Under the pieces are notes generated by a model. It saw nothing but the letters and a program-made list of their open reading frames with translations. It was not told the origin of the DNA and did not search any database. From positions 2,501 to 66,500 of the forward strand of contig NZ_ALAB01000035.1 of NCBI RefSeq assembly GCF_000280055.1: a stretch of DNA of 64,000 nucleotides. Direction: 5' to 3'. This document shows, piece by piece, positions 1 to 64,000 of the stretch. Numbering within the stretch: position 1 is the stretch's first letter; every line of letters begins with the position of its first letter. Source of the DNA: Alishewanella aestuarii B11. GTDB lineage: Bacteria; Pseudomonadota; Gammaproteobacteria; Enterobacterales; Alteromonadaceae. The translations under genes were made by a program, and so were the position numbers.

Positions 1-237
1 CAGCACCCCGTGGCATGGCGCGCATTATAGAGCGCTTTAACAAGGCTGCAAGCGGTATTTTGTTAAAAACATCAGTTTGGGCTTCGTTTGACTATTAAAG
101 CTCCATTTTGATTGTTTTTATGTCGATCTGTTATGCAAGACTCTGTTTTTAGTTGTTGGCTGTGCAGAAAATAGTCGTTAAGATAGAATTGCTTTTATAA
201 CAAGAATCTTCTTTCAACTTAGCTGCAGGAATTTATT

Positions 238-741
238 ATGTCACCTATGTTACGCGCCTCACTGCCTTATACTCTCGCGCTGGCTTTTCTGTCTTTCGTG
301 GTTTTTACCTTTTTGATCACTCTGCCGCTGTCTGCCGGCTGGGCTTTTGTGGCCGGTGTGCTCTCTTGCGGCATTCTGGTCCCGATCCTGGTCGATGTTA
401 AAGGTCCGGCCTTACCGCCAGAACAAGCGGATACCGTAAACGTAGCTACCGATGTCAGCTTTCAAGGTGAGACCACTACTTTATATGTAGGGAATTTACC
501 GTATCGGGCTAACGAAGAAACCGTAAAGGCGTTGTTTGCTAAGTACGGTACTGTCGCCAATGTCCGCCTGATGAAGGATCGCCAGACCGGTCGGCGCCGT
601 GGCTTTGGTTTTGTTGAAGTCGCCGCGGCTGACGCTAATAAGATGATTAGCAAGCTAAACGATGCTGAGTTTCAGGAACGTACTCTTAAAGTACGCGAAG
701 CCCGTGAACGTCAGGATGATGACGGCTCTGCGGCAGAGTAA
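238..741 (+). CDS. Membrane-anchored RRM RNA-binding protein
   Basis: 167 residues. The N-terminal half is hydrophobic (about residues 9-52, probably two membrane helices with a short turn). A linker then leads to one RNA recognition motif. RNP2 is LYVGNLP at 82-88 and RNP1 is RGFGFVEV at 121-128; both are textbook matches. The C-terminus is charged. The ATG has an AGGA Shine-Dalgarno (SD) about 8 bases upstream. Stand-alone bacterial RRM proteins of this kind are often cold-induced RNA chaperones. The added membrane anchor would hold the RRM at the inner membrane, which is inference. It is followed on the same strand by trmA, which has its own promoter. RNA target unknown. Confidence 0.9.
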   Translation: MSPMLRASLPYTLALAFLSFVVFTFLITLPLSAGWAFVAGVLSCGILVPILVDVKGPALPPEQADTVNVATDVSFQGETTTLYVGNLPYRANEETVKALFAKYGTVANVRLMKDRQTGRRRGFGFVEVAAADANKMISKLNDAEFQERTLKVREARERQDDDGSAAE

Positions 742-798
742 GCCGGCGGCGCTCAGTTGTCGCTGCTGTTGTTAGTTTGCTTTTACTGACGCTTAAAT

Positions 799-827
799 TT
801 GGCTCACTGGCAAAAAGCGCTTAAAAT
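799..827 (+). promoter_or_regulatory. Probable trmA promoter
   Basis: TTGGCT (799-804), a 17-base spacer, then TAAAAT (822-827), followed by a GC-rich stretch (GCGTC) at the discriminator position. It ends 29 bases before the trmA ATG. In E. coli the trmA promoter resembles rRNA P1 promoters and is under stringent control; a GC discriminator fits that. No start-site data. Confidence 0.5.
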
Positions 828-842
828 GCGTCTTTTGCCAGT
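806..842. repeat. 10-bp perfect inverted repeat around the trmA -10
   Basis: ACTGGCAAAA at 806-815 is exactly complementary to TTTTGCCAGT at 833-842. The inner bases can pair further (CGC with GCG), leaving a 7-base loop that contains the putative -10. If transcription starts near 834 only the right arm would be in the RNA, which favours a DNA operator over an RNA hairpin. If transcription starts further upstream it would form a leader hairpin. Confidence 0.6.
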
Positions 843-856
843 AGTCAGAGAGTCAG

Positions 857-1945
857 ATGTCATTAGGTCAGGTATTTCCCGCACAGTACGAAACTCAGCT
901 CGCCGCTAAAGCAGCACATTTGCGCCATTTACTCGCGCAGTTCGCCTTACCCGAAACAGAAATCTTTCGCTCCGCGGTAAGCCATTTCCGGCAACGTGCC
1001 GAATTCCGTATCTGGCATAATGGTGATGACATCTATCACTGCATGTTTGACCCCGCCAGCCGGCAACCGGTTCGGGTTGATGAGTTCCCAATAGCAGCTA
1101 AGCCCATCGCGGATTTTATGCCTGTGTTATTGAAAGCCATTCAATTTAATCATCAGTTGCGCTATCGGCTTTATCAGGCCGACTATCTGGCAAGCACGAC
1201 CGGAGAACTTCTGGTCAGCCTGATCTATAAGCGTAAACTCGATGAGCAATGGCTGGAGGCCGCCCGGCAGTTACAACAAGAATTGGCGCCACTCTACAAC
1301 GTGCGCTTTATCGGCCGGGCCCGTAAACAAAAGCTGGTAGTATCAGATGACTTTGTAACCGAGCGTTTTAACGCGGCAGATCGGAGCATTCAGTACCAAC
1401 AGCTTGAAGGCAGCTTTACCCAACCGAATGCCGGCGTGAATCAGCAAATGCTGGACTGGGCATCAAACTGTACTGCTGGGCTGGGCGGTGACTTGCTGGA
1501 GCTGTATTGTGGTAATGGCAATTTTTCACTGGCATTGGCCAGCCAGTTTGATCAGGTCATTGCAACTGAATTGGCCCGCAGTTCAATTAAATCGGCACAA
1601 TATAATATCGCCCTAAATCAGATCGGAAATGTGCAGGTATTGCAGATGTCTGCCGAAGATGTGGCGGCGGCGCTACAACACGGCCGCATGCTTAAAGAGC
1701 TCGACCTGGCCAAATTAGCGTTAAATACTGTGTTGGTCGATCCGCCGCGGGCCGGCTTGGACCCAGCTACGCTATCGTTGGTTAGCGGCTTTCAGTCTAT
1801 TCTTTATATCTCCTGTAACCCGGAAACTCTGGCGGCGAATCTGGCTGAACTTGCTAAGACCCACGATATCAGCAGGCTGGCCTTATTTGACCAGTTCCCA
1901 TACACCCACCATATTGAAACTGGCGTGCTGCTGCGTAAGCGCTAA
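857..1945 (+). CDS. trmA: tRNA (uracil-5-)-methyltransferase TrmA
   Basis: Makes 5-methyluridine at position 54 of tRNAs using S-adenosylmethionine. 362 residues, close to the 366 of the E. coli enzyme. The SAM-binding segment begins around [14 protein letters not shown]. The DPPRAGLD motif and the catalytic nucleophile in SCNPETL (Cys320) are present, with the general-base glutamate near the C-terminus (Glu354 in HHIETG). There is no N-terminal TRAM domain, as expected for TrmA. The stop codon overlaps the convergent fabR stop by 4 bases. Synteny with fabR and sthA matches enterobacteria. Confidence 0.97.
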
Positions 1946-2550
1946 TCGGGCTGCTTACGACCATAGCTGGCGGCACCATGTGCCAGCCAGCGCAGTTGCA
2001 TGATGGTACGCCGGGTCAGCTGCGGATAGTGTTCCCGCGGTGCATCCAGAGCATCTGCTCCGGTATGAAATACCAGTGTAACCATCGCCTCTGCCTGCAG
2101 CTGTGCCAGTTCAGGCGGACATTGAGTTTGTTTGCGTAGATAATGCGCCAGCTCCGCACAGAAATGTTGGATCTCACGGGCAACGGCAGCACGAAATGCC
2201 GCCGAAGTACCAGAGCGTTCACGCAGCAACAAGCGAAACACGTTGCTGTTTTCGGCGACAAACTCCATAAAGGTTTCTACCGAGGTACTGATCACACTGC
2301 CGTGCTTTTCAATCCGTAATCTTGCCTGGCGCATCAGCTGCCGTAACATTAAGCCGGCTTCATCCACCAGCGTTAAGCCCAATTCATCCATATCGGCAAA
2401 ATGGCGGTAAAAGGAGGTGGGTGCAATGCCGGCCTCACGGGCGACCTCGCGTAAGCTTAAGCTGGCAAAGCCTTTTTCGGCACTTAGCTGCGAAAAGGCA
2501 GCATTAATAATTGCCTGGCGGGTACGTTCTTTCTGTTCTGCTCTGGTCAC
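1942..2550 (-). CDS. fabR: TetR-family repressor of unsaturated fatty acid synthesis FabR
   Basis: 202 residues. The N-terminal TetR helix-turn-helix (about 8-55, including [20 protein letters not shown]) and much of the ligand domain ([19 protein letters not shown]) are near-identical to E. coli FabR as I recall it. E. coli FabR senses acyl thioester unsaturation and represses fabA/fabB. Here the gene is divergent from a fatty acid desaturase, with a FabR-like palindrome between them, so the desaturase is the obvious target. The ATG is at the end of the shared control region. Confidence 0.95.
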
Positions 2551-2588
2551 GATGCGTCCCTTTGTTACTGCTGTTCAGCCGATTTACC

Positions 2589-2617
2589 TTGACCGGCTGT
2601 CAGCAGCTGGGTAAATT
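2589..2617 (+). promoter_or_regulatory. Probable desaturase promoter
   Basis: TTGACC (2589-2594), a 17-base spacer and TAAATT (2612-2617). The predicted start is near 2624, giving a leader of about 26 bases before the ATG at 2650. The FabR-like palindrome covers the predicted start site. Confidence 0.6.
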
Positions 2618-2618
2618 G

Positions 2619-2634
2619 GCGTACAGTTGTAAGC
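2619..2634. promoter_or_regulatory. Candidate FabR operator
   Basis: GCGTACA-GT-TGTAAGC, a 7+2+7 palindrome with one mismatch. As I recall, E. coli FabR sites carry the same GTACA/TGT(A)C core. It lies directly downstream of the -10 and would cover +1, an ideal position for repression. fabR is the divergent neighbour. Confidence 0.65.
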
Positions 2635-2649
2635 TCAAAGTGTGAATTC

Positions 2650-3768
2650 ATGAAAAAACATCCGATCATCTGGACTAACGTCATCCTGTTCAGTCTGACT
2701 TTTTTGGTTGCCGCTATTGCGGTTCCCTATTATGCCCTGACAGTTGGCTTTACCACAGCAGAAATTATTGCCACCATTTTATGTATGGGCTACTGCGGTA
2801 TTTCGATAACTGCAGGCTACCACCGGCTGTGGGCTCATAAGACCTATGATGCTCATCCCGTTTTACAGTGGATCTTTGCTATAGGCGGCGCCTTCGCCCT
2901 GCAAAATAGTGCCATTCATTGGTCATCGGATCACCGTGTGCATCACCGCCATGTCGATAACAACGACAAAGATCCTTACTCTGCCGGCCGTGGTTTCTGG
3001 TTTAGTCATATTGGTTGGATGCTGCGTGACTATCAGGGCGATAGCTACTTCGACTACAGCAATGTGCGCGATCTGCAAAAGAACCCTATCCTGGCTTTCC
3101 AGCACAAGCATTATTTGGCACTGGTGTTACTGACTAACATTGGTATTCCGCTGCTGTTGGGGCTACTGCTTGGCAGTTTCTGGGGCATGCTGTTAAGTGT
3201 TGGTGTGCTACGCCTGGTTTTAAGCCACCACTTTACCTTCTTTATTAATTCCTTGGCGCATATCTGGGGTAAACAAACCTACACCGATGAGAATAGCGCA
3301 CGGGATAATGGCTTTCTGGCGTTTCTGACCTATGGAGAAGGCTATCATAACTACCATCACATTTTTGAATACGATTACCGCAACGGGATCCGTTGGTGGC
3401 AGTTTGACCCGACTAAATGGCTGATTAAATCCTGCTCCTTGGTGAAATTGACCTGGAACTTACGTACTGTGCCAGAAGACAGAATTGCGCAGGCTGTTGC
3501 CAAAATGCAGCTCAAGCGCGCCAAAGATAAAGTTCAGCATTTGCCGAATGCAGAACAATTGCTGGCATTGCTGGAACAGGAGTATCAGCTGTTAGTGGCA
3601 AAAATTCAGGATTATTACCAACTGAAGAAAGAGCTGTTACAACAGAAACGTACAGCGCTGGTCGATCAGGTGAATGCGTCTGACTTTATGCTGCGTTATC
3701 AGGAGTTAAAGCAACATCTGCAACAACAACAGAACCATTGGCAGCGCCTGACCGCCGCTTTTAGTTAA
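2650..3768 (+). CDS. Membrane fatty acid desaturase (acyl-CoA/phospholipid delta-9 type)
   Basis: 372 residues. Introduces a cis double bond into fatty acyl chains, using a di-iron centre held by three histidine boxes. These are HRLWAH (58-63), HRVHH (95-99) and HNYHH (233-237). Hydrophobic pairs lie at about 8-50 and 155-200. After the catalytic core (about residue 285) there is a charged, glutamine-rich helical tail of some 85 residues that should form a coiled coil. The gene is monocistronic: own promoter and FabR-like operator upstream, intrinsic terminator just downstream. It probably adjusts membrane fluidity. Exact substrate (acyl-CoA or lipid-bound acyl) cannot be read from the sequence. 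Confidence 0.92.
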   Translation: MKKHPIIWTNVILFSLTFLVAAIAVPYYALTVGFTTAEIIATILCMGYCGISITAGYHRLWAHKTYDAHPVLQWIFAIGGAFALQNSAIHWSSDHRVHHRHVDNNDKDPYSAGRGFWFSHIGWMLRDYQGDSYFDYSNVRDLQKNPILAFQHKHYLALVLLTNIGIPLLLGLLLGSFWGMLLSVGVLRLVLSHHFTFFINSLAHIWGKQTYTDENSARDNGFLAFLTYGEGYHNYHHIFEYDYRNGIRWWQFDPTKWLIKSCSLVKLTWNLRTVPEDRIAQAVAKMQLKRAKDKVQHLPNAEQLLALLEQEYQLLVAKIQDYYQLKKELLQQKRTALVDQVNASDFMLRYQELKQHLQQQQNHWQRLTAAFS

Positions 3769-3795
3769 GCAACTTAGCTATTAGTCTTGTTCCGG

Positions 3796-3822
3796 AAAAA
3801 AGAGGCAATCGCCTCTTTTTTT
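3796..3822 (+). terminator. Intrinsic terminator after the desaturase
   Basis: Stem AGAGGC/GCCTCT with loop AATC, flanked by an A-run and followed by a T-run of about six. It lies 28 bases after the desaturase stop and before sthA. Confidence 0.85.
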
Positions 3823-3877
3823 GTGTCCGATACCTGTTATGCTAATTTCTATTAGTAATTTGACAGGATTGGTAAGC

Positions 3878-5299
3878 GTGTCGGCAAAAGCAGCGAAAAA
3901 ACAACCCAGTTATGATTATGATGCTATCGTTATTGGTACGGGCCCCGGCGGCGAAGGTGCGGCTATGTATCTGGCGAAAAGTGGTAAAAGCGTTGCGGCC
4001 ATTGAACGCTACCAAGCGGTTGGCGGTGGCTGTACCCACTGGGGCACTATTCCGTCGAAAGCACTGCGCCACTCGGTCAGCCGTTTAATTGAATTTAATG
4101 AAAACCCGCTGTTTCAGGTTGAAGAGCAGATGAAAGGTCTGACCTTTTCACAGATCCTGAAACATGCTGCCGGCGTGATCCGCAAACAAGTACGACTGCG
4201 CAGCGGCTTTTATGATCGCAATCTGGTAAAGATTTATCAGGGTGAAGCCCGTTTTATTGATAACCATACCCTGGAAATTACCCATAACGACGGCAGTTGC
4301 TACACACTGAGCGCAGAAACCATTGTCATCGCTACCGGCTCACGGCCTTATCGGCCACCGCATGTTGATTTTAACCACCCGCGCATCTATGACAGCGATA
4401 CCATTTTGTCGCTGGATCATGATCCACGGCATATTATTATCTTTGGTGCCGGGGTTATCGGCTGTGAATATGCATCGATTTTCCGTGGCCTGGGCGTGCG
4501 GGTCGATCTGGTCAACACCCGCGACCGGTTATTATCTTTTATGGATACCGAAATCTCTGATGCCCTGAGTTACCACTTCTGGAACTCGGGTATGACCATC
4601 CGCCACGGTGAAGAACTGTCTCATGTGGAAGGCCGGGATGATGGCGTAGTTTTACACCTGCAATCCGGTAAACGGATGAAAGCCGACTGCTTCCTGTTTG
4701 CCAACGGCCGCACCGGCAATACTGAAATGCTGAATCTGGAGGCGGTGGGTCTGGCCGCTGATAGTCGCGGTCTGTTAAAAGTTAATAGTGAGTATCAGAC
4801 AGCTGTAGATAATATCTATGCCGTCGGGGATGTGATTGGTTATCCAAGCCTGGCCAGCGCAGCCTACGACCAAGGCCGGCTGGCCGGTGAAGCTATCGTA
4901 AAAGGTAATCTGGACGGACATTTGATTGCCGATATTCCGACCGGCATTTACACCATTCCGGAGATGTCTTCAGTCGGCAAAACCGAGCAGGAACTCACTG
5001 CCGCCAAAATCCCGTACGAGGTCGGCCGGGCGCAGTTTAAGCATTTAGCCAGAGCGCAAATCGCCAATACCAGTGCCGGTAGCCTGAAGGTGCTGTTTCA
5101 CCGTGATACGCTGGAAATTCTGGGTATTCATTGCTTTGGTGAGCGGGCCGCAGAGATTATTCACATCGGTCAGGCCATTATGATGCAAAAGAACGGTGGT
5201 AATAATCTGAACTACTTTGTGCACACCACCTTTAACTACCCAACCATGGCCGAAGCGTATCGGGTTGCGGCACTAAACGGCCTAAACCGCCTGTTCTGA
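3878..5299 (+). CDS. sthA: Soluble pyridine nucleotide transhydrogenase SthA
   Basis: FAD enzyme that interconverts NADPH and NADH in the cytoplasm, mostly draining excess NADPH. 473 residues from the GTG chosen here (E. coli 466). The GTG has AGGA 9 bases upstream; in-frame TTG (3821) and ATG (3839) codons further up overlap the terminator region and lack an SD. Features are the Rossmann motif [14 protein letters not shown], the family signature [19 protein letters not shown] (one cysteine, not the dithiol pair of lipoamide dehydrogenases), a second nucleotide site [13 protein letters not shown], and a dimerisation domain ending in [10 protein letters not shown]. Confidence 0.95.
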
Positions 5300-5311
5300 T
5301 GTTTGGGGTTC

Positions 5312-5334
5312 TGGCGCAGTAGACCACTGCGCCA
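5312..5334. terminator. Inverted repeat between convergent sthA and hemE
   Basis: Perfect 9-bp stem TGGCGCAGT/ACTGCGCCA with a 5-base loop, 13 bases after sthA and 18 before the hemE stop. There is no good T-run on either strand, so termination is plausible but not certain. Confidence 0.45.
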
Positions 5335-5351
5335 ACAGCCGCAGTTAACGC

Positions 5352-6431
5352 TTATTCCGGGATCTCAGCGTTCATATGGTACATCGGGCTGAGATCCTGC
5401 ACCGCCTCGATAAAGACCCTGGCATGCTCAGGATCGACTTCAGGCGTAATACCATGTCCCAAATTAAAGATATGACCTGAACCCTGGCCAAAGCCATCAA
5501 GGATAGTTTGTACTTCCTGACGGATCCGTTCCGGTGTGCCCAGCAGAATAGACGGGTCCATATTGCCCTGTAACGCCACCTGCTGCCCTACCCGGGCGCG
5601 GGCGCTGGCGATATCGGTCGTCCAGTCTAAACCTAAAGCATCACAGCCAGTCGCAGCCATCATTTCCAGCCACTGACCGCCATTTTTGGTAAACAAGGTT
5701 ACCGGTACTTTGCGACCATCAGCTTCGCGGGTCAGGCCGTTCAGAATTTGCTGCATATAACTGAGCGAATATTCTTTATAATCGCGTGGCGTCAGTACCC
5801 CACCCCAGGTATCGAAGATCATCACTGCCTGAGCGCCGGCTGCAATTTGGGCATTCAGATACAGGGTCACGCTTTGCGCCAGCTTATCCAGCAGCATATG
5901 TAGCACTTCCGGCTCGCTATACATCATCTTTTTGATGATGCTAAAGGTCTTACTACCACTACCTTCCACCATATAGGTGGCAAGCGTCCAGGGACTGCCG
6001 GAAAAACCAATCAACGGAACGCTACCCTGCAATTCACGGCGGATAGTGCGAACCGCATCCATCACATAACGCAGCTCCTGCTCCGGATCCGGAATGGGTA
6101 AATGCACCACATCCAGAAAATCGCGGATCGGCTTACTGAATCGTGGGCCCTCGCCGACACCGAAACTGAGCCCCAACCCCATCGCATCAGGAATGGTCAG
6201 AATATCGCTAAACAGGATAGCGGCATCCAATGGATAGCGGCGTAATGGCTGCAATGTCACCTCGCAGGCGAGCTCCGGGTTTTTGCATAGCGACATAAAA
6301 TCACCGGCTTGCGCGCGGGTAGCACGATACTCAGGTAAATAACGCCCGGCCTGGCGCATCATCCAAATTGGGGTTCGATCTACCGGTTGCCGTAGCAAGG
6401 CACGCAAATAACGATCATTTTTTAGCTGCAT
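5352..6431 (-). CDS. hemE: Uroporphyrinogen decarboxylase HemE
   Basis: Converts uroporphyrinogen III to coproporphyrinogen III in heme synthesis by removing four acetate carboxyls. 359 residues (E. coli 354). The N-terminal signature is [20 protein letters not shown], whose arginines bind substrate. [12 protein letters not shown] carries the catalytic aspartate, and the second signature [15 protein letters not shown] and the C-terminal [15 protein letters not shown] are present. Its grouping with nudC and rsd is a gammaproteobacterial arrangement. Confidence 0.97.
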
Positions 6432-6528
6432 AATTCATCCGCCATCACATCTTTTGTCGCATTCTAACAGCTTGCACCCGTCTGCTCTATGATCTGGCGC
6501 TATAAAGCTGCAATCTTTACCTTTACGT

Positions 6529-6570
6529 AAACTGAAAAAATATTCAGCTTAGGTTCATTTTTTTCAGTTT
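6529..6570. repeat. AT-rich inverted repeat upstream of the small RNA promoter
   Basis: AAACTGAAAAAA (6529-6540) is complementary to TTTTTTCAGTTT (6559-6570) across an 18-base gap. A nested CTGAA/TTCAG pair lies inside. It sits 5 bases upstream of a promoter-like TTGTAT. It could be an UP-like or regulator site, or a weak terminator for transcription coming from nudC. Confidence 0.4.
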
Positions 6571-6575
6571 GCCGC

Positions 6576-6604
6576 TTGTATCAGCAAAACGCTTCTGTTA
6601 TAAA
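6576..6604 (+). promoter_or_regulatory. Probable promoter of an intergenic small RNA
   Basis: TTGTAT (6576-6581), exactly 17 bases, TATAAA (6599-6604) on the plus strand, opposite in direction to both flanking genes. An AT-rich tract lies just upstream. Nothing protein-coding follows before a terminator at 6670-6698. Confidence 0.5.
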
Positions 6605-6610
6605 AGTACT

Positions 6611-6698
6611 GCGCTAGTGAAGTTCTAACAACAAAGAAGCTCGGTATACGAGACCTTAAGCTCCAATTTAAAGCCACCTTGAGTGGCTTTTTTATTTT
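6611..6698 (+). ncRNA. Candidate small RNA between hemE and nudC
   Basis: About 85 nucleotides between a predicted start near 6611 and the terminator T-run. It contains a small internal hairpin, CTCG-GTATA-CGAG, and a single-stranded A/C-rich segment. The 3' end is a terminator stem with a U-run, typical of Hfq-binding RNAs. I do not recognise it as Spot 42, RyhB, 6S or another named family. Ends are inferred from promoter and terminator only. Confidence 0.4.
6670..6698 (+). terminator. Intrinsic terminator, plus strand
   Basis: Stem AAAGCCAC/GTGGCTTT with a 5-base loop, then TTTATTTT. The T-run is on the plus strand, so it does not serve nudC (minus strand), which ends here. It implies a plus-strand transcript from the intergenic region. 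Confidence 0.75.
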
Positions 6699-7497
6699 AT
6701 GCGTTCTGCTGCTGTGTTGCCTGCGCCAGCGCAATTAACTGCCCGGATAAGGTCTGTAGCCCCGGTGTCTCTGGCAAGTCATGCAGCGGACACCAGTAAG
6801 CTTCGGCGATTTCCTCAGGCTGGCACTGGATCTCACCACCGGCATAGTCAGCGACAAAACCTGTCATCAATGAATGCGGAAAAGGCCAGGGCTGACTGCC
6901 AACATAACGCAAATTGGTAATATCGATCCCCACTTCCTCTTTTACTTCGCGCACCGCTGCCTGCTCCAGAGTCTCTGCCGATTCAACGAAACCCGCCAGG
7001 ACCGAGAAAAATCCCGCTTTGTGCCGGGTGGAGCGCGCCAGCAAAATTTTATCGGCTTTTACTACCGCGACCAGAACACAGGGTGCAATACGAGGGTAAC
7101 AGCGATGCCCACACTTGTGGCAAAGAGTCGCCAGCTCCCAGTTAACCAAACGCATCGCGCTGCCACACTGACCGCAAAAGCGGTGTGTTTGCAAAAATAA
7201 CGCAACCTGGGTCGCCCGGGCAGCCAATTGAAACAGCGCCTCGCCCTGCTCTAATAAAGCACGGGCGGAATGCCAATCCGCCTCATTCGCCGGTCGGTCG
7301 TCGTACACCACCAGATAACATGGCTGCTGCTGGTATTCACCCAGTTTACAGATCATCGCATCCGCCAGCTGCAGCGGCAGGGCAGCAAGTTCAGTAAAGG
7401 GTACTGTGCCATCTGCGGTCAGAAACAACCGGCCCTGACTCACAATAAACCAGTATGCCAACTGCCCGGATGATACTTTTACACTATGTTCAATCAT
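6697..7497 (-). CDS. nudC: NAD-capped RNA hydrolase / NADH pyrophosphatase NudC
   Basis: Cleaves NADH and removes NAD caps from RNA 5' ends. 266 residues (E. coli 257). The N-terminal domain is variable. Four zinc-ligand cysteines follow (C108, C111, C126, C129), then the Nudix box at about 169-191 with the REVKEEVG core. The family-specific SQPWPFPHSLM motif starts at residue 201, which distinguishes NudC from other Nudix enzymes. Divergent from rsd. The neighbouring small RNA candidate ends within its stop region. Confidence 0.96.
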   Translation of the reverse strand: MIEHSVKVSSGQLAYWFIVSQGRLFLTADGTVPFTELAALPLQLADAMICKLGEYQQQPCYLVVYDDRPANEADWHSARALLEQGEALFQLAARATQVALFLQTHRFCGQCGSAMRLVNWELATLCHKCGHRCYPRIAPCVLVAVVKADKILLARSTRHKAGFFSVLAGFVESAETLEQAAVREVKEEVGIDITNLRYVGSQPWPFPHSLMTGFVADYAGGEIQCQPEEIAEAYWCPLHDLPETPGLQTLSGQLIALAQATQQQNA

Positions 7498-7581
7498 TAC
7501 AGCCTCTGTTTTAATGCGGAGGTTTTAGCAAGAATGGCAGCATCATACTCCGGGCCGCTGGGCTGACCAATAAAAAAACGG

Positions 7582-7610
7582 TTGATCTTTTCGCTGAAAT
7601 TCTTTTAATT
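7582..7610 (+). promoter_or_regulatory. Probable rsd promoter
   Basis: TTGATC (7582-7587), 17 bases, TTAATT (7605-7610), 42 bases before the rsd ATG. Confidence 0.45.
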
Positions 7611-7652
7611 AGCAGTATTGCAGCAACACAGGCTGCATCTAAGGAGAGGCAA

Positions 7653-8138
7653 ATGTACACCCGCGTACAGCAAGCGCAACAAAAATACGGCGGTAGCCTG
7701 AAGGCGATTGATAGTTGGCTGCAGGAGCGACGCGAGTTGATTGTCAGTTATTGCCGGCTGGCCGGTTTGCCTCCTTTCGAAAAAGACCGTTATACCATGC
7801 CTTCGCAAGACAAAATTAAAGAATTTTGCCAGTTACTGATGGATTATCTGTCTGCCGGTCACTTTGAAGTCTATGAGCAAATCGTCGCCCAATGTGCGGT
7901 GAACGGCACCAACAGCCGCAAGCTGGCAGACTCCTTGTATCCCAAAATTGCGGTCTCAACCGATCTGGCGCTGGAATTTAATGATAAATACGCTGAGCAT
8001 CTGAGCACCCGCAACAGCGGCTCTTTTGATTTAGAATTGTCGGCTTTGGGTCAGGCAATGGAAGAACGTTTTGCGCTGGAAGATAAGCTGATCGAGACCC
8101 TGCACGCCAAACATGTCTCTACGACCACCACGGCCTAG
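7653..8138 (+). CDS. rsd: Anti-sigma-70 factor Rsd (Rsd/AlgQ family)
   Basis: 161 residues (E. coli Rsd 158). It binds region 4 of the housekeeping sigma factor and favours alternative sigma factors in stationary phase. An all-helical protein with family features LIVSYCRLAGLPPF near the N-terminus and YPKIAVSTDLALEFNDKY. The ATG has a strong AAGGAG SD. A bidirectional terminator follows. Clustered with nudC and hemE as in E. coli. Confidence 0.93.
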   Translation: MYTRVQQAQQKYGGSLKAIDSWLQERRELIVSYCRLAGLPPFEKDRYTMPSQDKIKEFCQLLMDYLSAGHFEVYEQIVAQCAVNGTNSRKLADSLYPKIAVSTDLALEFNDKYAEHLSTRNSGSFDLELSALGQAMEERFALEDKLIETLHAKHVSTTTTA

Positions 8139-8158
8139 GTCTGCTTTAACATAGCAAT

Positions 8159-8186
8159 AAAAAAAGCGGCCAGGCCGCTTTTTTTA
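8159..8186. terminator. Bidirectional terminator between rsd and the FKBP gene
   Basis: Stem AAAAAAGCGGCC/GGCCGCTTTTTT with a single-base apex, so the real loop is a few stem bases. There is an A-run on one side and a T-run on the other, so it works for both convergent genes. Confidence 0.9.
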
Positions 8187-8199
8187 TTTAAACCGCTAC

Positions 8200-8943
8200 T
8201 TATTGTGGTTTGACAATATCCAGCAGCTCAACTTCAAATACCAGCACGCTGTTTGGTGGAATGGTACCCATATCGCGCTCACCGTACGCCAGTTCAGACG
8301 GAATAGTGAAACGGAACTTTGAGCCCACGCTCATCAGCTGTACACCTTCAGTCCAACCAGGAATAACGCGGTTTAACGGGAACTCAATAGGCTCGCCCCG
8401 ATCAACCGAGCTATCGAACTTGGTGCCATCGGTTAAAGTGCCGGTATAGTGCACTTTAACGGTATCAGTAGCAGCAGGTTTAGCACCTTCTGCGGCCTGC
8501 AGCACTTCATACTGCAGACCTGATTCCGTGACGGTGACGCCGTCTTTCTTGGCATTTTCGTCAAGATAAGCCTGACCTGCAGCCTTGGCTGACGCCGCCG
8601 CGGCTTCAGCCAGCTTCATTTGTTCATTACGGTAGGTTTCGTCCAGTGCAGTTAACAGCTGCTGAATTTCTTCTTCAGTAACATCAGACTTACCGGCCAT
8701 ACCATCCTGTACACCCTTTAAAATCAGCTGGGCATTCAGATCAACAGAGATTTTGCTGTACTCGTCGATAGTGCTTTGCAGATAACGGCCAGCTGAAACG
8801 CCAAGGCTATAAGCTTGTTTAGCTTGTTCAGTGTCCATTTTTGGTGCTGGTTCAGCTTTTTGTTCTTTCTGACAAGCCGTTAACGCCAACAGCGCAACAG
8901 CGACCAGAGTTAATTTGGTTTTAAAGCGCATTCTTTTCTCCAT
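8200..8943 (-). CDS. FKBP-type peptidyl-prolyl isomerase lipoprotein (FkpA/Mip-like)
   Basis: 247 residues. Signal peptide with lipobox LTAC (cleavage before the cysteine at about residue 24), so probably lipid-anchored; E. coli FkpA is soluble periplasmic. The helical dimerisation domain covers about 35-130. The FKBP domain covers about 140-245, with KVHYTGTLTDGTKFDSS and the C-terminal PPNSVLVFEVELLDI. Acts as a periplasmic proline isomerase and chaperone for envelope proteins. An internal ATG four codons in (8931), preceded by GGAG, is an alternative start; both give the same signal peptide. Near slyX, as fkpA is in enterobacteria. Confidence 0.92.
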   Translation of the reverse strand: MEKRMRFKTKLTLVAVALLALTACQKEQKAEPAPKMDTEQAKQAYSLGVSAGRYLQSTIDEYSKISVDLNAQLILKGVQDGMAGKSDVTEEEIQQLLTALDETYRNEQMKLAEAAAASAKAAGQAYLDENAKKDGVTVTESGLQYEVLQAAEGAKPAATDTVKVHYTGTLTDGTKFDSSVDRGEPIEFPLNRVIPGWTEGVQLMSVGSKFRFTIPSELAYGERDMGTIPPNSVLVFEVELLDIVKPQ

Positions 8944-9035
8944 AGCGCAACCTCTCGGCTGCTATAGTATGTTGTAATAAAGGTTAGCTCGCTTCGCTAT
9001 ACTAACGCTTTGTGTGGATGAGGTTAACACCCGCA

Positions 9036-10010
9036 ATGAAATATCCTGTAATTTTGCTTGCCACCCTGTTGCTCGCCGGCTGTAGTAAGGTCGACACCCA
9101 GCCGTTGGCGCAGTACCCGCATGTGGCTCAGGGCAGTTATGCCGCCGCGCTTTCAGCCGATGGCCGCTTTGCTGCAGTGTCCTCTATCCAGGACGGTATC
9201 GCCTTTTGGGATCTGCAACAAAATGCGCTGAAGTATCACTGGCGCCATCAGGATAGTAGCGACAATCTGGTGTTTCACCTGGCGATCAGTGATAACGCCA
9301 GCCATGTCCTTAGCGCCGATCATCAGACCTTTGCCCTGTGGCGCACCGCAGATGGCCAGAACGTCGGCTATTGGCAAACCGATAACAGCAGTATCCGCGA
9401 TATTGCCCTGTCTAATAACGGCGCCCATATTCTGGTTGGGCGCAGCGATAACGTGGTACAACATATTACGCTTAGCAGCGGCCGGCGCCTGGACTTTCTG
9501 GGGCACAGCGAGCGTATTAACAGCGTCGCCTTATCCCCGAATGGCCGCTATGCCCTAACCGGTGGCAATGATTATCAGGCCTACCTCTGGGACACTCAGA
9601 CCGCACAAATCCTATATAGTTTCCCGCATCCAAGCCGGGTAACCAAAGTCGCCTTTGACCCACAGGGCCGTTATGCGTTTACCGCTGATAGTCAGCAATT
9701 AGCGCAAATCTGGGATATTCAAACCGGACAACGGGTAAGCTCCTTGCAAATGCTGGCCAGACAGCAGGTATTCAGTGCGGTGCGTTTCAGTCAGGATGGG
9801 CGCTTTTTACTCACCGGCGCCCCAACCCGCAACCTGGTACTCTGGGATGTACAGAGTGGCCGGGAGCTGCAGCGCTGGCGGGTTTCACCCAGAGTTGGCA
9901 GTCGCCCACCCAGTGCAGTGGTACATGCCGTCGCTTTTCTGGATGAAAACCGTATAATTAGCGAAAGCTCCAGTGGCCTGGCCGAAGTATGGGAAATCCG
10001 TTATGACTGA
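9036..10010 (+). CDS. WD40-repeat lipoprotein
   Basis: About 324 residues from this ATG; in-frame ATG at 9018 and GTG at 9012 are alternatives with equally weak ribosome sites. A signal peptide ends in a lipobox (LLAGC). Most of the remainder is WD40 repeats, six or seven, with typical AxSxxGRYALTGG starts and YLWDTQTAQ / QIWDIQTGQ / VLWDVQSGR ends. This should form one beta-propeller, exposed on the periplasmic side of a membrane. No catalytic motif. The last codons overlap slyX by 8 bases, so the two are co-transcribed. Function unknown; propellers usually serve as protein-binding scaffolds. Confidence 0.88.
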   Translation: MKYPVILLATLLLAGCSKVDTQPLAQYPHVAQGSYAAALSADGRFAAVSSIQDGIAFWDLQQNALKYHWRHQDSSDNLVFHLAISDNASHVLSADHQTFALWRTADGQNVGYWQTDNSSIRDIALSNNGAHILVGRSDNVVQHITLSSGRRLDFLGHSERINSVALSPNGRYALTGGNDYQAYLWDTQTAQILYSFPHPSRVTKVAFDPQGRYAFTADSQQLAQIWDIQTGQRVSSLQMLARQQVFSAVRFSQDGRFLLTGAPTRNLVLWDVQSGRELQRWRVSPRVGSRPPSAVVHAVAFLDENRIISESSSGLAEVWEIRYD

Positions 10011-10230
10011 GCAACCCTCAGCAATAGAACTACATTTGATTGAGCTGGAAAGTAAAATTGCTTTTCAGGAAGATACAATGCACAGCCTGCATGAGGAACT
10101 GCTGGCTCATCAACGCAAGATTGAGCAACTGCAACGGCAAATTTTGCTGATGGCGCAAAAGTTACAACAATTACCGGAAGACAGCGGTATTTTGCGACCG
10201 GAAGAAGAACCGCCACCGCCGCACTATTAA
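10003..10230 (+). CDS. slyX: SlyX family protein
   Basis: 75 residues from the ATG at 10003, which overlaps the preceding stop (ATGACTGA). Predicted almost wholly coiled coil (IELESKIAFQEDTMHSLHEELLAHQ), ending in the family's PPPHY tail. An in-frame upstream extension is just the reading frame across the WD40 gene. Role unknown in any organism. Located near an FKBP gene as slyX often is. Confidence 0.93.
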   Translation: MTEQPSAIELHLIELESKIAFQEDTMHSLHEELLAHQRKIEQLQRQILLMAQKLQQLPEDSGILRPEEEPPPPHY

Positions 10231-10242
10231 ATCCAAGTAGAG

Positions 10243-10266
10243 TAAGCCAGCAACAATGCTGGCTTA
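10243..10266. terminator. Hairpin between slyX and yheV
   Basis: Perfect 10-bp stem TAAGCCAGCA/TGCTGGCTTA with loop ACAA. It includes the yheV stop codon. T-runs are poor on both strands, so it is a moderate terminator at best. Confidence 0.55.
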
Positions 10267-10470
10267 TTCTGGCTTAAAGACCCCAATCACCAATTCATTC
10301 TCGCGGGTCGATTGCACCACTTGCTGCTCTGGCTGCGCCATCTGATGCCCACAGGCCACACATTCCACCTTCTCAACATTGTTTTCAATAAACAAACTCA
10401 TGGTATCGGTGGCTTTACACTGTGGGCAGGTCGCGCCAGCGATAAAACGCTTTTTCTTACGGGTGGTCAT
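10264..10470 (-). CDS. yheV: YheV-like zinc-ribbon protein
   Basis: 68 residues from the ATG at 10470; the upstream in-frame ATG adds six residues that do not fit the family. Begins with a basic run (TTRKKKRFIAGATCPQC) and has two CxxC pairs, CPQC and CVACGHQM, as in E. coli YheV, plus the ENNVEKVEC core and the C-terminal VIGVFKPE. Probably binds one zinc ion. Function unknown. Lies between slyX and yheS as in E. coli. Confidence 0.9.
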   Translation of the reverse strand: MTTRKKKRFIAGATCPQCKATDTMSLFIENNVEKVECVACGHQMAQPEQQVVQSTRENELVIGVFKPE

Positions 10471-10566
10471 ACAGGCTCCAACGGGCACGAAAAGCCGGAC
10501 GAAATTTTAGTTTCAGCCGGATATAGCGTAAAATCGCCCACTTAGTTCACTGGTACAAGGTAAAAC

Positions 10567-12477
10567 ATGATCCAGCTTCAGCAGGTAGAATTAAGACGCG
10601 GTATCCAGGCGCTGTTTACAGGGGCCGATCTTACCGTATTTCCGGGGCAAAAGGTGGGAATTGTCGGCGCCAACGGTTGTGGTAAATCCAGCTTATTTGC
10701 GCTGCTGCAAGGTAAATTACATGCCGATGCCGGTAATGTCAGCATTCCTGCTGCCTGGGTTGTCGCTACGGTTGCCCAGGAAACGCCGGCCCTGGACTGT
10801 TCCGCCCTGGATTATGTGTTACAAGGCGAACCTGAACTTTACCCATTGCTGCTAAAAGCCCGCAGTCAATGCAGCGACAGCGATCTGGCAGCGGTACATC
10901 AGCAAATTGAAGCGCTGGATGGCTACCGTGCCGAAGCCAAGGCCGGTACCCTGCTGGCGGGTTTGGGATTTAGTGGCGAGATGCAGCAACAGAGCGTAAA
11001 GTCGTTTTCCGGTGGCTGGCGGATGCGGATGAACCTGGCACGGGCGCTGATGCAAAAAGCCGAGCTGTTACTGCTCGATGAGCCAACCAACCACCTGGAT
11101 CTGGATGCGGTACTCTGGCTGGAAAAGTACCTCAGTAACTATCCGGGTACCTTACTGCTGATTAGCCATGATCGGGATTTTCTTGATGCGGTGACCGACA
11201 ATACTGTCCATATCGAACGCCAGTGTCTGACGCTGTATAAAGGTAATTACAGCCAGTTCGAGCGCCAGCGCGCAGAACAACTGGCACAACATCAGGCAAA
11301 CTTTGAGAAGCAACAGCGCCAGGTGGCGCACTTGCAACAATTTATCGACCGCTTTAAAGCCCAGGCCACCAAAGCCCGGCAGGCACAGAGCCGGATCAAG
11401 GCGTTGGAGCGGATGACCATACTGGCACCGGCGCACGTTGATTCGCCGTTTAACTTCAGTTTCCGCGAGCCACGGGCCTTACCCAACCCACTGTTAAAGC
11501 TGGAACAGGTCCAGGCCGGCTACAGCGGCAAGCCCATTCTAAGCAATATTAACTTTCAGTTGCTGCCAGGTAGTCGTATCGGCTTACTCGGGCGTAACGG
11601 CGCCGGTAAATCCACACTAATCAAATTACTCAGTGGTGAGCTACCGCCACTGGCTGGTGAACTCTGGTATGCCAGTGGCGTTAGTCTTGGTTATTTTGCC
11701 CAGCACCAACTGGAAACCCTCAGACCGCAAGATTCGCCACTGCAGCATCTGGTACGACTGGACCCGCAGGTTCCTGAGCAGAAGCTACGTGATTTTCTTG
11801 GTGGTTTTGGTTTTCACGGCGACAAAGCGCTGGAACCCTGTGCGCCTTTCTCCGGCGGCGAAAAGGCTCGGCTGGTGCTGGCGTTATTGGTGTATCAGCG
11901 CCCGAATTTGCTGTTGCTGGACGAACCGACTAACCATTTGGATCTGGAAATGCGCGAAGCCATCGTAATGGCGCTGCAGGACTTTGCCGGTGCCATAGTA
12001 GTGGTCTCGCACGACCGCCACTTGCTAACTAGCACCACTGACGAATTTTATTTAGTGGCTAATGGCAAAGTCGCACCCTTCGACGGTGACTTGCAGGACT
12101 ATTACCAGTGGCTGCAACAAGATGCCCGGCAAAGCCAGCAGAGTGCGGCACCGGAAACCGTCAGTAGCAATAGTGCTGCAGTGCGCAAAGATCAAAAACG
12201 CTTGGAGGCGGAGCTGCGCAATCTGCTGCGACCACTAAAGCAGAAAATTGACAAGCTGGAGCTGCGGCAGCAACAACTGGAAACTCAGCTGGCCAGCCTG
12301 GAGCAACAACTGGCGGAACCGGCCATCTACGAAGCCGCTAACAAAGCCCAGCTAACTAAACTGCTGACAGAACAAACCCAGGCCAGCAGCGAACTGGCGC
12401 AAATAGAAGAAAGCTGGTTTGAGTCGCAAGAGGCGCTGGAACAACAAAGTCAACATTTCTGGCAGCAAAATCAATAA
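10567..12477 (+). CDS. yheS: ABC-F family ATPase YheS
   Basis: 636 residues (E. coli 637). Two ATP-binding cassettes and no membrane segments. The first has Walker A GANGCGKSS, signature FSGGWRMRM and Walker B LLLLDEPTNHLDLD. A linker rich in arginine and glutamine (about 235-290) is followed by the second cassette (GRNGAGKST, FSGGEKARL, LLLLDEPTNHLDLE). A coiled-coil C-terminal domain covers about 545-630. ABC-F proteins bind the ribosomal E site and affect translation. The next gene starts 15 bases downstream. Confidence 0.95.
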   Translation: MIQLQQVELRRGIQALFTGADLTVFPGQKVGIVGANGCGKSSLFALLQGKLHADAGNVSIPAAWVVATVAQETPALDCSALDYVLQGEPELYPLLLKARSQCSDSDLAAVHQQIEALDGYRAEAKAGTLLAGLGFSGEMQQQSVKSFSGGWRMRMNLARALMQKAELLLLDEPTNHLDLDAVLWLEKYLSNYPGTLLLISHDRDFLDAVTDNTVHIERQCLTLYKGNYSQFERQRAEQLAQHQANFEKQQRQVAHLQQFIDRFKAQATKARQAQSRIKALERMTILAPAHVDSPFNFSFREPRALPNPLLKLEQVQAGYSGKPILSNINFQLLPGSRIGLLGRNGAGKSTLIKLLSGELPPLAGELWYASGVSLGYFAQHQLETLRPQDSPLQHLVRLDPQVPEQKLRDFLGGFGFHGDKALEPCAPFSGGEKARLVLALLVYQRPNLLLLDEPTNHLDLEMREAIVMALQDFAGAIVVVSHDRHLLTSTTDEFYLVANGKVAPFDGDLQDYYQWLQQDARQSQQSAAPETVSSNSAAVRKDQKRLEAELRNLLRPLKQKIDKLELRQQQLETQLASLEQQLAEPAIYEAANKAQLTKLLTEQTQASSELAQIEESWFESQEALEQQSQHFWQQNQ

Positions 12478-12492
12478 GGACAGCAGAGATCT

Positions 12493-13005
12493 ATGCAGCA
12501 GATGACAGCGCAGCAAATGACAGTGCAGCAGCTTAATGCCGACGCCTTCTGGCAAATCAGCCTGGGGTTTTACCCACAGGTGCAGCCGCTTTGCCTGCAG
12601 TTACAGGACAATTGGCAGGCCAATGTTAATCTGCTGCTGCTACTCAGCTATACCGAGCAACTGGGCTGGCAGCTGGATGCTGCTAGTCTGACGCAGGGCT
12701 TACAGCAACTGGCACCGTTAAATCAGCACATTACTCAGGTATTACGCCAGTGCCGGCGTGAGCTGCCTAAACTGCCGCTGGATAGTAGCCAGCAAACGGA
12801 ACTAAAACATGGACTTTTACAAACCGAGTTGGTGGCAGAGCGGCTGGAGCAGCAACTGCTGTGTCACTACTTGCGCTTTACCCCGGCCAGTAACCCGGAC
12901 AACCTGAGTCTATACTGCCAGCAGTTAGCCGTAACAAACGAAGCGTTGCAACGAGCATTATTTGATCTGCGTCAAGCTGCCGCCCGCTTTGCCGCGGCCA
13001 GCTGA
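12493..13005 (+). CDS. TIGR02444 family protein
   Basis: 170 residues, leucine- and glutamine-rich and predicted all-helical. Begins with repeats of QQMT before the family-like segment DAFWQISLGFYPQVQPLCLQL. Uncharacterised family of gammaproteobacteria, commonly placed after yheS. The start is uncertain: ATGs at 12493, 12505 and 12520 are all in frame, and the AAGGA lies 12 bases before the first. No motif suggests an activity. Confidence 0.8.
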   Translation: MQQMTAQQMTVQQLNADAFWQISLGFYPQVQPLCLQLQDNWQANVNLLLLLSYTEQLGWQLDAASLTQGLQQLAPLNQHITQVLRQCRRELPKLPLDSSQQTELKHGLLQTELVAERLEQQLLCHYLRFTPASNPDNLSLYCQQLAVTNEALQRALFDLRQAAARFAAAS

Positions 13006-13052
13006 GTAACTTTGATCCAGGTCATATCAGCGCCTGCTGCCCTTGCCTACAC

Positions 13053-13078
13053 TTCCCTCAAGCAACTTCAGGAGGGAA
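13053..13078 (+). promoter_or_regulatory. Hairpin covering the ribosome site of the DUF3149 gene
   Basis: TTCCCTC (13053-13059) pairs exactly with GAGGGAA (13072-13078). The second arm contains most of the GGAGG ribosome site of the ATG at 13084. If it folds in the mRNA it would mask that site. Confidence 0.45.
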
Positions 13079-13083
13079 ATCCT

Positions 13084-13224
13084 ATGAACCTATGGCATGA
13101 GTTTTTAAACGACCCGGTAATTTTTATTTCTTTTACCGGCCTGGCCATTGTAATTGGCCTGTGCATTTTCTACGCCGTGTACTTTATGTACAAAGTCAGT
13201 AATGCTGAGGAACAAACCAAGTAA
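13084..13224 (+). CDS. DUF3149 small membrane protein
   Basis: 46 residues. The ATG at 13084 has a perfect GGAGG. The in-frame ORF extends upstream to 13012, but that part lacks an SD. A short amphipathic start (MNLWHEFLNDPV) is followed by one membrane helix (about 12-36, VIFISFTGLAIVIGLCIFYAVYF) and a charged tail. This matches the DUF3149 pattern. Function unknown. The ribosome site lies in a hairpin. Confidence 0.8.
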   Translation: MNLWHEFLNDPVIFISFTGLAIVIGLCIFYAVYFMYKVSNAEEQTK

Positions 13225-13257
13225 TAGCCAGACTGTTTAACAGGTCGGGCAGACACC

Positions 13258-13581
13258 CTAATACTCCAGATGCTGGAGTTTATCGGCCACACCATTCCAG
13301 GCATCCGCATCGGCGGGTGCCGCTTTGACTTCACGGATGTTCGGCCACAGCTTAACCAGCTCGGCATTTAACGCGACAAAGCCTTCCTGACCTGGCGGCA
13401 GTTTATCTTCCTGAAAAATCGCCGTGGCCGGACATTCCGGCTCGCATAAACCACAATCAATACAAATCAGCGGATCAATAGCCAGAAAATTTGGCCCTTC
13501 AAAGAACGCATCAACCGGGCATACCGCCACACAATCGGTATATTTGCATTTGATACAGTTCTCACCTACCACAAAGGCCAT
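13258..13581 (-). CDS. fdxA: Seven-iron ferredoxin FdxA
   Basis: 107 residues. By analogy with Azotobacter ferredoxin I, C9, C17 and C50 hold a 3Fe-4S cluster and C21, C40, C43 and C46 a 4Fe-4S cluster. The conserved start [15 protein letters not shown] and the C-terminal extension ending LQHLEY are typical. Low-potential electron carrier in the cytoplasm; partner unknown. Separated from the convergent DUF3149 gene by 33 bases. Confidence 0.95.
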
Positions 13582-13718
13582 GGCAACTTCCTCCGCTATT
13601 TTGCGCGATCATACTGAAGCAAACGTGAAACACAACAGGAAAGCGGACAGCCGGCGTCAGATCGCGTAAAATACTGTCTTTACCGGCAAACCGGCCCGCA
13701 ATCTGAGACTCGAGTGTT

Positions 13719-15344
13719 ATGTTACGTTTAACCGAAATTAAATTACCGCTGCAGCATCAGGATGAACAGGCTGAATTGCGCGCAGCCATTCTGGCCAAAC
13801 TGGGCATCAGCGACAGTGATTTAAACCATTTCAGCGTGTTTAAACGTGGCATTGACGCCCGTAAAAAATCTGATATTCAACTGATTTATACCCTGGATCT
13901 GGACGTCGCCGGCGAAGCGGCACTGATAAAACGTTTTCAGAAAGATCCGCATGTGTCGGTTGCGCCGGATACCCGTTATCAATATGTCGCGCCAATTCCT
14001 GCCGCCGCAGCTGAACGACCAGTAGTGGTCGGCTTTGGTCCCTGTGGTTTGTTTGCCGCCCTGATCCTGGCCGAAATGGGTTTAAAACCCATAGTGTTAG
14101 AGCGCGGTAAAGCCGTGCGCGAAAGAACCAAAGATACCTTTGGTTTTTGGCGTGGCCAGGCTTTGAATACTGAATCCAACGTGCAGTATGGCGAAGGCGG
14201 CGCCGGTACCTTTTCCGATGGTAAGCTGTATAGCCAGGTCAAGGATCCGAAACACTATGGCCGCAAGGTGCTGACCGAGTTCGTTGCCGCCGGGGCACCT
14301 GACGAAATACTCTATGTCAGTAAGCCGCATATCGGTACTTTTAAACTGGTGTCGATGATTGAAAAGATGCGCGCCAAAATCACCGAACTGGGTGGCGAAA
14401 TTCGCTTTAGTACCCGGGTCGATCAGCTGCATATCAATAACCAGCAACTGGAAGGGGTGACGCTGCATAACGGCGACTACCTGCCCTGCCGGCATCTGGT
14501 GCTGGCCGTTGGCCACAGTGCCCGCGATACTTTTCAGATGCTGTACGATGCCGGCGTCTATATTGAAGCCAAACCCTTTTCGGTTGGCTTTCGGATTGAG
14601 CATGAACAATCCCTGATTGATGAATGCCGCTGGGGGCCAAATGCCGGCCACCCTATTCTCGGTGCCGCCGATTATAAGCTGGTGCATCATTGTCAGAATG
14701 GCCGTACTGTCTACAGCTTCTGTATGTGCCCGGGTGGGACCGTAGTTGCTGCCGCGTCCGAAGAGGGCGGCGTAGTGACCAATGGAATGAGTCAGTATTC
14801 CCGTCATGAACGTAATGCCAATAGCGCAATAGTGGTTGGCATTGATCCGGAACGTGACTATCCGGGCCACCCGCTGGCCGGTATCGATTTACAACGTAAA
14901 CTGGAACGTGCAGCCTTTGAGTTAGGCGGGGCCGACTACCATGCACCGGCACAGCTGATTGGCGATTTTCTTGCGGGTAAATCCTCTGCCGAGTTAGGTG
15001 AGGTTAAACCCTCTTACACGCCGGGGATCCGGCTTACCGATCTGTCTGCGGTATTGCCCGACTTTGCTATCGCCGCCATCCGCGAAGCCATCCCGGCTTT
15101 TGATAAGCAGATTAAAGGCTTTGCCAAAGCTGATGGCTTACTGACCGGCGTTGAAACCCGCACCTCATCACCAATTTGTATTAAACGCGGCAAAGACTTC
15201 CAGAGCCTGAACGTGCGCGGCCTCTACCCCGCCGGTGAGGGCGCCGGTTATGCTGGCGGTATTTTATCTGCCGGTATCGATGGTATTAAGGTAGCCGAAG
15301 CGCTGGCATTGGATCTATTGCAGCAAAGCACCGCATCAGCCTGA
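13719..15344 (+). CDS. COG2509-type FAD-dependent dehydrogenase
   Basis: 541 residues. The N-terminal domain (about 1-85) has no clear cofactor motif. An FAD-binding Rossmann core follows (VVVGFGPCGLFAALILAEMG), then the family-specific YGEGGAGTFSDGKL. The C-terminal FAD contact is YPAGEGAGYAGGILSAGIDG. A cysteine pair appears in SFCMCPGG. This family is widespread and annotated only as an uncharacterised dehydrogenase. It is divergent from fdxA, so FdxA as electron partner is possible but speculative. Confidence 0.88.
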   Translation: MLRLTEIKLPLQHQDEQAELRAAILAKLGISDSDLNHFSVFKRGIDARKKSDIQLIYTLDLDVAGEAALIKRFQKDPHVSVAPDTRYQYVAPIPAAAAERPVVVGFGPCGLFAALILAEMGLKPIVLERGKAVRERTKDTFGFWRGQALNTESNVQYGEGGAGTFSDGKLYSQVKDPKHYGRKVLTEFVAAGAPDEILYVSKPHIGTFKLVSMIEKMRAKITELGGEIRFSTRVDQLHINNQQLEGVTLHNGDYLPCRHLVLAVGHSARDTFQMLYDAGVYIEAKPFSVGFRIEHEQSLIDECRWGPNAGHPILGAADYKLVHHCQNGRTVYSFCMCPGGTVVAAASEEGGVVTNGMSQYSRHERNANSAIVVGIDPERDYPGHPLAGIDLQRKLERAAFELGGADYHAPAQLIGDFLAGKSSAELGEVKPSYTPGIRLTDLSAVLPDFAIAAIREAIPAFDKQIKGFAKADGLLTGVETRTSSPICIKRGKDFQSLNVRGLYPAGEGAGYAGGILSAGIDGIKVAEALALDLLQQSTASA

Positions 15345-15363
15345 TTCGGATTTAAGTAAGAAT

Positions 15364-15397
15364 GAGGGCAGTAAATATTTTTTATTTGCCCTCTTGT
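15364..15397 (+). terminator. Weak terminator after the FAD dehydrogenase
   Basis: GAGGGCA/TGCCCTC stem with a 16-base AT-rich loop, followed by TTGTT, about 20 bases after the stop. Confidence 0.4.
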
Positions 15398-15452
15398 TAA
15401 TTGCTGCAAAACTAGCCATTATCAATTTAGTGGTAGTAAAAAGGTCGTAGTA

Positions 15453-15770
15453 TTGACTATGCGTTGGTTTAATCTGTTTATCGCGGTGTTTTATCTGAGC
15501 CTGTTGGTGGCAACAGACGCAGGTATTACCCATGACAGCAGATTGTCGCCGTTAGCTGACAGTCCTTATCAGGCACTGCATGCTGAAAGCAGTAATCTGG
15601 GCCAAAGCAAAGGCAGTAACGAACAGGAACCGGATGAGCCGGACAGCCTGATCGCCTCAGCTAAAGTTCTGAGCCACAGCCTGCCCGCTGCCATTAATGC
15701 TTTTTACCAAACTCCCTGGTTATCACACCGTAGCAGCCCTGATAGTGCCCGCGCACCACCCATCGTCTAA
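15453..15770 (+). CDS. Small exported protein of unknown function
   Basis: 105 residues. A TTG start is chosen because AAAAAGG lies 8 bases before it; the ATG two codons later (15459) has 14-base spacing. The N-terminal hydrophobic stretch (about 4-20, FNLFIAVFYLSLLVA) is a signal peptide or anchor. The mature part is rich in serine, aspartate and glutamate (SNEQEPDEPDS), then a hydrophobic patch (SLPAAINAFYQTPWL) and a proline end. No cysteines and no recognised family. It could be a lineage-specific envelope protein. Confidence 0.5.
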   Translation: MTMRWFNLFIAVFYLSLLVATDAGITHDSRLSPLADSPYQALHAESSNLGQSKGSNEQEPDEPDSLIASAKVLSHSLPAAINAFYQTPWLSHRSSPDSARAPPIV

Positions 15771-15846
15771 TCACACTTAACAGCATTTATTTTTATTTGT
15801 TAATTCTGGCGTGGCCTCTGCGCGCCCATTAGTGTGAGTAGCTATC

Positions 15847-16407
15847 ATGAAAACTTTATCCTTATTCAATTTAGATGCCGTTGATCAGTTGATTCAACCC
15901 GCCGACTTTACTGAAACCACGTTAAATTCACCGGCACTGAGTGTGCTGAGTGATTTTAAACATAACCAGCCAACCCTGATCGAAGGTAACACTTCTGCCA
16001 GCCAGGCACTGCTGATGATGCAGCAGGAACACAGTCAGCTAAAACTGGTAGTCGATGCCGATGAGAATATGCTGGGTTTAATCCATATCGAACAGTTATC
16101 GGAGCAGGCGCTGTTACGCCAGGTGATGCTGGGCAATAGCCGCGATGAAATCAAGGTACGGGATCTGATGCGGCCACGTGAGCGCATCAAGGCGCTGGCC
16201 TATCAGCAACTACAAAACTGCACCATTGCCGATGTGGTCAATACCCTGCAATCGAATGGTGAGGCATTTTGTCTGGTAGTGGACCGCGATAATCATCAGA
16301 TCCGTGGCGTGATCCATGCGCAGGAGCTGGCACGGCGCTTACATATGCCGTTAGCTATCCGCCAGCAACCGACCTTTTTGCGGATCTTCGATAGTTTAAC
16401 CGCTTAA
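15847..16407 (+). CDS. CBS-domain protein
   Basis: 186 residues. Two CBS motifs make one Bateman module: the first at about 40-100 (NTSASQALLMMQQEHSQLKL then MLGLIHIEQL), the second at about 115-180 (LMRPRERIKAL, then CTIADVVNTLQSNGEAFC and IRGVIHAQELA). No enzyme or transporter domain attached. Such proteins usually sense adenine nucleotides and regulate a partner; the partner here is unknown. A strong terminator follows. Confidence 0.82.
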   Translation: MKTLSLFNLDAVDQLIQPADFTETTLNSPALSVLSDFKHNQPTLIEGNTSASQALLMMQQEHSQLKLVVDADENMLGLIHIEQLSEQALLRQVMLGNSRDEIKVRDLMRPRERIKALAYQQLQNCTIADVVNTLQSNGEAFCLVVDRDNHQIRGVIHAQELARRLHMPLAIRQQPTFLRIFDSLTA

Positions 16408-16419
16408 CCTTTCAGGTCT

Positions 16420-16461
16420 GCGGGCTGCTGTGTTACTCCGAGCATGGTGGCCCGCTTTTTT
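16420..16461 (+). terminator. Intrinsic terminator after the CBS gene
   Basis: GCGGGC (16420-16425) pairs with GCCCGC (16450-16455), with an inner TGCT/AGCA pair, followed directly by TTTTTT. Confidence 0.75.
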
Positions 16462-16498
16462 GTTGCTCTAAGCTGAAGGCTCTCGCTATTATAGCAGC

Positions 16499-17287
16499 AT
16501 GCAGCACGCTTCCCGCTCCCCACGCCAGTACTATCGTAATGGTCCACCGCATCGCAGTGGTGCCGACGTTAGCTTTGCCGATTTGGTAACGATCTTTGGC
16601 TTTAACAGCATTCATATTGGTCGCTGGGTGACCGCAGCAGAACAACAACAAGCGGCTAATTTATTCTTTGATGCCTTTGCCGATTTGCAACAATTGCTGC
16701 AAGTCCCGGCCGAGGTTATTTCACTGCGCGGTACTCTGGCGTTAACTTTTGGTATTGGTGGCCAACCCGGAGTTTGCGCATTTTATCAACCCAAAGGGCG
16801 GATCCTGGCGCTGGCTAAAAATGCCGGCGGCGGCAGCCTGGCTCACGAGTGGATGCATGCTTTTGATCATTATATTGCGCAGAAAATGTTTCAGGGCGAG
16901 GTTAGCGCCGGTCAATTTGCCAGCCGCACCTGGCTAACACAGCAGCCAATAAAAGCGCATCCCCTCAATGCTTTGTTAGACCAGGCTTTTACAAAACTCT
17001 TTGTCAGTGATGATGGTTGTGATGTCAGCGACTTTTTTCAGCATTGCCGAAGTCTGGACCAAGCCGCAGCGCGACTTTATTTCAGCTTGCCGGAAGAAAT
17101 GATGGCCAGAGCATTCGAGAAAGTATTACAGAGCCAGCCACTGAAAAATAGTTTTCTGGTAGCGGGCACCCGGCAAACTGCTGCTGCCCGCGCAGGGGTT
17201 TACCCTGAACCGCAATTAACCGCTGAGCTCGGACAATTATGGCTGGGTTATTTCCGTCTATTAGGGCAACAACTACAAACCGTTTAG
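16499..17287 (+). CDS. CLCA_X-like protein with HExxH motif
   Basis: 262 residues. Contains HEWMHAFDHY (His116, Glu117, His120, with a further His124), a zinc-peptidase-like signature after the conserved LALAKNAGGGSLA. The N-terminal RNGPPHRSGADVSFADL and IGRWV segments match what I remember of the gammaproteobacterial CLCA_X family. No signal peptide, so probably cytoplasmic. A later EEMMARAFE could supply the third metal ligand. Substrate unknown. The stop overlaps the convergent diguanylate cyclase by 4 bases. Confidence 0.72.
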   Translation: MQHASRSPRQYYRNGPPHRSGADVSFADLVTIFGFNSIHIGRWVTAAEQQQAANLFFDAFADLQQLLQVPAEVISLRGTLALTFGIGGQPGVCAFYQPKGRILALAKNAGGGSLAHEWMHAFDHYIAQKMFQGEVSAGQFASRTWLTQQPIKAHPLNALLDQAFTKLFVSDDGCDVSDFFQHCRSLDQAAARLYFSLPEEMMARAFEKVLQSQPLKNSFLVAGTRQTAAARAGVYPEPQLTAELGQLWLGYFRLLGQQLQTV

Positions 17288-18594
17288 CCCTGAATACAGC
17301 GGTTACCACCGAGTTGCTTGGCGCGATACATCGCCTGATCGGCCATTGCAAGTAACGGCTCTGTGTTTAATGTCGCCGCTGCAGCACATACCACACCGAT
17401 ACTCGCCGTGATCGTCAGGCTGTGCGACGGTAATTGAAAAGAAGCGCTAAAACTCTGACGGATCTTTTCCGCCGCTACGGCGGCCTGCTCTGCCGAGTCA
17501 ACTTCGCTCAACAAGATCACAAACTCGTCACCACCAAAGCGTGCGACAGTGTCGGCCTGACGTACATTCTGGATTAAGCGTTGCGCAACCTGTTGTAATA
17601 AATCATCACCAACGCTATGGCCGAACTGATCATTCACCGGTTTAAAACCATCCAGATCGAGATAACAAATGGCCAACTGACACTGATGCCGCTGTGCCTG
17701 CGCCATGGCTTGCCGGCAACGGTCGTAAAACAGCTCCCGCTTGGGTAAGCCGGTTAACTCATCATACAATGCGGAATGTTGCAGCCGCGCCAGCAACTCT
17801 TTCCGCTCAATCGCGACCGCCATATGCTGCGCCACGAAATCCAGTAAATCGGCATCCGCATGATGTGATACCGCAGTTTGTGCTGAAACTAAGATCACCA
17901 TAGCGCCTAGCACGTTGGTGTGCGAGATCAGCCGCACCCCCAACCATAAATTATGGTCTGCACGTTTACGGATCAGCGGCAATGAGGCTGGTCCCCTGTC
18001 CTGCAACAGCTGATTACAAAGCTCGGTTGCTTCCGCAGCACTCTGCGTATCCTCCTCAGGTAGATACTGATAAGCTAAATTGATACTGCCGGCAACCGTG
18101 CGGCGGGCAATGACACAGGCCTGGATCGGCATTAACTGCTGTACAATTTGCAACAGCTGCCGGTATAGATCCTGCAAATTCTCGGCAGCAAAAGCCGCCT
18201 CGGAAATAGCATAGAGCGCATGTTGGCGGCTCTCTGCCAATTTTAACCTGGTAATATCACGCGCCACGGCAACCCGCTGCTGCTTATCTGCCGACCAGCG
18301 TGCTGACCATAGCAAATGTACAATCTGGCCATCTTTGCGTAGGTAGCGGTTTTCGAAATCGGTCTTGATTTGCCCGGTATTGATGGCCTGCGCCGCGGCC
18401 AGCGTCTTAGGAATGTCATCCGGATGGATAAAGTCCAGCATACTCCGGCCCAGCATCTCACTGGCCGGGTAACCAAAAATCCGCTCTGCACCTGAGCTTA
18501 AAAACTGAAAATGCCCATCGCGATCCACAGCACAAACCGCATCCAGTAACACATCTATATATTCGCCTAAGGCGTGGCATAACGAAGCTGGCAT
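17284..18594 (-). CDS. PAS-GAF-GGDEF diguanylate cyclase
   Basis: 436 residues. PAS domain at about 10-120 (FLSSGAERIFGYPASEMLG), GAF domain at about 130-265, GGDEF domain at about 270-435. The active-site loop is intact (FGGDEF, motif at 354-358). The product-inhibition site RQAD lies five residues before it (345-348), so feedback by c-di-GMP is expected. No membrane segment: a cytoplasmic sensor making c-di-GMP. Sensed signal unknown. Monocistronic. Confidence 0.93.
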   Translation of the reverse strand: MPASLCHALGEYIDVLLDAVCAVDRDGHFQFLSSGAERIFGYPASEMLGRSMLDFIHPDDIPKTLAAAQAINTGQIKTDFENRYLRKDGQIVHLLWSARWSADKQQRVAVARDITRLKLAESRQHALYAISEAAFAAENLQDLYRQLLQIVQQLMPIQACVIARRTVAGSINLAYQYLPEEDTQSAAEATELCNQLLQDRGPASLPLIRKRADHNLWLGVRLISHTNVLGAMVILVSAQTAVSHHADADLLDFVAQHMAVAIERKELLARLQHSALYDELTGLPKRELFYDRCRQAMAQAQRHQCQLAICYLDLDGFKPVNDQFGHSVGDDLLQQVAQRLIQNVRQADTVARFGGDEFVILLSEVDSAEQAAVAAEKIRQSFSASFQLPSHSLTITASIGVVCAAAATLNTEPLLAMADQAMYRAKQLGGNRCIQG

Positions 18595-18691
18595 GACTGT
18601 ATTTTTACAACATAAGAAGTATCAGAACTTAACAATAGTCCATTTTTACTAGTAGAATCCAGCTTTAACTACCTAAGCCAAAGAAAAATTA

Positions 18692-20260
18692 TTAACGGGA
18701 GCCGTGTCGTAAACGACTAATCAGTCGCTCAGTATTACGCCACACTAAAGCGTAGATCGTCAGCTGCGGGTTAGCCCCCAGGCTGGTTGGCAATACCGAG
18801 CCATCAAAAATCGACAGGTTTTGCAGTTGATAATGCTGACCATCGGCATTCACTACGCCCAGCCGCTCATTAGCCGCCATATTACAGCCGCCCATCACAT
18901 GAGCCGACACCACCGTTTGTAATAACGGACGCATTGCCAGCTGGGCGATCGCGCTTTTCGCCTCGGCCCAGCTTTGGTATTGCTGCGCCTGATGATGAAT
19001 GGGCAATACCGCTTTGGCACCAGCAGCAAACTGTAGCTCAGCCATCGATAACAGCGCACGACGCATACCCTGCCATAAATAGTCACTGACCGGATAATCC
19101 AGCAGCGGTTGCTGCTGCGCATCCAGGCTAACACTGCCGCCCTGGCTTTGCGGATGAAAACCATCGCGCAATAAAGCGATAGTTACCTGTAACTGATTAA
19201 ACTGCTGCATCAAGGCAGCATGGGCCTGAGCCTGGCCGGTCAGCTTGGTTGCCATCAGTACCGGGTGCAGCGGCGGTACTTCCAGCTTGTAACCGGCCTG
19301 CCCATCGCTGGGCCAGACAAACTGATCGGAATAAATACTTTGCGGTGCGCCGGCATGGCCGTTAATGTCCTCATTAAAGACCGCGCCGGAGATCACTGTC
19401 GGGTGCAAATAGGTATGTTTACCCAGACGGCCTGAAGGATCAGGTACTTTGGAGCGTAGCAGTAATGCCGGCGAGCCGATGGCGCCGGCGGCGACAATAA
19501 AGTGTTTGGCCCGAATTCGGACCTGTATTTCGGCGCGTGGATGGAAAAAACGATCGACCGGCACCGCAGTAAGACTTTGCACCTGATTGCCCTGCCAGTG
19601 TAGCTGCCGCACCGAAAGCCGCGAGATCAGCCGGGCGCCCTGCGCCAACGCACTGGGAATGGTACTGACTAACATCGATTGCTTGGCATTGATCGGGCAG
19701 CCCATGCCACAATAACCAAGGTTGGCGCAGCCGTTGACATTACGATCGATCACCGTATATTCCCAACCCAGACGCTCACAACCTTGCTGCAATTTGGCAT
19801 TATTCGCATTCGGCGGCACCGGCCAGCGGTGGATATTTAACCGCTGCTCAGCCAAAGCAAAATAAGGACTTAGCGTATTGTCACCGCTAAAGTCGAGGCC
19901 AAATTCTGTTTGCCAGTAGCTGACTGTTGGCTGAGGGGTGCGGATTGAGGTAGTCCAGTTAACGGTGGTTGAGCCACCTACAGTGCGGCCCTGCAGAATA
20001 CCAATCGCCTGATCGCGGGTTTTACGCCCGGCTGCTTCCTGATACAGCTGCGGATAGGCCCAGCGCTCTTCCATGACAAAATCATCGCGATCGTAGTAGG
20101 CGCCCTCTTCCAGTAACAATACCTGCAAACCGGCCTTAGCCAGTAACTCCGCGGCAATACCGCCACCGGCGCCGCTACCAACGATCACCACATCGGCGCT
20201 AAATTGCTGTTCGGCGGTAAATTGACTGGCGTCCAGATGTTGCGGTGACTGCTTAGCCAT
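18692..20260 (-). CDS. GMC-family oxidoreductase, large subunit
   Basis: 522 residues. The FAD site GSGAGGGIAAELLAKAG is at about 28-44. VGGSTTVNWTTSIRTP, AAGAIGSPALLLRS and the C-terminal VMGGCNM followed by DGSVLPTSLGANP place it in the glucose-methanol-choline family, closer to membrane dehydrogenases than to choline oxidases. A cysteine group (NGCANLGYCGMGCP) lies at about 165-178. No signal peptide of its own; the start overlaps the stop of the Tat-signal subunit (TAATG), suggesting co-export. Substrate, probably an alcohol or sugar, unknown. Confidence 0.88.
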   Translation of the reverse strand: MAKQSPQHLDASQFTAEQQFSADVVIVGSGAGGGIAAELLAKAGLQVLLLEEGAYYDRDDFVMEERWAYPQLYQEAAGRKTRDQAIGILQGRTVGGSTTVNWTTSIRTPQPTVSYWQTEFGLDFSGDNTLSPYFALAEQRLNIHRWPVPPNANNAKLQQGCERLGWEYTVIDRNVNGCANLGYCGMGCPINAKQSMLVSTIPSALAQGARLISRLSVRQLHWQGNQVQSLTAVPVDRFFHPRAEIQVRIRAKHFIVAAGAIGSPALLLRSKVPDPSGRLGKHTYLHPTVISGAVFNEDINGHAGAPQSIYSDQFVWPSDGQAGYKLEVPPLHPVLMATKLTGQAQAHAALMQQFNQLQVTIALLRDGFHPQSQGGSVSLDAQQQPLLDYPVSDYLWQGMRRALLSMAELQFAAGAKAVLPIHHQAQQYQSWAEAKSAIAQLAMRPLLQTVVSAHVMGGCNMAANERLGVVNADGQHYQLQNLSIFDGSVLPTSLGANPQLTIYALVWRNTERLISRLRHGSR

Positions 20261-20751
20261 TAACGAAACCTCGGTGCGGTGTAATTGAGAGCAGCCCAGT
20301 GCTCAGGCTGACTGTAGTAGGCAGCAAATAACAATTCGCGTAAACCATGGTAAGCTTGCTGCAATACGGCAAGGTAGCTATCACGCCAGCGGGCAAATAA
20401 CGTCAGCCGTTGTGGCAGGCTGAGTTCAGCCAGCGGCAACCAGTGGCCACTCAGCGCCAGCCGGCCCAGTCGCTGTGCCAGTAAATTAAATAGCAGTTGT
20501 AGTTCTTGCTGCTGGCGTAGCGGCAAAAATGCCAGGCTGTCGTGCACCGCCGCGATAGTCCGGCTAATGGCGGCGTCAGACTCTGCCGGCGCCGAGGGTA
20601 AAGCACCGTATAATAAGGCCGGTAGCAAAGCAGCGAGGACCAGCTCAGAATTAGCCGTGTCATCACTGTTTAGCAGCTGATAACCGTTAACTCCCAGCGT
20701 TGCGGTGGTGCCAAGCGCCAGGCCTGACAGGATAAATTGGCGGCGATTCAT
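20260..20751 (-). CDS. Gluconate 2-dehydrogenase subunit 3-like protein with Tat signal
   Basis: 163 residues. The N-terminus NRRQFILSGLALG is a twin-arginine signal. The rest is helical, like the small subunit of membrane-bound flavoprotein dehydrogenases. It overlaps the GMC gene by one base. By analogy it carries the folded flavoprotein across the inner membrane through Tat. No cytochrome c subunit lies beside them, so the electron acceptor is not encoded here. Confidence 0.78.
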   Translation of the reverse strand: MNRRQFILSGLALGTTATLGVNGYQLLNSDDTANSELVLAALLPALLYGALPSAPAESDAAISRTIAAVHDSLAFLPLRQQQELQLLFNLLAQRLGRLALSGHWLPLAELSLPQRLTLFARWRDSYLAVLQQAYHGLRELLFAAYYSQPEHWAALNYTAPRFR

Positions 20752-20804
20752 CGTTATTCTTTTTTGGAAGCCTTAGGCCACATTCTTTCTCAGGAGCGGT
20801 TATT

Positions 20805-21821
20805 TTGCAAGCACAGCTCGGACCAGCCAGTCATCATCTTCATGCCACCAGCTTTAGCGCGCCGTGGTGGCTACGTAATGCCCATCTGCAAACTATTTTT
20901 GCTAAGTATTTAAGCCCAAAGCAGCAGGTGCCAACCTACCCGGAAATGTTAGCCTTACCCGATGGTGATGAACTGCAGCTCAACTGGACCGAACAACTGC
21001 CAGTAACTGAGCAAAGACCGCTGCTGGTGATCCTGCATGGGCTGGCCGGTGACCTGCACAGCCATTATATTCAGGGGCTGCTTGCCGAAGTAACACGCCG
21101 CAAACTGCCAGCGGTAGTGATGCATTTTCGTGGTTGTCATGGTAAACCGAACAAGCTGCCACGGGCCTACCACAGCGGTGATACTGCCGATATTGGCTAT
21201 TTACTTAGCCAACTACAACAGCGTTTTCCGGCGATGCCACTAACCGCAGTTGGCTTTTCCCTGGGGGGTAATGTGTTGGTAAAATACTGTGGTGAGCAAG
21301 CCAGTGCTAATCCGCTACGCGCTGCCGTCGCCATCTGCCCGCCACTGGATCTGGCGGCCTGCGCCAAACGCATTAATCAGGGCCTGAGTAAAATTTATCA
21401 GCGTTACTTGCTGGAGCGCTTAAAACGGCAAACCCTGGCCAAGCTGGCGCAGTTCCCGGATTTTCCGCTCCCGCTAACGCCAGCTCAGGTGCAGCAATTT
21501 AACAGTATTGCCGAATTCGACCAGCATTATACTGCGCCGATCCACGGCTTTCGCGATGCCGCTGACTATTACCAACGCGCCAGCGGCAAAGCCCGGTTAA
21601 AAGCGATCACCATCCCAACGCTGATTATTCATGCCAGTGACGATCCCTTTTTAAGCGACGCCGTGATCCCCTCCCCGGCTGAACTGAGCCCACAGGTGGA
21701 ATACCGGCTCAGCCGCCACGGTGGCCATGTCGGCTTTGTCGGCGGCAAGCATCCGTTTCGCACTGAGTTTTGGCTGAACCAGCAGATCTGTGACTATCTG
21801 CAGCAAGGGGCTAATCCATAG
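20805..21821 (+). CDS. yheT: YheT-family alpha/beta hydrolase
   Basis: 338 residues from a TTG start with AGGAG 8 bases before it; no nearby in-frame ATG. Family features are WWLRNAHLQTIFAKY near the N-terminus, LLVILHGLAGDLHSHY (oxyanion region), the nucleophile elbow VGFSLGGNVLVKY (serine), an aspartate in IIHASDDPF and histidine in SRHGGHVGF. Predicted esterase of unknown substrate. In E. coli it lies beside yheS; here it is 8 kb away. Confidence 0.9.
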   Translation: MQAQLGPASHHLHATSFSAPWWLRNAHLQTIFAKYLSPKQQVPTYPEMLALPDGDELQLNWTEQLPVTEQRPLLVILHGLAGDLHSHYIQGLLAEVTRRKLPAVVMHFRGCHGKPNKLPRAYHSGDTADIGYLLSQLQQRFPAMPLTAVGFSLGGNVLVKYCGEQASANPLRAAVAICPPLDLAACAKRINQGLSKIYQRYLLERLKRQTLAKLAQFPDFPLPLTPAQVQQFNSIAEFDQHYTAPIHGFRDAADYYQRASGKARLKAITIPTLIIHASDDPFLSDAVIPSPAELSPQVEYRLSRHGGHVGFVGGKHPFRTEFWLNQQICDYLQQGANP

Positions 21822-21904
21822 TCAAATAAGCTTCATCTGGCTGTCATACCCCGGACATCTGGCCGGCCGATGCTATCAGCGCATTCAGCCACCGGGGATA
21901 GCCA

Positions 21905-22693
21905 ATGTTAAATTGCAATACCATCTTCCTGTCTGATATTCATCTGGGCTGTAAAGACTGTCAGGCCGAATATCTGCTGCATTTTTTGCAGCAAACCGAA
22001 GCCAACACCATTTATCTGCTGGGGGATATTGTTGATCTTTGGGCCATGCAGCGTCAGGTGCACTGGCCACAGGCGCAGAATCAGGTGGTACAACTGCTGC
22101 TGCAAAAAGCCGAGCAAGGCACTAAGGTCGTATATATTCCCGGTAACCATGATGAGGCGATGCGGCTGTATCGTGGCAAATTGTTTGGCAATATTAAAGT
22201 ACAGCTCAGAGGCGAACATACCACGGCGCAGGGTAAAAAATTATTACTGCTCCACGGTGACGAATTCGATAAAGAGGTCAGCTTTGGTCCGCTGCAAAGC
22301 TGGCTCGGTGATAACCTCTATGATTTGTTGCTGTTTCTGAACCGCTGGTACAACAGAGTACGCCGCGTAACCGGTGGTCGTTATTTTAGTCTGGCTGCCT
22401 ATATTAAAAGCCGGGTACCGGGGGCATTAAAAGCCATTGGCCGTTACCGCCAGGCTGCAATAAAAAAGGCCAAACGGGGCGGCTACGATGGCGTGGTCTG
22501 TGGTCATATCCATCACCCGGAACTGACCCTGGAAGATGGCATTATTTACTGTAATGACGGTGACTGGATTGATAGCTGTACTGCCCTGCTGGAGCACAGC
22601 GATGGCAGCCTGGCGCTGTATCATTGGGCCGAGCAAGCCGAATGTCTTGCCGCGCTGCCGCTGCAGCCGTTACTCAGTAAAAAAATCGCCTGA
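21905..22693 (+). CDS. LpxH-like metallophosphoesterase
   Basis: 262 residues. Calcineurin-type motifs in order: SDIHLG, LLGDIVDLW, GNHDE, LLHGDEFD and CGHIHHPE, which bind two metal ions. The spacing and the WAMQRQVHWP region resemble the LpxH-like (COG2908) group annotated as UDP-2,3-diacylglucosamine diphosphatase. It has GNHD where, as I recall, classical LpxH has GNRD. It may be a second-type lipid A phosphatase or act on another substrate. A strong terminator follows. Confidence 0.78.
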   Translation: MLNCNTIFLSDIHLGCKDCQAEYLLHFLQQTEANTIYLLGDIVDLWAMQRQVHWPQAQNQVVQLLLQKAEQGTKVVYIPGNHDEAMRLYRGKLFGNIKVQLRGEHTTAQGKKLLLLHGDEFDKEVSFGPLQSWLGDNLYDLLLFLNRWYNRVRRVTGGRYFSLAAYIKSRVPGALKAIGRYRQAAIKKAKRGGYDGVVCGHIHHPELTLEDGIIYCNDGDWIDSCTALLEHSDGSLALYHWAEQAECLAALPLQPLLSKKIA

Positions 22694-22715
22694 ATATGGC
22701 AATAAACACCTATAA

Positions 22716-22743
22716 AAAACGCCCCGACTCAGCGGGGCGTTTT
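22716..22743. terminator. Bidirectional terminator between the LpxH-like gene and pckA
   Basis: 11-bp stem AAAACGCCCCG/CGGGGCGTTTT with a 6-base loop, between convergent genes. Short T-runs on both strands come from the stem ends. Confidence 0.88.
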
Positions 22744-22766
22744 GCTATTTAGAGCCAGCGATTAAC

Positions 22767-24365
22767 TTACAGCTGCGGGCCGGCCGCAACCAGAGCTTTA
22801 CCCTCGTCATTATCGGTAAACTTAACAAAGTTATCGATAAAACGTTTGGCCAGATCTTTGGCTTTGACTTCCCAGTCTGCTGCGTTGGCATAAGTTGCAC
22901 GCGGATCCAGGATACCGTCATCGACATCATGCAGATGAGTTGGGATCGCCAGGTTAAAGTACGGCAGCTGCACAAACTCGGCATTCTCGATGCTACCGTC
23001 CAGGATGGCGTCAATAATAGCGCGGGTGGCTTTAATGGATACACGTTTACCTGTGCCATTCCAACCGGTATTGACCAGATACGCTTCAGCACCAGCGGCT
23101 TCCATCCGCTTACCTAACACCTCCGCATACTTGGTTGGGTGCAGGCTTAAGAAGGCGGCGCCAAAACAGCTGGAGAAGGTTGGCGTAGGTTCAGTAATAC
23201 CACGCTCAGTACCGGCCAGCTTGGCCGTAAAGCCAGACAGGAAGTGGTACTTCGCCTGCTCTTTGGTTAACTTCGATACCGGCGGTAATACCCCAAAGGC
23301 ATCAGCAGTCAGGAAAATTACTTTCTTGGCATGACCGGCTTTCGAGACTGGGGTGACGATATTGTCGATATGGTAAATCGGGTACGACACCCGGGTATTT
23401 TCCGTTTTCGAGCCATCGTTAAAATCAATTTTACCATCTGCCAGCACGGTCACGTTTTCCAGCAGGGCGTCACGACGGATGGCGTTATAAATATCCGGCT
23501 CGTTTTCTTTCGACAGGTTAATGGTCTTGGCGTAACACCCACCTTCGAAGTTGAACACGCCATCATCATCCCAGCCGTGCTCGTCATCACCAATTAACTG
23601 CCGCTTTGGATCGGTCGACAGGGTAGTTTTACCGGTACCAGACAGACCGAAGAATACCGCCACGTCGCCGTCTTTGCCGACGTTAGCAGAACAGTGCATC
23701 GAAGCGATGCCTTGCAGTGGCAGGAAGTAGTTCATCATTGAGAACATACCCTTCTTCATTTCACCGCCGTACCAGGTACCACCGATCAGTTGAATGCGCT
23801 CGGTCAGGTTAAAGGCAACGAAGTTTTCTGAATTCAGGCCATGTTTCTGCCAATCCGGGTTAGTGCATTTGGCACCGTTCATCACGATAAAGTCTGGCTT
23901 ATAGCTTTTCAGCTCTTCATCTGTAGGCCGGATAAACATATTTTTTACGAAATGCGCCTGCCAGGCCACTTCAGTAATAAAACGTACCGCTAAGCGGGTG
24001 TCGGCGTTAGCACCACAAAAGGTGTCGACAACAAAGAGTCTTTTGCCGGATAACTGGCGGGTAACCAGTGTTTTCAGATCAGCCCAAACTTCTGTACTGA
24101 TGGGCTTATTGTCGTTTTTGCCTTGATCTGACCACCAGACGGTATCGCGGGTAGTGTCGTCACGCACGATATACTTGTCTTTCGGAGAGCGGCCGGTAAA
24201 GATGCCGGTATCGACTGATACTGCGCCAAGCTCGGTCAGCTTACCTTTTTCATAACCTTGCAAATCACTGCGGGTTTCTTCGGCGAACAGCAGCTCGTAA
24301 GATGGGTTATATACGATTTCCGTGACATCTGTGATGCCGTATTGGCCCAAATCCAGATCGGACAT
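22767..24365 (-). CDS. pckA: Phosphoenolpyruvate carboxykinase (ATP)
   Basis: 532 residues (E. coli 540). Converts oxaloacetate and ATP to phosphoenolpyruvate, the first step of gluconeogenesis. Key motifs are [14 protein letters not shown] (substrate arginine), the Walker [22 protein letters not shown] with the metal-binding aspartate, and [18 protein letters not shown] lies just upstream of the ATG. An 18-codon open frame ends inside that ribosome site. A TATGAT at 24474-24479 (minus strand) is a possible -10 with a poor -35. Confidence 0.97.
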
Positions 24366-24368
24366 TTG

Positions 24369-24425
24369 TTAACTCCTAAGGGTACTGTAGGTAAGGGTGC
24401 AGTCTCTGACGGACTTAATTTTCAT
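24369..24425 (-). CDS. Possible leader peptide of pckA
   Basis: ATG to TAA, 18 codons (MKIKSVRDCTLTYSTLRS). The stop lies 3 bases before the pckA ATG and its last codons contain the pckA SD. Its own ribosome site is weak (AAAGAA). May be chance. Confidence 0.2.
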   Translation of the reverse strand: MKIKSVRDCTLTYSTLRS

Positions 24426-24575
24426 GTTGTTCTTTGAGCAGAGGGCGGTTCTCTGTTCAAAAAACACCCGTGCATCATAGCGTTTTTTCACGATAAAAGA
24501 TACTGGGATTTGGCTAAAGGCCCCTGTTTGCGCGGCTTCTGGCCAGTTGCTTAATTACTGAAGTTGGTAATTTTA

Positions 24576-25400
24576 TTACAATTCACGCGCGGTTTGCCGG
24601 GCTTTAATCAGCTCAGACCAAGGCTGTACCGCAGCGCCGATAACCATAAAATCGGGATTACCAAGGGTTTCCCGCTGGTTATAACTGAGGGGGGCAAACT
24701 GGCTATCCAGAATTTTGCCGCCGGCCTCTTCGACGATGACCTGCACGGCGCCGGTATCCCATTCCCCGGTAGGCCCCAGTCGCAAATAACAATCTGCCTT
24801 GCCTTCAGCTACCAGACAGCTTTTTAAGGAACAGCTGCCAAGCGCAATAAACTCGGCTTGCTCCGGTTGTTGCAGCAGGTCGTGGATCAGCTGTCGCGGC
24901 TGGCGGCGACTGACGGCAATGCGCAGCGGCTCACCAGGCTGATATTGCTGCACCCGGATCCGGTTAATCAGGTTATGTTGTTGTTTAAAAGCACCATTGC
25001 CGCGGGTGGCGTAATACAACAACTGCTCTTTCGGCCAGAAAATCACGCCCAGCGCCGGCCAACCATGCTCCACCAGAGCAATACTCACCGCGAAATCACC
25101 GCTGCGGGCAACAAACTCTTGGGTACCATCCATTGGATCAATCAACCAGTAGCGCGGCCAATCTGAACGCTGTGCCAGCGGTAGGATCTGGGTTTCTTCA
25201 GAGATAATCGGAATATCAGGCGTGAGTTCACTGAGCCTGGCAATGATATGTGTGTTGGCAGCCAGATCGGCACTGGTTACCGGGCTGGTATCCTGCTTTT
25301 GTTGCTGACTAAACTCACCGCTCTGGTAAAGCTCCCATAAAATCGCCCCGGCCTCACGGGCAGTGGCTTTCACTGGCTCCAGCAGTTTGCTTAAAAACAT
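24576..25400 (-). CDS. cysQ: 3'(2'),5'-bisphosphate nucleotidase CysQ
   Basis: 274 residues from the ATG at 25400; the open frame continues upstream inside nudE but that sequence is not CysQ-like. Hydrolyses adenosine 3',5'-bisphosphate from sulfate assimilation. Inositol-monophosphatase fold with metal motifs IISEE, LIDPMDGTQEF and GEWDTGAVQVIVEEAGG. It overlaps the 3' end of nudE by 47 bases, implying translational coupling. Confidence 0.94.
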   Translation of the reverse strand: MFLSKLLEPVKATAREAGAILWELYQSGEFSQQQKQDTSPVTSADLAANTHIIARLSELTPDIPIISEETQILPLAQRSDWPRYWLIDPMDGTQEFVARSGDFAVSIALVEHGWPALGVIFWPKEQLLYYATRGNGAFKQQHNLINRIRVQQYQPGEPLRIAVSRRQPRQLIHDLLQQPEQAEFIALGSCSLKSCLVAEGKADCYLRLGPTGEWDTGAVQVIVEEAGGKILDSQFAPLSYNQRETLGNPDFMVIGAAVQPWSELIKARQTAREL

Positions 25401-25965
25401 CCGGGTTGGCTTCCAAATATTGTTGTGCCAGCAACAGGGCTGCCACGCTGCGCGCCTCGGTAAAATCGGCTTGTTGCAATAAGGCCGCACTGTCTTGCCG
25501 CAACCAGCGCACCAGCTCTAAAGGTTCGGGTTCGTCACCGGCCTGCTGCTCAGGATAGAGATCAAAGGCCAGCACTAGGTGCATTGTAGCATTAAAATAG
25601 CCCGGCGCTAACGCCAGTGACTTCAGCTGTACAAAGCGGTGCGCGCCAAAACCAATTTCTTCTTTTAACTCGCGGTTAGCCGCTGTCAGAATATCCTCAC
25701 CCGGATCGATTAAACCCTTGGGAAACCCCAGCTGATAATCATGGGTACCGGCACAGTATTCGCGCACCAGGTACAGGTGCTCCGGATCCGGACAGGCGAT
25801 AATCATCACGGCACCGCGGTTGCTGCCGCGCATCCGTTCATATACCCGCTGTTCGCCATTGCTAAACCGCAGCTCCAGTTGCTCCACTTTAAACAGCCGG
25901 CTTTGCGCCACAATTTGCTGCGACAGAATTTCCGGTTTTTGTTTGTCAGGTGTGCGCTGCGTCAT
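25354..25965 (-). CDS. nudE: ADP-compound Nudix hydrolase NudE
   Basis: 203 residues. Hydrolyses ADP-ribose, Ap3A, NADH and similar. Nudix box FPKGLIDPGEDILTAANREL followed by KEEIG, at about 90-115. Upstream of cysQ and divergent from yrfG, matching the E. coli nudE-yrfG neighbourhood. The C-terminal 15 residues are encoded over the start of cysQ. Confidence 0.93.
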   Translation of the reverse strand: MTQRTPDKQKPEILSQQIVAQSRLFKVEQLELRFSNGEQRVYERMRGSNRGAVMIIACPDPEHLYLVREYCAGTHDYQLGFPKGLIDPGEDILTAANRELKEEIGFGAHRFVQLKSLALAPGYFNATMHLVLAFDLYPEQQAGDEPEPLELVRWLRQDSAALLQQADFTEARSVAALLLAQQYLEANPDVFKQTAGASESHCP

Positions 25966-26033
25966 CGGCTGCTCTCTGTTAAACTGCTAAGCTGTTTGGT
26001 TATCTACTATAAAGCGATTAACGGGAAAAGCCT

Positions 26034-26726
26034 ATGCTGCAATGGTCAGAAATCGATACCGTGTTATTGGATATGGACGGTACCCTGCTGGATCTGCATT
26101 TTGACAATTATTTCTGGCAGGTACATTTACCGGAGCGCTGGGCCGCCATTACCGGGATCAGCCCCGCTGAAGCCAGTGCCGAACTGATGGCCGAATACAG
26201 CAAGCTGCAGGGCAAACTGGAGTGGTACTGTCTGGATTACTGGGGGAAACGGCTGCAACTGCCGATCACTGAGCTTAAGCGGGAGATTATCGACAAGATC
26301 CGGATGCGTGATGATGTGCCGGAGTTTTTAACCGCGCTAAAAGCCAGTGGCCGCCATATTGCCCTGGTTACCAATGCACATCCCGACAGTTTGTCACTGA
26401 AACTGGAACGCACCGATCTGGCCAGATATATTGAGCAGTTAATTTCTACCCATGAATTCGGCGTCACCAAAGAAAGTCAGCAACTGTGGCATAAATTGCA
26501 GCACCGGCTCGGGTTTGATCCTGAGCGCACGCTCTTTGTCGATGACAGCCTGCCCATTCTGGAAGCGGCGCGTGAATTTGGCATCAAACATTTGCTCGGC
26601 GTGGCTAACCCGGACAGCCAAAAGCCAGGCAATCATTATCATGGCTTTAGCATGGTCACCGACTATCGCAGCCTGCTGGGCGATATCTACCAGAGCCGTG
26701 GTGTTCTGCCGGCCTCAGCCGGCTAA
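26034..26726 (+). CDS. yrfG: GMP/IMP 5'-nucleotidase YrfG
   Basis: 230 residues. HAD-superfamily phosphatase: motif I LLDMDGTLLDLHFDNYFW, motif II LVTNAH, a lysine after EFGVTKE, and motif IV LFVDDSLPIL. The family start with the FDNYFW segment is specific to YrfG. Ends 13 bases before the convergent gspN stop. Confidence 0.93.
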   Translation: MLQWSEIDTVLLDMDGTLLDLHFDNYFWQVHLPERWAAITGISPAEASAELMAEYSKLQGKLEWYCLDYWGKRLQLPITELKREIIDKIRMRDDVPEFLTALKASGRHIALVTNAHPDSLSLKLERTDLARYIEQLISTHEFGVTKESQQLWHKLQHRLGFDPERTLFVDDSLPILEAAREFGIKHLLGVANPDSQKPGNHYHGFSMVTDYRSLLGDIYQSRGVLPASAG

Positions 26727-26739
26727 GACCCTAGACGAC

Positions 26740-27498
26740 TTAGAAATTTAAGCGGTAACGGCCCTCAGCGTCGGGTGCGCCAACGAACTGCATCGCCTGA
26801 TGCACCTCAGCCGGCAGCTCTGCCGCTGGTTTCAGGGTGCCGCTAACCTGCAGTTTACCGGCAGCATTAACCGTTGCCCTTACGTCTAACGCCAGAATAT
26901 TGGCCGGATCGGTAATCAGCACCGGTTGTTGCTCGTCACACTCGAGGCGGGCATTAAACTGCTGCAGTTGCAACCAGGTACCTGTCGGCGGCTGCAGGCT
27001 GGCATCAAACCAGCTGAGCTGGCCAGCAAGGGTCTGGCAACGGCCACTTTGCAAAGTCAGACGCTGGATATCCAGCACTAACTCACCACCGGCCTGCACC
27101 GGCATCGGCAATTGCAGTAATGGCAGCAATAAAGGTACCGGCAGTTTAATCAGGCTGGAATGCACACTGATACCCGCCGGCGTGGCCCAGACCCGGGCCT
27201 GCAAATAGGGTTGCTGATTTTGCTGCACACTACCGGATTGCAGTGCCAGATCTAAGCGTAAGCGCAGTAATGACCAGGGATTAAGCTGCCAGTTCAGTTC
27301 ATTTAACTGCAGTTGCTGGAAGCGCAGCTGTTGCACCTTCCCCTGCCACAGGGTGCCCGTAACCTGACCCAGTTGCAGTTGTGGCGGCAAGCTCACCAGC
27401 TTTAACCACCAGGCTGCCGGCGTTAATACCAGCATAAACAGCAAGTAGGCAACCAAGCCCAGTGCGGCCAAAGGCCAATGTTGTTTCATACTACTCAA
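26740..27498 (-). CDS. gspN: T2SS protein GspN
   Basis: 252 residues, last gene of the operon. One N-terminal membrane helix (about 9-32), then a periplasmic domain that is glutamine- and leucine-rich. GspN is present in only some type II systems and its role is unclear. Overlaps gspM by 8 bases. Confidence 0.9.
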   Translation of the reverse strand: MSSMKQHWPLAALGLVAYLLFMLVLTPAAWWLKLVSLPPQLQLGQVTGTLWQGKVQQLRFQQLQLNELNWQLNPWSLLRLRLDLALQSGSVQQNQQPYLQARVWATPAGISVHSSLIKLPVPLLLPLLQLPMPVQAGGELVLDIQRLTLQSGRCQTLAGQLSWFDASLQPPTGTWLQLQQFNARLECDEQQPVLITDPANILALDVRATVNAAGKLQVSGTLKPAAELPAEVHQAMQFVGAPDAEGRYRLNF

Positions 27499-27958
27499 TC
27501 ACCATTCTGCGAACTCTGACAATACCGGCCTTATCTGTTGCGGCAACGTCTACCTGCACCAGCCGCACCCCGTTCTGATAGTACAGCTGATGCAACCAGG
27601 GCAACAATTGTTCGAACGCCACATCTTCCAGTACCAGTTGCAACTGCTCATTCTGCGGCTGCATCCGGCTAACCCGGATATTAAAGCTTCGGGCACTGGT
27701 GCTGATAATTTGCGACAAGCTGCCACCGCTGCGTGCCGTTACCGTGGCGCCCTGCAACAACGGAGCCGCCTGTTGTAACGCCTGCAGCTGTTGCTGCACC
27801 TGTTGAATTGCTACTGCGTTGCGCGCCTGTGCCTGGTGCAGTGGTTGCCACAACAGCCAGTAAAAGGCGCCGAGCAACAGCACAGGAACACAGAGTAACA
27901 GCAGTTGTTGTTCGCGTTGCGCTAAACCTTGCCACCAGAGCAGCACCCGTTGTTTCAT
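27491..27958 (-). CDS. gspM: T2SS inner membrane platform protein GspM
   Basis: 155 residues. Short cytoplasmic start, one membrane helix (LLLLCVPVLLLGAFYWLLW, about 19-38), a glutamine-rich coiled coil (45-70) and a small periplasmic domain (80-155). Partner of GspL. Overlaps gspL by 4 bases. Confidence 0.93.
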   Translation of the reverse strand: MKQRVLLWWQGLAQREQQLLLLCVPVLLLGAFYWLLWQPLHQAQARNAVAIQQVQQQLQALQQAAPLLQGATVTARSGGSLSQIISTSARSFNIRVSRMQPQNEQLQLVLEDVAFEQLLPWLHQLYYQNGVRLVQVDVAATDKAGIVRVRRMVIE

Positions 27959-29145
27959 ACCTTACCCCGCATTACTACTGTGCCCTGTACCCGGCTGCCA
28001 TCGTTGCTCAGCGCGCCCTGCTCTATGCTATAGCCGGCTTGCTCCAGCACGGTTTTTAACTGTTCAAAACTCTGAAAACCTGCAGCACTGGCTGAAAAGC
28101 GTAACTCATGCCGCGCCGCGTCATAGCGCAGTGAGTCAAGCTTCACATCCGGCAAGCCTTCCAAGCGTTGCTGTAGCGCCTGTAATTGCACAAAGAAATT
28201 CTGCTCGTTAGGTCCGACGCCGGCAGCCTGTAACTTCTGCTGTAACTGGCGGTTTAAATTCACGATCCGCTCACCCGGGAACAGCTGCAGATAATTAGTT
28301 TGCAGCTCGGCGGTCAATTGCGTCAGCTGCCGTTGCTGCTGCCAGACACCGATACCCAGCTGTAACAGATAGGCCAGCAGCAAGCCGCCAGCCAGGGCGG
28401 CACTGAGTCGCCATTGCTGCCAGGTTTTGTTCTGAGGCTTTTTCGGAGTATAGGGGCCTTGTAACAGGTTGAAACTGGTCGCAGTCAGGCCTCTGGCCAG
28501 TAAGGCCAGGGGTAACTCCGGAGCGGCAGCCTGATGTGGCTGGACAATATGTTCAGGCCAGGGACTGTACGTTGTCAGTTGTGGCAGAGCAGCCAACGCC
28601 AGGTAGTCCTGCCACCAGGCACTGTCGATCGCTGTTGCCTGCCAGCTGTCCAGTCGCAGTAACCATTGCTGTTGCAGTTCAATACAAGCCGGTAATGTAT
28701 CAGCTGGTAGTAATAACGCATCTGGCAGCATCCGGCTAACATTAAAGCCTGCCTGTTGCAACCAATCTAACCATTGCTGCAAACGTTCGCGCTGGCAAAT
28801 CGCAACCTGCTGCCGGTACTGCCCCTGCTGCAGTTCAGCCTGTCCGTGCGCAATAAAAAGCTTATCAATATCTTCAGCCTGCTCTTCTTCCAGCATATAG
28901 GGCAGCGCCTGCAGTAACTGACGGTTCGGTTTGGCCGGTAAGGTCACCGTTTTCAGTACCACATCTGCGGCCGGTACCAGCGCGATAACGTTGCGCCGTC
29001 CCAGCCGCTCGGCCAGCGCGGCTAGCGCCGCCACACCGGCAACCTCGCCACTGGCTATGATGTCTGCGGTTAGCGGTGCATAGACCAGCCAGCTGATTGG
29101 TTGTTCAGGCTGACTGGCCAGCCGGATTAGTAGTTGTTCATTCAC
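27955..29145 (-). CDS. gspL: T2SS platform protein GspL
   Basis: 396 residues. A cytoplasmic actin-like domain (about 1-235) recruits the ATPase GspE. One membrane helix (about 250-272) and a periplasmic ferredoxin-like domain (about 310-396) bind GspM. The segment LQALPYMLEEEQAEDID is characteristic. Overlaps gspK and gspM by 4 bases each. Confidence 0.94.
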   Translation of the reverse strand: MNEQLLIRLASQPEQPISWLVYAPLTADIIASGEVAGVAALAALAERLGRRNVIALVPAADVVLKTVTLPAKPNRQLLQALPYMLEEEQAEDIDKLFIAHGQAELQQGQYRQQVAICQRERLQQWLDWLQQAGFNVSRMLPDALLLPADTLPACIELQQQWLLRLDSWQATAIDSAWWQDYLALAALPQLTTYSPWPEHIVQPHQAAAPELPLALLARGLTATSFNLLQGPYTPKKPQNKTWQQWRLSAALAGGLLLAYLLQLGIGVWQQQRQLTQLTAELQTNYLQLFPGERIVNLNRQLQQKLQAAGVGPNEQNFFVQLQALQQRLEGLPDVKLDSLRYDAARHELRFSASAAGFQSFEQLKTVLEQAGYSIEQGALSNDGSRVQGTVVMRGKV

Positions 29146-30134
29146 CCCTGGCCTCCAAAGCGCCGGGCCAAAACCCTGATGGCATTATTTTCTTCTCGTT
29201 TAAATAGTGTACTTTGCTGAAAACCACTTTCCTGATAAGCCGTCGTTGCCTGTAACCGGAAATACTCGGATTTGACGGCCAGTGCCGCCTTCACATCGGC
29301 CGGCACTGTCAGCCCGGCCAGCGCCGGGCTTTGTAGAAAACTTTCTACATCGGTGTAGCCCTGCTCCGGCCGGTTTAATACCGCATCCTGCGCCTGAGTT
29401 TCGGTCATCTCCGGTAGCAGCGCCTGTAACAGGACGGCGCTTTGCTCCGTTAACGTATTCACATTCAGCAGCAATACATCGTTTTCCGGCAGCACGCAAA
29501 TATAAGGCAGCAGTAATTGATAATCTGCCGGCGTCAGATCGAGGATTAACCGCAGTTCAGTCTCCGACACCATCAAGCTGTTGGCGGTATAATAGGGAAA
29601 TAACAAGGCGGCATAATCGTCCTGTTCCGCGCCCCCGGCAGAATTCAGAATACCATCCTCGTCCAGCCAATCACTGAGCCGCGCCGTCAGATTCTCGGCC
29701 GGCATACTGAGATCGGCTGCCACCAGCTCCAGTAAACGCAGGAAGGTGCGCTGCGCCAGCGTCTGCACCTGACCTTGTTGCCGGTCTGGTTGTTTTTGCA
29801 ACGCATTCAGGTTAAAGCAACTGTTCAGATCACGGATTTCTCCGGCGATCTGGCCGTCATCCACCATAAAGCTCGCGCCCTGCTGCGCCCAATCCTGCCC
29901 CAGATGCACCACATCCTGCCCTTGCAACGAACGACGCAACAACACCCGGGTAAAGGCTTCTGCCCCCATTGCATACCAAAACGCCTGCTGCTGTTGCTGC
30001 AAATTCTGTTGCCGTTGTATTTGCAACTGCAAGCGGCCACTCATCTCAACCGCCAGCACGACCACAATCGCCACGATCAAGAGTACGGTGATTAAGGCTG
30101 CGCCTCCTTGTGACCGCGGATAGCATCTGTTCAT
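29142..30134 (-). CDS. gspK: T2SS tip pseudopilin GspK
   Basis: 330 residues, the large minor pseudopilin. Prepilin leader MNRCYPRSQGG followed by AALITVLLIVAIVVVLAVEM. It lacks the glutamate found at +5 in other pseudopilins, as is normal for GspK at the pseudopilus tip. A large periplasmic domain contains WLDEDG and a helix-hairpin-helix-like LLLNVNTLTEQSAVLL. Overlaps both neighbours by 4 bases. Confidence 0.94.
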   Translation of the reverse strand: MNRCYPRSQGGAALITVLLIVAIVVVLAVEMSGRLQLQIQRQQNLQQQQQAFWYAMGAEAFTRVLLRRSLQGQDVVHLGQDWAQQGASFMVDDGQIAGEIRDLNSCFNLNALQKQPDRQQGQVQTLAQRTFLRLLELVAADLSMPAENLTARLSDWLDEDGILNSAGGAEQDDYAALLFPYYTANSLMVSETELRLILDLTPADYQLLLPYICVLPENDVLLLNVNTLTEQSAVLLQALLPEMTETQAQDAVLNRPEQGYTDVESFLQSPALAGLTVPADVKAALAVKSEYFRLQATTAYQESGFQQSTLFKREENNAIRVLARRFGGQG

Positions 30135-30745
30135 TCAGCACCCCGCCACAAGCCATCCGGCAACACGTATAAGCGCTCAATTTCACCCAGCTGTTGTTGC
30201 TTTAGCGTGACCTTCACCGCCTGCGGTAAATACTGATGATGCCAACGCTCTTCCCAGCGTTCGTTATACCAGTATTCAATTGCAAAGGCCTCAACACCGT
30301 CCAGTAACATCTGCTGTTGCGGCTCAGTGTCATTGACCGCGTCGACGTATAAGGTAAACAAACGTTGTAATTGCCCGTCTTGCAGGCGATAGGCCACAGC
30401 CTGCAATTCGCTGCGGGGCAGCAACATCCCCGGATTACGCCAGCCCTGGCGGGTAAAGCTGATACCATGATCTTCACTACCGAGCAAAAACGGCTCACCC
30501 CACAAGCGCTCTTGTTTCGGCGGGTCTCCCTGGATCCGGACCTGCCGGGCACTGATCTGCAGCAAATCACGCTCCAGCAGCAGCATGGCCTGTTGTAACT
30601 GGCGCAGTTGTGCTAAGTGCTGCCGTGATAATTCATCACTTTGCGTGACATTACTCAGAATGGCGACCGAGGCTAATCCCACCATCGCAAAGATCGCCGT
30701 CGCCAATAACATTTCGATAAAGGTAAAACCCTTAACCCGGCGCAT
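30131..30745 (-). CDS. gspJ: T2SS minor pseudopilin GspJ
   Basis: 204 residues. Type III signal MRRVKG followed by FTFIEMLLATAIFAMVG, with the +5 glutamate. Forms the tip complex with GspI and GspK. Overlaps gspI by 14 bases. Confidence 0.95.
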   Translation of the reverse strand: MRRVKGFTFIEMLLATAIFAMVGLASVAILSNVTQSDELSRQHLAQLRQLQQAMLLLERDLLQISARQVRIQGDPPKQERLWGEPFLLGSEDHGISFTRQGWRNPGMLLPRSELQAVAYRLQDGQLQRLFTLYVDAVNDTEPQQQMLLDGVEAFAIEYWYNERWEERWHHQYLPQAVKVTLKQQQLGEIERLYVLPDGLWRGAE

Positions 30746-31109
30746 CGGGACGCCCTATATAGGTTTTCAGCTGATAGACGACTTGCTCCGGCTGCTCAGC
30801 CAGGCGCACGCTAATCTGCAGCTCGCGCAGATCCTGATCAGGCACCGTAACGGCTCGTAATTGCCATTGCCAATCCCGGTTGCCGAGGCTGACTTCGCCC
30901 TGCTCCAGCTCACGCGGTGGCCAGCTGCGATTCAGTTGCGCCTGCTGTAGTTGATTATTGGCAATCATGCTGGCGAGTGTTAATTCTTCCAACTGAGCAA
31001 CGGCGCGTAAATGACTGGCACTGGCCTGCAAAATGGCCGCACCGGCGGTGGCAAAAATCGCCAGCGCGATCAGCACTTCCAGCAAAGTAAAACCGCGCCA
31101 CTGCCGCAT
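30732..31109 (-). CDS. gspI: T2SS minor pseudopilin GspI
   Basis: 125 residues. Leader MRQWRG then FTLLEVLIALAIFATAGAAI. Overlaps gspH by one base. Requires a prepilin peptidase not encoded in this window. Confidence 0.95.
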   Translation of the reverse strand: MRQWRGFTLLEVLIALAIFATAGAAILQASASHLRAVAQLEELTLASMIANNQLQQAQLNRSWPPRELEQGEVSLGNRDWQWQLRAVTVPDQDLRELQISVRLAEQPEQVVYQLKTYIGRPDAPG

Positions 31110-31675
31110 TATTCTGCTCCGCTAAAGCGGCTGAGCGGGACACTGAAATCGGTACCCACCCGCACCTGCACGGGCGGCCGTTGCTCAGCGGCCTGCAACA
31201 CTAAACGAAAGGGGGTAATTTCACCGGAAGATAAAATAAATACCTGTGGCAGAGGGGGTTTATTCGCAGCAGGCGCATCGGTAGCCTCAGCTTGCGCTTC
31301 CTGCTGCCAGCTGACCTGGCCAAGCAAATTAAACTCAGCACCAGGCAAGCCTTCTAATTCCAGCAGCAGTGACAATTGCTCCGGCAACTGATAGGTTTTA
31401 GCGGCGGCAACCTCAGGCGCCCATTGCCAACCATCCGGCCCATAATAAACGAAGGCATATTGTTGCTGACTCACCACCAGACCCCATTCCTGCTGTCTCA
31501 GCAACGCCGTGTCGGCAATAAACTGAAACACCTGGCTAAAGCGCGTTGCTTCGCGTTCCAGCCGCTGCTCGGTGCTATCGCCGCTAAAGGTAAATACCAC
31601 CGCACTGGCTAAAATACCAATCAGCAGCAACACCAGCATCACTTCCAGCAAGGTAAAGCCGGCACGGCGCAGCAT
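31109..31675 (-). CDS. gspH: T2SS minor pseudopilin GspH
   Basis: 188 residues. Leader MLRRAG then FTLLEVMLVLLLIGILASAV. The globular domain follows. One-base overlap with gspG. Confidence 0.93.
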   Translation of the reverse strand: MLRRAGFTLLEVMLVLLLIGILASAVVFTFSGDSTEQRLEREATRFSQVFQFIADTALLRQQEWGLVVSQQQYAFVYYGPDGWQWAPEVAAAKTYQLPEQLSLLLELEGLPGAEFNLLGQVSWQQEAQAEATDAPAANKPPLPQVFILSSGEITPFRLVLQAAEQRPPVQVRVGTDFSVPLSRFSGAE

Positions 31676-32127
31676 CAGTTACCGCCAGCGCCATCCGCGT
31701 CAAGATTCCAGTTGCCGATATCATCATTGGTACCGGCTACCCGATCCGGGCCCTTACTAAAGACATCAATCCGCCCTAACTGTCCGGGACTGACCAGAAT
31801 ATACTCCTCTCCCCAGGGATCCTTTGGTAAACGCCGGATAAAGCCACCCTCCGGAAAGACCCGCGGTACCGGCTGCGAGGTGGGCGCCGTGACCAGAGCG
31901 TCGAGGCCCTGCTCTGTTGTCGGGTAGAAACCATTACGCAGGCGATACATATCCAAAGCGCTTTCCAGTTGCTGAATATCCACCACCACTTTTTGCCGTG
32001 CCGCCTGTTCCTGATTACCCATCAGGTTAGGCACCACCATACTGGCAATGATGCCGAGGATCACGATGACCACCATCACTTCCAGCAGAGTAAAACCTTG
32101 TTGCTTTTGCCTTAACATCTTAAGCAC
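31675..32127 (-). CDS. gspG: T2SS major pseudopilin GspG
   Basis: 150 residues. Leader ending KQQG, then FTLLEVMVVIVILGIIASMV. The family's DMYRLRNGFYPTTEQGLDAL and RRLPKDPWGEEY are present, with the calcium-binding loop region near the C-terminus (GPDRVAGTNDDIGNW). Polymerises into the pseudopilus. Overlaps gspF by 8 bases. Confidence 0.97.
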   Translation of the reverse strand: MLKMLRQKQQGFTLLEVMVVIVILGIIASMVVPNLMGNQEQAARQKVVVDIQQLESALDMYRLRNGFYPTTEQGLDALVTAPTSQPVPRVFPEGGFIRRLPKDPWGEEYILVSPGQLGRIDVFSKGPDRVAGTNDDIGNWNLDADGAGGN

Positions 32128-33340
32128 CTACCATATTATTTAACGCTAAAATGGGTTGTAGTATTGCCAGTACGATAAATAACACCATACCTGCCATCAC
32201 GGCCACCAGCACGGGTTCAAACACCTTTAGCGAGACCTTAACCAGGGTTTCAAATTCGGTGTCCTGCGCATTGGCGGCACGTGCCAGCATGGCATCTAAC
32301 TGCCCGCTTTTTTCACCGCTGGCTATCATATGCAGCATCATCGGCGGGAACAAGCGGCTTTGTTCCAGCGCACTTTTTAATGAAGCCCCTTCCCGTACTC
32401 TGGCGGTGGCATCGGCCAGCGCCAGTCGCATATAGCTGTTACTGAGCACTTCGGCACTGATCCGCATCGCCTCCAGCAACGGCACCGCACTGGCATTCAA
32501 AATACTGAGCGTCCGGGCAAAGCGTGCCGTATTCAGCCCGCGCGCCACCTTGCCCAGCAAGCCCAGCCGCAATACCAGCTGGTCCCACTGCAAGCGCAAG
32601 CCGGGTTTTTGTAAGGCGCGCTGCCAGGCTACTGCTGTCAGTAAGATCGCCAGTAACACTAAGACACCGTAATGGCGTAAAAAGTCACTGGCCGCAATTA
32701 AGAATAGTGTCGAGCCGGGTAACGATTCTCCCATATGCTCAAACTGTACGACGATCTTCGGCACTACCGCCGCCAGCAGGATGCTGATCACCAGGATGGC
32801 AAAGCCGGTCAGAATTAACGGGTAGAGCATCGCCTGCAGGATCTGACTGCGCATATACTGGCGCTGCTCGGTATAATCCGCCAGCCGGTTTAATACCTGC
32901 TCCAGATGGCCGGATTTTTCGCCGGCCGCCACCATCGAGCGGAATAAATGATCAAACACATACGGAAACTCCGCCAGCCCCTCTGCCAGACTGTAGCCTT
33001 CTACGACCTTAGAGCGCACCGCCATCAGCATATTTTTCAGGCGGGGTTTCTCGCACTGCTCGGCAACCGCTAACAACGCGCTTTCTATCGGCAGCGCGGC
33101 CTCAACCAGGGTGGCCAGTTGCCGGGTGATCAGCGCCAATTCGGCAGCAGATATCCGCCGCTGCAACCAGGGGCCGCGGTTGGCGAGTTTTTTTTCCTGC
33201 TGTGACGCCAGTTCCACACTGAGCGGCGTCAGTTTACGCTCACGTAAAATTTGCCGGGCGTGGCGCGCGTTATCAGCCTCCAACACCCCTTTATTTTTTT
33301 TACCGCTGCTATCTAATGCCTGAAACTCAAAGGCCGCCAT
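32120..33340 (-). CDS. gspF: T2SS inner membrane protein GspF
   Basis: 406 residues. Two repeated cytoplasmic helical domains (about 70-170 and 270-375) and three membrane helices (about 170-190, 220-240, 375-400). ISAAELALITRQLATLVEA and MLHMIASGEKSGQLD are signature segments. Platform core that contacts GspE and GspL. Confidence 0.96.
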   Translation of the reverse strand: MAAFEFQALDSSGKKNKGVLEADNARHARQILRERKLTPLSVELASQQEKKLANRGPWLQRRISAAELALITRQLATLVEAALPIESALLAVAEQCEKPRLKNMLMAVRSKVVEGYSLAEGLAEFPYVFDHLFRSMVAAGEKSGHLEQVLNRLADYTEQRQYMRSQILQAMLYPLILTGFAILVISILLAAVVPKIVVQFEHMGESLPGSTLFLIAASDFLRHYGVLVLLAILLTAVAWQRALQKPGLRLQWDQLVLRLGLLGKVARGLNTARFARTLSILNASAVPLLEAMRISAEVLSNSYMRLALADATARVREGASLKSALEQSRLFPPMMLHMIASGEKSGQLDAMLARAANAQDTEFETLVKVSLKVFEPVLVAVMAGMVLFIVLAILQPILALNNMVGA

Positions 33341-34845
33341 TACAGATCCTCACGGGTAACCCGCAGCACTTCTTCCAGCGTGGTTACGCCGGCAAGCACC
33401 TTAGAGAAACCATCGCTACGAATACTGGGGCTCAGTGCCCGGGCGTATTTTTCAATCGCCTGCTCGCCCTTACCATTATGGATCATCTCACGCATCTGCT
33501 CATCCACCACAATCAGCTCATGGATACCGGTACGGCCGCGATAGCCGGTATCATTACAGTGCTCGCAACCGACAGCGCGATAGATCAGCGCGCCTTCTTT
33601 CTTGGTAATACCCAGCAGATGACGTTCTTCTTTATCCGGCTCATGTGCAGCTTTGCAATGCGGGCAAAGCGTACGCACCAAGCGCTGCGCCAGTACCCCC
33701 AGTAAGCTAGACGACAGTAAGAACGCCTCCACCCCCATATCCTCCAGCCGGGTAATGGCGCCGGCAGCGGTATTGGTATGCAGGGTCGATAGCACCAGGT
33801 GACCGGTCAAACTGGCCTGCACCGCAATCTGTGCCGTTTCCAGGTCGCGGATCTCCCCTACCATCACCACATCCGGGTCTTGCCGTAAAATGGCTCTCAG
33901 ACCGCGGGCAAAGGTCATATTCACCTTGGTATTGACCTGGGTCTGGCCGATACCTTCCAGTTCGTATTCGATTGGATCCTCTACCGTCAGGATATTCCGA
34001 TCTTTAGTATTAATTTCGGTTAAACCGGCGTACAACGTGGTACTTTTACCGGAGCCGGTAGGACCTGTCACCAGGATAATGCCATGCGGTTTTAGGATCA
34101 GCTGCGAGAACAGCTGCTGCACGGCAGGGGTCATGCCCAGATCCGCTAAATTCAGGTGCGAATTGTTTTTATCCAGTAACCGCAGCACCACCCGTTCGCC
34201 ATGACTGGACGGCATCGTCGAAACCCGCACATCCACCGCCCGCCCGGCGATCCGCAGACTAATACGGCCATCCTGTGGTACGCGTTTTTCGGCAATATCC
34301 AGCTTCGCCATAACCTTGATCCGTGATACCAGCAGGCTGGACAGGCGGCGATTTGGCCGCAGCACTTCGCGCAGCAAGCCGTCGACCCGGAAGCGGATAA
34401 TCAGCGCTTTTTCAAAGGTTTCGATATGAATATCTGAGGCGCCAAGCTTAATGGCTTCGCCGAGCATGGCGTTAATCAGTTTGATAATGGGCGCATCGTC
34501 TTCGTTTTCCAGCAGGTCTTCGGCTTCCGGGATATCTTCCGCCAGTGACGCCAGATCGACCTCGTTACCGATATCTTCCATAATCTGCTGCGCTTCACTG
34601 GAATCGCGCTGATAGGCGGCTTCCAGCAGAGCTTCAAAAGCCAGAGCATCCAGTTGCTGCACCTTAAACGGCTGCGCCAGCAAACGACGCACTTCCAGTA
34701 ACGCCTGTGGCGGCGTGGCCGGCTGCACGTAGAGCAACCAGCCATCGTGATGCGGCTGCAGCAGCACGCCAAACCTTTTGGCGAAACTAAAGGGCAATCG
34801 CACCCGCTGCGTCAGTACCGGATTAAGTTGTTCCATCTCTGTCAT
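33340..34845 (-). CDS. gspE: T2SS assembly ATPase GspE
   Basis: 501 residues. N-terminal domain binds GspL. The ATPase core has Walker [16 protein letters not shown], an Asp box, Walker [19 protein letters not shown] and His box [15 protein letters not shown]. Four cysteines (CPHC and CEHC) form the usual zinc site, followed by [12 protein letters not shown]. Powers pseudopilus assembly. Overlaps gspF by one base and gspD by 4. Confidence 0.97.
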
Positions 34846-36935
34846 GGCTTAGGCTGTCCTGCCGGCGGCTGTGGCTCTTGCTGTTGCATAAACTCTTCAA
34901 AACTCGGCGGCAGCTTCAGGCTGTCGTCCCATTCCGGCAAAATCGCCTGCCGGGTTTGTGGCATTAAGCGGATCCCTTCCTGGTCACGTTTAATTTGCTC
35001 GGCGCGGATAAAGTTATATTTTTGCTTACTGATGCCATTAATGGCATTGCCGTCGCGCACTATAGTGGCACGAATAAACACCATCAGGTTGCGTTTGCGT
35101 TTGCTGACACTGGTTGATTTAAACAGATGGCCCAGTACCGGGATATCACCCAACAGCGGCACCTTGGATTCACTTTCCTGCACATCTTCGTCAATCAAAC
35201 CACCCAGTACAATAGTCGCACCATCGTCCGCCATCACGGTGGTTTTGATTTCACGCTTATTAATAGTGATATCGACCGCTGTTGCGCCACCAATACTGGA
35301 AACTTCCTGCTCGATCACCAGCTGCACGGCATCACCTTCGTTGATTTGTGGTGTCACCTTGAGCTTAATGCCCACTTCTTGCCGCTGTACTTGCTGGAAC
35401 GGGTTGGTATTGTTAGAGCCCAGTGACGAGCCGGTGATAATCGGCACTTCCTGACCGACCAGGAAAATCGCTTCCTGATTATCCATGGTCGTAATATGGG
35501 GTGTCGCCAGTACGTTGGAGTTGGTGCTGGTACGCACGGCCTGCAAGATCGCCGCCCAGTTACCATTGTAGAACCCCAGCAAGGCGCCATTGAGCCCTTG
35601 CAGGGCCTGAGCTAAGCCGGAGTAGTCACGATTGGTATCTGGCGTAGTGGTGGTAATTAACTCACCGGTAGTCGGGTCACGCGATTGCGTGGTAGTACCG
35701 CGGGTGATCTGCGAAGCCTGAGCTGCGCCAGCCGCAATATTCACGATCGGAATAGTATTAGTGCCGGTAAAGTTAGTGCCACCGCCATTGGCGTTTAGCC
35801 ACTGTACGCCGAAATCGGTGCCGTTACCGTCAAACACCTCGACAATAATGGCTTCGACCAGGACCTGAGCACGCCGGATATCCAGCTGCCGTACCACATC
35901 CTCCAAAGAGCGCATCATATCCGGCTGCGCGGTAATCACCAACGAATTACTGTCGGCATGCGCTTCAATACTAATAGAACGGCCACCAGCTGCCCGTCTG
36001 GGTGCCGGTTGTCCGCTCTGTTGCGCGCCCTGGGCTTCGGCAGCAATAGAATCACTTACCCCGGTGAGCACCGGCACCAGGTCTTCCGCTTTGGCATACT
36101 TCAGATAAAACACCCGGGTATTACCGCTGGTTTGTAACTCTGCATCCAAACGGCGGGCTAATTCAATGACCCGCTGCCGGGCTTGGGCTTCGCCACTGAC
36201 AATCACGCTGTTGGTGCGTTCATCGGCGACAATCCGTGGCACCAGAAAATCCGGTTGCTCGCCCCGGTTCTGGGTGCGGTAGATGCTCTCCAGAATCCTG
36301 ACAATTTCTGCAGCCGAAGCAAAGTTCAGTTTCAGAATTTCCAGCTCCTGATCACCCGCTTTATCTACCCTTTGAATAATATCCACCAACCGGTTTACCA
36401 GCGCAGCAGGGCCGGTCATCATAATCACGTTGGACGGGTCATAGTTCACCACATGACCGCCACCGCCCTGGTTAACAAACTGCCGTAACAGAGGCGCCAG
36501 TTCACGCACTGAAACATTGCGCACCGGAACCACCCGTGTCACCATCTCATCGCCATAGCCCGGCGCCTCATCCCCAACCACCGGGATATTCGAGGTTTTC
36601 GCATCCTTGTCGCGTACCACCTTCAGGATGCCGCTCTCCATCTCGACCACAGCAAAACCGTAGACTTGAAGTACGTTTAAGAAGAATTGGTAGTACTGTT
36701 CTTCCGTCAGCATATCGTAGCTGCGCACATTAATCCGGCCACGGACCTGCGGATCGACAATGATGGTTTTTTTCAGGTTCATACCGACGATATTGATAAA
36801 CTCATTAATGTCGGTACCTTTGAAATTGGGAGAGTAGCGAATGTCGCTGTCCGCCACGACGCTGAAGCTAAGTAGCGCAGCCAGCAGCGCCGTCGCCAAC
36901 GGGCGTCTTGCCCTGGAGAAAAAAGCTGATTTCAT
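34842..36935 (-). CDS. gspD: T2SS outer membrane secretin GspD
   Basis: 697 residues. Signal peptide (about 1-28, cleavage near SVVADS). N0 domain at about 30-110 ([18 protein letters not shown]), N1-N3 at about 125-360, and the secretin barrel from about 400 to 650 with VPIITGSSL and the signature [21 protein letters not shown]3 holds a serine/glutamine/alanine-rich insert. A short C-terminal tail ends in PPAGQPKP. No pilotin gene is visible nearby. Confidence 0.96.
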
Positions 36936-36963
36936 GAGAGATTAACCAATTCTTATCGTTATT

Positions 36964-37911
36964 TTACTGTGACAGACTAAACAGAATATCTCTGATTTCG
37001 CCATCCCGTTCAATCTTTAACCGCGCTTCAGATGCATCGCGCAAATCGTTGATTACCCGCATCGCTTGCTGCATATCATTCAGCGGTATACCGTTAATTT
37101 CGATCGCCAGATCATTTTGCTGTAAGCCCATTTGTGCAAACAAGGCCGCATCTTTGCCGGCCATCAAACGATACCCCACCAGCTGGCCATCACGCTGTAC
37201 CGGTGAGACCCGCACGTAGTCAAAAAATTTCATCGGTTCAGCCAGAATTTCATCGCGTTGTACCTGCACATCCGGATTAATCACTCCAGATGCGATAGGC
37301 GCGGCCAGCACTATGGGTTCTTCTGCCTGTAACTGATAATCCGCGTTATTGTCGCTCTGCCCCAGACCAGCGTTAGCCTGAGCAATGCGGGTAAACTCAA
37401 CACCGTCGAGCATCAGGGTTTCAAAGCGGCCATTTTGTTCCAGTAGCACCCGATCTTCCAGCACTTGAGATAAGCGGGAACGGGTACCTTCGATCTGATC
37501 ACCCACCGCATAGGTGGTCTCGCTGCCGCGCTGTTCAATGATGGCGCTGCCGGCCTCCGGTCGGCCTGGCACTGAGACCAGGCCGGTTAACTTAACATTT
37601 AATTGGGTTTTCGGTGCTTCGGTTACCTGCGCTACGGCAGGTGTAGTCACCTCAGCCGAGGCCTGACCAAACAGGGCGTAACGTAACAGGTTATTCAGCG
37701 CAACCGGGGCTTGCTGTGCTGGCGTCACACTAACACCAGCTGGAAGCGCAGGGGCAACCGGTTGGGGCACCAGTTGCCAGCTTAAGCGCGCCAGCAACCA
37801 AGCCAGTAGCAGCACCAACAGCAGATTCAGCACCAGGCGCAGCGGTTGTAACGGCAGCCGCTGTAAATATTGCCAGCCAAGTTGTAGTTTCGGGTGAAGT
37901 GTCGCGTGCAT
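36964..37911 (-). CDS. gspC: T2SS protein GspC
   Basis: 315 residues, first gene of the operon. One membrane helix (about 25-48, LLLVLLLAWLLARLSW), a homology region at about 75-165 that binds the secretin N0 domain, and a C-terminal PDZ domain at about 225-312 (GLQQNDLAIEINGIPLND). Links the inner membrane platform to GspD and is thought to select substrates. A good promoter lies 30 bases upstream. Confidence 0.94.
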   Translation of the reverse strand: MHATLHPKLQLGWQYLQRLPLQPLRLVLNLLLVLLLAWLLARLSWQLVPQPVAPALPAGVSVTPAQQAPVALNNLLRYALFGQASAEVTTPAVAQVTEAPKTQLNVKLTGLVSVPGRPEAGSAIIEQRGSETTYAVGDQIEGTRSRLSQVLEDRVLLEQNGRFETLMLDGVEFTRIAQANAGLGQSDNNADYQLQAEEPIVLAAPIASGVINPDVQVQRDEILAEPMKFFDYVRVSPVQRDGQLVGYRLMAGKDAALFAQMGLQQNDLAIEINGIPLNDMQQAMRVINDLRDASEARLKIERDGEIRDILFSLSQ

Positions 37912-37940
37912 AGCCTTTATCTTTTAATCAGTTCCACTGC

Positions 37941-37969
37941 ATCTTACTGAGTAAGACCGCCGACAACAA
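37941..37969 (-). promoter_or_regulatory. Probable gsp operon promoter
   Basis: On the minus strand TTGTTG (37969-37964), 17 bases, TAAGAT (37946-37941), 30 bases before the gspC ATG. No other promoter-sized gap exists in the operon downstream. Confidence 0.5.
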
Positions 37970-38071
37970 GCTTTGTTAATAGCTTTTACAAGCCTCTAAC
38001 GCCAAAGTACGACCTGCAACTTATCGGTTTTTGGGTGTATAATCAAAACTCCAATTACTATCAGGTTTCTT

Positions 38072-38485
38072 ATGCCACAAACTACCGCCAACGCTACAGC
38101 TACCGACCTTGTTGTTCGCCTTGATAAATGGCTTTGGGCCTGCCGCTTTTATAAAACCCGCGGCCTGGCTAAGGAAATGATTGAGGGCGGCAAGGTGCAC
38201 TATAATGGTCAGCGCTGTAAAGCCGGTAAGTTGGTTGATATCGGTGCCACAGTGCGACTGGCACAGGGAGCAGACGAAAAAATCGTGCTGGTCCGCGGGC
38301 TGTCTGATAAGCGCCTGGCTGCCCCTCTGGCACAACAACTTTACGAAGAAACCGCCGAAAGTTTGGCAGAGAGGCAAAAACGCGCCGAACTGCGAAAAAA
38401 CAATGCGTTATTTGCGCCACACCCGGAAACAAAACCGGACAAAAAGGAGCGCCGGCAGCTCTTGTTACTTAAATCGCAGCAATGA
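38072..38485 (+). CDS. hslR: Heat shock protein Hsp15 (ribosome-associated)
   Basis: 137 residues. S4-type RNA-binding domain at the N-terminus (VRLDKWLWACRFYKTRGLAKEMIEGGKVHYNG), basic C-terminus. Binds stalled 50S subunits carrying nascent chains and recycles them. TATAAT at 38038-38043 is a likely -10, although no matching -35 is obvious. hslO starts 10 bases after the stop. Confidence 0.95.
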   Translation: MPQTTANATATDLVVRLDKWLWACRFYKTRGLAKEMIEGGKVHYNGQRCKAGKLVDIGATVRLAQGADEKIVLVRGLSDKRLAAPLAQQLYEETAESLAERQKRAELRKNNALFAPHPETKPDKKERRQLLLLKSQQ

Positions 38486-38495
38486 GAATTCAAGC

Positions 38496-39338
38496 ATGAC
38501 TGATGCACTAATCCGTTTTTTATTTCAACAAAAGCATGTGCGTGGTGAGTTGGCCTATGTCGAGGATAGCCTCGATAAGATGCTACAGCATCACCAGTAC
38601 CCACTGCCGGTCAAGCAATTACTGGCAGAGCTGGTGGTTGCGACCAGTTTACTGACCGCCACCCTGAAATTTGAGGGTGAAATTGCGGTACAGCTGCAAG
38701 GTGATGGACCCGTGCGTTTCGCGGCAGTCAATGGCGATCATCAGCAAGCCTTCCGCGGTGTGGTGCGGATGCAGGCTGAACTTAGTGGTGACAACTTCCG
38801 GGATCTGGTCGGTAATGGCTACCTGGTCGTGACCATCACACCGGTGCAGGGTGAGCGCTATCAGGGCATTATTCCGCTGAGTGGCGACAGCCTGACATCA
38901 ACACTGGAAGCCTATTTCGCACAGTCAGAGCAGTTACCAACCCGTCTTTACATCTATACCGATATCAGTAATCGCAACCGTGCCGCCGGCTTTATGTTGC
39001 AGGTACTCCCGGTTGAGCAGGACAAAGCCCGCGAGGATTTTAATGAGCTGGTGGTGCTGAGCGATACCCTTACGGCTGGTGAACTACTGGATTTGCCGCC
39101 AGAAGAAGTATTACACCGCCTGTTTCACCAGGAAGTAGTTGAAGTATTCCCGGCCCAGCAGATTAGTTTTGTCTGTGGTTGCTCGAAGCAAAAATGTGAA
39201 TCGGCTTTATTCAGCCTGGGACGCGCGGTGATAGCCGAGCAACTGGCACTGGGTGGATTGGATATGGCCTGCGAGTATTGCAACAAGTCGTATCATTTCA
39301 GTGCTGACGAGCTGCAAAGCATTCATGACCAGCTGTAA
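38496..39338 (+). CDS. hslO: Redox-regulated chaperone Hsp33
   Basis: 280 residues from the ATG at 38496; the open frame extends upstream across hslR but that part is not Hsp33. The C-terminal zinc switch is intact: CGCSKQKC-type CxC and CEYC (CxxC). Oxidation of these four cysteines activates the chaperone. In an operon with hslR as in E. coli. Confidence 0.96.
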   Translation: MTDALIRFLFQQKHVRGELAYVEDSLDKMLQHHQYPLPVKQLLAELVVATSLLTATLKFEGEIAVQLQGDGPVRFAAVNGDHQQAFRGVVRMQAELSGDNFRDLVGNGYLVVTITPVQGERYQGIIPLSGDSLTSTLEAYFAQSEQLPTRLYIYTDISNRNRAAGFMLQVLPVEQDKAREDFNELVVLSDTLTAGELLDLPPEEVLHRLFHQEVVEVFPAQQISFVCGCSKQKCESALFSLGRAVIAEQLALGGLDMACEYCNKSYHFSADELQSIHDQL

Positions 39339-39340
39339 AA

Positions 39341-39363
39341 AAGCCACCGCGTAGCGGTGGCTT
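39341..39363 (-). terminator. Terminator between hslO and the subtilase gene
   Basis: 10-bp stem AAGCCACCGC/GCGGTGGCTT with a 3-base loop. The T-run (TTTTTT) is on the minus strand, so it chiefly ends the subtilase transcript. The stem could also slow hslO transcription. Confidence 0.8.
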
Positions 39364-39390
39364 GTTAGTTAACCAGCTTCAGATTTGTGT

Positions 39391-42300
39391 TCAGACCTTA
39401 ACCCGGCGCCGTAACCACAGTAACGGCAACAGTAACAGCCCTAACCAGCCCGCACTACCACCCGATCTATGGGTGATAGTCACTTGAGCTGTGGCTGTTG
39501 CCTGTAATCCGGCGGAATCACGCGCGGTCAAGGTCAGACTTTGGGGCCCGGCATCTGCTTTCACTGGTGCGCGGGTAAGCACGATCTGACCATTTTGCAC
39601 TGCAAACAGCGGATTGCTGGATGTTACGCCAGTCAGTGTCGCGCCGGCTTCCCTTACCTGCACCGTAGCAGTACCGACCACAGTACCGGCTGCGGTACCA
39701 GATGGCAGTGAACTCAATGTCACAGCAGCGGTGATGACAGGTGGCGTATCCGGGATATTAACCACTTCCACCGTCACTGTTGCCGGTGCTGAAACCTGAC
39801 CCGCACTATCCAATACTGCCACTTCAAAGCTCACCTGTGTCAGACCCGCTTCGTAATCCAGAGCTGTCTGATTAGCGACCACAATACGGCCATCGCTGTT
39901 GATAGACAGTGCCGCCGACGAGCTGCCCAGAACGACAAACTCAGTCACCGCAGTGCGGAAATCACTCTCTGCTTGTAACTGACCAACGACGGTACCAGTA
40001 GCTGTATTTTCATTGACACTGAAAGTTTTGCTACCAGCCAGCACGGGCTGCGCTAAAGGCGCCGCATAGTTTGCAACTGCTGCGGCATCGGCCTGAGTCG
40101 ACAACAGCACAAAGCTGCGGTTATCGCCGGCAGGTCGCTGCAGATAGGCCGACTCACCCGGTGCCAGCTCACTAACGGTAACTGAGGTTGCTGCCGCTGG
40201 GCCTTCTGCCGGCGCCAGCGACGAACTAAAGGTCACAGCAGGTGACGGGGTTAACGTCACCTGAGCCGTTAGCTGATCGGCTGTTTGAGCCTGACTGTAG
40301 CTTAATGAGAAGGAATCTGGATTAGTCCGGAACCGCGCATTAATGGTACGGCCCAGATCTGCCGCCGTTAGACCAACATGGTTAAAACAGGCTTCCAGCG
40401 TGATCTGCTTACTACCGGCAAAATGCAATACATCACCGAGGAATCCGTTGGTGGTGTTGTACAGCGTATTAAACGAAACCATTACCCCGGGGCTTTGTGC
40501 ATAGGTAGTACCAAGACGGGTTAACAACAGGGTATTCATGGTGTAGTTAAAGACACCATCATTGTTGATATCCAGATCCAGCGCGTAGTTACCCTGCAGT
40601 AGGTGAGTTACCCCTTCTGCCAGATGGAAAGTTGGATATAAAGCATAACCTGAACTACAGGCGCTTGCCGGCGCTACATCAAAAGTAATGGCCCGGATAT
40701 CATGTATTGGATTGATGGCCGGGTTAGCCGCCGAGGTGGCAACCAGAGTGGAGGCAAAAGGCTCAACCGGGATCACGCCGGTATTGGTGATTTTCGTGGC
40801 AACCTTGCCATCGACCAGCTCGCCCGATAGCGCCAGTTTGCCAACGGCTTTCGGGATCAGGTGGTACACCAGATGCAGATCATGATCAGTTGCTGTGCTG
40901 GGGTCATTAAAAATCAGGGCACCATCAAATTCAACCTTGTCCATCTGAGCCGCAGCTTGCAAAGCAGAGTAGAAGACACCGTTGGTTAACACAAAGTCAG
41001 GTAACCTGGCCGGATCAACCGTTAGTGTGACGTCAAATTCTATGGTTTGTTTGGCTGGAACCGTTACCGCAGCCGGGAAACTCCAGCTTAACGCCCCTGT
41101 CGCCGATTTATCAGCATAGCGATCCTGGATCCGCAGGTTATAGGTTTTATTGGTGTTACTGAAGTTTTTCAACGTGACCCGTTTGGTCATGCTGCTTGGT
41201 TTATCCAGCGACTGTAAACCAAAAGATAACGCCGCCTGTGCGGTATCGAAGCGCGCGTCATTCACCCAGGCTGCGACCGGCGAGTTAACGGCTTTCTCGA
41301 CATCCACCAAACCTGCACCAATCTGGCTGATTGATGCTAATTTAGCATCCGGATTGATACCCACCGGTTCACGGTGCACCGTCAGATTCGCCGTATTCAT
41401 TAGCGTGGCTTTAATTTCCAGCGCATTGCGCTCAGGTAAGGCACCGCGCAGCAGCGCAACAGCACCAGCGGTAATTGGGCCAGAGAACGAGGTACCATTA
41501 ACCGGAGCAGTGCCGGTACCTGTACCTAAGCGGGCAACCTGGATCGCGACCCCCGGTGCAGTAATTTCCGGCTTCAGCAAACCATCCATCGATGGACCGC
41601 GTGACGTAAAGTTAGCAATAGCACCGGCACCAGATTTGCCAACGGAACGAATATCGTAGCTAACTGTTTCGCCAGCTTCCAACTTGGCTTTGATAGCATC
41701 GCCCACTTCTTTGGTAATCATTACTGACGGAATCGTTACCGCTGGATCATCACCACCCGCTACGATCGGCGCCTCACCCGGATTACTATTCGCAATAATC
41801 ACAAAGGCAGCGCCACGCTCTTGTGCAACCTTAACTTTGTCGGCAAAGGCGCAGACACCACGCGATACCAACACTGTCTTACCGGTTAAATCAACCTCGG
41901 CAGGCAGCGCATTACAGGCCGTATATTCGCCCGGCACCACCACCAGTGGTGTGTTGGCAGAACTAAAAGCAAAATCCAGAGTTCGATTAAAGGCAGAAGC
42001 TGTCATCACTGCCGTCGCACCATCTATTACCGCAGCTTCAAAGACTCCAACCGCAGCTTTCGGGTGTGTCATAGCGCCCACAGAAAGTGCGTTAGGTGTG
42101 GTACTAGGACCGCCAACCCGGAATGGCACATTACCGTCGTTACCTGCCGAGATAACCAGATTTGTCCCCAGTTTTACGGCACGCTGAATTAAGAACTGAG
42201 TACCACTAACTGCTTGGGTTGAGCCAAATTGGCCACCAAGTGACATATTGATAATATCGACCCGATCTTCCATATTGCCATCGCCGTTCGGGTCCATTGA

Positions 42301-43134
42301 GGCTTCTAATGCTCTTAGCTGAGCGACACCCGGACAGGTATTAGTACAAACGGTATAGGCATAAAAAGCTACTTTTGGTGCAATGCCAGATACCGAATGT
42401 GCCACAGAAGTACCATGGCCGGCACCAGCCAGACGGACATCGTCGATAGGATTAGGGTCATTCCGCAAAAAGTCGTAGCCACCGATAATCTGACCAACTG
42501 GCCAGGCTGGTGCATTAACCTGGTCACTTAACGCTGCATTGTAAGCAGCCGTGGTGCCAGGACCACCCAATAAGGCATGGGTATAATCCACACCGGAGTC
42601 CAGAATAGCAACCCGGATCCCTTCACCGGTCGCTTTGCCAGATTGCACCGTTTGCAGCGCCCGGATGTACTCGGCGCTGTCAACCACCATCGGCTTACTA
42701 TCATAGATAGGCAAAATATTCTGTACTGCGCTGTGCTTACGCATCTCGGCCAGAGCTTCAGTAGAGGCGTTCACCACCAAACCAGCTGCCAGATGTTTGG
42801 TCGCCAGTAAGATTTCAGCATCCGGATCGACGCTGTGCAGTTGAAACGTCACTTCCTGCTGAATTTGTTCTGCAGTCAGCTGATACTGTGCCGCCAACTG
42901 TTGATCAAAGCGCGAGCCTTGCAAGGCGTCACTGGACGCCGGGGCATTTAGCAGGATTAACCAGGCACTCGGTTGCTCAGTTTCAGCATGTAGGCTAACT
43001 GCCGTTTGGTTATTAAAGATTTCGTGCACACTTTGGCCATGTGCTGTTCTGAATTGCTCGATGCCGGCTACCGCAGACCCGGAAATAGCCAAGCCGACAG
43101 CTGTTGCCAGCAGGGTTTTATTCATTTTTCCCAA
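39391..43134 (-). CDS. Secreted S8 subtilase with PA domain and GlyGly-CTERM tail
   Basis: 1247 residues. Signal peptide (about 4-23). Inhibitor-type propeptide at about 55-145. Peptidase S8 domain from about 170, with triad Asp179 (AILDSG), His240 (GHGTSVA) and Ser549 (NGTSFSGP), and oxyanion Asn332. A PA domain is inserted at about 390-490. Beta-sandwich regions follow, then two cadherin-like repeats (about 1020-1220). The tail SGGSAGWLGLLLLPLLWLRR is a GlyGly-CTERM sorting signal. The annotated start is TTG with AAGGAG 7 bases before it; ATG at 43125 is the alternative. Likely T2SS-exported and then processed and anchored at the cell surface. Confidence 0.93.
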   Translation of the reverse strand: MGKMNKTLLATAVGLAISGSAVAGIEQFRTAHGQSVHEIFNNQTAVSLHAETEQPSAWLILLNAPASSDALQGSRFDQQLAAQYQLTAEQIQQEVTFQLHSVDPDAEILLATKHLAAGLVVNASTEALAEMRKHSAVQNILPIYDSKPMVVDSAEYIRALQTVQSGKATGEGIRVAILDSGVDYTHALLGGPGTTAAYNAALSDQVNAPAWPVGQIIGGYDFLRNDPNPIDDVRLAGAGHGTSVAHSVSGIAPKVAFYAYTVCTNTCPGVAQLRALEASMDPNGDGNMEDRVDIINMSLGGQFGSTQAVSGTQFLIQRAVKLGTNLVISAGNDGNVPFRVGGPSTTPNALSVGAMTHPKAAVGVFEAAVIDGATAVMTASAFNRTLDFAFSSANTPLVVVPGEYTACNALPAEVDLTGKTVLVSRGVCAFADKVKVAQERGAAFVIIANSNPGEAPIVAGGDDPAVTIPSVMITKEVGDAIKAKLEAGETVSYDIRSVGKSGAGAIANFTSRGPSMDGLLKPEITAPGVAIQVARLGTGTGTAPVNGTSFSGPITAGAVALLRGALPERNALEIKATLMNTANLTVHREPVGINPDAKLASISQIGAGLVDVEKAVNSPVAAWVNDARFDTAQAALSFGLQSLDKPSSMTKRVTLKNFSNTNKTYNLRIQDRYADKSATGALSWSFPAAVTVPAKQTIEFDVTLTVDPARLPDFVLTNGVFYSALQAAAQMDKVEFDGALIFNDPSTATDHDLHLVYHLIPKAVGKLALSGELVDGKVATKITNTGVIPVEPFASTLVATSAANPAINPIHDIRAITFDVAPASACSSGYALYPTFHLAEGVTHLLQGNYALDLDINNDGVFNYTMNTLLLTRLGTTYAQSPGVMVSFNTLYNTTNGFLGDVLHFAGSKQITLEACFNHVGLTAADLGRTINARFRTNPDSFSLSYSQAQTADQLTAQVTLTPSPAVTFSSSLAPAEGPAAATSVTVSELAPGESAYLQRPAGDNRSFVLLSTQADAAAVANYAAPLAQPVLAGSKTFSVNENTATGTVVGQLQAESDFRTAVTEFVVLGSSSAALSINSDGRIVVANQTALDYEAGLTQVSFEVAVLDSAGQVSAPATVTVEVVNIPDTPPVITAAVTLSSLPSGTAAGTVVGTATVQVREAGATLTGVTSSNPLFAVQNGQIVLTRAPVKADAGPQSLTLTARDSAGLQATATAQVTITHRSGGSAGWLGLLLLPLLWLRRRVKV

Positions 43135-43410
43135 GGTATTACTCCTTCCAGATTATTATTGTTATACCGGGCGAGATATTTTATTTAGTTACCCGGTGGC
43201 TGGTGAAAACTTTGCCAAAATGACAAAGCAACCAGGGGCACAGTGAGAGTCTGCGCCCATAAGAGATCATCTCTCTTTACCTGTTTTTACCACAGCTTTG
43301 GATGGATGCAATGCTAAAAAAATGGATTAATGTAAAAAATAATGACACTTTTCCGTGAGATACTGTAATTTATATTTTACAGCTCCATAGTCAAATGAAG
43401 GTTATGCGGG

Positions 43411-44721
43411 CTATTGTGGCGACTTCAGCGGCAGGCTGACTGTCACCACCAACCCCCCTTTGGCATGATTATGCAGACGTACTTCGCCATGATGCATGGC
43501 AACGATTTTCTTAATAATGGCCAGCCCCAAACCAGAACCGCCACTACCCCGGGCTTCATCCCCCTGGACAAAGGGACTAAACATCGCCTGCATCTTATGC
43601 TCCGGAATACCAGGGCCGTGATCCCGCACTTCCAGATAAAGCCATTTCGCTGCCCGCTCATAGCCGGTGCTAATTTCGATATCACCTTCACTGTAGCGTA
43701 AGGCATTTTCCAGCAAGTTATTCAGCATGCGTTTCATTGCCAAACGACGTAAAGCTACTAAGGGCAAAGCCGGATCAAGGTAAGTTAGGATCTGACGCTG
43801 CTGCACCTGTTCCGCCTGCACCAGATCGCGGACCAGCTCATTTAAATCCAGCAGTTGTGGCTCTTCCTGCTTATGGTGCCGCAGATAATCAATAAACTGA
43901 TCGATAATGGCATTCATATCCTCAATATCGTTAATGATGCCATCGCGGATCCAGGCATCCGACTCGCTCATCATCTCCGATGCCAGCCGGATACGGGTTA
44001 ACGGTGTACGCAAATCATGCGACACCCCGGCCATCAGTAAGGCCCGGTCTTCCTCCAGTTGCCGGATCCCCTGTGCCATATAGTTAAAGGCCTTGGTTAC
44101 CGCCAGGATCTCAGTGGCCCCCTCCTGCTCTGATAACGGCGGCGGAAATTCACCGCGCCCAACCTGCAGTGCCGCCTGCTGTAACTTCTGTAGCGGCCGG
44201 TTCAGATGTCGGGCCAGCGTCCAGCCACCCAGCACACTTAAGGCGCCAATCATCAGCAAATAAAAAGTGAGCAACGGAAAACTGGCTTCGTCCAGCCCGG
44301 CCAGCGGCACCCTGACCCACAGGTCCTGCTCAAGATCTGGTCTGACCCAGAAGATAAAACTATCGGTTTGTGAAATTCGGACCTCGGCTTGCTGCTGCAG
44401 CTCATCCGACAGTTGTTGTGAGAAGTACCCGTAATAACTGGCCTCGGCCAGTCCCTCTCGTAAAGCTTGCTGCTCGTCAAATACCCGCACCTGTGTCGCT
44501 TGCTGAAAATGTGCCGCTATAGCCTGTTGTAACTCAGGATTGGTGGCTGTCGCTGGCAATGCCAACCGGACCTGTTTGGCGACCAGATGACTGATTTGCT
44601 GGGTGCTGGGTTTAATCACATAAAAAGCGACTGACAGGTAAGACACCACCTGATTAATTAACAGCATGATGCCAATCAGGAATACCGTTTGCCCGAAAGC
44701 GCTGCGCGGGAAAAATCTCAT
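43411..44721 (-). CDS. envZ: Osmosensor histidine kinase EnvZ
   Basis: 436 residues (E. coli 450). Two membrane helices (about 12-35 and 150-170) flank a periplasmic domain. HAMP domain, then the phosphoacceptor His235 in [16 protein letters not shown], identical to the E. coli core. N box [12 protein letters not shown] boxes DHGPGIP and GSGLGLAI. Phosphorylates OmpR. Start overlaps the ompR stop by 4 bases. Confidence 0.96.
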
Positions 44722-45443
44722 CCGTTCAGACTACCGTCCGGCACAAAAACATAGCCCAAACCCCATACCGTTTGAATGTAACGCGGATTAGCAGCATCGT
44801 CTTCCAACATCCGGCGTAAACGCGATACCTGCACATCAATGCTGCGCTCCATCGCGGAATAGTCGCGGCCGCGGGCCTGATTCATCAGCTTATCGCGTGA
44901 TAAGGGTTCGCGGGGGTGGCTTACTAACACCTTTAATACGGCGTATTCACCACTGGTCAGGGGGAGTTGTTGCTCACCTTTAAACATTTCCCGGGTCGCC
45001 AGGTTAAAACGGTAGGGACCAAATTCAACAATACCTTCGGCCTGACTGGGCGCGCCCGGCACCTCCTTGGTTTTGCGCCGCAATACCGCGCGGATCCTTG
45101 CTAACAACTCTCTTGGGTTAAAGGGCTTAGGCAAATAATCATCAGCCCCCATTTCCAGGCCGATAATCCGATCTACCTCGTCACCCTTTGCCGTTAACAT
45201 AATGATCGGGATTTCGTTTTCCTGCTGGCGCAACTTGCGACAGATCGACAAACCGTCTTCACCGGGTAACATCAAATCCAGCACCAGCAAATGAAAGTGT
45301 TCGCGTTCCATCAAACGTTGCATTTGTTCGAAGTTCGCCACGCTACGTACCTGATAGCCTTGTTCCACCAGGTAGCGCTCCAGCAAAGAGCGTAGTCGCA
45401 AATCATCGTCGACTACCAGAATCTTGGTTGTTTCAGTGACCAC
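44718..45443 (-). CDS. ompR: Response regulator OmpR
   Basis: 241 residues from a GTG start with AAGGA 7 bases upstream; the open frame extends to 45518 through a hairpin and is not OmpR-like there. Receiver domain with phosphoacceptor Asp56 ([11 protein letters not shown]) and acidic pocket VVDDD. Winged-helix DNA-binding domain with the very conserved [19 protein letters not shown]. Controls porins and other envelope genes with EnvZ. Confidence 0.96.
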
Positions 45444-45489
45444 TACCCTATCCTTATTTCTGATGCTTTTCAGGTCACTATAAACGAAA

Positions 45490-45518
45490 ATGCCGTCTTT
45501 GCATCGGCCAGACGGCAT
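45490..45518 (-). terminator. Hairpin upstream of ompR
   Basis: Perfect 9-bp stem ATGCCGTCT/AGACGGCAT with an 11-base loop, followed on the minus strand by TTTTC. It lies between the small lipoprotein gene and ompR and could be the lipoprotein terminator or an ompR leader structure. Confidence 0.5.
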
Positions 45519-45559
45519 AAACTATGTTACAAAGTTTGTCTGCTCGGCAGGGCGACAAA

Positions 45560-45760
45560 TTACTGTTGGCCCGCGTCCTTTTTCATGGGCGGGTTAACCC
45601 AGTAAATCCTGGGGCTGAGACTGTTTTTCTTCGCTGCGGCTTCGACCTGATTAATATAATCCTGATCAAGCTGACTACGGGCAGTCTGCACCGGCGTCGA
45701 GCTGCAGCCAGCTAACAGCAGCAAGGACGCGACGATGGCAATTTTCTGGCGCACTTTCAT
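45560..45760 (-). CDS. Small lipoprotein
   Basis: 66 residues. Signal peptide with lipobox LLAGC (cysteine at about 19), then 47 mature residues with a predicted helix (SQLDQDYINQVEAAAKK) and a proline-containing tail. Not Lpp: no heptads or terminal lysine. Family unknown. Same strand as, and 116 bases upstream of, ompR. Confidence 0.65.
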   Translation of the reverse strand: MKVRQKIAIVASLLLLAGCSSTPVQTARSQLDQDYINQVEAAAKKNSLSPRIYWVNPPMKKDAGQQ

Positions 45761-45940
45761 TTACACCTCTCCTGTTACAGGTTATTGCATTTTAAGCCTA
45801 GCCAGCACGGCTGAGATTGCCAAACCAGGCTGGTCGAAATTTAACCAGCAAAGGGCCGCAACTGGCTAAAAAGCTTTACGCTCTGCCGCACTATGGCTGA
45901 TAATCAGCGCCAGTGCTGTAAGAAGGGAATGTCATAACAG

Positions 45941-46444
45941 GTGAAACGCACCAGCAGTAAAACCTTGCTAATTACCCGCGAAGGCTATCAACAGCTCAAA
46001 GCCGAACATGATGAGCTCTGGTTCAAAAAACGCCCGGAGATCACCCGTATTGTCAGCTGGGCTGCCAGCCTTGGCGATCGTTCGGAGAATGCCGACTACA
46101 CCTACAATAAGAGATTACTTCGGCAAATTGACAGTCGGCTGCGCTTTTTACGCAAACGGCTGGATGAGCTGACTATTGTCGATTACTCACCACAGCAAGC
46201 CGGCCGGGTGTTCTTTGGCGCCTGGGTCGAATTGGAAGATGATGCTGGCAATAGCCTGAAATTTCGCATTGTCGGCCCGGATGAAATCTACGGCCGCAAA
46301 GACTATATCTCGATCGACGCCCCTATGGCCCGCGCCTTACTGAAAAAACAGGTCGATGATGTGGCCACGGTTTCCACCCCAAATGGTCCGAAAGACTGGT
46401 ACATTGTGGCTATCGACTATCCGCAGCCAACCCAGCCTAGTTAA
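45941..46444 (+). CDS. greB: Transcription elongation factor GreB
   Basis: 167 residues. N-terminal coiled coil with acidic tip (SWAASLGDRSENADY) inserts into the RNA polymerase secondary channel and stimulates cleavage of backtracked RNA. The C-terminal FKBP-like domain contains RIVGPDEIYGRKDYISIDAPMA. GTG start with AAGGGA 12 bases upstream; no better codon in frame. Upstream of tex, as in E. coli. Confidence 0.95.
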   Translation: MKRTSSKTLLITREGYQQLKAEHDELWFKKRPEITRIVSWAASLGDRSENADYTYNKRLLRQIDSRLRFLRKRLDELTIVDYSPQQAGRVFFGAWVELEDDAGNSLKFRIVGPDEIYGRKDYISIDAPMARALLKKQVDDVATVSTPNGPKDWYIVAIDYPQPTQPS

Positions 46445-46492
46445 GGCTTTAAGCTCAATCGCTGCGCCAAACCGTTACAGGAATTTAGTGTT

Positions 46493-48814
46493 ATGTCTAT
46501 GCTGATTAATCAAATTGCTACTGAAATCGCCGCCCGCCCGGAGCAGGTTGCCGCCGCCATCGCCTTGCTGGATGAAGGCGCAACAGTGCCTTTTATTGCC
46601 CGTTACCGGAAAGAGGTCACCGGCGCCCTGGATGACACCCAGCTGCGTATCCTGGATCAGCGCCTGAGCTATTTGCGAGAACTGGAGGAGCGGCGCCAGG
46701 TGATCTTAAACACCATCGCCGAGCAGGGCAAACTCACCGCCGAACTGGAACAACAAATTCGCGCCGCAGATAATAAAACCCGGCTCGAAGATTTGTATTT
46801 GCCCTATAAAACCAAAAGACGTACCAAGGGCCAGTTAGCTATTGAGGCCGGCATGCAGCCACTGGCTCTGCTGCTGCTCTCAGAACCAACACGGCAACCG
46901 GAACAGGAAGCCCTCGCCTATCTTAACGCTGAGGCCGGTTATGCCGATGTCAAAGCCGTATTAGAAGGCGCCAAATATATTCTGATGGAGCAATTCGCCG
47001 AAGACGCTGACTTGCTGGCCCGTTTGCGCGCCCATCTGAGTCAGCATGCCGTGCTGCAAAGCCGGGTTGTTGCCGGCAAGGAGCAGGAAGGTGCCAAGTT
47101 CAGCGACTACTTCGAACACAGCGAAGCGCTGAAACAGGTGCCTTCGCACCGGGCGCTGGCCATGTTCCGGGGGCGCAACGAAGGCATACTTAACTTGCAG
47201 TTACTGCCTGAACTGAGTGAACAACCACACGCCGTCTGTGAACAAATGGTCGCTGAGCAATTTCAGATCCGGCAGTTGGACCGGCCGGCTGATGCCTTCC
47301 TGCGCACCGTTGTACAGTGGACCTGGAAGGTAAAACTACAGCTGCATCTGGAAAATGATTTATTGAGCGAACTGCGGGAACGGGCCGAAGCCGAGGCGAT
47401 CAGGGTATTCGCCCGTAACCTGAAAGATTTGCTGATGGCCGCACCCGCCGGCATGCGCCCGACTCTGGCACTGGACCCCGGACTGCGCACCGGTGTAAAG
47501 GTCACGGCCATTGATGAAACCGGTAAGCTGTTAAATCACACCACCATTTACCCGCATGCGCCCCAGAATCAATGGGATAAATCCGTTCAGGCGCTGTCGG
47601 CCTTGTGTAAGGCCTACCAGATTGAGCTGATTGCGGTTGGTAATGGTACCGCCTCGCGGGAGACCGATAAACTGGCCGCTGAGGTGATTAAGACACTGCC
47701 CGGTCAGCGGATCAGCAAGGTGATGGTGTCCGAAGCCGGCGCCTCGGTATATTCGGCATCGGAGTTGGCGGCGCAGGAATTTCCGCAGCTGGATGTATCC
47801 TTGCGGGGCGCCGTCTCGATTGGCCGCCGCTTACAGGACCCGTTGGCCGAGCTGGTAAAAATTGAACCCAAAGCCATCGGCGTTGGCCAGTATCAGCATG
47901 ATGTGAACCAGAGCTTACTAACCAAATCGCTGGATGCCGTAGTAGAAGACTGCGTCAACGCGGTCGGCGTCGATTTAAATACCGCCTCAGCGGCATTACT
48001 GGCCCGGGTGGCCGGCCTGAACAAAACGCTGGCACAAAATATTGTGCAGTATCGCGATCAACATGGCCGCTTTACCAGTCGCAGCCAGTTGTTAAAGGTG
48101 CCGCGTCTGGGGCCAAAAGCCTATGAGCAGGCCGCCGGCTTTTTACGCATTAATAACGGCACTAACCCACTGGATGCCTCAGGTGTGCATCCCGAAGCCT
48201 ACCCACTGGTCGAGAAAATTGTTGCCGCGCATCAGAAAAGTGTCGAGCAGTTGATTGGCAACAGCAGTTTCCTGAAACAAATCGATGCCCGGCAATTTGT
48301 CGATGACCATTTTGGCTTACTGACTATTGCTGACATTTTAAAAGAGCTGGATAAGCCCGGTCGCGATCCACGGCCGGAATTTCAAATGGCGAACTTTAAA
48401 GACGGGGTGGAAACCCTGGCCGATCTCAAACCCGGCATGTTGTTGGAAGGGGTGGTCACTAACGTCACCAACTTTGGTGCCTTTGTTGATATCGGCGTGC
48501 ATCAGGATGGCCTGGTCCATATCTCCTCGCTGGCCGATAAGTTTGTCAGCGATCCGCATCAGGTGGTCAAAGCCGGCGATATTGTTAAAGTGAAAGTATT
48601 GGAAGTCGATCAGGCCAGAAAACGCATCGCCCTGACCATGCGGATGGATGAACAGGCCCGCAGCAACGGCGACAGTAATGTTTCGACTGCTGGTAAGGGT
48701 CGGCCAGAGCGCAGCTCGGGCAGCAATAAAGCCAGCCAGACGCCAAAACAGGAACAAGGCAACGCAGCAATGGGTAATGCGTTAGCGGCTGCCTTAGCGA
48801 AATTTAAAAAGTAG
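46493..48814 (+). CDS. tex: RNA-binding transcription accessory protein Tex
   Basis: 773 residues. Tex N-terminal helical domains ([15 protein letters not shown]), YqgF-like RNase H fold ([13 protein letters not shown]), helix-hairpin-helix pair (about 495-560) and S1 domain at about 640-715 ([21 protein letters not shown]). Equivalent to E. coli YhgF. Binds nucleic acid; important for transcription and ribosome-related stress. The last 55 residues are low-complexity. Confidence 0.95.
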
Positions 48815-48861
48815 GGTAAATATTCGCAGGAAAAACCGGAATTGCGGCGGCTGCGAGCAGA

Positions 48862-49734
48862 TTAAACCTGCTGCCGTAATGGCCGCTGTGCCGGTTCAGT
48901 TGCCAGCTGATAGAAATTTTCAATCACCTGGCTGCGTCTGGCCATAAGTGCCTGCCATTCCAGTCGTTCACGTTGTGGTAAAACAATATCGGCTGCATCA
49001 GCCTGGGTAAGCTGTGACTCAGCTGCTGTAGAACCTTCCTCAGTCGTGCTGCTATCACTGGCTGCGGCATTAGCGAGCGGCGCCTTCTCGGCGATAAGCT
49101 CGGCCTGAGCTTGCAACAGGCGTTGGCCAGCTTCCGCCGCGATACTGCGGTCAGCTGCTGAGGGTTCGGCCGGTGCCAATGCCGCCGCCTTGACCTGCTG
49201 CATTTTCTGAACCGTCGCTGCCGGATCACCCGGTACCGGTGCCAGATCAATTTGCACCTCGCCACCTACGGCATAGCGTTTACCGTCAGGGCCTTGTTGA
49301 TAGTCGTAACTGGGCGCGCTGGCGTAACGGCCCCCGACAATGGCATGGGCCTGCTCATGTGCCCGGACTTCCTGATCACGCGCCTGCAGTTCGCGAATTT
49401 CCCGCTGCTCGGCCTGTTGCTGTTGTTGTTCTTGTTCCGACTGTTGCCCGGACTCTTGCTTTTCTTCCTGCTCGCCGCGCTCACCCTGCTCACCTGTTAT
49501 CGCTTGCTGCGTCTCGGTTTCCTTACCATTGGCATCATACAGCGTAACATTCGCGCTACTATTCGCAGCACCACGTTGCCGATCATCTGTCGCCAGCGGC
49601 CGCTCAGCGGCACCTTTTTCCAACTCCTTTACCGGCTCAATCGGCTCACGCCGCTGCATATCACGCCGCGCCTGCTCCGTGGCCGGATTCGCGGTGTTAA
49701 TGCTGACGTTGGGGTAATAGGAGGTGATTTGCAT
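48862..49734 (-). CDS. SprA-related putative metalloprotease
   Basis: 290 residues. A glutamine/glutamate-rich N-terminal half (long EQEQQQQQAEQRE tract, about 85-115) precedes a conserved core, RAHEQAHAIVGGRYASAP (His126, Glu127, His130 = HExxH), and VGGEVQIDLAPVPGDP. This core belongs to the SprA-related / CJM1_0395 family annotated as putative metalloproteases. No signal peptide. Starts 5 bases after the rod-like gene, so the two are one operon. Target unknown. Confidence 0.8.
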   Translation of the reverse strand: MQITSYYPNVSINTANPATEQARRDMQRREPIEPVKELEKGAAERPLATDDRQRGAANSSANVTLYDANGKETETQQAITGEQGERGEQEEKQESGQQSEQEQQQQQAEQREIRELQARDQEVRAHEQAHAIVGGRYASAPSYDYQQGPDGKRYAVGGEVQIDLAPVPGDPAATVQKMQQVKAAALAPAEPSAADRSIAAEAGQRLLQAQAELIAEKAPLANAAASDSSTTEEGSTAAESQLTQADAADIVLPQRERLEWQALMARRSQVIENFYQLATEPAQRPLRQQV

Positions 49735-49739
49735 CGCAA

Positions 49740-50060
49740 TCAGACCCGGATATCAATAATATTACCGAGCATTTCATCGGCTGTGCGCAAACTCCGGACA
49801 TTGGCCTGAGCCAGCAATTCCTGTTGTTCCAGACGCACCAGTGATTGAGTGGTATCGGTGCCGGCGGCACGGTTCGGTTCGGCTGCAGCATTAGTAGGTG
49901 CCGGATTAGCCGTCTGCTGTGCATCAGCTGCCGCAACCTGCTGTTCCTGTTGCCGGTTTTGAGTTGTTTGCCGGTTGATATTCAGCGTTTCTTCGCTAAT
50001 CGCATTGGACGCACGCTGCAAACCTTGCATGCCGGCACTAAAGGCAGACTGAATTTGCAT
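49740..50060 (-). CDS. Miniature flagellar rod/hook-like protein
   Basis: 106 residues from the ATG with GAGGG 7 bases before it. The N-terminal helix (SAFSAGMQGLQRASNAISEETLNIN) and C-terminal helix (ELLAQANVRSLRTADEML, then GNIIDIRV) resemble the two terminal helices of flagellar rod and hook proteins, joined only by a glutamine/alanine-rich linker. No other flagellar gene is nearby. Homology is by eye and is an inference. Confidence 0.55.
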   Translation of the reverse strand: MQIQSAFSAGMQGLQRASNAISEETLNINRQTTQNRQQEQQVAAADAQQTANPAPTNAAAEPNRAAGTDTTQSLVRLEQQELLAQANVRSLRTADEMLGNIIDIRV

Positions 50061-50174
50061 AACCAAGCCCTCTCTATTCTCTTGCTATTAGACTGCTTAA
50101 TTATCGAACAGTTTCGGCAAAAAAGAAAGCAAGGGCGATAATGAGCCCTAACCGCTTCTGCCCGCTAAGTATTT

Positions 50175-50930
50175 TTATTGCAGTGCGCTACGCAGCCACT
50201 GACAGAACTCGTGCGGATGAGAAATAAAGGGCGCATGCGAGGCTTTGGCCAGTACCGTTAGTTTTGCCGCAGGCTGCAATTGCTGTAACAAAGGCAGCAC
50301 TGCCACTGGTACCAGCGAATCAAGCCGGCCATAACAGCCCACTACCGGTTGAGTTAGCACGGCAAACTGTTGTCTCAGGTCAGTGTCTGCCAGCAGGGTT
50401 AACGCCTGCACTACGGCCTGGGGTTGTGCCTCCGGAAAGTGGGCAATACTGTCGCGTAACTTCAGAATATCCTGCTTGGCATGCTCTGAGCCCAGCGCCT
50501 GGATCGCCAGAAAACGCTGAATCGTTTGCGGCAAATTCTGGCTCAGGGCACTGGCAAACTGCTGCATCACTTCGGCGCGCATCCCGGGCCAGTCATCTGT
50601 CGCCAGAAATTTCGGCGTCGCAGCCACCAGCGCCAGTTGCTTAACCTTGTCCGGATAGGTCGCGGCCAACGCAATGGCCAGCAAACCGCCCAGCGACCAA
50701 CCACAAAGATAACTTTGCTCTGGCAGCTGCGCAGCAAGCTGGGACAGCACCTCATCCAGACGGTAAGCAGGCGGAAACTGTCGGCTCAGGCCAAAACCGG
50801 GCAGATCCAACGCCAAGACCTGAAAATCGCCAGCCAGTTGTTGCTGGACTTCGGACCAAACGCCCTGATTTAAGCCCCAGCCATGTAACAGTACCAGTGT
50901 TGGTTTGGCGGTTGTGCTGTGTTCTGCCAT
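50175..50930 (-). CDS. bioH: Pimeloyl-ACP methyl ester esterase BioH
   Basis: 251 residues. Frees pimeloyl-ACP from its methyl ester in biotin synthesis. Alpha/beta hydrolase: HGWGLN oxyanion region, serine in CGWSLGGLLA, aspartate in YGRLDSLVP, histidine in KASHAPF. Divergent from gntX, the standard gammaproteobacterial placement away from other bio genes. Confidence 0.94.
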   Translation of the reverse strand: MAEHSTTAKPTLVLLHGWGLNQGVWSEVQQQLAGDFQVLALDLPGFGLSRQFPPAYRLDEVLSQLAAQLPEQSYLCGWSLGGLLAIALAATYPDKVKQLALVAATPKFLATDDWPGMRAEVMQQFASALSQNLPQTIQRFLAIQALGSEHAKQDILKLRDSIAHFPEAQPQAVVQALTLLADTDLRQQFAVLTQPVVGCYGRLDSLVPVAVLPLLQQLQPAAKLTVLAKASHAPFISHPHEFCQWLRSALQ

Positions 50931-50960
50931 ACTCTGCTTATGTTAATAAAGGGTAATAAA

Positions 50961-51677
50961 ATGGATCTGCTCAACCTGCTGCGTGCTGGCTGGCAACGGC
51001 TGTTGCCCTCACCTTGTTTATGGTGCAGCCTGCCGGTAATCCATCATCATTTTATGCTGTGTCAGGCTTGCCGCAGCGCGCTGCCGCAGTTTCCGTATCA
51101 GCTGTGTCATTTTAACCTGTTGTTCTTACCTGCTGTGCAACAAGGGCTGCCGCAGTGCCAGTTTGACCGCCTGCTCAGTTTAGGCTGGTATCAACAGCCC
51201 TATCAACACTGGATCAGCCGTTGGAAGTATCAACAGGATCCGTATGCCGGCGCTTTACTGCAGCAGGAATTTTGCGCGTTGTTGCAGCGATATCAACAAA
51301 GCCAGCCGTTACCACAGGCACTGGTTTATGTGCCGATGGCGCCAGCTCGCGAGCGGCAACGAGGCTTTAACCAGGCCAGAGTTCTTGCCGAAAGCGCCGC
51401 CAAAAGCCTGGGCATCCCGCTGCTACACTGCCTGCAGCGCTGTCGCACCACGGCGCCGCAGCAGGGCCTGAACCGCCAGCAACGTTTAGCTAACCTGCGG
51501 CAGGCATTTCGCTTAATTGATACGCAACTACCACCAAAACTGGCACTGATCGATGATGTCGTCACCACCGGCAGCACCGCCAATCAGTTAGCACAGCTGC
51601 TGCGAGCCGCCGGGGTGACAGAACTTAGTCTGTGGACGCTGGCGGTAACGCCAGCCTCGGCTCACTCCTCAGCCTGA
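50961..51677 (+). CDS. gntX: ComF/GntX-family phosphoribosyltransferase-like protein
   Basis: 238 residues from the ATG at 50961 (AAAGGG 7 bases upstream). The N-terminal zinc-ribbon-like cysteines are CLWC and CQAC. The C-terminal phosphoribosyltransferase fold has the PRPP loop LALIDDVVTTGSTANQL. Related to DNA-uptake protein ComF; biochemical role uncertain. The 3' end overlaps the convergent M14 peptidase by 16 bases. Confidence 0.9.
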   Translation: MDLLNLLRAGWQRLLPSPCLWCSLPVIHHHFMLCQACRSALPQFPYQLCHFNLLFLPAVQQGLPQCQFDRLLSLGWYQQPYQHWISRWKYQQDPYAGALLQQEFCALLQRYQQSQPLPQALVYVPMAPARERQRGFNQARVLAESAAKSLGIPLLHCLQRCRTTAPQQGLNRQQRLANLRQAFRLIDTQLPPKLALIDDVVTTGSTANQLAQLLRAAGVTELSLWTLAVTPASAHSSA

Positions 51678-54208
51678 ACGCTGGCATTAAAGCCATGGCT
51701 TAAATACAGCGCATTAATCAGCAAGCGACTGGAGCCTTTAAAGTAACCGCGAAATACCGGGTTATCGCTCATGCCAATCACCCGGCCCTGCCCGAGATTA
51801 TGCGCCACTAAGGCCGCGCCCTGCGCAATACGGGGAATAAACTCGGCAGCAGCATAGCCAGCCAGGTGCGGCTGGGCACTATAAGTTGCGACATTGACAA
51901 AGGGCGCCTGGCTGGGCTGTAACAACAAGGTGCTGTTTTTAAACAACGGTAAGTCGCGCCGCGGTATGCCAAAGGTCAGCGGGTGGCTCAGATCCAGCTC
52001 AGCACTGAAAATGGCACCGGCGATCCGTTGCTGACCGCCCAGTTTTTCGCGATCGGCGTAGCGTAAATCATGTTGTGGGATCAGTTGGTTCATGTCCTGT
52101 ACTGTCCAGACTCCAGCTTGCAACAGCTTGGCATCCACCAACCAGGCTGCACCGCGCTTCTGCCCCCACAACACACCACCTTGCTGTACCCACTGCCGTA
52201 ACTTGGTTATTTCACTCTCTTTCCAGCTGCGATAATCGCCATCTGGTAATAAAATATGGGTGTAGCGGCTCAGGTTAAGCCGGGACAAACGATCCGGCTC
52301 TGCCATGCTGGGAGAGATGCCGGCTAACCGCTCCAGGTTGTACCAGAGTTCGCCGGCTTCAGTCGAGTTGACACCAGGACCCGCCAGCACCAATACCTGA
52401 GGCAAACGCACCGGTGTAAAATTATGGCTACCCAGATCACTGCCGCGGCTGGTTAAACCGGTGGTCAGGGTATGAACAGGCAAGTTAAAGCGCTCCTGCA
52501 GTCGCTGCAAACGGAAGAACCAGTCAGCATGTTGCTGTAAACCGGCAGCGACCACCATAGCGCCAGCGCGGAAACTACGCGAACCCTGCGGTGTACTACC
52601 GGTAAAGTCACCCAGCGCCGCTCTGACAATCAGCCCTTCTTCCAACATCGCCTGCAGCATTACCGGCGATAACTGATCCTGCCAGCCCAGCACATAGGCA
52701 TAACCACCGGCCTGCATCGTCTGACTACGGGCTCTGGGTTGAGCCTGCCACGGCTGCTCTGCTGCCGCGCGACCGGGTTCGCGGTTCACCGCCACAAAAT
52801 CGATATTATAGGCATAGGGTAAGGTCCAGGCCGAAACATCATAGAAGGTGTTGTCATTAAAGCTTTTTTCCGTGCTAAAGGCCGCTTTTAACAGCCGGTA
52901 TTGTGTTTGCTGCAGCGGCACATAGTAACTCTGACCGGCGCGGAAAGTGCTTTGTTCGTATTGCCAGTCAGCCGTTAACGGATAGACCGCAATCTGATGC
53001 TGACTCAACAGTTGTAACAGTGCCTCCAACCGGCTGCGATCCTGACTCTCAGTCAGAATATAGCCCTTAGTCCGCTCGGCGCGGGCCTGTTGCGCCGCAG
53101 ATTGAAAGAATTCTTGTTGATAACTGAGTAACGCCTGTCGGTTAGCGACACTACCACGGATAGTAGACAGCGACGCATCAAACTGGTTTTTGATCGTTGC
53201 GGCGAAGGTTAGCAGGCCATTGATCGACTCCTGAGCATGACCGCGGCTGCTAGCCTGCTCGAACAAGATACCAACACTACCGGTAACATCCGGATAGGTA
53301 GAGCCTTTACCGACATAGAAATCATCAAAACTTTCTTCGGTGTAATACAGCTGGCCGCGCTGATCAAAGGCCTGAGCATGAAAGCCGGCCAGGATCCGGG
53401 TCAATTCAAAATTGCGCTCCGGGGTCAGCGGATAGTTACGGCTGGGGATCCCAGGCTGAAAGAAATAGCTGGAATTAGTGCCCATTTCATGGAAATCGCC
53501 GACCACATTCGGTTGCCATTTATGAAACTGTGCGATCCGCGCCTGACTTTCCGGATGTTGCAGCAGCAACCAGTCACGGTTTAAATCAAACCAGTAATGA
53601 TTGGGCCGGCCATTCGGCCAGGGTTCAATATGTTCACGATGTTGCGGATCGGCCACCGGTGTTTTGCCGCGATGCATATTGGCCCACAACGCAAAGCGAT
53701 CGTGTCCGTCCGGGTTCATACTCGGCTGGATCAGGATCACCGCCTGACGCAGCCATTGCTGTACTTCCGGGCTATTACTGGCGGCCAGATAGTGTGCCAG
53801 TACCAGCGCTGCATTAGCGGCACTGGGTTCATTACCGTGCACGCCGTAACCCAACCAGATAATCACCGGGCTGTCATCACTTACCGCCCGGCTGCCCCGC
53901 ACCTGTGCCAGATGCTGGCTGCGGATTTGTTCTAACCGCGCCAGATTTTCCGGCGCCGACACCACCAACTGCAGTAAGGGCCTTTGCTCATGACTGCTGC
54001 CAATCACTTCCAGCTCGGCCCGCGGTGACTGGGCAGCGAGCACCTCGAAATAACGCTGGATCTGGTCATGCCTGGCATGCCATTCACCTACCGGAAATCC
54101 GAGCACCTGCTCGGGTGCCGGCACCTCAGTTGCCACCGGCTCATTAAAAAAACTTGCCTGCACCTGCCAGATACTGCAGAGCAGGATGATGCCTAACATT
54201 TTTTTCAT
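51662..54208 (-). CDS. Exported M14-family zinc carboxypeptidase
   Basis: 848 residues. Signal peptide (1-18, cleavage near VQA). M14 domain: zinc ligands His124 and Glu127 (YGVHGNEPS), third ligand His240 (GDFHEMGTNS), NPDGHDRF, and a likely catalytic glutamate in GILFEQASS. The C-terminal half (about 480-848) resembles a glutamine-amidotransferase-like domain with no clear active site. Probably periplasmic or secreted and nutritional. Own promoter region faces nfuA. Confidence 0.9.
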   Translation of the reverse strand: MKKMLGIILLCSIWQVQASFFNEPVATEVPAPEQVLGFPVGEWHARHDQIQRYFEVLAAQSPRAELEVIGSSHEQRPLLQLVVSAPENLARLEQIRSQHLAQVRGSRAVSDDSPVIIWLGYGVHGNEPSAANAALVLAHYLAASNSPEVQQWLRQAVILIQPSMNPDGHDRFALWANMHRGKTPVADPQHREHIEPWPNGRPNHYWFDLNRDWLLLQHPESQARIAQFHKWQPNVVGDFHEMGTNSSYFFQPGIPSRNYPLTPERNFELTRILAGFHAQAFDQRGQLYYTEESFDDFYVGKGSTYPDVTGSVGILFEQASSRGHAQESINGLLTFAATIKNQFDASLSTIRGSVANRQALLSYQQEFFQSAAQQARAERTKGYILTESQDRSRLEALLQLLSQHQIAVYPLTADWQYEQSTFRAGQSYYVPLQQTQYRLLKAAFSTEKSFNDNTFYDVSAWTLPYAYNIDFVAVNREPGRAAAEQPWQAQPRARSQTMQAGGYAYVLGWQDQLSPVMLQAMLEEGLIVRAALGDFTGSTPQGSRSFRAGAMVVAAGLQQHADWFFRLQRLQERFNLPVHTLTTGLTSRGSDLGSHNFTPVRLPQVLVLAGPGVNSTEAGELWYNLERLAGISPSMAEPDRLSRLNLSRYTHILLPDGDYRSWKESEITKLRQWVQQGGVLWGQKRGAAWLVDAKLLQAGVWTVQDMNQLIPQHDLRYADREKLGGQQRIAGAIFSAELDLSHPLTFGIPRRDLPLFKNSTLLLQPSQAPFVNVATYSAQPHLAGYAAAEFIPRIAQGAALVAHNLGQGRVIGMSDNPVFRGYFKGSSRLLINALYLSHGFNASVQAEE

Positions 54209-54333
54209 TATTGTCTCCCCAGACTCGCGGCTAAGTTAGCCAGAAACCGCCACAAAACTCAAGCAGGGCTGGCATCAGACAGGTAGGAAGAGTATGATAG
54301 CAACATAACCTAGTAATTTAGTCAGGTACTACG

Positions 54334-54912
54334 ATGATTACGATTTCAGAACAGGCTCAGGCACACTTTGCCAAATTGCTGGAGAAACAAGCGGCCGGCA
54401 CCCATATCCGGGTGTTCGTGGTCAATCCGGGCACGGCCCAGGCGGAATGTGGCGTATCTTACTGCCCGGCTGATGCGGTAGAAGACACCGATATCCGCTT
54501 ACCTTTTAACGGCTTTGATGCCATCGTTGATGAAGAAAGTAAGCCGTTTTTAGTGGACGCTGAAATCGATTTTGTCACCGATCAGATGGGTTCACAGCTG
54601 ACCCTAAAAGCGCCGAATGCCAAAGTACGCAAGGTGAGTGACAATGCCCCGTTGATGGAGCGGGTGCAGTATGTGATTGACAGCGAGATCAACCCGCAAC
54701 TGGCTAACCATGGTGGCCGGGTCAGCGTGATGGAAATTACCGAGTCAGGTGTTGCAGTACTGCAGTTTGGCGGCGGTTGTAATGGTTGCTCCCAGGTTGA
54801 CCTGACCCTAAAAGAAGGGATTGAAAAAGAGCTGTTAAATCGCTTTAGTGGTGAGCTGGCCGGTGTGAAAGATATCACTGAGCATCAACGTGGCGAGCAC
54901 TCTTACTACTAA
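54334..54912 (+). CDS. nfuA: Fe-S biogenesis protein NfuA
   Basis: 192 residues (E. coli 191). N-terminal degenerate A-type domain, C-terminal Nfu domain with Cys149 and Cys152 ([19 protein letters not shown]) that hold a 4Fe-4S cluster at the dimer interface. Delivers clusters under stress. Follows the bioH-gntX locus as in E. coli. Confidence 0.97.
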
Positions 54913-54928
54913 AAAGCCAGCGCTTTTT
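54911..54928 (+). terminator. Weak AT-rich terminator at the nfuA stop
   Basis: AAAAAGC/GCTTTTT with a 4-base loop, overlapping the stop codon. Only two GC pairs, so low strength. Confidence 0.3.
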
Positions 54929-55032
54929 ATGCTATAACATGCTCTCGGACTGGTCGGCGGCCTTTGGGCGCAGCCGACAGCCGCCTTTCTGGCCGTCTTC
55001 GGTTTTTTTGGAGTGGTGTTTGGAGTGCTGTT

Positions 55033-56040
55033 ATGCGCGCTTTGCTGTTTTGCTGTTTATTAAGCCTGAGTTTGCCCGCCTCTGCGGCTGTGATGTTGAT
55101 CTATCACCATGTTGCCGAGGATACCCCCAGAGTCAGCTCTGTCACCCCCGCTGAATTTCGCGGCCATCTGCAGTATCTGCGTGATAATAATTTTCAGGTC
55201 ATCGGCCTCGACGTACTGATAGACCAGCTAAAAAGCGGCAAGCCCATTGCTGATAACGCGGTAGTGATCACCTTTGATGATAGCTATGAAAATAATTACA
55301 CCACTGCGCACCCGATCCTGCAGGAATTCGGCTATCCCTACACCATCTTTATCAGCCCGGGAGATATTGATAAACGCACCGGTCCGGTCATGAGCTGGCA
55401 ACAAATTAAACAAATGTCAGACGATGGCGTTCTGGTTGCCAACCACGCCATGTGGCATGAGCATATGGCCAGACCGGAAAAGGGCGAATCTGAAGCCGAC
55501 TGGTTAAAACGGATGCGCCAGACTATTCTGGATGCCGAGCGGCGGATCAAGGAAGAAACCGGTCAGAGTCATCAGTGGCTGGCCTACCCCTATGGTGAAT
55601 TTAGCGCCCCGCTGGAACAACTGGTAACGGAACTGGGCTTTATCGGCATTGGTCAACAATCCGGTGCCATCGGGCCGCTGACCAAACTCACCCGCATCCC
55701 CCGTTATCCTGCGGCCGGTCAGTATGCGGATTTGAAAGATCTGGGGCAAAAGTTACGAACTTTGGCCTTTCCAATCACCGGCTATCTGTCTGCCGACCAG
55801 GTGATTAGTAGCAATCCGCCAACCTTACGCCTGCAACTGAAGATTGAAGATTTCCGTAAACAGCAGCTGCGCTGCTTTGCCGGCTCTGAGGTCCTGGAGC
55901 CAACCTGGTTAGATGACAATACCTTTGAAGTCAGGGCCAGTAAGCCAGTAAATCGCGGGCGCAGCCGCTACAACTGCACCGCGCCGTCGCTGAGTAAAAA
56001 AGGCTATTTTTACTGGTACTCGCAGCCGTGGCTAAATTAA
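55033..56040 (+). CDS. Exported polysaccharide deacetylase
   Basis: 335 residues from the ATG at 55033 (GGAG 7 bases upstream). Signal peptide (1-18, LPASAA). NodB fold: VVITFDDSYENNY (catalytic and metal aspartates), metal histidines in VANHAMWHEHM, and AYPYGEFS. A C-terminal region (about 235-335) is probably a beta domain. Removes acetyl (or similar) groups from an envelope polysaccharide; substrate unknown. Stop overlaps the SCO gene by 4 bases, convergent. Confidence 0.88.
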   Translation: MRALLFCCLLSLSLPASAAVMLIYHHVAEDTPRVSSVTPAEFRGHLQYLRDNNFQVIGLDVLIDQLKSGKPIADNAVVITFDDSYENNYTTAHPILQEFGYPYTIFISPGDIDKRTGPVMSWQQIKQMSDDGVLVANHAMWHEHMARPEKGESEADWLKRMRQTILDAERRIKEETGQSHQWLAYPYGEFSAPLEQLVTELGFIGIGQQSGAIGPLTKLTRIPRYPAAGQYADLKDLGQKLRTLAFPITGYLSADQVISSNPPTLRLQLKIEDFRKQQLRCFAGSEVLEPTWLDDNTFEVRASKPVNRGRSRYNCTAPSLSKKGYFYWYSQPWLN

Positions 56041-56675
56041 TAACCCAACTTTGCCAGCACCAACGGAAAATCGGCCAGTAGCTGTTCGGTATCAATGACC
56101 GGCACCTGGCCCATTGCCATTTCAGGTTTAAACATCGCTACCAGCTGCCCCTGCGGATTAATCAGCACCACTGAAGCGCTGTGGTCGACCAGATAATTCC
56201 CCTCTGCATTGCTGTTCAGTGCATACATCAGGCCCAGCTGCCGCACAAAGGGAAACAGCTGATCATGGCCGGCGGTCAGCCCCAGCACTGCCGGTTGCTG
56301 AAAGTAGTTTACATAATTATTGAGCTGCTCCACGCTGTCGCGCTGCGGATCAACCGAAATAAACCAGACTTTCAGCGGCTCCTTCACCATAGCAGCCAAT
56401 TCCGGCTGCACCCCGGCCAGCTTGGCCAACGTCAAAGGACAGATATCCGGGCAATAGGTATAGCCGACAAAAGCCAGCGTCCATTGCTGATACAGCTGCT
56501 CACGACCGGCAGGCTGACCATGCTGATCGACTAACTGAAACTCCTGCAGATTGCGCGCCTGCGGATACACCAGCGCAGATTTCGGCTCAGCCGGCTGCTG
56601 CCATAGCTTATAACTGAGGCCACCGGCCACCACGGCCGCAATCGCCAGCAGCAAGTAAGTCAGATTACGAAACAT
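56037..56675 (-). CDS. SCO-family copper chaperone
   Basis: 212 residues. One N-terminal membrane helix, periplasmic thioredoxin fold with copper motif CPDIC (CxxxC) in [16 protein letters not shown] and copper histidine in [10 protein letters not shown]. Inserts copper into the CuA centre of oxidase subunit II. Last gene of the oxidase operon; overlaps ctaB by 11 bases. Confidence 0.93.
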
Positions 56676-57576
56676 AAAGCGCTAACACCTTAAAGTAATG
56701 GTCTACTAACAATAACAGGAAGAGTACCATTAAATGCACGATCGAGAACTTAAAAGTCGCCATTGCGGTGTCAGAGCCGGCAGCAAATTTCAACTTCCAC
56801 GCATATTGTAAAAAGCGCAGATTCAGCAAGGTGCTGCCAACCAGATAGATAGCACCGGTCATCCCGACAATATAGGGCAGCAAGCACACCAGACATAACA
56901 ACAGGGTATAAAGCAGGATAGCGCTCTTGGTAAAGTCGATACCGTGTGTTACCGGCAACATCGGCATATTCACCCGGGCATAGTCATCGCGGCGGTGAAT
57001 CGCCAGGGCCCAAAAATGCGGCGGCGTCCAGGTAAAGATAATCATCACCAATAGCAGCGCATAGCCATGCACCTCGCCGGTTACCGCCGTCCAGCCCAGC
57101 AACGGCGGCATAGCGCCGGCTAAGCCACCGATCACGATATTCTGCGGTGTTGCCCGCTTGAGAAACATGGTGTACACCACGGCATAACCAAACAAACTTA
57201 ACAGCGTCAGCCAGGCTGTGAGCGGGTTCACCGCCAGATAAAGCAGGGCAAAGCCGGCAGCCGCCAGGCTACAGGCAAAGACGATCGCCTGCTTGCTGCT
57301 GATCCGTCCGCGGGCAACCGGTCGGCTGTGAGTACGCGCCATTTTGGCGTCAATACGTTGATCCACAACATGATTCAGTGCCGCCGCCGCCGCCGATAAC
57401 AAACCTATGCCCAGGGTCGCACTTAACAGCAGCCACCAGGGCGCCAGGCTATTGCTAGCCAGCACCATTCCAACCCAGGCGGTCAACACCAGCAGCGCTA
57501 CCACCTTGGGTTTAGTCAACTCCAGATAGTCGCGCCAGCGCCGGCTACTTGAGCCACTAATAATTGCCGTTGCCAT
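56665..57576 (-). CDS. ctaB: Protoheme IX farnesyltransferase (heme O synthase)
   Basis: 303 residues. UbiA-family prenyltransferase with about eight or nine membrane helices. Motifs [20 protein letters not shown] (N/DxxxD-type) and the second region around [15 protein letters not shown]. Attaches farnesyl to heme B. One base from ctaA. Confidence 0.96.
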
Positions 57577-57577
57577 C

Positions 57578-58570
57578 TTAAGCCTCCTGCGGTTTGGGGT
57601 ATGCGATCTGGTAGCAAATCAGCACTGACAACATCAGTAAATTCGCTCCGACAAAATTATGCGCCACGGCATTTAGCAGTGGTAAGTGCAAGACAATATT
57701 CAGTAAGCCCAGCGTCAACTGCACGGCCAATACCGCAGCCAGGGCCAGCGCAAACCTGCGCATCAATACTTCACTGGCCTGACGATACAGGCGCCAGGCA
57801 AAGGTCGCGACAATAAGGGTGGTGACTACAGCACCCAAGCGATGTAAAACATGAATAGTGGCACGCGCATCCTGCGACATCACGCCGTATTCGTAGTCAT
57901 CATGGCCTAGGTGCAAATCGAAGGCTTCCGCAAAGGCCAGCCGGCTACTCCAACCGGCTTCACAGAACGGCAGTTCGATGCAGGCCAGCGCGGCGTAATT
58001 CGCTGCGGTCCAGCCACCCAGCGCGATCTGCAAACAGACCACCACTAAACTTAACAGCGCCAGCGGTAATAATGGCCTGAGCCCGGTATCCCGACTACGC
58101 CAGGCCGGCTGCTGCTTTAACCAGTAAACGGCCAACAAACTGAAGAGCGTAAAACCAAACATCAGATGCGCCAGCACCACTATCGGCAACAGGCCCATCG
58201 TCACCGTCCAGGCGCCGAGCGTAGCCTGAAAGATCACAATCAGCAGCAGGGCGGCCGGTAAACTGCGCTCCGTTTGTTGCCGCCGCCAGTGCATTACTGC
58301 CAGTGCTGCGATCAACAGGCCAAGCGTACCGGCCAGATAGCGGTGGATCATTTCATTCCAGGCTTTGGCATGTTCCAACGGCCGCTCCGGGAAGCGTTCT
58401 GCCGCCAGTTGCATTTTCTCTGGTTTGTGCGGCACCTTTAAAAAGCCATAACAACCGGGCCAGTCCGGACAACCGAGGCCGGCATCGGTTAAGCGGGTGT
58501 AGGCCCCCAGAATAATCACCAGCATGGTCCAGACTAACGTCAGCGTGATTAATTTTTTTTGTAGGCTCAT
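57578..58570 (-). CDS. ctaA: Heme A synthase (COX15/CtaA)
   Basis: 330 residues, eight predicted membrane helices. Heme-ligand histidines include [13 protein letters not shown] and [28 protein letters not shown] is the family start, and a cysteine pair occurs in CIELPFC. Oxidises heme O to heme A. Overlaps the upstream CxxxC gene by 4 bases. Confidence 0.95.
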
Positions 58571-59076
58571 ACGCTGGTCCTGTCGTAGTTCATTAACTTC
58601 ATTAAATCGGCACGAATCGCTTTCGCCGTGGCGGCCATCTGCTCGGCCTGGGCCGGTAACGGATACTTCAGCAACGCCAGACCACGTTGATCAACCAACA
58701 CAATATGTTGCTGTAAGTCGGCACTCAGGGCGGCCGGGGGCTCGGCCTGGGTAAACATCGGATAATCGGTCAGACTGGCCTGCCCAAGCAGCACCGGCTG
58801 CACCTGGTTTTGCTTGCGGCCCAAACCAATATATAACTGCTTGACGGTATGCAGCGCTTGCTGGCAGGGAGTAGCACATTGCTCAGCGACGACCACGATA
58901 CGCCAGTGCTTGGGCACCTTACCGGCGTCAGGCAACAGGTAAACCTCCTGGCTTAACCAGTCACCACGACTGGAGCTGCCCGGGTTGAACCAACCTAATT
59001 CCAGCACCAGCTTCGCCAGCAACAGTGGCAGGGCACAGCACAGGATAAACAACAGCAGAAATTTATTCTTGTTCAT
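58567..59076 (-). CDS. Membrane-anchored CxxxC protein of the oxidase operon (SCO-like?)
   Basis: 169 residues from the ATG at 59076; the longer frame upstream lies in the SURF1 gene. One N-terminal membrane helix (about 6-27), then a periplasmic domain. Contains CATPC (Cys67, Cys71), the same CxxxC spacing as SCO, and His124 before IVLVDQRGLALLKYP, the position where SCO has its copper histidine. It could be a diverged thioredoxin-fold copper or disulfide factor. Proteins at this position are usually left unnamed. Overlaps SURF1 by 14 bases. Confidence 0.7.
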   Translation of the reverse strand: MNKNKFLLLFILCCALPLLLAKLVLELGWFNPGSSSRGDWLSQEVYLLPDAGKVPKHWRIVVVAEQCATPCQQALHTVKQLYIGLGRKQNQVQPVLLGQASLTDYPMFTQAEPPAALSADLQQHIVLVDQRGLALLKYPLPAQAEQMAATAKAIRADLMKLMNYDRTSV

Positions 59077-59797
59077 AGTTTTTCTCTCGTTGCCAACTGG
59101 TCGCCAGTCCGACGGCCAGCACCGCGATCGCCAGACCAAACCATTGCAAGGCATAACCACGGTGTTTTTCCGGCGGCATCACCACCGGCTGATAATGGGG
59201 GATAAAGTCAGATGCCTGCTGCTGATACAACACCGCCGGATACAGTGACCAGGGTAATTGTTGTTGCAGCAGGGCATAGTCGATTTGCTGCATGCGCATC
59301 GGATAGCTGTCGCCTTCCAGATTCTGCCCCAGCAATAGTGCATTAGACGGCCGGCTGCGTACCAGGGCCGCTATCGCGATTTCTGCCGGGATCTGCGGCT
59401 CGGGCAGCAATTGCCGGTTGTGGCCGGCAGCGAGCCAGCCCAGATTCACCAGCACCAGCGTACTGCTATCCGCAAATTGCACCGGAATAATCACATCGTA
59501 GCCAACCTTGCCGTGCAGAATTTGATTATCCAGCAACCAGATGTAGGGTGGAACCCAATAGCCGGTGTCGCTAAGCAAAGCACCATCCAGTTCAGTTGCA
59601 GAACCCGCCAGCAGCTGCCGGCCGCTCACTGGTCCCTGCTGCTGCACTGCGGCGATCTGCTGTAACTGCACGGTTTTTTCGGCTGCCCGTTGCCATTGCC
59701 AATGTGATAACTTGATCAAAATGGCAAAAGCGGTCAGAGTAATTAATAACCAGACCCGGTTAACCGTAAATAATTGACCGAACAACTTAAACTGCAT
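59063..59797 (-). CDS. SURF1-family oxidase assembly protein
   Basis: 244 residues. Membrane helices at each end (about 12-32 and 212-232) flank a periplasmic domain, with GYDVIIPVQFADSSTLVLVNLGWL as the core. SURF1 helps place heme A in subunit I. The start faces the DUF2909 gene, and their 5' regions do not overlap in coding. Confidence 0.92.
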   Translation of the reverse strand: MQFKLFGQLFTVNRVWLLITLTAFAILIKLSHWQWQRAAEKTVQLQQIAAVQQQGPVSGRQLLAGSATELDGALLSDTGYWVPPYIWLLDNQILHGKVGYDVIIPVQFADSSTLVLVNLGWLAAGHNRQLLPEPQIPAEIAIAALVRSRPSNALLLGQNLEGDSYPMRMQQIDYALLQQQLPWSLYPAVLYQQQASDFIPHYQPVVMPPEKHRGYALQWFGLAIAVLAVGLATSWQREKNYEQE

Positions 59798-59818
59798 CAG
59801 TCAGACTCCGGAGTAGCT

Positions 59819-60028
59819 ATGCTTATTAAAATCATTATCGGCGCACTGTTAATCTTTATCGTGTTTAATCTGGCCAGAGCCGGGGTGGCAATGGCGCGAC
59901 AGCAGGAGAGTACTCTGCCAATGTCGCACTTTCTTGGCCGCCGGGTCCTGTATTCTGCCATCGCCCTGGGCCTGATCCTGCTGGCGATTGCCACCGGCCT
60001 GATCACACCAAACCCGCGGCCTTACTAG
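59819..60028 (+). CDS. DUF2909 twin-transmembrane protein
   Basis: 69 residues from the ATG at 59819 (GGAG 5 bases upstream). Two membrane helices (about 2-22 and 44-63) joined by a charged loop (RQQESTLPMSHFLGRR). DUF2909 proteins are commonly found inside cytochrome oxidase operons and may be accessory or assembly factors. It is the only gene here on the opposite strand to the rest of the operon. Confidence 0.8.
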   Translation: MLIKIIIGALLIFIVFNLARAGVAMARQQESTLPMSHFLGRRVLYSAIALGLILLAIATGLITPNPRPY

Positions 60029-60034
60029 GCCGCG

Positions 60035-60913
60035 TTACAACACATAAACAAAGAAGAACAGGCACACCCAAACCACATCAACAAAGTGCCAGTACCAGGC
60101 TCCGGCCTGAAACGCGAAGTGTTTTTCTGGCGTAAAGTGTCCTTTCAGCACCCGCAGAAACACAAAGAACAGGATCAGGGCGCCCAGCGTCACATGTAGG
60201 CCGTGGAAACCGGTTAACAGGTAAAAGGTATTGCCATAGAAGCCGGAATCAAGCCGCAAGCCCAGATCGCGATAGGCGTGCACATATTCGTAGCCCTGCA
60301 GGCATAAGAAGATCACCCCCAGCAACAGGGTAACAAACAGCATGCCCTTTAGCTGACCCCGTTTATTCTGCTCCAGACCGGTATGGGCAAAGTGCAGTGT
60401 GACCGAGGAAATCAGCAGGATAGCCGTATTAATCGCCGGCAAACCCCAGGCTGGCATGGCCTGAGTTTCTATACCACCCGGTGTTTTTACCAGTGGCCAT
60501 ACCGGCTGAAAATCTGGCCACAGGATGGCAAAGGTCATGGCATTATTGCTTGCTCCTCCCAGCCATTCCATCGCAATGACCCGGCCATAAAACAAGGCAC
60601 CGAAGAAGGCCATAAAGAACATCACTTCCGACACAATAAACCAGCTCATGCCCTGCCGGAACGAACGGTCCATCTGGCTGCTATACAAGCCAGACATGGA
60701 CTCATCAATCACATTGCGGAACCAGCCAACCAGCATAAAGACCAGAATGGCTAAGCCCAGTAACAATAACCAGCCACCAAAGCCACTTTGTTGTTTACTC
60801 ATATCAATAACATAGTGACCGGCGCCAAAAGCGATACAAAACAACGCCACGGCACCGACGATCGGCCAGGGGCTTTGCGCCGGGACATAATATTTTTCGT
60901 ACGTTTTACTCAT
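60035..60913 (-). CDS. ctaE: Cytochrome c oxidase subunit III
   Basis: 292 residues from the ATG at 60913 (GGGG-type site upstream; the longer frame runs into the Cox11 gene). Seven predicted helices. Conserved GLHVTLGALILFF and the C-terminal WYWHFVDVVWVCLFFFVYV. Structural subunit that stabilises proton pumping. Directly after the cox11 gene with a one-base gap. Confidence 0.96.
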   Translation of the reverse strand: MSKTYEKYYVPAQSPWPIVGAVALFCIAFGAGHYVIDMSKQQSGFGGWLLLLGLAILVFMLVGWFRNVIDESMSGLYSSQMDRSFRQGMSWFIVSEVMFFMAFFGALFYGRVIAMEWLGGASNNAMTFAILWPDFQPVWPLVKTPGGIETQAMPAWGLPAINTAILLISSVTLHFAHTGLEQNKRGQLKGMLFVTLLLGVIFLCLQGYEYVHAYRDLGLRLDSGFYGNTFYLLTGFHGLHVTLGALILFFVFLRVLKGHFTPEKHFAFQAGAWYWHFVDVVWVCLFFFVYVL

Positions 60914-60914
60914 C

Positions 60915-61469
60915 TTATTCCCCAAGATTTTCAGTAGCGGCACTGCCCTGCCAGTTAGCTGTCACATCGTACAGGGTGTAATTCAGCGTAATAGTGCTGA
61001 ACTGCGCAGGCAGAGCCGGATCAACGTAAAACTGAACTGGCATCAGCATCTTATTGCCGGCTGCCAGTTGTTGTTGGGTAAAGCAGAAACATTCGATTTT
61101 ATGCAGATACAAAGCGGCCTGTCCGGGCGAAACTGAGGGCACCGCCTGACCGACAATCATCCGGCCGGTTGGATTTTCGGCCAGATAATTCATCACATGC
61201 ACCTCACCCGGATGTACCGTCAAACGGCGGATCTCCGGCTTAAAAATCCATGGCATGTCTTTATTCGGTCTGGCCAGAAACTCAATGGTCACTTCACGGC
61301 TGGTATCAATGCCATCTGCCAGTACCGTAGCCGGTACATTTGAGGTTTTGCCATTGATGCCAGTGACTTCACAGAACACGTCGTAAAGTGGCACCAGCGC
61401 AAAGCCAAAACCAAACATCAGTACCGTTACCAATAGCAGTTTGCTTACCAAAGTCCGATGCAGCTGCAT
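60915..61469 (-). CDS. ctaG: Cytochrome c oxidase assembly protein CtaG/Cox11
   Basis: 184 residues. One N-terminal membrane helix, periplasmic Ig-like domain with the copper motif ECFCF (CxC) in KIECFCFTQQQL. Delivers copper to the CuB site of subunit I. Eight bases after ctaD. Confidence 0.95.
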   Translation of the reverse strand: MQLHRTLVSKLLLVTVLMFGFGFALVPLYDVFCEVTGINGKTSNVPATVLADGIDTSREVTIEFLARPNKDMPWIFKPEIRRLTVHPGEVHVMNYLAENPTGRMIVGQAVPSVSPGQAALYLHKIECFCFTQQQLAAGNKMLMPVQFYVDPALPAQFSTITLNYTLYDVTANWQGSAATENLGE

Positions 61470-61477
61470 AGGGCCTC

Positions 61478-63064
61478 CTATTTCACTTCCGGCGGTGTAT
61501 CAAAGGTATGGTAAGGAGCCGGCGACGGCACCTGCCATTCCAGTCCTTCAGCGCCTTCCCATACCTGTGCGGTCGCTTTTTCGCCGCCGCGGGCGCATTT
61601 GACGATCACCCAGACAAAAATCAGCTGCGATAAGCCAAACAGGAAGCCACCCACGCTGATAAAGGCATTGAAGTCGGCAAATTGCAGCGCATAGTCAGGG
61701 ATCCGCCGTGGCATACCCGCCAGGCCAACGAAGTGCATTGGGAAAAACAACAGATTGACCGAGATTAGCGAACACCAGAAATGCAGCTGACCTAATCTTT
61801 CGTCGTACATATAGCCGGTCCATTTCGGTAGCCAGTAGTAGGCAGCGGCAATAATGGAGAACACCGCGCCGGATACCAGTACATAGTGGAAATGCGCCAC
61901 TACAAAGTAGGTATCGTGATACTGGAAGTCCGCCGGCGTAATAGCCAGCATCAAACCGGAAAAACCACCGATGGTGAAGAGTACGATAAAGGCCAGTGCA
62001 AACATCATCGGGACTTCAAAGGTCATGGCACCACGCCACATGGTTGCGACCCAGTTAAACACCTTCACGCCGGTCGGCACGGCAATAAGCATGGTGCAAT
62101 ACATAAAGAACAGCGTGGCAAATACCGGCATACCGGTGGTAAACATATGGTGCGCCCAAACCAGGAACGATAAGACTGCGATACTGGCGGTGGCATAAAC
62201 CATAGAGGCATAACCAAACAACGGCTTGCGGGCAAAGGTCGGTATGATAGCCGACACAATACCAAATGCCGGCAAGATCATAATGTAAACTTCCGGGTGA
62301 CCGAAGAACCAGAAAATATGCTGGAACAATACCGGATCGCCGCCACCGGCCGCATCAAAGAAGCTGGTGCCAAAATACTTATCCGTCAATACCATAGTAA
62401 CAGCGCCCGCCAGTACCGGCATCACCATAATCAGCAAGAAAGCGGTGATAAACCAGGTCCAGACGAACAGCGGCATCTTCATCCAGGTCATCCTGGGCGC
62501 CCGCATATTCCAGATGGTGACGATCACGTTGATGGCACCCATAATTGAGGAAATCCCCATAATGTGTACCGAAAACACGAAGAGCGCCGTGCTGTCATTA
62601 CTGTAGGTAGTGGATAGCGGGGCATAGAAGGTCCAGCCGAAATCCGGACCACCACCCGGCATAAACAAACTCAGCAGCAGGATCAGAAACGCAAACGGCA
62701 GGATCCAGAAGCTCCAGTTATTCATTCGGGGCAACGCCATATCCGGGGCGCCAATCATCATCGGGATCATCCAGTTCGCCAAGCCGGTAAAGGCTGGCAT
62801 CACCGCCCCAAACACCATAATCAGACCATGTACTGTGGTCATCTGATTAAAAAATTGCGGCTCAACAAACTGCATGCCGGGTTGGAACAGTTCCAACCGG
62901 ATCACCATCGCCATGCTGCCACCGATAAAGAACATCACTAAAGCAAACACCAGATACATGGTACCGATATCTTTATGGTTAGTAGTAAACAGCCAGCGTT
63001 TTATCCCGGTTGGCTTATGGTCATGATCATGGTCATGCTCGTGTTCATGTGTAATAGCTGACAT
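61478..63064 (-). CDS. ctaD: Cytochrome c oxidase subunit I
   Basis: 528 residues, twelve predicted helices. Heme a and a3 and CuB ligands: TTVHGLIM, HPEVYIMILP (with the cross-linked tyrosine), HHMF and HFHYVLVSG. The N-terminus has a histidine/aspartate repeat (HEHEHDHDHDHK), possibly metal-binding. Reduces oxygen to water and pumps protons. Three bases from ctaC. Confidence 0.98.
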   Translation of the reverse strand: MSAITHEHEHDHDHDHKPTGIKRWLFTTNHKDIGTMYLVFALVMFFIGGSMAMVIRLELFQPGMQFVEPQFFNQMTTVHGLIMVFGAVMPAFTGLANWMIPMMIGAPDMALPRMNNWSFWILPFAFLILLLSLFMPGGGPDFGWTFYAPLSTTYSNDSTALFVFSVHIMGISSIMGAINVIVTIWNMRAPRMTWMKMPLFVWTWFITAFLLIMVMPVLAGAVTMVLTDKYFGTSFFDAAGGGDPVLFQHIFWFFGHPEVYIMILPAFGIVSAIIPTFARKPLFGYASMVYATASIAVLSFLVWAHHMFTTGMPVFATLFFMYCTMLIAVPTGVKVFNWVATMWRGAMTFEVPMMFALAFIVLFTIGGFSGLMLAITPADFQYHDTYFVVAHFHYVLVSGAVFSIIAAAYYWLPKWTGYMYDERLGQLHFWCSLISVNLLFFPMHFVGLAGMPRRIPDYALQFADFNAFISVGGFLFGLSQLIFVWVIVKCARGGEKATAQVWEGAEGLEWQVPSPAPYHTFDTPPEVK

Positions 63065-63067
63065 CGC

Positions 63068-64000
63068 TTACTCTCCCTTACCCTGCTGCACAGCGTATAC
63101 ATCCGCAGCCTGCACGGCGTCACCGGTATTATTATCAAAGGCATTGCGGGTATAGGTAATGACCGCGGCCAGTTCTTTCAGGCTGAGCTGCCGGCCAAAG
63201 GCCTGCATCGCCGTACCGGGTTTACCATTGACGATAATATCGATATGGGCGCGCCGGTCATTCAGCACCAGCTGACTGCCACGGATCGCCGGGAAGATGC
63301 CGGGTAAACCGTTACCACTGGCCTGATGACAGGCGACACACCAACCCTGATACACCCGTTCACCGGTAGTCATCAGTTCTGCCATATCCATACTCATTGC
63401 CAGTAATTCACGCTCTGCTGCCTTTGCTGCGGCAATCCGGGCCTCTTCCTGTGCCACCCAAACCTGGTAGTCCGCAGGCTCTTTCGCAATCACCACCACT
63501 GGCATAAAGCCGTGATCTTTACCGCAGAGCTCTGCACACTGACCACGATAAATGCCAGGCTCATCAACCCGGGTCCAGGCTTCATTAATAAAGCCGGGGT
63601 TAGCGTCTTTTTTTACGGCGAAGGCAGGCACCCACCAGGAGTGAATCACGTCGTCAGAGGTCATCAGAAAGCGAACTTTTTTACCGGTTGGGATCACCAG
63701 CGGCCGGTCAACTTCCAGCAGATAGTTCTCGCCTTTGGCCAGCTTGTTAGCAATTTGCTCACGTGGGGTAGCCAACAGGGAGAAATATTCGATCTCATGA
63801 TCAAGATATTTGTAATGCCACTTCCACTGCGAGCCCGTCACTAATACGGTGACATCTGCAGCCGAGGTATCTTCCATCGCGATTAAGGTTTTGGTGGCAG
63901 GTATTGCCATACCAATCAGAATCACCACCGGAATGGCGGTCCACAGAATTTCAACCTTAGTGCTTTCGTGAAACTGAGCCGGCTGCACTCCCCGCGCTTT
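63068..64000 (-). CDS. ctaC: Cytochrome c oxidase subunit II with fused cytochrome c domain (5' partial)
   Basis: Runs off the window; at least 310 residues are present, with the N-terminal signal and first helix missing. The frame stays open to base 64000 (KARGVQPAQ), so the GTG at 63988 is not the start. Second helix at about VEILWTAIPVVILIGMAIPA, CuA site YRGQCAELCGKDHGFMPV, then a C-terminal c-type heme motif CVACH. A fused heme c domain is a caa3-type feature. Confidence 0.95.
   Translation of the reverse strand, partial: KARGVQPAQFHESTKVEILWTAIPVVILIGMAIPATKTLIAMEDTSAADVTVLVTGSQWKWHYKYLDHEIEYFSLLATPREQIANKLAKGENYLLEVDRPLVIPTGKKVRFLMTSDDVIHSWWVPAFAVKKDANPGFINEAWTRVDEPGIYRGQCAELCGKDHGFMPVVVIAKEPADYQVWVAQEEARIAAAKAAERELLAMSMDMAELMTTGERVYQGWCVACHQASGNGLPGIFPAIRGSQLVLNDRRAHIDIIVNGKPGTAMQAFGRQLSLKELAAVITYTRNAFDNNTGDAVQAADVYAVQQGKGE

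Follow-up and report, generated by a model that had tools for sequence, protein, structure and literature searches.

A predicted small RNA gene conserved beside hemE in Alishewanella and related bacteria

The gap between hemE and nudC of Alishewanella aestuarii B11 raises the question of whether it holds a small RNA gene of its own and, if so, how such an RNA would act. The locus was examined within a window of 64,000 nucleotides (the whole stretch of DNA that was analysed). Its DNA is near to that of A. jeotgali, with 97.6% identity across 6.6 kb. An original prediction had placed a stand-alone RNA at this site, between hemE and nudC; both genes are found there, on the minus strand, and the features of the locus are collected in Table 1.

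Table 1. Coordinates of the predicted RNA gene, its parts and its neighbours in the window.
Feature	Position	Strand	Basis
-35 element TTGTAT	6576..6581	+	Read from the sequence; mean column identity 0.84, 3 of 6 columns invariant (28 aligned intergenic regions)
Extended -10, TG-T-TATAAA	6596..6604	+	Read from the sequence; TATAAA at 6599-6604
Small RNA, predicted transcript of about 84-86 nt	6611..6696	+	Invariant block from 6611, seven bases past the -10
5' block GCGCUAGUGAAG	6611..6622	+	Candidate pairing region; 11 of 12 columns invariant (28 sequences), unpaired in the consensus structure
A-rich linker, 3' end AAGAAG	6623..6639	+	Possible Hfq distal-face (ARN) site
Covarying hairpin CUCG/CGAG (6640-6652), then ACC	6640..6655	+	Changes on both sides in 3 of 4 pairs
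Intrinsic terminator, U-rich tail	6670..6696	+	Mean identity 0.93; terminator scan; changes on both sides in 4 of 7 stem pairs across families
hemE	5352..6431	-	ORF; divergent neighbour (context)
nudC	6697..7497	-	ORF; convergent neighbour (context)

Promoter, predicted transcript and conservation within the genus

The two promoter hexamers, TTGTAT and TATAAA, are read directly from the sequence with the exact 17-base spacing that had been claimed for them, and the -10 is of the extended type. The likely first base of the RNA is G6611, because the invariant block begins there and at a normal distance from the -10; this start gives about 84-86 nucleotides with a U-rich end, in agreement with the RNA of about 85 nucleotides in the original prediction. 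The internal CTCG/CGAG hairpin is present where it was described. The terminator stem is formed by AAAGCCAC/GTGGCTTT (6670-6690); a T-run comes after it on the plus strand, whereas both neighbouring genes are on the other strand, as had been stated. The AT-rich inverted repeat described immediately upstream is present as well (at about 6529-6569) but is not conserved: its right arm is altered in a relative that is 99% identical (L002), and also in L003 and L004, and the repeat was rejected as a feature.

No open reading frame had been seen behind the promoter, and the only one listed across the RNA is a mechanical antisense frame of 56 amino acids (6564-6734). A short peptide could in principle be encoded in the sense direction, alone or beside a role of the RNA, and a GTG-AAG start is indeed common in the 5' block within the genus of the window. 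However, the closed reading frames inside the RNA span 0-19 amino acids, are inconsistent between sequences and are missing from 22 of 64; the frame is shifted by insertions or deletions of 1-2 bases, and one relative (L006) lacks the GTG. We therefore reject a coding function as barely conceivable.

Taken by themselves, the promoter, terminator and fold signals are weak. TTGTAT agrees with the -35 consensus at 3 of 6 positions, and for this reason the promoter is absent from the promoter-scan list. The terminator scan returned four terminators, the present one among them, against 3.1 expected in shuffled sequences; the numbers of promoters and terminators from a simple scan are about those found in shuffles. 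The fold energy of the window RNA is ordinary relative to shuffles (z of -0.77), and in some relatives it lies below them (z of -5.11 in L062 and -2.34 in L085). The inner hairpin of the window RNA appears in the centroid and is absent from the minimum-energy fold; folds of single sequences do not in every case contain it. The locus rises above chance because of its conservation, not because of these signals alone.

A nucleotide search at an E-value of 0.01 covered 60 genomes, the window's own included, and matched 39 of them: the own genome, 30 of 30 relatives of the same genus and 8 of 29 others. Among the eight matches outside the genus, one (G035) comprised the RNA core, six the surroundings of the terminator only, and one an upstream stretch. 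The original prediction had looked to close relatives for conservation, and the promoter, hairpin and terminator are all readable at the same site in each of the 30 same-genus relatives.

Segment identities were calculated over 28 aligned intergenic regions, among them that of the window, with gaps scored as differences; L027 and L030 were kept outside for their long inserts, and L031 and L032 because the sequence taken from them was limited to short stretches. Mean column identity was 0.52 beside hemE and 0.59 before the promoter; it was 0.84 in the -35 element, 0.64 in the spacer and 0.94 in the -10 (0.935, with 5 of 6 columns invariant; 0.869 for the preceding TGn). Within the RNA, the first 12 bases reached 0.99 and the terminator 0.93, with the hairpin unit at 0.88 and the linker at 0.79. 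The peaks of identity thus coincide with the promoter elements and the RNA segments, and the flanking DNA is lower.

Long inserts separate hemE from the promoter of an intact RNA gene in L027, and in L030 long inserts lie on either side of an intact gene. Many Rheinheimera and Arsukibacterium genomes (L010-L028, e.g. L016, L020 and L025) carry a short intergenic repeat, GCTGCCATCCATGGCGC...AAAAATCTTTCCGGAAGATTTTTTATTT, past the terminator and before nudC; it is present in two tandem copies in L016 and resembles a small palindromic interspersed element.

Covarying structure and distribution of the RNA

Covariation was assessed on 64 loci (62 distinct sequences) from several families, drawn from the better-scoring matches of the covariance models described below; same-genus loci L002, L012, L013, L015-L017, L021, L024 and L027 and second fetches of the same genomes were left out. 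Over the whole structure, standard pairs occupy 99.0% of the cells in the 64 matches. The covariation score was 0.464 against 0.180 for shuffled alignments, with 0 of 500 shuffles reaching the observed score; the alignment had been fitted to the model's own structure and is biased towards it. From the genus alignment, the source of the model, RNAalifold derived a consensus with the identical two helices. In the inner hairpin, both sides have changed in three of the four pairs and 99.6% of the cells are paired (62 distinct sequences), so that conservation of structure, which had been suggested as a check, is borne out across genera. In other families the promoter, the core and the terminator stem are retained and the sequence of the stem differs. 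The candidate small RNA is thus supported by a conserved promoter, hairpin and terminator together with covariation, the transcript itself being predicted.

The 5' block is often self-complementary, as judged by eye: TTCGCTAGCGAA in L236 (2719-2817), CGCTAGCG in loci L049-L061 of family f7 (called Kangiellaceae here) and, with G-U pairs, CGCUAGUG at 6611-6619 of the window. Such a block could also serve as an operator in the DNA around the start site, or as a kissing or dimer site of the RNA.

Two covariance models, R1 and R2, were used for wider searches; the window copy, which was among the sequences from which both were built, scores 85.4 and 80.4 bits, respectively. Within the family, 171 of 295 genomes had a match, spread over 41 of 52 genera; the figures were 47 of 394 genomes for the order and 2 of 369 for the class, both of the latter from the window's own family and one of them its own genome; the three samples overlap, and the search filters lose weak matches. 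On inspection, the 47 order matches comprised 36 beside hemE, 9 elsewhere and 2 that are apparently false. The nine away from hemE (eight in Kangiellaceae, one in family f13) have promoter, core and terminator. The apparently false ones, in G087 and G040, lie at the ends of reading frames and lack the core; since R2 still gave them E-values of 0.0016 and 0.0004, further weak matches in the family may be false too. G040 also has a true copy beside hemE, which R2 recovered and R1 did not.

The genome of the window has a single copy, even at an E-value of 10. Two copies, separated by about 0.5 kb, occur in L293 (G484:C8; 1501-1591 and 2006-2095); both have a promoter and a terminator and lie downstream of a divergent hemE. 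Another genome of the family (G573) has two model matches.

A search for the core pattern in named genomes returned 103 stretches, 59 of which also carry hemE, rsd or nudC. One further stretch is from Thalassotalea with fklB only, two are contigs of metagenome-assembled genomes taken as Kangiellaceae loci from the earlier searches, and the other 41 belong to unrelated lineages. By name, the core with hemE alongside was found in Rheinheimera, Alishewanella, Arsukibacterium, Alkalimonas, Thalassotalea, Colwellia, Catenovulum, Bowmanella, Alteromonas and Lacimicrobium. A fumarate reductase from family f6 matches residues 24-593 of 593 of the flavocytochrome c in PDB entry 1d4c, which we take to be from Shewanella, so that this family is very probably Shewanellaceae.

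Gene neighbourhood

In 58 of the 64 aligned loci hemE lies upstream of the RNA and divergent from it, at a distance of 131-306 bases in 50 of these; the six loci without hemE in their flanks are all from Kangiellaceae. Among the genes tested, the first one downstream is an opposite-strand nudC in 35 of 64 loci, that of the window being one of them, and a co-directional rsd in 6 of 64; 17 of the 58 hemE-linked loci have neither. In one Kangiellaceae metagenome-assembled genome (L140) the RNA is found between tex and dsbB, as read by eye from translations, and rsd follows after about 2.9 kb. The hemE loci of another 30 genomes, of which 25 had no model match, were also examined. Many have nudC abutting hemE, with no space for the RNA, and others hold recognisable or decayed copies at the same site; when nine of these loci were re-scored with the filters off, E-values were below 0.001 in four and about 0.09 in two.

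These arrangements bear on two explanations in which the RNA would serve its neighbours. It might be the leader or attenuator of a downstream gene rather than a free RNA, as the six loci with rsd first downstream in the same direction would allow; the opposite-strand nudC in 35 loci leaves nothing to lead, and we regard a leader as very improbable. Alternatively, the RNA could act in cis on hemE or on read-through from nudC into hemE, as an antisense RNA or by promoter interference. The divergent hemE of most loci fits such action, as does the window, where nudC and hemE are both on the strand opposite to the RNA. However, the RNA and hemE do not overlap, and by eye a -10-like TAAAAT or TAGAAT recurs directly in front of hemE, which makes a separate start for hemE within the gap probable. 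Moreover, the downstream gene varies among loci, and 9 of the 47 order matches have the motif with no hemE within about 1.5 kb. Action in cis was therefore judged unlikely.

Comparison with known RNAs and proposed mode of action

That the RNA would match no known small RNA family had been part of the original prediction, and at the gathering scores of Rfam 15 no family was matched by the window or by 20 diverse relatives; at gathering and loose thresholds no family came near its gathering score in the window. The sequence data thus describe a conserved small RNA gene that is absent from Rfam 15, apparently a new family of a known kind. MicA, RybB and ChiX are Hfq-dependent trans-acting small RNAs of enterobacteria, and the present RNA resembles them in being a stand-alone intergenic gene of about 85 nucleotides with an unpaired conserved 5' end, an internal hairpin, a U-tailed terminator and an ARN-like A-rich stretch. 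It differs in sequence, with the window at 16.4 bits against a gathering score of 41 for MicA and at 16.9 against 55 for the RyhB family. E. coli sroH, which we take to lie in a thiC-rsd-nudC-hemE neighbourhood, has comparable hemE/nudC/rsd surroundings, but here too the sequence differs (RF00372; 16.6 bits against 80).

Small RNAs with their own start sites have been described in a related bacterium, Alteromonas macleodii Te101 (PMC5864184). That report gives 127 chromosomal small RNAs, among which there may be a relative of the present one, and describes the CsrB/C-like Aln1a-c, three copies within one intergenic region of 404 bp with frequent A(N)GGA motifs. Unlike Aln1a-c, the present RNA occurs mostly as one copy and has no such repeats. 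A sponge of the CsrB/C-RsmX/Y/Z type was rejected: a single A(N)GGA is present in 8 of 64 RNAs, none has a second, and GGA is absent from 34 of 64. Shewanella oneidensis has a RyhB that is tied to heme proteins, and hemE (SO_0435) appears in an RNA-seq results table of a study on it (PMC5826389); it is a different RNA, the window being below the RyhB gathering score. In the literature searched, with supplementary small RNA tables outside the scope, we found no description of the present RNA or its expression.

With the anatomy, the conservation, the covariation and the absence of a consistent reading frame established, the reading that we favour, at a probability of roughly 60%, is that of a gene with its own sigma-70 promoter whose product is an Hfq-assisted, trans-acting base-pairing regulator. 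It has the look of one because of the ARN-rich linker, the U-tail, the conserved unpaired 5' end and the presence of hfq in the genome (Pfam PF17209, E-value 1.9e-29). Over the full length of the RNA, the longest ARN run has a mean of 3.34 in 64 sequences, against 2.48 in shuffled ones, and is 3 in the window RNA. Transcription would start near G6611 and end at the gene's own terminator after about 85 nucleotides. The unpaired 5' end, GCGCUAGYRAA, would pair with mRNAs, perhaps together with the AGAAGC and GACC on either side of the hairpin; Hfq would be bound by the A-rich linker and the U-tail, and the hairpin would hold the fold.

Possible targets were sought with the complement of the 5' block, allowing at most one mismatch, in 13 genomes, with the reversed pattern as control. 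There were 9-29 sites per genome against 6-35 for the control, the counts being above the control in four genomes (G018, G020, G023 and G025) and below it in nine. Twenty sites among the matches listed were inspected in seven genomes: 11 of the 12 in the window genome, the twelfth being the RNA gene itself, together with 9 in six relatives. Nineteen of the 20 are inside stop-to-stop frames 142 codons or longer, and 18 of the 19 are antisense to the frame; by eye no 5'-UTR target common to the genomes was seen among the 20.

Pairing with hemA was tested because of a report on S. oneidensis in which hfq mutants suffer a heme shortage at the 5-aminolevulinic acid step and the authors name an unidentified small RNA as one possible cause (PMC4214671). 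Pairing with the hemA leader was at chance on average (mean z of -0.02, range -2.27 to 1.39) in 19 of 24 hemA loci, five being left out; two genomes were at -2.27 and -1.81, and others were positive. The hemE leader was likewise at chance on average (mean z of 0.10, n = 17, after two loci without a recognised start were dropped). These tests cover the 5' block, hemA and hemE only, and the duplex calculation ignores accessibility. The hemA and hemE results give no support for this RNA being behind the heme control suggested for S. oneidensis, and are compatible with an indirect link.

The negative target searches would also fit an RNA that acts through a protein, with the AAGAAGC-hairpin-GACC unit as a protein site and the protein sequestered or guided without pairing to mRNA. 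This unit is retained at the same site in three loci in which the 5' block is lost (L217, L222 and L223), and the sequence of the hairpin is variable while the flanking bases are nearly constant. However, each RNA has one copy of the unit, as opposed to the many sites of CsrB-type sponges, with A(N)GGA never occurring twice, and the 5' block, for which a protein site has no need, is the most conserved segment within the genus. We consider action through a protein possible but doubtful. More speculative, and rather unlikely, is that the AAGAAGC-hairpin-GACC unit is the hallmark of a new type of RNA-protein regulator in Alteromonadaceae and their neighbours, perhaps the Hfq-linked RNA suggested to lie behind heme control in S. 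oneidensis (PMC4214671).

With a regulatory RNA beside hemE in dozens of genera, among them very probably the laboratory genus Shewanella, these marine and metal-respiring bacteria would share a core regulator that is missing from the standard RNA catalogue. Such an RNA would also provide a defined candidate for the small RNAs behind the Hfq phenotypes in Shewanella.
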